From IMG/VR virus record IMGVR_UViG_3300006916_000346, positions 1-25,302 of that record: a stretch of DNA of 25,302 bases; one strand, 5' to 3'. Positions 1 to 25,302 of the stretch are shown one piece after another. The DNA comes from a virus. Every line of letters starts with the position of its first letter. Position 1 is the stretch's first letter. The notes under the pieces are model-generated. The model was not told where the DNA came from. It did no database searches and worked only from the letters and a program-made list of their open reading frames with translations. A program made the translations under genes and the position numbers.

Positions 1-1
1 A

Positions 2-313
2 GAAATTAAGAAGTCGCAGCTAGACCCATCTACATTTATTGCAAAGTATTTGGATGACAAGGGAATGGTTTCGGATTCTAAAGGATATCACAGAGCGTTG
101 GCTGTAGCCATGAACCCCGAGAAGTTTGCTCAGTTTTTTTATGAGCAAGGGCAGTCGGATGCTGCTGATGGAACTATGCGTAAGATGAAAAACATTGAGA
201 TGTCTGAACGCAAGGCTCCTGAAGTTGGTGTAGGAAAGGGGGGAATGAAAATCAGGGCCGTAAACCCTGAGTCTTCGCGAGGACTTAAAATTCGCAAGCC
301 AAGAAATAGTTAG
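2..313 (+). CDS. C-terminal end of a phage head-assembly (scaffold-like) protein, partial
   Basis: The frame is open from the first bases of the window, so the true start lies upstream; the TTG at 50 is just an internal leucine codon. About 103 residues are visible. The segment is charged and mostly helical, with a motif ending in NPEKFAQFFYEQG, then a Gly/Lys-rich tail ending GLKIRKPRNS. Short, charged, helical proteins ending in a basic tail directly before the capsid gene are commonly scaffolding or capsid-assembly proteins, and the 21-nt gap to the capsid gene supports this. The function is inferred from position and style, not from a catalytic motif. The stop is TAG (311-313), followed two codons later by an in-frame TAA (320-322), which matters for the amber-codon discussion below. 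It could instead be another head protein of unknown role. Confidence 0.55.
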   Translation, partial: EIKKSQLDPSTFIAKYLDDKGMVSDSKGYHRALAVAMNPEKFAQFFYEQGQSDAADGTMRKMKNIEMSERKAPEVGVGKGGMKIRAVNPESSRGLKIRKPRNS

Positions 314-334
314 AAACTTTAAACTTTTGAAAAA

Positions 335-1765
335 ATGAGTGTACTATCCACTCCCGGTTTTGATTTGCAGCCATCGGCTGTACAACAGGCTTTGTCAACA
401 AACTACTTGACAAGTTTTGATTTTACTTCTCAGTATCTCCCTGATACTTATGAGAAAGAATTTGAGCGTTATGGAAATCGCTCTGTATCTTCTTTCCTGC
501 GTATGGTGGGTGCTGAGCTTCCTTCTATGTCCGACCAAATCAAATGGTCTGAGCAAGGTCGCTTGCACATTAAGTATACTGATGTTACTACTGCCACATT
601 AACTACTGATAATGTTGCTGCTGTTCAGTTTACTGTCAATGATTCAGATGTTACTTCAGTAGGAGTTCGCGTAGGTCAGACTGTGATGATGACTCCAAAT
701 GTTGCAGCAACAGGTGTTAATGGGGACAAGGGAATTGTTACTGCTGTTGGAACAAGCACGTTTGATGTAAAGTGGTACGGAACAAGTAAGTGGTCCAATA
801 CAGGAGGTGCTGCGAACAAGTGGAGCATGATGATTTATGGTTCCGAGTTCAAGAAAGGAACTGTGGGTATGACTACAGCAGTTCAGCCTGAGCCTGTCAT
901 CAAGGACAATAAGCCTATCATCTTGAAGGATTACTATGAAATCTCAGGTTCTGATATGGCTCAGATTGGTTGGATTGAGGTGACTACCGAGAATGGTGCT
1001 TCAGGATATCTGTGGTATCTGAAGGCTGAGCATGAGACTCGTCTTCGTTTCGACGACTACCTCGAGACTGCAATGCTTGAGGCTGTTCCTGCTGAAGCAA
1101 GCTCTGCTGCTGAAGATGTAGTTGGAGTAGATGGAGGAACAAAGGGTGTTTTCTACGAAGTAAACCTTGATGGCAATGTTTGGGGAGCAGGTAATCCTAC
1201 CACTCTTTCAGACTTTGACACTGTTATTCAGCGTTTGGATAAGCAGGGTGCTATTGAAGAGAATGTCATCTTTATGAATCGCGAGTTCTCTTTTGCGATG
1301 GATGATATGCTTGCTGCTCAGAACTCTTACGGAGCAGGAGGAACTTCTTACGGTCTGTTTGACAATGACGAGAACATGGCTCTGAACCTCGGCTTTACAG
1401 GATTCCGTCGCGGTTATGACTTCTATAAGTCTGATTGGAAGTACCTGAACGACCCAACCATGCGTGGTAACATGGGAACAGGAACAGGTGATAATCTTAG
1501 CAATCAGATTACAGGTATGCTTGTCCCTGCCGGAACAACCACTGTGTATGACCAAGTCCTTGGTAAGAACGCCAAGCGTCCCTTCTTGCACGTTCGTTAT
1601 CGCGCTAACGAAGCCGATGACCGTCGTTACAAGTCATGGGTATTGGGTTCTGCGGGAGGTGCTGCAACCGATAGCATTGATGCTATGCAGGTTCACTTCC
1701 TTTCTGAGCGTTGTGTCTGCACCATGGGTGCTAACAACTTCTTCCTGTTCCGTTACGGAGCCTAA
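335..1765 (+). CDS. Major capsid protein
   Basis: The 476-aa length, the first position in the late structural block and the absence of any other candidate point to the shell-forming capsid protein, probably of the HK97 fold. The N-terminal region (residues about 35-80, with FERYGNRSVSSFLR and SEQGRLHIKY) and the central DYYEISGSDMAQIG region followed by a helix with LKAEHETRLRFDDYLE resemble capsid proteins I recall from Bacteroidota phages. Residues about 85-170 form a Thr/Val/Gly-rich beta insertion that could be a surface domain. All 19 arginines are encoded by CGT or CGC, unlike the AGA/AGG-rich downstream genes, which fits very high expression. The start ATG follows GAAAAA, typical of Bacteroidota leaders without a Shine-Dalgarno. 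A strong terminator lies just downstream. The fold itself cannot be confirmed by eye. Confidence 0.8.
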   Translation: MSVLSTPGFDLQPSAVQQALSTNYLTSFDFTSQYLPDTYEKEFERYGNRSVSSFLRMVGAELPSMSDQIKWSEQGRLHIKYTDVTTATLTTDNVAAVQFTVNDSDVTSVGVRVGQTVMMTPNVAATGVNGDKGIVTAVGTSTFDVKWYGTSKWSNTGGAANKWSMMIYGSEFKKGTVGMTTAVQPEPVIKDNKPIILKDYYEISGSDMAQIGWIEVTTENGASGYLWYLKAEHETRLRFDDYLETAMLEAVPAEASSAAEDVVGVDGGTKGVFYEVNLDGNVWGAGNPTTLSDFDTVIQRLDKQGAIEENVIFMNREFSFAMDDMLAAQNSYGAGGTSYGLFDNDENMALNLGFTGFRRGYDFYKSDWKYLNDPTMRGNMGTGTGDNLSNQITGMLVPAGTTTVYDQVLGKNAKRPFLHVRYRANEADDRRYKSWVLGSAGGAATDSIDAMQVHFLSERCVCTMGANNFFLFRYGA

Positions 1766-1784
1766 GTGGAGGTTGATTTAAAAA

Positions 1785-1813
1785 GAGAGGGGGCACTTGT
1801 GCCCCCTTTTTTT
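1785..1813 (+). terminator. Rho-independent terminator after the capsid gene
   Basis: A perfect inverted repeat pairs GGGGGCAC (1789-1796) with GTGCCCCC (1799-1806) across a TT loop; the closing pair probably opens to give a 4-nt loop. Seven T residues follow (1807-1813). This is a textbook intrinsic terminator 20-40 nt after the capsid stop codon. It would insulate the capsid message from downstream genes. The last T of the tract is the first base of the following -7 box. Confidence 0.9.
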
Positions 1814-1820
1814 ATCTTTG
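1813..1820 (+). promoter_or_regulatory. Bacteroidota-type -7 box upstream of the 250-aa gene
   Basis: TATCTTTG matches the TAnnTTTG -7 consensus of Bacteroidota housekeeping sigma factors. It abuts the terminator T-tract and lies 16 nt before the ATG at 1837, leaving room for a leader of roughly 10-12 nt. No TTG element sits at the usual 17-23 nt spacing upstream (the nearest is 13 nt away), so this may be an atypical or phage-modified promoter. Calling it a promoter is an inference from motif and position. Confidence 0.6.
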
Positions 1821-1836
1821 CTAAAATTTAATTGAA

Positions 1837-2589
1837 ATGAAAAAGAAACTTGCCCCTAAAGACAGGACATATAGGCTTCTGAATGGAGCTTCTCCTTTGT
1901 CTTACATTATCCCTACTCGCAACACTACAGCTTTTCCTTTACTTTGGTTTGATGACGAAAACAATGTCAACCGACCACTTCGTTATGCTATAAATCAGAA
2001 GTCTCCTTTTGAAGATGAGCAGGATGGCGAGGCTATTGTAAGACCTGTGGCTTTTGAAAACGGGAATCTTTATGTGCCAAAAACAAATCCTGTGCTTCAG
2101 GAATTTTTGGCGTATCACCCTCAGAATGGAATTGTGTTTGAAGAGCTTGACTTGGAGCGTAATGCGAAAGAAGAGCTTGACAACATGAACATTGAGGTAG
2201 ATGCTCTGATTGCAGCTAAAGGGCTTTCGATTGAGGAGCTTGAGTCTGTAGGCCGTGTATTGTTTCAGCATGGCGTGCAGAACATGACATCGTCTGAGCT
2301 TAAGCGTGATGTTCTTATCTATGCTCGCAACTATCCTCAAGAGTTTTTGAATATGCTTGAGGACCCCGACATGGACACTCAATCTCAGGTACACATTTTC
2401 TTTGATGCGGGATTGCTTTCATTTAGAAAAGACAAGAAGGAAGTTTGGTATAGCACGCCAACAAATAAGAAGAAGATGTTGAATGTACCTTATGGTGAAG
2501 ACCCTTACTATATGGTCACTCAGTTTTTCAAAACGGATGATGGTATCGAAGCATTGAAAATGCTTGAGCATCATTTGGATGGAGAGTAA
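1837..2589 (+). CDS. Conserved phage protein of unknown function, after the capsid gene
   Basis: A 250-aa soluble protein with no signal peptide or membrane segment. Residues about 40-110 form a compact region with LRYAINQKSPFEDEQDG, a VPKTNPVLQEFLAYHP motif and an acidic stretch. I associate this style of protein with the slot just after the capsid gene in Bacteroidota phages, but I know no assigned role. Residues about 110-170 are helical and charged; residues 150-215 include a small helical region (SSELKRDVLIYARNYPQEFL). The gene is flanked on both sides by terminator/-7-box units, so it appears to be its own single-gene transcription unit. That is unusual inside a structural block and suggests its dose is set separately. 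A head accessory protein or a late regulator are both possible. Confidence 0.8.
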   Translation: MKKKLAPKDRTYRLLNGASPLSYIIPTRNTTAFPLLWFDDENNVNRPLRYAINQKSPFEDEQDGEAIVRPVAFENGNLYVPKTNPVLQEFLAYHPQNGIVFEELDLERNAKEELDNMNIEVDALIAAKGLSIEELESVGRVLFQHGVQNMTSSELKRDVLIYARNYPQEFLNMLEDPDMDTQSQVHIFFDAGLLSFRKDKKEVWYSTPTNKKKMLNVPYGEDPYYMVTQFFKTDDGIEALKMLEHHLDGE

Positions 2590-2594
2590 TTTAC

Positions 2595-2620
2595 AAGGGG
2601 CTTAGGCCCCTTTTCTTTTT
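2595..2620 (+). terminator. Rho-independent terminator after the 250-aa gene
   Basis: AAGGGGC (2595-2601) pairs with GCCCCTT (2606-2612) around a TTAG loop, followed by a T-rich tract (TTTTCTTTTTT, 2611-2621). It lies 6 nt after the TAA of the upstream gene. Like the terminator after the capsid gene, it runs straight into a -7 box. Confidence 0.85.
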
Positions 2621-2622
2621 TG

Positions 2623-2630
2623 TATTTTTG
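2623..2630 (+). promoter_or_regulatory. Bacteroidota-type -7 box giving a probably leaderless transcript
   Basis: TATTTTTG matches TAnnTTTG and ends exactly 4 nt before the ATG at 2635. With the usual distance from a -7 box to the start point, transcription would begin at or within a base or two of the start codon. The same 4-nt spacing occurs at 10123-10130. No TTG is present at the expected -33 spacing. The shared context TTTTTTnTATnTTTGC with the box at 1813-1820 suggests a real motif rather than a chance match. Confidence 0.6.
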
Positions 2631-2634
2631 CCTT

Positions 2635-3594
2635 ATGATAAATTCCGTAAGGCAGACCGTTTTATCTGTTCTGAACAAGAACAACTACGGATACATTACT
2701 CCTGCTGATTTTAATCTTTACGCCAAACAAGCGCAGCTAGAGATATTTGATGAGTATTTCTATAGCTATAACAATCAGGTAAATAAGGAGAATGCTCGGA
2801 GGTCAGGAACTGACTACGCTCAAATAACAAAAGCACTTGCTGAAGTCATTGACACTTTTTCTGTGACCAATGCTTTGAAGAAAACATCATTGGGTGTTAC
2901 TACTTTCAACAGCAATTTTTATTTGCCAAGCCCATCTACAACGGGAGATGATGAGTACATGATAAACAAGTTGATGGTCTATACCACTCAGCTTGCTACA
3001 GGCTCTGCGTCTGCTGTTGTTGTTGATAGCCTTAGAGATAGTACCGCAAACTTTGTATCGTCAGGTGTTTCAGTCGGAGACCTTGTTGTTAACTCTAGCG
3101 ATGAAACTTTTGCTTATGTGACTAGCGTATCTGAGCTTACGCTAGGACTTAGCTCTGACATCTTTACATCTTTGCCGAAGTCATACAGGGTGTATGACTC
3201 TGATTATGTGAAGCAGGCTGACAGGGTATCTCATGGAAACATTACCATGCTCAACAACAGTTTGCTTACTAAGCCGTCTACTACATTTCCTGCATACACA
3301 CAGGCAAACGAGCTGATTACTATTTATCCTCAAAGCATTGTCAATTACGGTCAGGTTGTTGCTCAGTATATCAGATACCCCAAAGACCCTAATTGGACGT
3401 ATAGCACTCTTACGGGTGATGAGCCTGTCTTTGATGGCACAGCTTCAGACTATCAGGATTTTGAACTTCCTCTTGATGATGAATATTCCTTGGTTTACAA
3501 AATTCTTCAGTATTCCGGGATGTCTATCAGAGAGGTTCAAGCAGTTCAGTTTGGTCAGGCTCAGGAGCAGGCTCAAAACATAAGTGAACAGTAA
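2635..3594 (+). CDS. Head-tail connector (ring/adaptor-like) protein
   Basis: I place the start at ATG 2635 (319 aa) rather than the upstream TTG at 2620, because the TTG codon lies inside the terminator tract and just ahead of the -7 box. The helical N-terminus (NNYGYITPADFNLYAKQAQ, then EIFDEYFYSYNNQVNKENAR) and C-terminus (DDEYSLVYKILQYSGMSIRE) resemble connector or ring proteins of Bacteroidota phages, helical-bundle adaptors sitting between portal and tail. Residues about 120-185 hold a Ser/Thr/Val-rich beta insertion with SVGDLVVNSS. The stop codon overlaps the next ATG by one base (TAATG), implying translational coupling with the second connector. The role is inferred from family resemblance and order: capsid, connectors, nozzle. 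Confidence 0.7.
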   Translation: MINSVRQTVLSVLNKNNYGYITPADFNLYAKQAQLEIFDEYFYSYNNQVNKENARRSGTDYAQITKALAEVIDTFSVTNALKKTSLGVTTFNSNFYLPSPSTTGDDEYMINKLMVYTTQLATGSASAVVVDSLRDSTANFVSSGVSVGDLVVNSSDETFAYVTSVSELTLGLSSDIFTSLPKSYRVYDSDYVKQADRVSHGNITMLNNSLLTKPSTTFPAYTQANELITIYPQSIVNYGQVVAQYIRYPKDPNWTYSTLTGDEPVFDGTASDYQDFELPLDDEYSLVYKILQYSGMSIREVQAVQFGQAQEQAQNISEQ

Positions 3595-4517
3595 TGGCAT
3601 ATTTGTCTGAGTATCAATATTATGAAAATGGTGGAGCAGCTCCTACTGATAAGAATTGGGGTTCTTACCAATACGTTTCGTTGGAAGATATAGTAAACAA
3701 CTATATGCTGATGCACACAGGCAACCATAGCCTTGTGAACAATGAGGAGCGTTACAAGATTTTATTTCACGCTAAGCGTGCTGTTCAGGAGCTTAACTAC
3801 GATGCTTTTAAAGAGCTGAAAGTTCTTGAGCTTGATGTTGAATCAAACCTTAGATACATACTTCCATCTGACTACGTTAATTGGGTTCGTATATCTATGT
3901 ACAAGGATGGGTTGTTGATGCCGCTTGTGGAAAATATTCAAGTTCAGTCAGCAGATGCTTACCTTCAAGACAATGATGGTGAGATATTATTTGATTCAGA
4001 CGGAAACATTTTAAAACCAAGTAATTCAAAGATTGATGAAGAACGTCTCGCGGGTACTAAGAAAAGTATTTATCTTAATGAAGGCAGTCCTTACCATGGT
4101 CGTGAGGGTTGGTGCGTGGATGGCTGTTGGTATTTTGACTACACCATTGGACGCAGGTTTGGCCTTAATACAGAAACTGCAAACCGAAATCCAAATTTTA
4201 CAATCGACAAGAAAGCAGGGGTAATAAATTTTAGCTCTGACATTGAGGGCAACACTGTGATAGTCGAGTATGTATCTGATGGCATGGAGGGCGGAGATGA
4301 TTCTTCGATTAGCGTCAACAAGTTTTTTGAGAAGTATGTCTATGCATACATCGAGTATGAGATTTTAAACTCAAAGCTTGGTGTTCAAGAGTATGTGGTA
4401 AGAAGGGCTCAGAAAAACAAGTCAGCTCTTTTTAGAAATGCAAAGCTTAGATTGAGTAATATTCATCCCGGCAAGCTTCTTCAGAATTTGAGAGGCAGGG
4501 ACAAATGGCTTAAGTAA
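3594..4517 (+). CDS. Second head-tail connector / tail adaptor protein
   Basis: A 307-aa protein. The N-terminal helical part (residues about 25-85, with NNEERYKILFHAKRAVQELN) leads into a beta region containing YILPSDYVNWVRISMYKDG, a motif I associate with tail tubular A-like or ring proteins of marine phages. Residues about 125-165 are an acidic, variable loop (DNDGEILFDSDGNI). The C-terminus is helical and basic (VVRRAQKNKSALFRNAKLR), as in connector proteins that oligomerise around the tail channel. It starts and ends with 1-nt TAATG overlaps to its neighbours, fixing it in one translationally coupled unit with the first connector and the nozzle. No Shine-Dalgarno is visible. The T7 gp11-like role is inferred, not shown. 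Confidence 0.7.
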   Translation: MAYLSEYQYYENGGAAPTDKNWGSYQYVSLEDIVNNYMLMHTGNHSLVNNEERYKILFHAKRAVQELNYDAFKELKVLELDVESNLRYILPSDYVNWVRISMYKDGLLMPLVENIQVQSADAYLQDNDGEILFDSDGNILKPSNSKIDEERLAGTKKSIYLNEGSPYHGREGWCVDGCWYFDYTIGRRFGLNTETANRNPNFTIDKKAGVINFSSDIEGNTVIVEYVSDGMEGGDDSSISVNKFFEKYVYAYIEYEILNSKLGVQEYVVRRAQKNKSALFRNAKLRLSNIHPGKLLQNLRGRDKWLK

Positions 4518-7500
4518 TGGCTAACCTTTCGAGGAACTTTATTAAAGGGCGGATGAATAAGTCCGTCGATGAGCGTCTTGTACCTAATGGTGAATACATA
4601 GATGCCTTGAATGTTAGGTTGGGGTCTACTGAAGATTCTGAGATTGGTGTCATTGAAAATGCAAAAGGAAACACAAGGCTTACAGATATAGTCAACATAG
4701 TTGATGGTTCTTACTCAAGGCTTGAGGGGCCTTCGACAAAGTGTATTGGTGCTTATGCTGACTCAGCCAATCAAACTATCTATTGGTTCATTCATGCCGA
4801 AGATGTTTTGGGGCCGTCAAATGGTATCCTTGACCTTATTGTTTCTTTTAATGAACGCACTGATGCGGTAAGATACCATGTTGTCAGCTCAAGAAAAGAT
4901 GGCACATCCCCTAAGTCTACTTTGAATTTTAACTCGTCGTATTTAATTACAGCGGTAGACCTTATTGATGGGCTGTTGTTTTTTACAGACAATTACAATC
5001 CTCCTAGATTTATCAATGTAAATAGGAGCTATGGTCTCCCTGATTCATCTACATACATAGATTCTCCGTTGTTGGATGAGCAGCTTTTGGTAATTAAAAA
5101 GCCACCTTTATCTCCACCCTCTTTGAATTTGCTTAGCAATGGGCAGGATGAAAACTTTTTAGAGGAGGAGATAGTATCTTTTGCTTACAGGTATAAGTAT
5201 GCTGATGGAGAGTATTCAGCTACATCTCCTTTTTCTGAGCCTGCTTTTATGTCTCGCGCCTTTGGTTTTACTCCCGATGAGTTCTTGAATGATGGCATGG
5301 TCAATGAGTACAACGCTGTTGAGCTTACATACAATACGGGCAGTGAGCTTGTTGTTGGCATTGACATTCTTTTTAAAAGAACTGATGACAGCGTTATTAA
5401 GGTCATACAAAAAATTGACAAGGGTACTCAAAACCTTTCCAATAATTCAGACGAGGTTTATCGTTTTGATAAGAGTAAGGTTTATACCATACTGCCCTCC
5501 TCTGAAATACTAAGGCTTTACGATAATGTGCCCGTAGTTGCTAAGGCACAAACCTTAATGGGTAATCGTTTGATGTATGGCAACTACAAAGAGGGGTACG
5601 ACATATCTTCAAACATTGATTATAGAGCTGAGCTTGTTACAGATTCTATAGGTAGTAAAATTATTGATGCTACCTTTAGTCAGGGTCAATATACTCTTGA
5701 CCCTTCTGTTACAAGGCAAATCCCTTCTTCTATAGCTTCTTTTGATTTAGGCTCTTCTAATATTGCAAATCCCGAGCAAGATTTTGTAGCGGGAGCGATA
5801 TTAGATTTTAGCCTTAGCATAGAACACAGCAGGTATGATATATATCCTTCGCCTTCAAGCCATGACATTATTAACGTCACGCCTAGATTTGAAGTAACCT
5901 TTTCATTTACTCTTGACAGGGACTATAATAGTGCTTCTGAAATTTTTAGCAGTCAAAGTTTTTTAGATTTTATTGGTACTGCATCAAATATTAAGACTGT
6001 TGTTTCTGAGTTTTGTGATGGTCAGACAGTAACTGACTTTTTTAATTGCAGCACAGAAGATACGTTGATAGGAGAGTCAACAGGTGGTACACATAATTAT
6101 CTTAAAAACCATAGTGGTATTGACAATCCAAACGAACCGATAGCAATAACATCTTCTTCGGGCTCTGATACTTTGTCTTTACAGATTTTAGCTACATACT
6201 ATCGCCATAGTGGTACTGAATATCTTTATGAGTATTACAAGATAAACTCTGCTAGTTGCGTTTTTACTTCCGTAAAAAGGAAGAAAAGTCTTCACAGCAA
6301 TAGAGACTACTCTGTTGGGATGATTTACATGGATGACTATGGCAGGCAGAGTACCGTTCTTACAAGTGATGAAAACACTATTCATGTTCCTTGTGGCAAC
6401 TCTCCTTTTTCAAATAAAGTAAAGGTTACAATACCAAGCACCCAAGCTCCTCCTTCTTGGGCTACGCACTACAAGTTTGCTATCAAAGCTGATGTAGATA
6501 CCTACGAGACTATTTACTCAAACATATATTTTACAAAAGACAACTTTGGTTACTTACTACTTGAAGGAGAGAATGCGGCTAAAATACAGGAGGGAGATAT
6601 TCTTGTTTTAAAAGCTGATTCGAGCGGCCCTGTTGTTGACTGTACTGAAGTAACAATAATTGAAAAAGAAGCTTATACCGCAGACGACATTGCATCAGGT
6701 TCGCCTGCGGGAGTTTATGCTAAGATTGGATTAGATGTCATTACCCTCGTAGATAATTCTGACAGTATTATTAGAAACTTTGGAACCAACCCTCAGCGCA
6801 AAAAAAACTCAAGAGATGAGGATGGTGCTTACAATGCCGTGTCTATTTTTAGTGGAGGGAGTGCCATTGAAATAGCTGCCGGAGATAAGATAACTATCAA
6901 GATTGATGTTATTAGGCATGGCAGCACAGGTTTTGTAGAAGGAAGCCTCACTAGATTTGACTGCCCTAGAAAAGAATATCGTTTTGATAGGACGTTTGTT
7001 TCTCCTAGTCAGTACGCAACTTTTTACGATTGGTTTCAGGGGGAGAACATACAAACCATTATTGAAGAAGATGGCATTACCGTTGGTGATTTTGATGTTC
7101 GGTTTAGAGCAGCTTCTGATATAGGCCCATCGACGAATACAGCCATCACAGGATTCAACCTTGACTTTGGCTTTGATGCTGATTCAGCAGCAGCTACTGA
7201 GTTTAGGTGTAGGACTATGACCAATTGCTCAGACAATACTGTTGCTGTTAAGTTGAAGATAGAGGTATTAAAAGTTTCTAATGTCGTTGTTCTTGAAACA
7301 AAACCAATTCCTACTAACCCTGATATTTTTTATGAAGGCGATGAGACGTTTACAATTACCGAGGGAAGTCACGATACTGATACTCCTACACTTTCCTTCT
7401 TTAACTGCTTCTCTTTTGGAAATGGTGTAGAGTCTTACAAAATAAAAGACTCAGTAACAGGTATGCCATTTGCTTTGGGCAACAGGGCTACCTCAGTTTC

Positions 7501-9346
7501 TTCTGAAGATTATAGAGAAGCACACAGGTTTGCTGACATTACATACAGCGGAATTTATAATGATGAGTCGAATGTCAACAAGCTTAATGAGTTTAACCTT
7601 GGCTTGCTAAACTTTAAGCGTCTCGAAGAGAGGTATGGTGTAATTACTTTGCTTGACGGAAGAGAGACGGATGTGTTTACTCTTCAGGAGGATAAGATAT
7701 CTTATGTGCTTGCGGGAAAGAATCTTCTTTCAGATGCCGCAGCAGGTAGCGCGATTACATCAGTCCCCGAGGTGTTGGGAACTCAGATTGCTCGTATTGA
7801 GGATTATGGCAATAGCCTAAACCCCGAGAGCTATGTTCAGTGGGGCACAAGTAAATATTTTACTGATGCCAAGAGGGGTGCTGTAATACAACTCAAGGGG
7901 CAAGGCAGGAGTGAAGCTTTGTCTGTCATATCTGAATTTGGTATGCGCTCTTGGTTTAGAGACTTGTTCATTGAGGGATTCAATACTCAGAAACTTGGTG
8001 CGTTTGACCCGTACATGAATGAGTATGTATTGGCATCAAACAACAACGAGGTTCCTGTTGAAGAGCAATGTATAGATTGCGGGACAAGTGTTTCAAATAT
8101 TATTGTTAGCTCATCTAACAACTACAGTTTTTGCACTGACCTCGACAATGCTCTTGGTGATTCAGTTATTAGTTGGAGTCTTTCAGGAACTCCGCTTGGA
8201 AGTGTTACTGTGAGTGCTGTAAGTGGCACTGATAGTGTCACGGCAAACATTGTAGGTGGAGGTCCTTCTAGCGGGTCTATGACTTTGGTAAAGTCAGACT
8301 CTAGCACAAAAAAGGTTACGATAACCATTACTCATGTTTCGGGAGAACCTGTAGTTTTTCAGGATTTCACAGTAAACTGTGTTGATGGGGACACCATTAC
8401 GGTCGTAACTATTGTCTTGACAGACAATGTTGATGCAAACAAAACTATACAGACTCAGTATAGCTATGGCACTCAGTCCAAAGTAACTAATCTAATTACA
8501 TTTGAACCCGGGGCTCATCCCAATAGCTCTCTGTACTCATCATTCACAGGCTATCAAGGTTTGTCTAGAGTTCCTGTTAACGGTTCTACCGTTAATTTTT
8601 ATGCCAACAAACTGAGTTCAGACACATACGATGTAAATGTTTTCAATAACAAGTTCAGGTATTTGGTGTCTAATACCTTGTATGCTAATACGAGAGCAGG
8701 GCTTCAGCTTATTTTGGATAACGCTACTGAGGTAAGCATATCGGGTTCTGACGATAGGTACAATGGCTCGTTTACTATGCCAAGTGCAAATCCTGACGAC
8801 TACCTTTATCTTGTTTGGGACTTTAGAAATCCTACGGCTATTGATGTCTGCTTTGATGCTGTTGGCTCTGCTCAGGATGCGTGTTGCAACTGCGTGTGCT
8901 ACTCAACTGAATGCACTACATATACTGTAGATTTTGGTTTAGGCAATAATGGCCTTATTACCTATCAAGATTGTACAAATGGGTTTATCACTAGAAATAT
9001 TGTAGCAAGCGAAGATGTTTGTGTTGCCGCAGGAGCCCCGCCACCTCAAGTTGTTAGCGGTAGGGTGGATAGTATTTCAATAAAACAAGACTCTTGTAAT
9101 TGCGGGGGAACTTTGAGGACTCCATCTGCAACGCCAAAGGTTGTGAAGTGGATTGATGGAAATGATTTTTCAAGAGCGACAGTTCTTTCAGATGGAAATG
9201 ATTCTGATAAGCTTAAGGATACTGCTATAAATCACCCTACTCAGGGGTGGTATTCAGATGGCAATGTGGCTAGGTTTATAGACCCAAGCAATCCTGTTCC
9301 TCTTGACCTCAGCCCTAATGCTACTTGCCTTGAATGTGAACCATAA
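4517..9346 (+). CDS. Tail nozzle / muzzle (tail stabilisation, T7 gp12-like) protein with Cys-rich C-terminus
   Basis: A 1609-aa beta-rich structural protein. It opens with NLSRNFIKGRMNKSVDERL and VPNGEYIDALNVRLGS, which I recognise as the start of tail-stabilisation or muzzle proteins in crAss-like and other Bacteroidota phages. Residues about 960-1170 hold a second conserved block (GRETDVFTLQEDK, VPEVLGTQIARIEDYG, YFTDAKRGAVIQLKG, GMRSWFRDLF). Residues from about 1185 onward look like appended Ig-like or receptor-facing modules: CIDCGTS, a Ser/Thr/Val-rich repeat region, FRYLVSNTLYANTRAG, then a cysteine cluster (DACCNCVCYSTEC), CNCGG and a final CLECEP. It forms the distal end of the short tail, so the C-terminal part may contact the host. 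A run of eight A residues at 6800-6807 is present but not obviously used. The start overlaps the previous stop (TAATG). Confidence 0.82.
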   Translation: MANLSRNFIKGRMNKSVDERLVPNGEYIDALNVRLGSTEDSEIGVIENAKGNTRLTDIVNIVDGSYSRLEGPSTKCIGAYADSANQTIYWFIHAEDVLGPSNGILDLIVSFNERTDAVRYHVVSSRKDGTSPKSTLNFNSSYLITAVDLIDGLLFFTDNYNPPRFINVNRSYGLPDSSTYIDSPLLDEQLLVIKKPPLSPPSLNLLSNGQDENFLEEEIVSFAYRYKYADGEYSATSPFSEPAFMSRAFGFTPDEFLNDGMVNEYNAVELTYNTGSELVVGIDILFKRTDDSVIKVIQKIDKGTQNLSNNSDEVYRFDKSKVYTILPSSEILRLYDNVPVVAKAQTLMGNRLMYGNYKEGYDISSNIDYRAELVTDSIGSKIIDATFSQGQYTLDPSVTRQIPSSIASFDLGSSNIANPEQDFVAGAILDFSLSIEHSRYDIYPSPSSHDIINVTPRFEVTFSFTLDRDYNSASEIFSSQSFLDFIGTASNIKTVVSEFCDGQTVTDFFNCSTEDTLIGESTGGTHNYLKNHSGIDNPNEPIAITSSSGSDTLSLQILATYYRHSGTEYLYEYYKINSASCVFTSVKRKKSLHSNRDYSVGMIYMDDYGRQSTVLTSDENTIHVPCGNSPFSNKVKVTIPSTQAPPSWATHYKFAIKADVDTYETIYSNIYFTKDNFGYLLLEGENAAKIQEGDILVLKADSSGPVVDCTEVTIIEKEAYTADDIASGSPAGVYAKIGLDVITLVDNSDSIIRNFGTNPQRKKNSRDEDGAYNAVSIFSGGSAIEIAAGDKITIKIDVIRHGSTGFVEGSLTRFDCPRKEYRFDRTFVSPSQYATFYDWFQGENIQTIIEEDGITVGDFDVRFRAASDIGPSTNTAITGFNLDFGFDADSAAATEFRCRTMTNCSDNTVAVKLKIEVLKVSNVVVLETKPIPTNPDIFYEGDETFTITEGSHDTDTPTLSFFNCFSFGNGVESYKIKDSVTGMPFALGNRATSVSSEDYREAHRFADITYSGIYNDESNVNKLNEFNLGLLNFKRLEERYGVITLLDGRETDVFTLQEDKISYVLAGKNLLSDAAAGSAITSVPEVLGTQIARIEDYGNSLNPESYVQWGTSKYFTDAKRGAVIQLKGQGRSEALSVISEFGMRSWFRDLFIEGFNTQKLGAFDPYMNEYVLASNNNEVPVEEQCIDCGTSVSNIIVSSSNNYSFCTDLDNALGDSVISWSLSGTPLGSVTVSAVSGTDSVTANIVGGGPSSGSMTLVKSDSSTKKVTITITHVSGEPVVFQDFTVNCVDGDTITVVTIVLTDNVDANKTIQTQYSYGTQSKVTNLITFEPGAHPNSSLYSSFTGYQGLSRVPVNGSTVNFYANKLSSDTYDVNVFNNKFRYLVSNTLYANTRAGLQLILDNATEVSISGSDDRYNGSFTMPSANPDDYLYLVWDFRNPTAIDVCFDAVGSAQDACCNCVCYSTECTTYTVDFGLGNNGLITYQDCTNGFITRNIVASEDVCVAAGAPPPQVVSGRVDSISIKQDSCNCGGTLRTPSATPKVVKWIDGNDFSRATVLSDGNDSDKLKDTAINHPTQGWYSDGNVARFIDPSNPVPLDLSPNATCLECEP

Positions 9347-9348
9347 TT

Positions 9349-10125
9349 ATGTCTAACGTATACACACTTACATTTAGCGAAGGGGTACAAGGATGGCCTT
9401 CTTTTTACTCCTATGTTCCTGAGTTTATGTTGGGCATGAATCAGTACCTCTATAGTTTTAATGGAGGGAATCTGTATCGGCACAATACCAATTCTGTCAG
9501 AAACAATTTTTACGGCACTCAGTACAACTCTACAATCAAGAGTGTCATTAACGAGCAGCCATTAGAAAACAAGCTATTTAAGACATTGAGTCTTGATGGC
9601 GATGCTCCTTGGTCTGCTGTTCTCGATACTGACCTGCAAGAAACAGGGTTTATTCTGAGTGAAAGATTTATAAAAAAAGAGGCTTCGTACTTTGCTTTTG
9701 TAAGAAACTCAAAGAACCAAGCGTCTCCTTATGCAAATCCTGCGGGGGCTTCTCAGTATCCTCTACGTTCTGTTCAGGGCATAGGCACAAGCTCTAGCAC
9801 AGGAACAGGGGTAATCAATTACCCCTTGACGTTTACCATACCGAAGTCTCTAAATGTAGGGGACTCTGTATACCACAACACTTCATCACCCACTTTTGTA
9901 GGGACAGTTACTGCAATAGATGTCGATATACCAAATGGCATAAATAAGATTAGTGTGTCGGGTACTGTTCCCGTTACAAACACATATTTCTTTTTTGTCA
10001 AGGATTCTATCGCTGAGTCAAATGGTGTCCTCGGTCACTACTGCGTCTTTGAACTCACAAATACAAGCACATCAGAGGTGGAGCTTTTTGTAGTTGAGTC
10101 AGAGGTTATGAAGTCATTTCCATAA
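9349..10125 (+). CDS. Small virion structural protein, possibly tail-associated
   Basis: A 258-aa, beta-rich protein starting 2 nt after the nozzle stop. The N-terminus carries a conserved-looking pattern, EGVQGWPSFYSYVPEFM followed by LYSFNGGNLYRHN, which I recall from structural proteins of many aquatic phages next to tail genes. The middle is Ser/Thr/Gly-rich, and the C-terminal third contains a small beta module (LNVGDSVYHN, GTVTAIDVD) similar in style to insertions in the capsid and first connector. No signal peptide or catalytic motif is seen. Its TAA stop (10123-10125) is also the first three bases of the next -7 box. A tail fibre/collar part or a minor nozzle component are both possible. 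Confidence 0.68.
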   Translation: MSNVYTLTFSEGVQGWPSFYSYVPEFMLGMNQYLYSFNGGNLYRHNTNSVRNNFYGTQYNSTIKSVINEQPLENKLFKTLSLDGDAPWSAVLDTDLQETGFILSERFIKKEASYFAFVRNSKNQASPYANPAGASQYPLRSVQGIGTSSSTGTGVINYPLTFTIPKSLNVGDSVYHNTSSPTFVGTVTAIDVDIPNGINKISVSGTVPVTNTYFFFVKDSIAESNGVLGHYCVFELTNTSTSEVELFVVESEVMKSFP

Positions 10126-10130
10126 ATTTG
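10123..10130 (+). promoter_or_regulatory. Bacteroidota-type -7 box overlapping a stop codon, start of the ejection-protein unit
   Basis: TAAATTTG fits TAnnTTTG; its first three bases are the stop codon of the upstream gene. It ends 4 nt before the ATG at 10135, the same spacing as at 2623-2630, predicting a leaderless transcript for the ejection-protein genes. The nearest upstream TTG (10094-10096) is 26 nt away, slightly too far for a canonical -33 element. No terminator precedes it, so readthrough from upstream would also reach these genes. Confidence 0.5.
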
Positions 10131-10134
10131 TACT

Positions 10135-10917
10135 ATGGCATTAATAACATCAATACTAGGAGCGGTTTCAACAGGTCTTGGAACTGTTTTGAGTTTCTCT
10201 CAAGCTGCTGAGCAAAGAAAGAAAGCAGCAGAAGCGGAAGCTAGTGCAGCTAAGTTTATTCAAGAAGCAAAGAAAAGGTTTGAGGTAAACTATGCTAAAG
10301 CACTGTCTATTCAGAAAGACGTTTATGAACAAGAGCGTAGAGCAACTCGCGCAGCAGGAGCGCAGGTTAGTGAAGCTTTAAAAGAGTCAGAGAGAGGCGC
10401 AGCAGCGGGAGCGGGAAAGGTTCTTGCAATGGAGCAGCAGGCTCAGGCTGATACTAGCAAACGAATGGGTCAAGAGCTTACTGATATAGACAGAGCAATT
10501 ATTGCTGAAGATATTAGAGCTGCGGATGCACTGACTCAAATTCAATTGGATGAAGGGAAAGGAGCGGGGCTTGCTGCAAGAGAAGCTGACGAAAGAGCTG
10601 CTTTAGCTACGTTACAGGGAGCGCAGGGTATGGTTGATTTCGTTGGTGCTGTGGGTAAAGTACCTAAATTGTTTTCAGATGATGATTTAGCTACAGGTGA
10701 AATGATTCAGAAACAACAGATGAAAGGGGCTATCCCTTCGACACAACAGCTTGAAATGAACCAAGCTCTTCGTAGTCAAGCTCCCCGAAGTGTTGTTGAT
10801 TTTTTTAATCCAAACCCAATTCTTGAGAGGCTCAATTCTCCTCAAATAAGTTATGATTTTCAAAATCCTTTTATGGTACTTCCTTCTAGGATTATGGACT
10901 ATAATACTATTCGATAA
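10135..10917 (+). CDS. Internal virion (ejection) protein, T7 gp14-like
   Basis: A 260-aa protein with a short hydrophobic, Gly/Ser-rich N-terminus (SILGAVSTGLGTVLSFSQAA) followed by a long alanine/glutamate/arginine-rich helical region (residues about 25-185) that should form coiled coil. This layout matches small core proteins of podoviruses that are ejected and insert into the outer membrane. The C-terminal 70 residues are less regular (Pro/Asn/Gln-rich). It is the first of three consecutive genes of increasing size, matching the T7 gp14, gp15, gp16 order. Its stop overlaps the next start by one base (TAATG). Alanine-rich sequence makes homology calls by eye weak, so the role leans on order and composition. 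Confidence 0.65.
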   Translation: MALITSILGAVSTGLGTVLSFSQAAEQRKKAAEAEASAAKFIQEAKKRFEVNYAKALSIQKDVYEQERRATRAAGAQVSEALKESERGAAAGAGKVLAMEQQAQADTSKRMGQELTDIDRAIIAEDIRAADALTQIQLDEGKGAGLAAREADERAALATLQGAQGMVDFVGAVGKVPKLFSDDDLATGEMIQKQQMKGAIPSTQQLEMNQALRSQAPRSVVDFFNPNPILERLNSPQISYDFQNPFMVLPSRIMDYNTIR

Positions 10918-12857
10918 TGGGAGCTTACTACGGCTATGCTGAGAGGAGTCTTGAAAATCAGGTCAATTGGGCTGAAGTTGGCAAGTCTATTTCTGACACT
11001 ATTCAGGAAGAGGCGCGGATTCGTGAGGAGAAGAAGCAAGCAATTGATGATGCCACCGATGGTATTATCAATAATCTTCAAAACTCACCGACAGGTCAAC
11101 ACAGGGGAACTACTGAAGCAACTTTAGATTTTTCTAATGCTGCTCAAGAAACCACCTTGGCCAACAAAAGACTTTTACAGTCGGGGCAGATGAGCCCTAA
11201 AGACTACATGAGATTTCTCAATAATCTCAATGAAGGTACAGAGCTTGCTTTTACTACGTCTGAAGCTTTTCAAAGCGAGTACCAAACAAAAATGGATAGA
11301 CTTAAGAATGGGGATTCTCAACTTCTTGAGCTTTTCTTGATGTCTCAGGTTGAGGGGTTTGGTAACTTAGAAAACCACAGCCTGCTGCCTGACCCCATAA
11401 CAGGTCGTGTAATGTCGTATGAAACGACACTCGACAAGAATGGTATACGTCAGATTGTTGAAGGCTCGGGCCGCTCAGTAAAGTCACTCCACAAACTCAT
11501 TAGTCAGCAGTATGACAAGTTTGATTTAGATGGTGCTGTAAAAAGTGCAGTAGGTACTCTTGGTGAAATGACTGAACAAACTTTGCAAAAAGCAGAGCAA
11601 GCAGGAGATTTAGATGTTTTTCTTTCTGTGTCTAGTAAAAAAGCAGATGCTCCTGAAGAAGATAAAGAGTTTGCTAGGAATTATGAAACATGGGAGTCTG
11701 ATGCTGTTAAGACCATAAAGTCAAATGAGTACAACCTCCTTTCAATCATAACACAAAACATTGTTAGCGACAAAAATGGTAAGGCTTATGACTTTACCTA
11801 TGACCCCGAAAAAGCAGGGGGGAATATGATTCTTCTTAAGCAAGACCCTAGTGGTGTGAGAGAAGTGATTCCTGACTTTAGTAAAAATGAGGGGTTGGAA
11901 GACCGAGTTGATAATTACATAAAAAATCAGATACGTTCTTCTATTGATGTTAAGGTAGAGCGCAAGACAGGAGGTCGTAAGAGCTATGACCCTGATTACG
12001 CTGCGAGGCAGAGATATCTAAGAGAGGATGAAACGCAGAAAGACCAACCTAATGTAGTCAGCAATGTTGCTAAGCTTTACTACGGAAATAAAGCGCAAGT
12101 AACAGAAGCTGAAAAGTTCTTGAGGTCTATCAATCCAAACATCCGTAGTATTTCTAGGAATAACACGGGTGTTGTCATTGAGTATATGCCTGACAAGAAA
12201 GGTACTGTAAGAAAAGAAGAGTTGAACTTTGGTACTTCTCCTATTCAAGAGTGGGTTCGCGGAAGCGCAAACTACTTCTTAACTGATAATGCTCAGATTA
12301 AAGACATAGAAAGTATTCTTGAAAATTCAGGAGCAAGTGATAGGGAAGATGCTAAGCCAAATAACGTACCCGGAACCATAATATCTGCAAGCAAAAGAGA
12401 GGAAAGAGAAAATCCTTTGGAGGCATACGAAAGAATACTTAATGAATCTGTAGAAGGGTTTATAAGTGAATTGGGTGATGCGGGAGCTGATGCTGTGTTT
12501 ACATCTAATACAGATGATGATGATGCTGCTGCTAACATTCAAGCTTTTATAAACAGATTGCCTTTGAACACAGGTATAAGCACTAAGGGTAAGGGCAATA
12601 AGGTTGCAATTCTGAAAGATGGTGAAGATGTTATTTTCACTTTGGACTTAGATGCATCAAACCTCAACCCTGAACAAGAGTTGAGAAACATAGCTAAAGC
12701 AGTTTCTAATTCTTTTAAGGCAGCAGACAGAGGAGCAGCAGCCTTTACAAGTATAGGCGTTAAAGGGTCAGCTAAAAAAACTGTTAAACAAATAATGGCG
12801 GAAAACCCCAACTTAACTACAGCAGAAGCGATTAAAATCTTTAACGAGCAAAAATAA
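10917..12857 (+). CDS. Internal virion (ejection/cargo) protein, T7 gp15-like by position
   Basis: A 646-aa mostly helical, charged, soluble protein. The N-terminus (YAERSLENQVNWAEVGKSI, then a coiled-coil-like EEARIREEKKQAIDDA) and the alternation of helical blocks with acidic linkers suit a packaged core protein. The C-terminus ends with a basic, helix-forming tail (KKTVKQIMAENPNL and AEAIKIFNEQK). No enzymatic motif was recognised. It overlaps the preceding stop by one base and ends 6 nt before the giant ORF, so the three genes should be made together and probably assemble together inside the capsid. The gp15-like label is based on order only. Confidence 0.65.
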   Translation: MGAYYGYAERSLENQVNWAEVGKSISDTIQEEARIREEKKQAIDDATDGIINNLQNSPTGQHRGTTEATLDFSNAAQETTLANKRLLQSGQMSPKDYMRFLNNLNEGTELAFTTSEAFQSEYQTKMDRLKNGDSQLLELFLMSQVEGFGNLENHSLLPDPITGRVMSYETTLDKNGIRQIVEGSGRSVKSLHKLISQQYDKFDLDGAVKSAVGTLGEMTEQTLQKAEQAGDLDVFLSVSSKKADAPEEDKEFARNYETWESDAVKTIKSNEYNLLSIITQNIVSDKNGKAYDFTYDPEKAGGNMILLKQDPSGVREVIPDFSKNEGLEDRVDNYIKNQIRSSIDVKVERKTGGRKSYDPDYAARQRYLREDETQKDQPNVVSNVAKLYYGNKAQVTEAEKFLRSINPNIRSISRNNTGVVIEYMPDKKGTVRKEELNFGTSPIQEWVRGSANYFLTDNAQIKDIESILENSGASDREDAKPNNVPGTIISASKREERENPLEAYERILNESVEGFISELGDAGADAVFTSNTDDDDAAANIQAFINRLPLNTGISTKGKGNKVAILKDGEDVIFTLDLDASNLNPEQELRNIAKAVSNSFKAADRGAAAFTSIGVKGSAKKTVKQIMAENPNLTTAEAIKIFNEQK

Positions 12858-12863
12858 ATAGAG

Positions 12864-15134
12864 ATGTACGACGACTTATTTGAGTTGATGGTAGAGGGGG
12901 CATTTGCCAACAAAGCTGAGTTTGATGATTTTGTATCTGAGGCTTCTCAAGAAGAGATATACAGTTTAATTAAAGAGGGGGCTTTCAAAGATTTTGAAGA
13001 GTTTAAAAGTCTGTATTCTGCACCCGCACCTCAAGAAGCTGCGCCTCAAGAAGCCGCACCTGAAGTAAAAAAAAAAGATATTATGGAGCCATCTTTGGAA
13101 GATGGTTCATTGGTATCGCCCGAGTCTGAGCCTTCTGCTGAATTACCTGAAGTTCCCGTATTGCCTGAAGATTTTGATTTAGCCGAAGAGGTTAAAAAAT
13201 CACAGGAGATACAGCCAAAAGAAACTCGAGAAAGTGGTTACATAAATCCAATGGAGACATTGGGTATGTACCCTGAAGAGGGTGCTGTTCAAAAAGCACT
13301 TGAGCAGTCTACTAAAGACGTATTACTTACTCAAGCCAACATAGAAGCTGAAGCTCCTGCCCTCGAAGGGGTTTTAAAAGAAGAGGCTCGAAAAGAAGAA
13401 TATCTTGAGAATGTAAGAAAAGAGGCTTCTATTGTAAATACGTTAGAGGGTCACGTTAAAAATTCTTTTGAATTAAAAAATCCTTATGAGATTGAGAGAA
13501 ATCTTAAAGAAAGGTATAGTCGTTATGGATATTATTTTAAAAGAGCTTATGATGACAAGCTAACAATAATATCTCCTGATGGCAGAAAAAAAATTCAGGT
13601 TGATTTAAAAGCTCCTACTGAAGAACAAATTTCTTTGGTGGAAAATTTTATAAACTCTCATTACAAATACGATAGGCTTAAGGATATAATAAAGGAGGGG
13701 TCTAATTTAACTAGCAAATATGCTGATGCTGCTAAAGTTAAAACCTCGAGAGAGGTTGGCAGGAGAAATAAAGATGGCTCTGTATCGACCGTGCTTATGG
13801 CTTCGGGAGAGGTTGATGGCGAGTATGTTGCTTTTCCAACCTTATTTCCTAAAGACCCCGAAAACTATGGAGCTGCTCCTGAGTATTGGCAAGAGCTTCC
13901 TTTCGATGAAGCCTTAGACTTAGCTAAAGAGAGGGGTGAGGTATACTATTTTGATACTGATGAAGAGGCTAAAGAATTTGCTGAAGGCAGTTGGAAAGAT
14001 GTAACTGATGCCGATTTTGAGGGTCATGCATTTTACGCAAAAAAAGGGTTGGACTATATGCGAGACAAGCGTATAGTTGACACCTATACCAAGGCGAGGG
14101 ACATAGTCCTACTGATAGAAGATGATGAGGTCCCATTTAGACAGAATGAGCTTACTCCTGAAGACCAAGAGAAGTATGCAGAGCTGTACATAAATGGCAA
14201 ACGTAGAGAAGACTTACAAGATGTAAAGAATAAGTATGCTTCTACCGTAGAAACTCTTCAGAGAGAGTATTTGGATGACAAATACCAAGATGTTCGCGAA
14301 GACTTTGATGTCTATATGCAGAAGAGGTATGAGTCTGAAATACAAAAAGCGATTCAAGTAAATGAAATTGCTAAATCTCAGTTATCATCAGTAGCTAATA
14401 AGTCTTTGGAACTTTTTGGTGTTGCTGACCCCCGAAAAATACAGTCAGATAACGATGAAGCTGAGCTTCTGCTTTTGGAGTTTGAGGGAGCAAAGATGAC
14501 CGCTGAGGCTGCTGCTGACCAATATGAAAAAGCTAAGCTGTTTTTTGACAACAAGCATGATAAGTCAGCTAAAAAAAGATATTCAGATAATTGGGAGGCT
14601 TTTACTGATGAGGTGAGTCAGAGTTACTCGCAGGGCAAAGTGGGAGAGGTTGTTCTGATGTACTCAATGATGCCCGAATTTATAAGTGGGTACAATTCTG
14701 ATGACCCTGCATCAACGCGAAAGGTTGCTGAGGAGTTTGTCAAGCACATGAGCAAAGAATCTGAGACAAAGTCTAGGGTTATGAGCCGTTGGCAGCGTGC
14801 TAGGGGTTTTGACGAAGCATTAGACGTTGTTTTGGATGACCCCGCTGAGTGGATGGCTACACTTGCCGGTACATCTTTAAGCCAAATGGCTCCTTATGGT
14901 GTTAAGATTGTTCCTGCTTTTGCGCTAGGAGGCACGGCTGTTGGGGCAGCAGTGGGTGCTGCTGCGGGAGGTGTGGGGGCTATCCCCGGAGCTGCTTTAG
15001 GTTTTAGCCGAGGTATGAGATTAGGTTTTGCGGCTACAAACTTTACTTTGGAATACACCAACGCGGTTACTGATGCCATGAGAGAGCTTGGCTATGATGT
15101 TCTCAATCCCGAGGATGTGGCTAAAGCTTTATAG
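12864..15134 (+). CDS. Giant ejection protein, N-terminal part (756 aa) ending at an in-frame amber codon
   Basis: Starts at ATG 12864. Residues 5-25 and 32-52 are a tandem 21-residue repeat sharing EGAF....EF. A Pro/Ala/Glu linker follows (about 53-125), including three lysines from a 10-A run. Residues about 295-380 contain a module (NKDGSVSTVLMASGEVDGEY and a following FPTLFPKDP) that I recall from very large phage proteins. Residues about 400-620 are helical. Residues about 683-735 are a Gly/Ala-rich, glycine-zipper-like hydrophobic stretch that could insert in a membrane. The frame stops at TAG 15132-15134, but the same frame continues open to 23879 and the sequence around the TAG reads as one conserved domain. 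The 756-aa product may be real or only the first part of a 3671-aa protein. Confidence 0.75.
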   Translation: MYDDLFELMVEGAFANKAEFDDFVSEASQEEIYSLIKEGAFKDFEEFKSLYSAPAPQEAAPQEAAPEVKKKDIMEPSLEDGSLVSPESEPSAELPEVPVLPEDFDLAEEVKKSQEIQPKETRESGYINPMETLGMYPEEGAVQKALEQSTKDVLLTQANIEAEAPALEGVLKEEARKEEYLENVRKEASIVNTLEGHVKNSFELKNPYEIERNLKERYSRYGYYFKRAYDDKLTIISPDGRKKIQVDLKAPTEEQISLVENFINSHYKYDRLKDIIKEGSNLTSKYADAAKVKTSREVGRRNKDGSVSTVLMASGEVDGEYVAFPTLFPKDPENYGAAPEYWQELPFDEALDLAKERGEVYYFDTDEEAKEFAEGSWKDVTDADFEGHAFYAKKGLDYMRDKRIVDTYTKARDIVLLIEDDEVPFRQNELTPEDQEKYAELYINGKRREDLQDVKNKYASTVETLQREYLDDKYQDVREDFDVYMQKRYESEIQKAIQVNEIAKSQLSSVANKSLELFGVADPRKIQSDNDEAELLLLEFEGAKMTAEAAADQYEKAKLFFDNKHDKSAKKRYSDNWEAFTDEVSQSYSQGKVGEVVLMYSMMPEFISGYNSDDPASTRKVAEEFVKHMSKESETKSRVMSRWQRARGFDEALDVVLDDPAEWMATLAGTSLSQMAPYGVKIVPAFALGGTAVGAAVGAAAGGVGAIPGAALGFSRGMRLGFAATNFTLEYTNAVTDAMRELGYDVLNPEDVAKAL
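15132..15134 (+). other. Single in-frame TAG joining two parts of a 3671-codon ORF
   Basis: Codons read GCT AAA GCT TTA TAG GAT AAA GAT GTT TGG, giving AKAL-stop-DKDVW. The downstream ORF is in the same frame. No ATG in this frame occurs between the TAG and the conserved segment GLARGIPIAVVDYMSAGLAG; only TTG 15171, or an ATG inside the domain at about 15207, could restart translation. In related large phage proteins, as I recall them, a leucine-containing segment like this is directly followed by an acidic helix and a RGIPIA-type motif without a break. One base change (CAG to TAG) or suppression by a glutamine tRNA would restore the frame. Confidence 0.85.
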
Positions 15135-15170
15135 GATAAAGATGTTTGGGATAAAGGGCGTAAGAAAGGC

Positions 15171-18100
15171 TTGGCTAGGGGTATACCTATCGCTGTTGTT
15201 GACTATATGTCTGCCGGATTAGCAGGCAGGGTGTTTAGAGTAAGCCCTGTAGCCACCCGTGGTAATAAGATTGCTCGCCAAACTGCTGAAAGATTTGTAT
15301 TTGACCCTGCCGCAGAAGCTTTTGGAGAATTAACAGCTCAAATTAGCGCAGGTCAAGAGGTTGATTGGAAAGAAATAGCTGCTGAAGCAGGTGGAGGCCC
15401 TGCATCCAACACGGCATCTATGGCTGTAAACATGGCTATAGACGCTAGATTCAACAATGATGTTGAGTTGGCATCAAGGCTGACTGATTTTCAATACATG
15501 GCTAATGTTGGTGCTTCTAGTCAGAGGATTGCTGATTGGACCAACAATATGCTTAAGCTTGGTAAGATTGACGAGGAGACGGCTAAGCGCATAAACGACA
15601 ATGTGGGCGTTCTGAGAGAGGCTCAGCAGCTTTTGGGTGTCGGCAGAAGAGGTGGAAAATACAGGGGTCGCAATAAAGGAACTCTTGAGGGCAGGCTTTC
15701 TTTGTTGTTGGCTGCTCGGGCTGACTTTCAGGCCACTACTAACTCGAGAGAGGTTTATGCAGATAGAATTAGGGCAATCAATGATGAGATAAAGTACATC
15801 GTAGACAATAAGTCTATGCTGCCCGAAGACCAACAAGTGCTTTTATTGGGGTACGAAGGTCAGGGGACTCAAAGTGCTTTGCCTACCTACACAATTAGGA
15901 GAGGGTTTAGGGATGTAAAAGTTACCCGAGAGGAGTTTCTTAGGAGGCTCAGAGAAATAGACAGCAAGGAGAAGTTTTCTAAGTTCAACGGGACGGTAGA
16001 AAATGATGAGGAGATTGCTGCTGAGATGATGAAGAAAGCTGAGCAGTTTCAGGAGGAAGAAGAGGTGGACTTGGAGGGTATGCCCGAAAAGGTTGAGGAA
16101 GAAGCTGATGAAACGGTTGTCGAGCAGTCTCAGTCTCTTGAAGAGCTTTTGATTGAGCGTGGTATTCTCGATGAGGAGGTTGATGAGACAGATGAAGGGA
16201 AGACTGAAGAGGAGATAAAGGCTGAGAGGATTGCTAGAGACAGGCAGCAGCCTGAGCGTAAGCCACGCCCTAAGCCAACAGAAGAGCCTACTGCCGAGAA
16301 AAAAGTTTTTGCTCTTGAAATCATCGGCGAAAAGATGGTCAATGACAAGGGCGTTCTTGGCACTATCAAAGAAGAGAATGGCGGTATAATTTGGGAGAGT
16401 GAAGATGGAACCGAGGTAATTGATGGCGGAGGTAGGGAGAATGCTTCTACTGTCACTATTGATGACATGAGGTTATCGTTTCCTCCTGATGTAACACCTG
16501 AAGCTCCCGTTGAGCTGACCCCTGAAACTAAGCAGGAGTTTGTTCCTGCTGAGCAGAAGACTCAAGAAGAGTTGGAGGTGATGAGTGAGTTGGAGGTTGA
16601 AGAGGCTAGGCGCAAAGTTGATGAGGATGTCCAAGAGTTTGAGGATGCAATCTTGGATGAGATTGAGAGAGAGTCTGCAAACGAGAGAATCTTGTTCAAG
16701 TTTAAGGGCAGTGAATTTGCTGTATCCCAAAAGCCCGATGGGACATTTGTTGTCTCTAAGAAAAACACCAACGGGAAGTATGTATCTGTATCTAACAAGA
16801 AACAGAGGGCGGATGTCATAGCTGAGTTTGAAGACATCAAAGAAGACAGGGACAACGAGAGACTTAGGTTGGCTGAAGAGTTGGTTCTTGACTACAAGCA
16901 AGAGCTTTTAGAGCCATTTGGAGAGAAGGTAGAGAGACCGAAGGTACAAGCACCTCCCAAGAAGAAGAGGAGGAAGTCTAGAAAAAAGGGAGAATCAGTT
17001 ACCCCTAAGCAAGAAGCTGCTCCTGTGGTAGAGGAGGCACAGGTGCCCCCTAAAAAGAAATCTACCGCAAAGAAAAAATCAGAGACCAAGGTTGAGACAA
17101 CCACTAAGCTATCTGTCAAGGAGCTTCAGCAACAGAAAGATGCTGAGACAGTTGCTGCTGCTAGGAAAAAGTACAATGTACCCGATGGTATAGAGCCTAC
17201 AATAACCGAAAGAAAGGGCTCTGCTTTTAATGAAAATGACCTTTTTGATGAATATGAATATGAGCTTGAAGATGGCTCAGTAAGGAGAATAACATTTAAG
17301 AAGAACAAGAACGGAACGCTTTCTAAGAAAGGTGATACATCTTTTACTTTCTCTTCTCGGTCAGTGAAACAAAAGAAAATAGAAGATAAACTTATTCCCA
17401 TTTTTAGAGAGGCATTTGAAAAACTTGGAGCAAGGAAGTTTATAAATATTTATAGCAAAACAATAGACCCGTTTTATCATATAGGCAGGAAAGAAAAAGG
17501 AACTTGGCTTTTCACTATTGAAAAGAATGCTACAATACCCCCTTTTACTTTTGCATTTGAGACATCAAATTTGATTCTTGCTAAAGATGATGGTAAGTCA
17601 AAGCTTGATGAGTTTATAAAGCAAGTGGGGCTTGAGGGAAGTCAATCTGTAGCTGAATACAATGAGTTTCTAAAGACTGTACCTATAAATGAGCAGGGTC
17701 TTATTGAAAAAGAAGCTGCTCCTGTAGCTGAGGAGGCTGCGCCTGTAGTTGAGGAGGTAGCTGAAGAGGCTGCACCTGTGGCTGAAGAAGTGGCAGAAGA
17801 GGTGGCAGAAGAGGTGGCTGAACCTAAGCGTGGTGTGCTACAGGATGCTGAGTTTGAAAACATACTGAGACGTAGTCAGTTAAACCCTGACCTCCTTCAG
17901 AAAGAACTTGATGAGTTTGCTGAATATGAGCGTCAGATTGAGGAGCTTCAAGATTCTCCTGCTGAGCTTAAAAAGGTCAAGGCTAAGGAGGCTAAGCGAA
18001 AGAATGCTATCAAGAAAGCTAGGCGCGGCAAGATTGCTGAGATTGAAAAAGAGCAGGAGCAGATAAGGAAGGCTGAAGAGACAAAGAGAAAAGCTGAGGA

Positions 18101-21100
18101 GAGGAAGGAGACTAAGCGTGAGCTAAATACGGCAGAAAAACTGCGCTCAGAAATAGCTACCCTCACGAAGATTAGAGATAAATCTAAGGAGGGGACTGAT
18201 GAATACAACAGGGTTCAGTCTGCTATTGATGAGAAGACCAAAGCCCTCAATAATTTATTGGGAGTAACGCCTGAGAGAAAGAAGAAGTCAGAGGCAACTA
18301 TACAACCTAAGACAAGGCAACAGAAGAAAGCTGCTTCTGATTCCAAGAAGAAGCAGAATAAAATCTCAAAAATTGTAGCCAAGGCTAGAAAGGCTGAGTC
18401 TGACTTGACAGAGTTGAGCAAGCAGCTTATTGAGGCTCAAGAAAAGAAGCAGAAAATTTTTGATTCGGATAAGTTTAATCCGAGAGGGCTGAAAGCAGCA
18501 GATAAGAAGATAGCTTCATTGAGGGCTAAGATTGAAAAGCTTAATCAGTCCAAAAAGCAATTGGCTCAAGAGCTTAGCACCATACAGGGTATTCAGTTTC
18601 AGTTGAATACTAAGCCATCTGAAATAAATGTTCAGTTAAAGGAGCAACTTTTAGAGTCAGCCATGAGAGTCATGGATGAAATCGGCTTCGAGGAAACAGG
18701 TATCACCCTGACTAGACCATTTGAATCGTACCCTATCAATGTCACTGAGAATGTGAGGTTGGTAAAGCGGGCGGGACGTATGCCGCTAATTGAACTTGTT
18801 GGTAGTAGAGTAAATCTGCTTATGGCTGACAGGCTTAAGGTAGATGAGAATAGAATGGGAGGCCCTCTGTTTGCTTTTCAGGATGGCATATTTGGGTACA
18901 ACATAGCTTGGGCATCTATTGACGAGGGTGCTGCTAGAAGGATAGCGAGAGGAGCCGCGAACTCAGACTATAGCGTGGTGTACAACATGAGTTCCACCGG
19001 GATAGATTCAAACATGGTTTTGTTTGACTTGCTATTCGAGAAGATTGAAGCTACACGCAGACCTAGAAAGATTTTTAGGATGATGATGGAGCGTATGCAG
19101 ACATTGAGATTTGATGAAAAAGCTAGTGAAACTGTTTTAACTGAGAAGATTCATGCCATAGCCAAGAAGTCGAAGGATGTAAAGACTTTTCTTGCGGAGG
19201 TAGAGAAGCTCGGGGCTGATGCTCGCTCTAGCATATTCAAGAAAGTTACTCCAACATCAGATGTAAATTCGAGGGATGCGTTTTTGAAAATTCTTCAAGA
19301 AGAAAACATCAACGCAGACACACTGAGAGCTGAACTCTCAGAGCAGCTTGCTGACGACCTACCCATGGGGTCACTCATTACTGTGCTTAAGATTACAGAC
19401 AAGCAAGGCAATCCTGTTACTAACGAAACCATTGACGAGGCTTTGGTCTTTAGAGATGAGCAGAAGAAGATGGGTGTAAAGGAACACAGAAACTATCCCG
19501 TGTACTTGAGGGGTTATCCTGTCGCTATACTTTCAGATACTGCTCCGTTTTGGAATATGAGTGAGGCTTCTCTGAACGATATAAACAATCAGCTTTCACT
19601 TATATCCAAGGAAGACTTAAGTTTTAGCGAGATTACTAGAAGATTGGAGAGGTCAGCTCAGTTTGGTGCGAACAAAGTTTTTGAGGTTCAGTCCCCTACA
19701 GATATTCAGTACGCATCTTTTGTAGAAAAGCTCTCAAGCGCATTCCCTACGCTAGAGGTTGCTGCTACAAAGCAGGAGTTTGAAAGACTACTGAAAGACC
19801 CCGAGGTCAAGAAGCTTACCACAAAAAGCCAAAAGATATATGGTGCTGTGTATCAGGGTAAGCTGTACTTAAATCCTAGCCTCGCCAATTACAATACACC
19901 TGTCCACGAATTTGGTCACGTTTGGATGAATGCGGCTAAGGAATTGAGACCCGACCTGTACAAGAAGGGTATTGAGCTTGTAAAGAAGAGTCAATACATT
20001 GAACAAGTAACAAACAGTGCAGATTATTCTCAACTGATTGCTAGGATGAAGAGGCAGGGTATGCCTCAAGCCGAGATAGATGCTTACATAGCAGAGGAAG
20101 CATTAGCAACCGCCATAGGAGATAAGGGAGAATCATTTGTAAACGCTGCTCAAAAAAGAAACTTCAAGTCTTGGCTCAATGACCTGTTCAAGTTCATCAA
20201 GAAACTGACAGGGATATCTAAGTTTACTGAAGAGCAAGTTCAGAACTTGACATTTGATGAGTTCTTGCAGGGTGTGGTCGTTGACCTCATGTCTGAGAAT
20301 GAATTGTTTGAAGGCGCAGAGAGTGCAAAGTTGGCGAGTACCCTTCAGCTTATGTCTGCTCCATCAAATCAGACAATGATAAACATCATTGAAACCGCTA
20401 GAGCTTCCGGCAAACATTCAGATGCTACGATAAAAGAGTTCTTGAAGGCGAAAGGCTACAAGGTTGATGAGATAGATGCAGCTCTCGCTGACAAGGCGAG
20501 ATATTTTGAGCTGATGCCCGAGTCATTCAGAAAGATTGTAGGTGGCTATAACGCAGCATCTAAGTTGTTCAATGAAACTAGATTGGCTTTGGCTGAGTTT
20601 AAGAAGAAGACTCAGGCAACCAACTCTGAGGTGAGGGCGAAGGCAAAGGAACTGCTCGAGTCACATTCTGTATTCAACGAGCAGACAGAACAGGTTCAGA
20701 AAGAGATACTGCTTGGCTTCGACAATATGCTAGGCATAAAAGCCAATAAGAATGTAGCTCAAGAGATAGCCAATATCAGAAACAATCTGAAGCAGAGGAA
20801 GATAGCGGTCAAGAATTTGAAGGCTGAGCAGAAAGCTATGAGAGATTTCATACGGAGAAATCTCATACTATCTAAGAACTATAGCAGTGCTGATGTAGTA
20901 AAGCTTTTGAATGCTCTAAGTGATGCCACTACTCCCGAGAAATTTGGAGCGGTAGCACTAAAAGCTCTGAATATAATAGAGCGTCAGAAGGTTGTGAAGA
21001 AGAAAGACTTGATATCGGAGATTAAAAAATTAGTTACTCGTAAGACTATAAAGAATCCACCCGACAACAACCAACGAGTCAGGCCGAGGGGTCTCGATGC

Positions 21101-23879
21101 TCAGGGAGAATCTTTCTTTACACAGGCTCAGCGCATAGTTGATGCGTACATGAACATTGACAAGTTTCCTCGTAAAATACAGGAGATAGAGAATGAGTTG
21201 GCATCCCAAGAGGGGTTGATATCAGAGCTTCTAGGTAAGGAAGAGAGGGGCGAAAGAAGAACCTCTGAGGAGCAGAGCCTCCTTGACTTGGCCTACGCCT
21301 ACGACATATTGGGGGGCATGGACTCCATGACTGCCGATGAGGTTTCTGATGTTCTAGATGCCCTGAAGGGCGAGAAGAAGAAGTCAGCAATAAGGCTCAA
21401 GGAATCTAGACTCGCTAGGAAAGCCAAGTATGATGCGGTAATTGGCGAAGCGAATAGGCAGTTGATGGACAGTAATCCGTTGTTGTTCAACGAAGATGGT
21501 AAGCCTAGAAACACCAATGAGATTCAAGAGAAGAAAGATGAGATAGCTGAGACCTTCCTCAAGAGAGGTTTCTTGAATGCTATTAAGACTTTGAAAAACT
21601 CTTATGATGTTAGTAGCAGGGCTTCAATATTTAAGTCTTTGTCTACTAGTCTGAAGTCTTTGAAAACATTTATGAATCGTCTTGATAGAGTTACAGAGGG
21701 TAAAAATGTCTTTACCAAGAATGTGTATGACAAAATCAACATGATGATTGAGGTGAGGAATGACTACAACAGGAAGACCTTATCAGACTTAGATTCCATA
21801 GCTAGAGATGCGGGATTCAAGAACTATGTAGCTCTGAAGAAAGCTCTGTATGTAGGCACTCTTAAGATAGGTACTAAGAGAATGCACGGAGACCAAGCCT
21901 TGAGGGTGTACGCTTTGTATCAGAATGAAGTGCAGCGGAAGAAGCTAAACAGACAGGGTATAGGTGACAAGGAGATTCAGCAGATTGAGGATGCGCTCGG
22001 TAGTAAGGTTATAAAATTTGCTGATGGTGTCGTGAACTACCTGTCTACGACCTATTACAACCAAGTAAATGATGTTCATATAGACGTAAATGATGTCGGA
22101 GTTCCATTCGTAGAGAACTACTTTCCTACGAAGACATTGATTCAGAATCAAGAAATGGCACGCGACCTCTTGGGTAACGATGGTTCCGACTTTATGAAAT
22201 CCTTTGACGCTCAAACTCAGTCTGCTCTGAAGCAGAGGATAGATACCGAGGGGGAAGTTGAGCTATATAGCACAGGGTTTACATCCGCACTCGAATACCA
22301 CTACACTAGCATGAATAAGTTTAGGGCTTATGCTATGGGTGTGAAGGAGATAAACGCCCTTCTTTCATCACCTGCGGTAAAGACCCTGTTGGATTTGACA
22401 CGGCTGACTAACCCTGTGAGAGCTGCTATCAACCATGAGATAAACCCTGAGAGGACGATGGTAATAACTCAGGGCAGTCCTGTTGTAAACTTTCTTATGT
22501 CTAGGTTCGTCAGTCTGATGCTGAACTTTAAGATTTGGCAGATACCAAAGCAGTTCAGCTCATTCATAGCGGCTTTCAGAGATTATGACTATACGGGAAA
22601 AGACTCTTCACTACCCAATGTATTAAGGAGGAGAGTAGACTTTCCAATGTTCATCCTTGAGAATTTGGTGACAATGGCTTTGCTTCCGTTAGAACTCGTA
22701 AAGAACGGCCCTATATCTAAGATGAGGGAGAAGTCTGCTACGTTTGACGAGCGTGTAAGAGAGTCTCTGAGTGGGGATGTGTACAATCTAGTGGGTAACA
22801 ATCTAAAGGTTTCTGAGCCCGATGCTCTTAAAAGATTGACCTATAATCAGAGGCGGGCGTTGAGTATACTTTCGGGTGAGCCGATAAGGAAGATTGGTAA
22901 TGCAATGGGTACGGGATTGGGTGACATACTCGGTATCATTGGTTACATAACAAACTACAAGAGGAACATCAAGAATGGTATGTCAGAAGAGGAGGCTCTG
23001 AAGGTGTTTAACGACTACAACACTACTCAGCAGTCTAGAAGAACCACAGATAAAGCAGCGGTTCAGAACAATCCCGCTCTTGCTAACAAGTTCTTTACTC
23101 TGTTTGCTAGTATGCCGCTCCTTATGATTAACAATGTCATGTCTGCGGCCCTCAATATCAGTCGAGATGTGGTCAGAACAAAGCCGCGTATGCCAAGGAC
23201 TGAGGACTTGAGGGCACTTGCTCTAAACTTGGGATTAATTAATGTCGCGTTCGTAGCTACGGCTAACTTTTTCAAGTTCACTAAAGGTGACGACGAGGAT
23301 AGGGATGAGGTATATCAAGACCTCATAAATGCTGCGATGGGTGTCAACCTCTTGTTGGAGATACCTATATTTTCGGGCATATTCCAAGACTTAGATGCGG
23401 CAGGACGAATTATGGCTGCGCTTAAAGGGGAGGATTACAAGAGGAAGTTTCAGATTAGGTCAGGTACAGCCGTTGACCCATTGAGGCAAATCTATTATAG
23501 GATAAATAGAGAAATGAAAGAGGGTAAGGGAGCGATGGAGTCCACACTAAAGACTAGTCTTGAACTTGGCCTTGGCGCATCATCAGACCCCGCAGTAGGG
23601 ATAGGTAACTTGATAAGGGGTAGAGGTTTCACTAAGCAAGATGGTATTGAATCTGTGAAAGATTTTTATGACCTGATGGGTGTCAGTAAATCATACAGAC
23701 CATCCTACCTATACGATGAGGAGAAGAAGAGTAAAGAGAAGTCTTACAACTACAAGTTTGAGTTTGAGAAGGAGATGGATAGGGAGATTAAGATTCTCAA
23801 GAAGGAGATGGGGATGGACTTGGGAGATGATATTATGACCGAGCAAGATTTGATGGACGAAATTTTTGAGGGAATGTAA
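15171..23879 (+). CDS. Giant ejection protein, C-terminal part (2902 aa) with zinc metalloprotease motif
   Basis: Probably the continuation of the upstream ORF; the nominal TTG start at 15171 is doubtful. It opens with GLARGIPIAVVDYMSAGLAG. Residues about 280-1130 are long charged linkers and coiled coils, including a basic patch (KKKRRKSRKKG) and an EEVAEE/APV repeat. Residues about 1180-1300 form a globular block (LFAFQDGIFGYNIAWAS). A zinc-binding HEFGH lies at residues 1579-1583, with a possible third ligand at Glu1642 or Glu1643, marking a zincin-type metalloprotease. The rest is mostly helical, with hydrophobic segments near 2490-2510 and 2680-2705. By position and size it matches T7 gp16-like ejected proteins and large polyvalent proteins. 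It would be packaged in the capsid and delivered into the host envelope. Arginine is mostly AGA/AGG, unlike the capsid gene. The TAA stop is directly followed by TAG. Confidence 0.8.
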   Translation: MARGIPIAVVDYMSAGLAGRVFRVSPVATRGNKIARQTAERFVFDPAAEAFGELTAQISAGQEVDWKEIAAEAGGGPASNTASMAVNMAIDARFNNDVELASRLTDFQYMANVGASSQRIADWTNNMLKLGKIDEETAKRINDNVGVLREAQQLLGVGRRGGKYRGRNKGTLEGRLSLLLAARADFQATTNSREVYADRIRAINDEIKYIVDNKSMLPEDQQVLLLGYEGQGTQSALPTYTIRRGFRDVKVTREEFLRRLREIDSKEKFSKFNGTVENDEEIAAEMMKKAEQFQEEEEVDLEGMPEKVEEEADETVVEQSQSLEELLIERGILDEEVDETDEGKTEEEIKAERIARDRQQPERKPRPKPTEEPTAEKKVFALEIIGEKMVNDKGVLGTIKEENGGIIWESEDGTEVIDGGGRENASTVTIDDMRLSFPPDVTPEAPVELTPETKQEFVPAEQKTQEELEVMSELEVEEARRKVDEDVQEFEDAILDEIERESANERILFKFKGSEFAVSQKPDGTFVVSKKNTNGKYVSVSNKKQRADVIAEFEDIKEDRDNERLRLAEELVLDYKQELLEPFGEKVERPKVQAPPKKKRRKSRKKGESVTPKQEAAPVVEEAQVPPKKKSTAKKKSETKVETTTKLSVKELQQQKDAETVAAARKKYNVPDGIEPTITERKGSAFNENDLFDEYEYELEDGSVRRITFKKNKNGTLSKKGDTSFTFSSRSVKQKKIEDKLIPIFREAFEKLGARKFINIYSKTIDPFYHIGRKEKGTWLFTIEKNATIPPFTFAFETSNLILAKDDGKSKLDEFIKQVGLEGSQSVAEYNEFLKTVPINEQGLIEKEAAPVAEEAAPVVEEVAEEAAPVAEEVAEEVAEEVAEPKRGVLQDAEFENILRRSQLNPDLLQKELDEFAEYERQIEELQDSPAELKKVKAKEAKRKNAIKKARRGKIAEIEKEQEQIRKAEETKRKAEERKETKRELNTAEKLRSEIATLTKIRDKSKEGTDEYNRVQSAIDEKTKALNNLLGVTPERKKKSEATIQPKTRQQKKAASDSKKKQNKISKIVAKARKAESDLTELSKQLIEAQEKKQKIFDSDKFNPRGLKAADKKIASLRAKIEKLNQSKKQLAQELSTIQGIQFQLNTKPSEINVQLKEQLLESAMRVMDEIGFEETGITLTRPFESYPINVTENVRLVKRAGRMPLIELVGSRVNLLMADRLKVDENRMGGPLFAFQDGIFGYNIAWASIDEGAARRIARGAANSDYSVVYNMSSTGIDSNMVLFDLLFEKIEATRRPRKIFRMMMERMQTLRFDEKASETVLTEKIHAIAKKSKDVKTFLAEVEKLGADARSSIFKKVTPTSDVNSRDAFLKILQEENINADTLRAELSEQLADDLPMGSLITVLKITDKQGNPVTNETIDEALVFRDEQKKMGVKEHRNYPVYLRGYPVAILSDTAPFWNMSEASLNDINNQLSLISKEDLSFSEITRRLERSAQFGANKVFEVQSPTDIQYASFVEKLSSAFPTLEVAATKQEFERLLKDPEVKKLTTKSQKIYGAVYQGKLYLNPSLANYNTPVHEFGHVWMNAAKELRPDLYKKGIELVKKSQYIEQVTNSADYSQLIARMKRQGMPQAEIDAYIAEEALATAIGDKGESFVNAAQKRNFKSWLNDLFKFIKKLTGISKFTEEQVQNLTFDEFLQGVVVDLMSENELFEGAESAKLASTLQLMSAPSNQTMINIIETARASGKHSDATIKEFLKAKGYKVDEIDAALADKARYFELMPESFRKIVGGYNAASKLFNETRLALAEFKKKTQATNSEVRAKAKELLESHSVFNEQTEQVQKEILLGFDNMLGIKANKNVAQEIANIRNNLKQRKIAVKNLKAEQKAMRDFIRRNLILSKNYSSADVVKLLNALSDATTPEKFGAVALKALNIIERQKVVKKKDLISEIKKLVTRKTIKNPPDNNQRVRPRGLDAQGESFFTQAQRIVDAYMNIDKFPRKIQEIENELASQEGLISELLGKEERGERRTSEEQSLLDLAYAYDILGGMDSMTADEVSDVLDALKGEKKKSAIRLKESRLARKAKYDAVIGEANRQLMDSNPLLFNEDGKPRNTNEIQEKKDEIAETFLKRGFLNAIKTLKNSYDVSSRASIFKSLSTSLKSLKTFMNRLDRVTEGKNVFTKNVYDKINMMIEVRNDYNRKTLSDLDSIARDAGFKNYVALKKALYVGTLKIGTKRMHGDQALRVYALYQNEVQRKKLNRQGIGDKEIQQIEDALGSKVIKFADGVVNYLSTTYYNQVNDVHIDVNDVGVPFVENYFPTKTLIQNQEMARDLLGNDGSDFMKSFDAQTQSALKQRIDTEGEVELYSTGFTSALEYHYTSMNKFRAYAMGVKEINALLSSPAVKTLLDLTRLTNPVRAAINHEINPERTMVITQGSPVVNFLMSRFVSLMLNFKIWQIPKQFSSFIAAFRDYDYTGKDSSLPNVLRRRVDFPMFILENLVTMALLPLELVKNGPISKMREKSATFDERVRESLSGDVYNLVGNNLKVSEPDALKRLTYNQRRALSILSGEPIRKIGNAMGTGLGDILGIIGYITNYKRNIKNGMSEEEALKVFNDYNTTQQSRRTTDKAAVQNNPALANKFFTLFASMPLLMINNVMSAALNISRDVVRTKPRMPRTEDLRALALNLGLINVAFVATANFFKFTKGDDEDRDEVYQDLINAAMGVNLLLEIPIFSGIFQDLDAAGRIMAALKGEDYKRKFQIRSGTAVDPLRQIYYRINREMKEGKGAMESTLKTSLELGLGASSDPAVGIGNLIRGRGFTKQDGIESVKDFYDLMGVSKSYRPSYLYDEEKKSKEKSYNYKFEFEKEMDREIKILKKEMGMDLGDDIMTEQDLMDEIFEGM
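17712..17825 (+). repeat. Degenerate Ala/Pro/Val/Glu coding repeat
   Basis: This stretch encodes repeated units of the type AAPVAEEVAEE, ending in three consecutive VAEE copies; the DNA alternates GCTCCTGTAGCTGAGGAG-like and GTGGCAGAAGAG-like units. It sits between a globular block and a long coiled coil of the giant protein, so it is probably a flexible acidic linker. A simpler form (APQEAAPQEAAPE) occurs near the N-terminus at about 13021-13065. Such repeats expand and contract easily. Confidence 0.8.
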
Positions 23880-23901
23880 TAGGGGTAAGTGATTACCCCT
23901 A
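23880..23901. terminator. Hairpin between convergent transcription units
   Basis: TAGGGGTAA (23880-23888) pairs perfectly with TTACCCCTA (23893-23901) across a GTGA loop. It begins one base after the giant ORF stop codon and includes the TAG stop of the minus-strand nuclease gene. Neither side has a clear run of T residues after the stem, so it may be a weak bidirectional terminator or an mRNA-stabilising 3' end for both transcripts. Confidence 0.6.
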
Positions 23902-24309
23902 AAATCTTAGGTACTTGAACTCGTCTTGCTTGTCGAAGTAGAGCATGAACTCATTGTCGTTGACGGATTGGGGACGGGGACTCCGTCCTCCCCACCGTGC
24001 TGAACCGTAGATACGGTGCGCCTTACCGTAGATTATCCCGTCAAAGCAAGCCCAAATGATGACGGGGTTGAGCCGCTTGTCGCATAGCTTGACCATCTTG
24101 CGGGCAGCAATCGGCAGAGGATATGCATCGTGAAGTGTTTTGTTTCTGCCCTTGACCTCGGCATAGCTTATCAGTTCCCCCGAAGAGTTGAACACCTTGA
24201 AGTCAATGTCGTTCGGGCCAAGCTTTTGGTATGAGCCGTTGAAGATTGAGACGAATCTTTTTATAGCCGCCTCTTCTCGAGAGATATCTTTTTCGGACTC
24301 AAACCTCAC
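23899..24309 (-). CDS. Small PD-(D/E)XK-like nuclease
   Basis: A 136-aa protein with the layout of the PD-(D/E)XK nuclease fold: an N-terminal helix with acidic residues (EE at 12-13), then NDIDFKVF with Asp34/Asp36, about 15 residues to AEVKGR with Glu51 and Lys53, then a helix (PIAARKMVKL) and a strand (NPVIIWACFDG). This D...ExK spacing is the expected metal-binding active site. Likely roles are DNA end or junction cleavage, recombination, or host DNA breakdown; the motif does not choose between them. Its ATG overlaps the TGA of the upstream DnaA-like gene (ATGA), so the two are translationally coupled. The stop is TAG, followed after one codon by an in-frame TAA. Confidence 0.6.
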   Translation of the reverse strand: MRFESEKDISREEAAIKRFVSIFNGSYQKLGPNDIDFKVFNSSGELISYAEVKGRNKTLHDAYPLPIAARKMVKLCDKRLNPVIIWACFDGIIYGKAHRIYGSARWGGRSPRPQSVNDNEFMLYFDKQDEFKYLRF

Positions 24310-24914
24310 AGGTCGTTCTTGTTCAGCATCCTGTTGAGTCTGTTGTACAACTCATCTTCCTTACCCACGGGGCATCTGTACTTAAGCATATCGTAGATTT
24401 CGTAGATTCTATCATCCTCACGCTTGAGCTTACGCAGCTCTTCTTCAAGCTCCGCTATTCTCTCCTTTGAAATATTTATGGATTGCTTGAGGACTTTGTT
24501 CTCCTCTCGCATGGTGTAGTATTCCTGTGGTCTCTTGACCACCTCAAGCTTCTGCTCGGGTGCTTGCTCAACCACGGCATCAAACCTCTCGCCACAAGAA
24601 GAAAGCTTGTGCCTAAAGTGTTTGTTGGTGCGGATTATGAAGTCAATGTCCCGAAGGTAGTGGAGTATGGTCGCGTGGTCTTTACTTATGTAGCCTCCTA
24701 TCGCTGCCAATGAAAGGTTGGACTCTCTGAGTATGAAGGAGAATGCTTTTCTCGCTACGACAACAGGTCTCTTCCTGCTCTTTATAGTTATGTCAACCTC
24801 GAACTCATCGTTCACTATCGCTATCAGTGCTTGAACTTGGGAGTGTCCTATTATTTTTGTCCCGACTGCGCTTGTTCTCATCGCGCTCATCATCGGATTG
24901 TTTAGGTGGTTCAT
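24306..24914 (-). CDS. DnaA domain IV-like DNA-binding protein with C-terminal coiled coil
   Basis: Residues about 27-100 match the DNA-binding domain IV of the bacterial initiator DnaA: HSQVQALIAIVNDEFEVDI, then KSRKRPVVVARKAF, then a helix-turn-helix ending in ISKDHATILHYLRDI, equivalent to the DnaA signature RDHTTVLHA with some changes. There is no AAA+ ATPase region, so this is an orphan DNA-binding domain. Residues about 130-170 form a Glu/Lys/Leu-rich coiled coil, suggesting dimerisation. It may bind DnaA-box-like sites in the phage origin or compete with host DnaA. The first ATG gives a 110-nt overlap with the upstream gene; an internal Met at residue 12 is an alternative start, but some overlap remains with any start ahead of the domain. 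It overlaps the nuclease gene by 4 nt. Confidence 0.72.
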   Translation of the reverse strand: MNHLNNPMMSAMRTSAVGTKIIGHSQVQALIAIVNDEFEVDITIKSRKRPVVVARKAFSFILRESNLSLAAIGGYISKDHATILHYLRDIDFIIRTNKHFRHKLSSCGERFDAVVEQAPEQKLEVVKRPQEYYTMREENKVLKQSINISKERIAELEEELRKLKREDDRIYEIYDMLKYRCPVGKEDELYNRLNRMLNKNDL

Positions 24915-25290
24915 TGTTCCTTAAATGTTTTCCTTCTTGTATTGCATCCAAATACTCGTCTAGTTCCACAGGCTGAAAGTAAACGAAGCGGATTACATCA
25001 TCTTCCTCATCAAACTCATACTCCAAGAGGTAGAAAAATGGAGGGTCTTCATTTTTTATTACTGAGTACATGGAGTCGTACTCACCCTTAGATAAATTTT
25101 TCTTAGCGTGTTCGTAAATTTCTTTCAGATTCATAATAATCTGAAGGACTATCTCGTCCACAAGTTCGTCCTCAAGCTGATGCTGCATGGTGATAGCCAA
25201 GAAGTCATCGCCCAAGACGAAAGCCTCGTCGCCTCCGTTCTTACTTTTTATAAGTAGTTCTTCACCCATCTCCACGATATACGTCAGCAT
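24805..25290 (-). CDS. Acidic protein of unknown function, possibly 5'-partial
   Basis: A 161-aa frame starting at ATG 25290-25288. The frame stays open to the window edge, and a second Met at residue 8 (MGEELLIKS) is also plausible, so the start is uncertain. Residues about 8-120 look like a compact domain with helices (LEDELVDEIVLQIIMNLKEI) and a strand region (PPFFYLLEYEF). The last 35 residues are a highly polar, disordered tail rich in Asp, Arg, Ser and Asn, encoded in the stretch that overlaps the DnaA-like gene. I do not recognise the family. It appears to belong to the same minus-strand transcription unit as the DnaA-like and nuclease genes. Confidence 0.6.
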   Translation of the reverse strand: MLTYIVEMGEELLIKSKNGGDEAFVLGDDFLAITMQHQLEDELVDEIVLQIIMNLKEIYEHAKKNLSKGEYDSMYSVIKNEDPPFFYLLEYEFDEEDDVIRFVYFQPVELDEYLDAIQEGKHLRNNEPPKQSDDERDENKRSRDKNNRTLPSSSTDSDSER

Positions 25291-25302
25291 CGAAACCCAA
25301 CC

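Follow-up and report, generated by a model that had tools for sequence, protein, structure and literature searches.

Very large cargo proteins are carried in the virions of crassviruses (PMC10172136), and some Crassvirales are documented to read TAG as glutamine (code 15; PMC7886860, PMC9523058). The mark of a code-15 crAss-like phage is the presence of standard stops inside conserved genes, among them those for terminase, major capsid protein and portal (PMC7886860), and a suppressor tRNA with a CUA anticodon has been detected in about half of code-15 phages (PMC11210395). For one crAss-like phage of the beta group, an incipient code change of the suppressor-tRNA kind has been described (PMC7886860). 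Here, we report a giant gene for a putative virion protein in an uncultured crAss-like phage, interrupted by one in-frame TAG. From comparison of related sequences, we read this codon with high confidence as a private single-base nonsense change (an error or a real mutation) in an otherwise intact gene of 3671 codons, with TAG probably remaining an ordinary stop and no dedicated recoding.

The source record is a virus fragment of 25302 bases (25 kb), the whole of which was analysed and is referred to as the window (features in Table 1). Genes upstream of the giant gene matched phage virion structural families (PHROG), and in a nearly identical sister contig, terminase and portal genes precede the operon (PHROG matches). 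These matches agree with a crAss-like placing, for which the specificity to Crassvirales comes from PF25729. Given its muzzle domain of crassvirus type and the virion genes that go with it, the source is an uncultured crAss-like phage; a DNA similarity search against deposited phages returned no match, and neither did a search of Rfam. The position of the giant gene after crassvirus-like virion genes makes it plausible that its product is a large ejected virion protein. PhicrAss001 also has a muzzle protein, and its virions carry very large cargo proteins (gp45-gp50; PMC10172136), to which the giant gene corresponds by gene position and size only. Full-length alignment to the more distant cargo proteins L002-L004 left only the HEFGH region clearly in common, and the TAG site lies outside that part. 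The region suggests a conserved zincin-like protease domain, with a putative metalloprotease role.

Table 1. Features of the window that bear on the in-frame TAG
Feature	Position	Strand	Basis
Giant cargo/ejection-protein gene (putative virion protein), 3671 codons, one TAG inside in this contig	12864..23879	+	Single internal stop; sister frame unbroken
In-frame TAG; glutamate codon in sister contig, one transversion apart	15132..15134	+	Frame reading and sister comparison
Conserved region across TAG site, continuous in nine relatives	14514..16013	+	Relatives; partial Pfam DUF6861 match upstream of site; PHROG 32588 across site
Protein with crassvirus muzzle C-terminal domain PF25729	9349..10125	+	E = 6e-17; sets operon among crAss-like virion genes
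HEFGH motif (HExxH, zincin-like)	19905..19919	+	In only segment clearly common to more distant cargo proteins L002-L004

The 11 kb of otherwise open frame is plainly one gene. A reading of the frame for internal stops agreed with the original prediction, made from the letters of the window, that it is open except for one TAG; this was the only internal stop found, the terminal stop being a TAA at 23877, and the products on either side (756 and 2914 amino acids) lie in one common frame. Both sides had also been taken to form one domain, and homologues do carry that domain whole: a PHROG 32588 match runs uninterrupted over the site (residues 135-307 of the segment from the sister, with the site at residue 207), and the stretch around the site is conserved in all homologues found to span it. 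The further claim that no good restart follows the TAG is weak as evidence; the downstream in-frame TTG, ATG or GTG codons (15171, 15207 and 15231) are without a Shine-Dalgarno sequence, but the missing signal says little, because a clear Shine-Dalgarno sequence is absent from most listed genes of the window.

The sister contig (IMGVR_UViG_3300006919_000245, in IMG/VR) is 99.85% identical over the entire window, with 39 substitutions in 25302 positions and no gaps. It is the one close relative in the comparison, and it alone was returned when viral contigs were scanned by exact pattern for sequences closely matching the site. Gene content and order are the same, and the cargo gene is likewise of 3671 codons; unlike the window, however, the sister has a glutamate codon in place of the TAG, and its giant gene is one unbroken frame (3673 codons stop to stop). 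The change at 15132 is the only difference between positions 13321 and 16091, which implies that the TAG either arose very recently or is an artefact. Reads with a sense codon at 15132 were the outcome that the original prediction had set against a TAG with a special role; applied to this relative, the same test gives a codon for glutamate. Of the readings listed there, only the third, a point mutation, fits this glutamate and the sense codons in eight more homologues.

Those homologues came from a two-sequence profile search, which returned seven further contigs, six of them viral and one from a bacterial metagenome-assembled genome (MAG), with MW202828.1 additional. Together with the sister they make nine relatives that cover the site, the eight more distant ones at about 30-42% identity. 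In all nine, the frame stays open through the site, with a sense codon at it, for glutamate (three), glutamine (three), Asn, Ser or Met. The neighbourhood is conserved (e.g., V202, L206, R222, G223 and D230) and the site position itself is variable; such varied sense residues point to a tolerant position, not a conserved recoding site. In two additional phages with short matches, the site is also read through. MW202828.1 (Podoviridae sp. isolate ctfjg026) has a homologous giant gene of 11.6 kb that is correspondingly placed after virion structural genes. Across the site it shares about 31% identity with the window gene, but it has glutamine (CAA) there and no stop.

The same alignments bear on whether the TAG is a genuine boundary between two separate genes. 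Start codons are present in frame downstream, as such a boundary would need, but the frame is continuous in 9/9 relatives covering the site, the stop falls within a conserved stretch, and none of the relatives has a stop or a gene boundary at this point. Alignment of homologues across the site had been put forward as the way to recognise two genes; all nine relatives have a single frame, and the two-gene reading is already contradicted by these alignments and retains a negligible probability.

Regulated readthrough at a dedicated site had been offered as a means of making two proteins, of 756 and 3671 aa, and no other stop breaks the frame that these would share. Programmed readthrough would be recognised by a stop conserved among relatives, and the sense codons in the sister and the eight further homologues show that this site is not conserved. 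Moreover, the TAG falls in the middle of a conserved domain, and the 100 bases 3' of it contain no unusual RNA structure, folding slightly worse than shuffled sequences (z = +1.21). Because the stop is not conserved and the downstream folding is no better than shuffled, we consider it very unlikely that the site is dedicated to readthrough, and we give the production of two proteins in this way hardly any credence.

Recoding or suppression of the TAG, probably to glutamine, was together with readthrough the reading towards which the original prediction leaned; it also observed that this is the only TAG to interrupt a gene here. The observation was borne out by codon counts (one in-frame TAG in 8139 codons of the window genes, against 179 CAG and 135 CAA). 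The proposal itself fared poorly against the glutamate in the sister, the sense codons in eight homologues, the single TAG, and the tRNA search, which found no tRNA genes, including any for a CUA-anticodon suppressor, in the window, the sister fragment or the pieces of other relatives, all of which are fragments.

A phage-wide or late-gene reassignment of TAG to glutamine, as in some Crassvirales, would suit the operon of a crAss-like phage and the glutamine found at the aligned position in 3/9 relatives. Code-15 Crassvirales (PMC7886860, PMC9523058) share the crAss-like virion operon with the window phage, but their conserved late genes contain TAGs in frame and a suppressor tRNA is often present, whereas the window has one TAG and no tRNA was found. 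Repeated in-frame TAGs in conserved late genes were thus not seen, nor were standard stops inside conserved genes of the window, and the large genes of the sister contain no in-frame TAG. In a distant relative (G003), a TAG stands between two stretches in one common frame, the first terminase-sized and the second portal-sized (763 and 811 codons, matching the sister), which indicates that TAG is a stop there. Code 15 is already strongly contradicted by these counts, by the glutamate in the sister and by the stop in G003, and we consider it extremely improbable. Two window genes end in TAG (one at 311-313, the other on the minus strand with its end at 23899), but these ends were set aside as evidence for a stop function of TAG; they do not discriminate, because an in-frame TAA follows one to three codons later and translation of the TAG as glutamine would add almost nothing to either gene.

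An incipient code change would place a new suppressor tRNA outside the fragment, in a strain that reads its private TAG as an amino acid. The beta-group crAss-like phage (PMC7886860) is a precedent, and the window is a fragment of its genome. Against this, neither the window nor the sister fragment yielded a tRNA, the TAG is private to one contig, and a single TAG is also what chance would give, since random substitutions in the window genes are nonsense in about 4% of cases; we regard such a change as very improbable. A stop that was real and suppressed would be a code change caught at its start, but nothing here demands such a reading. Most likely, the TAG arose once, by mutation or as a wrong base in this one assembly, with no new reading of the code, and in this lineage TAG most likely functions as an ordinary stop.

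Two routes could have led to this single-base change. A wrong base may have entered during library preparation, sequencing or assembly, giving a TAG in one contig; alternatively, a real nonsense mutation may be present in part of the virus population, probably damaging its carrier. The 39 differences between window and sister comprise 34 transitions and 5 transversions. The transitions are balanced in direction and mostly synonymous (29/34, with 5/34 altering the protein). The transversions, the TAG among them, all run from G:C in the sister to T:A in the window (5/5), and 4/5 alter the protein. The G:C to T:A spectrum is typical of oxidised guanine. The protein-altering share differs between the classes (4/5 versus 5/34; p about 0.007), a contrast tempered by the tendency of transversions to change proteins more often than transitions in any case. 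Random G>T/C>A changes in the window genes would alter the protein in 89.6% of cases (79% missense, 11% nonsense). The five transversions thus look less filtered by selection than the other differences, as oxidised-guanine errors would be, and their spectrum, on these five changes only, suggests damaged DNA or a miscalled base more readily than an established allele. We infer that an error is somewhat the more probable origin of the TAG. A true nonsense mutation in part of the virus population is possible and, if such, would probably be crippling to the phage carrying it. When a very long metagenomic phage gene shows a lone stop, comparison with near-identical contigs should come before any appeal to recoding.

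Several minor observations were made on the contigs compared. Differences between window and sister are clustered tightly at 13311-13321, 16091-16104 and 20528-20531, as in recombining populations or mosaic assemblies. The 11.6 kb homologue in MW202828.1 (6735-17293) is labelled "reticulocyte binding/rhoptry protein", most likely a mis-annotation. Limnohabitans phage DC33 (PQ492659.1; 39 kb), whose giant gene of 9.4 kb is related to this domain, is classified in the Inoviridae (filamentous phages), which matches neither its size nor this gene. The phage gene studied here also occurs on PIVT01000128.1 (6 kb, from a Proteobacteria MAG), which is probably a phage contig binned into the MAG or a piece of a prophage.
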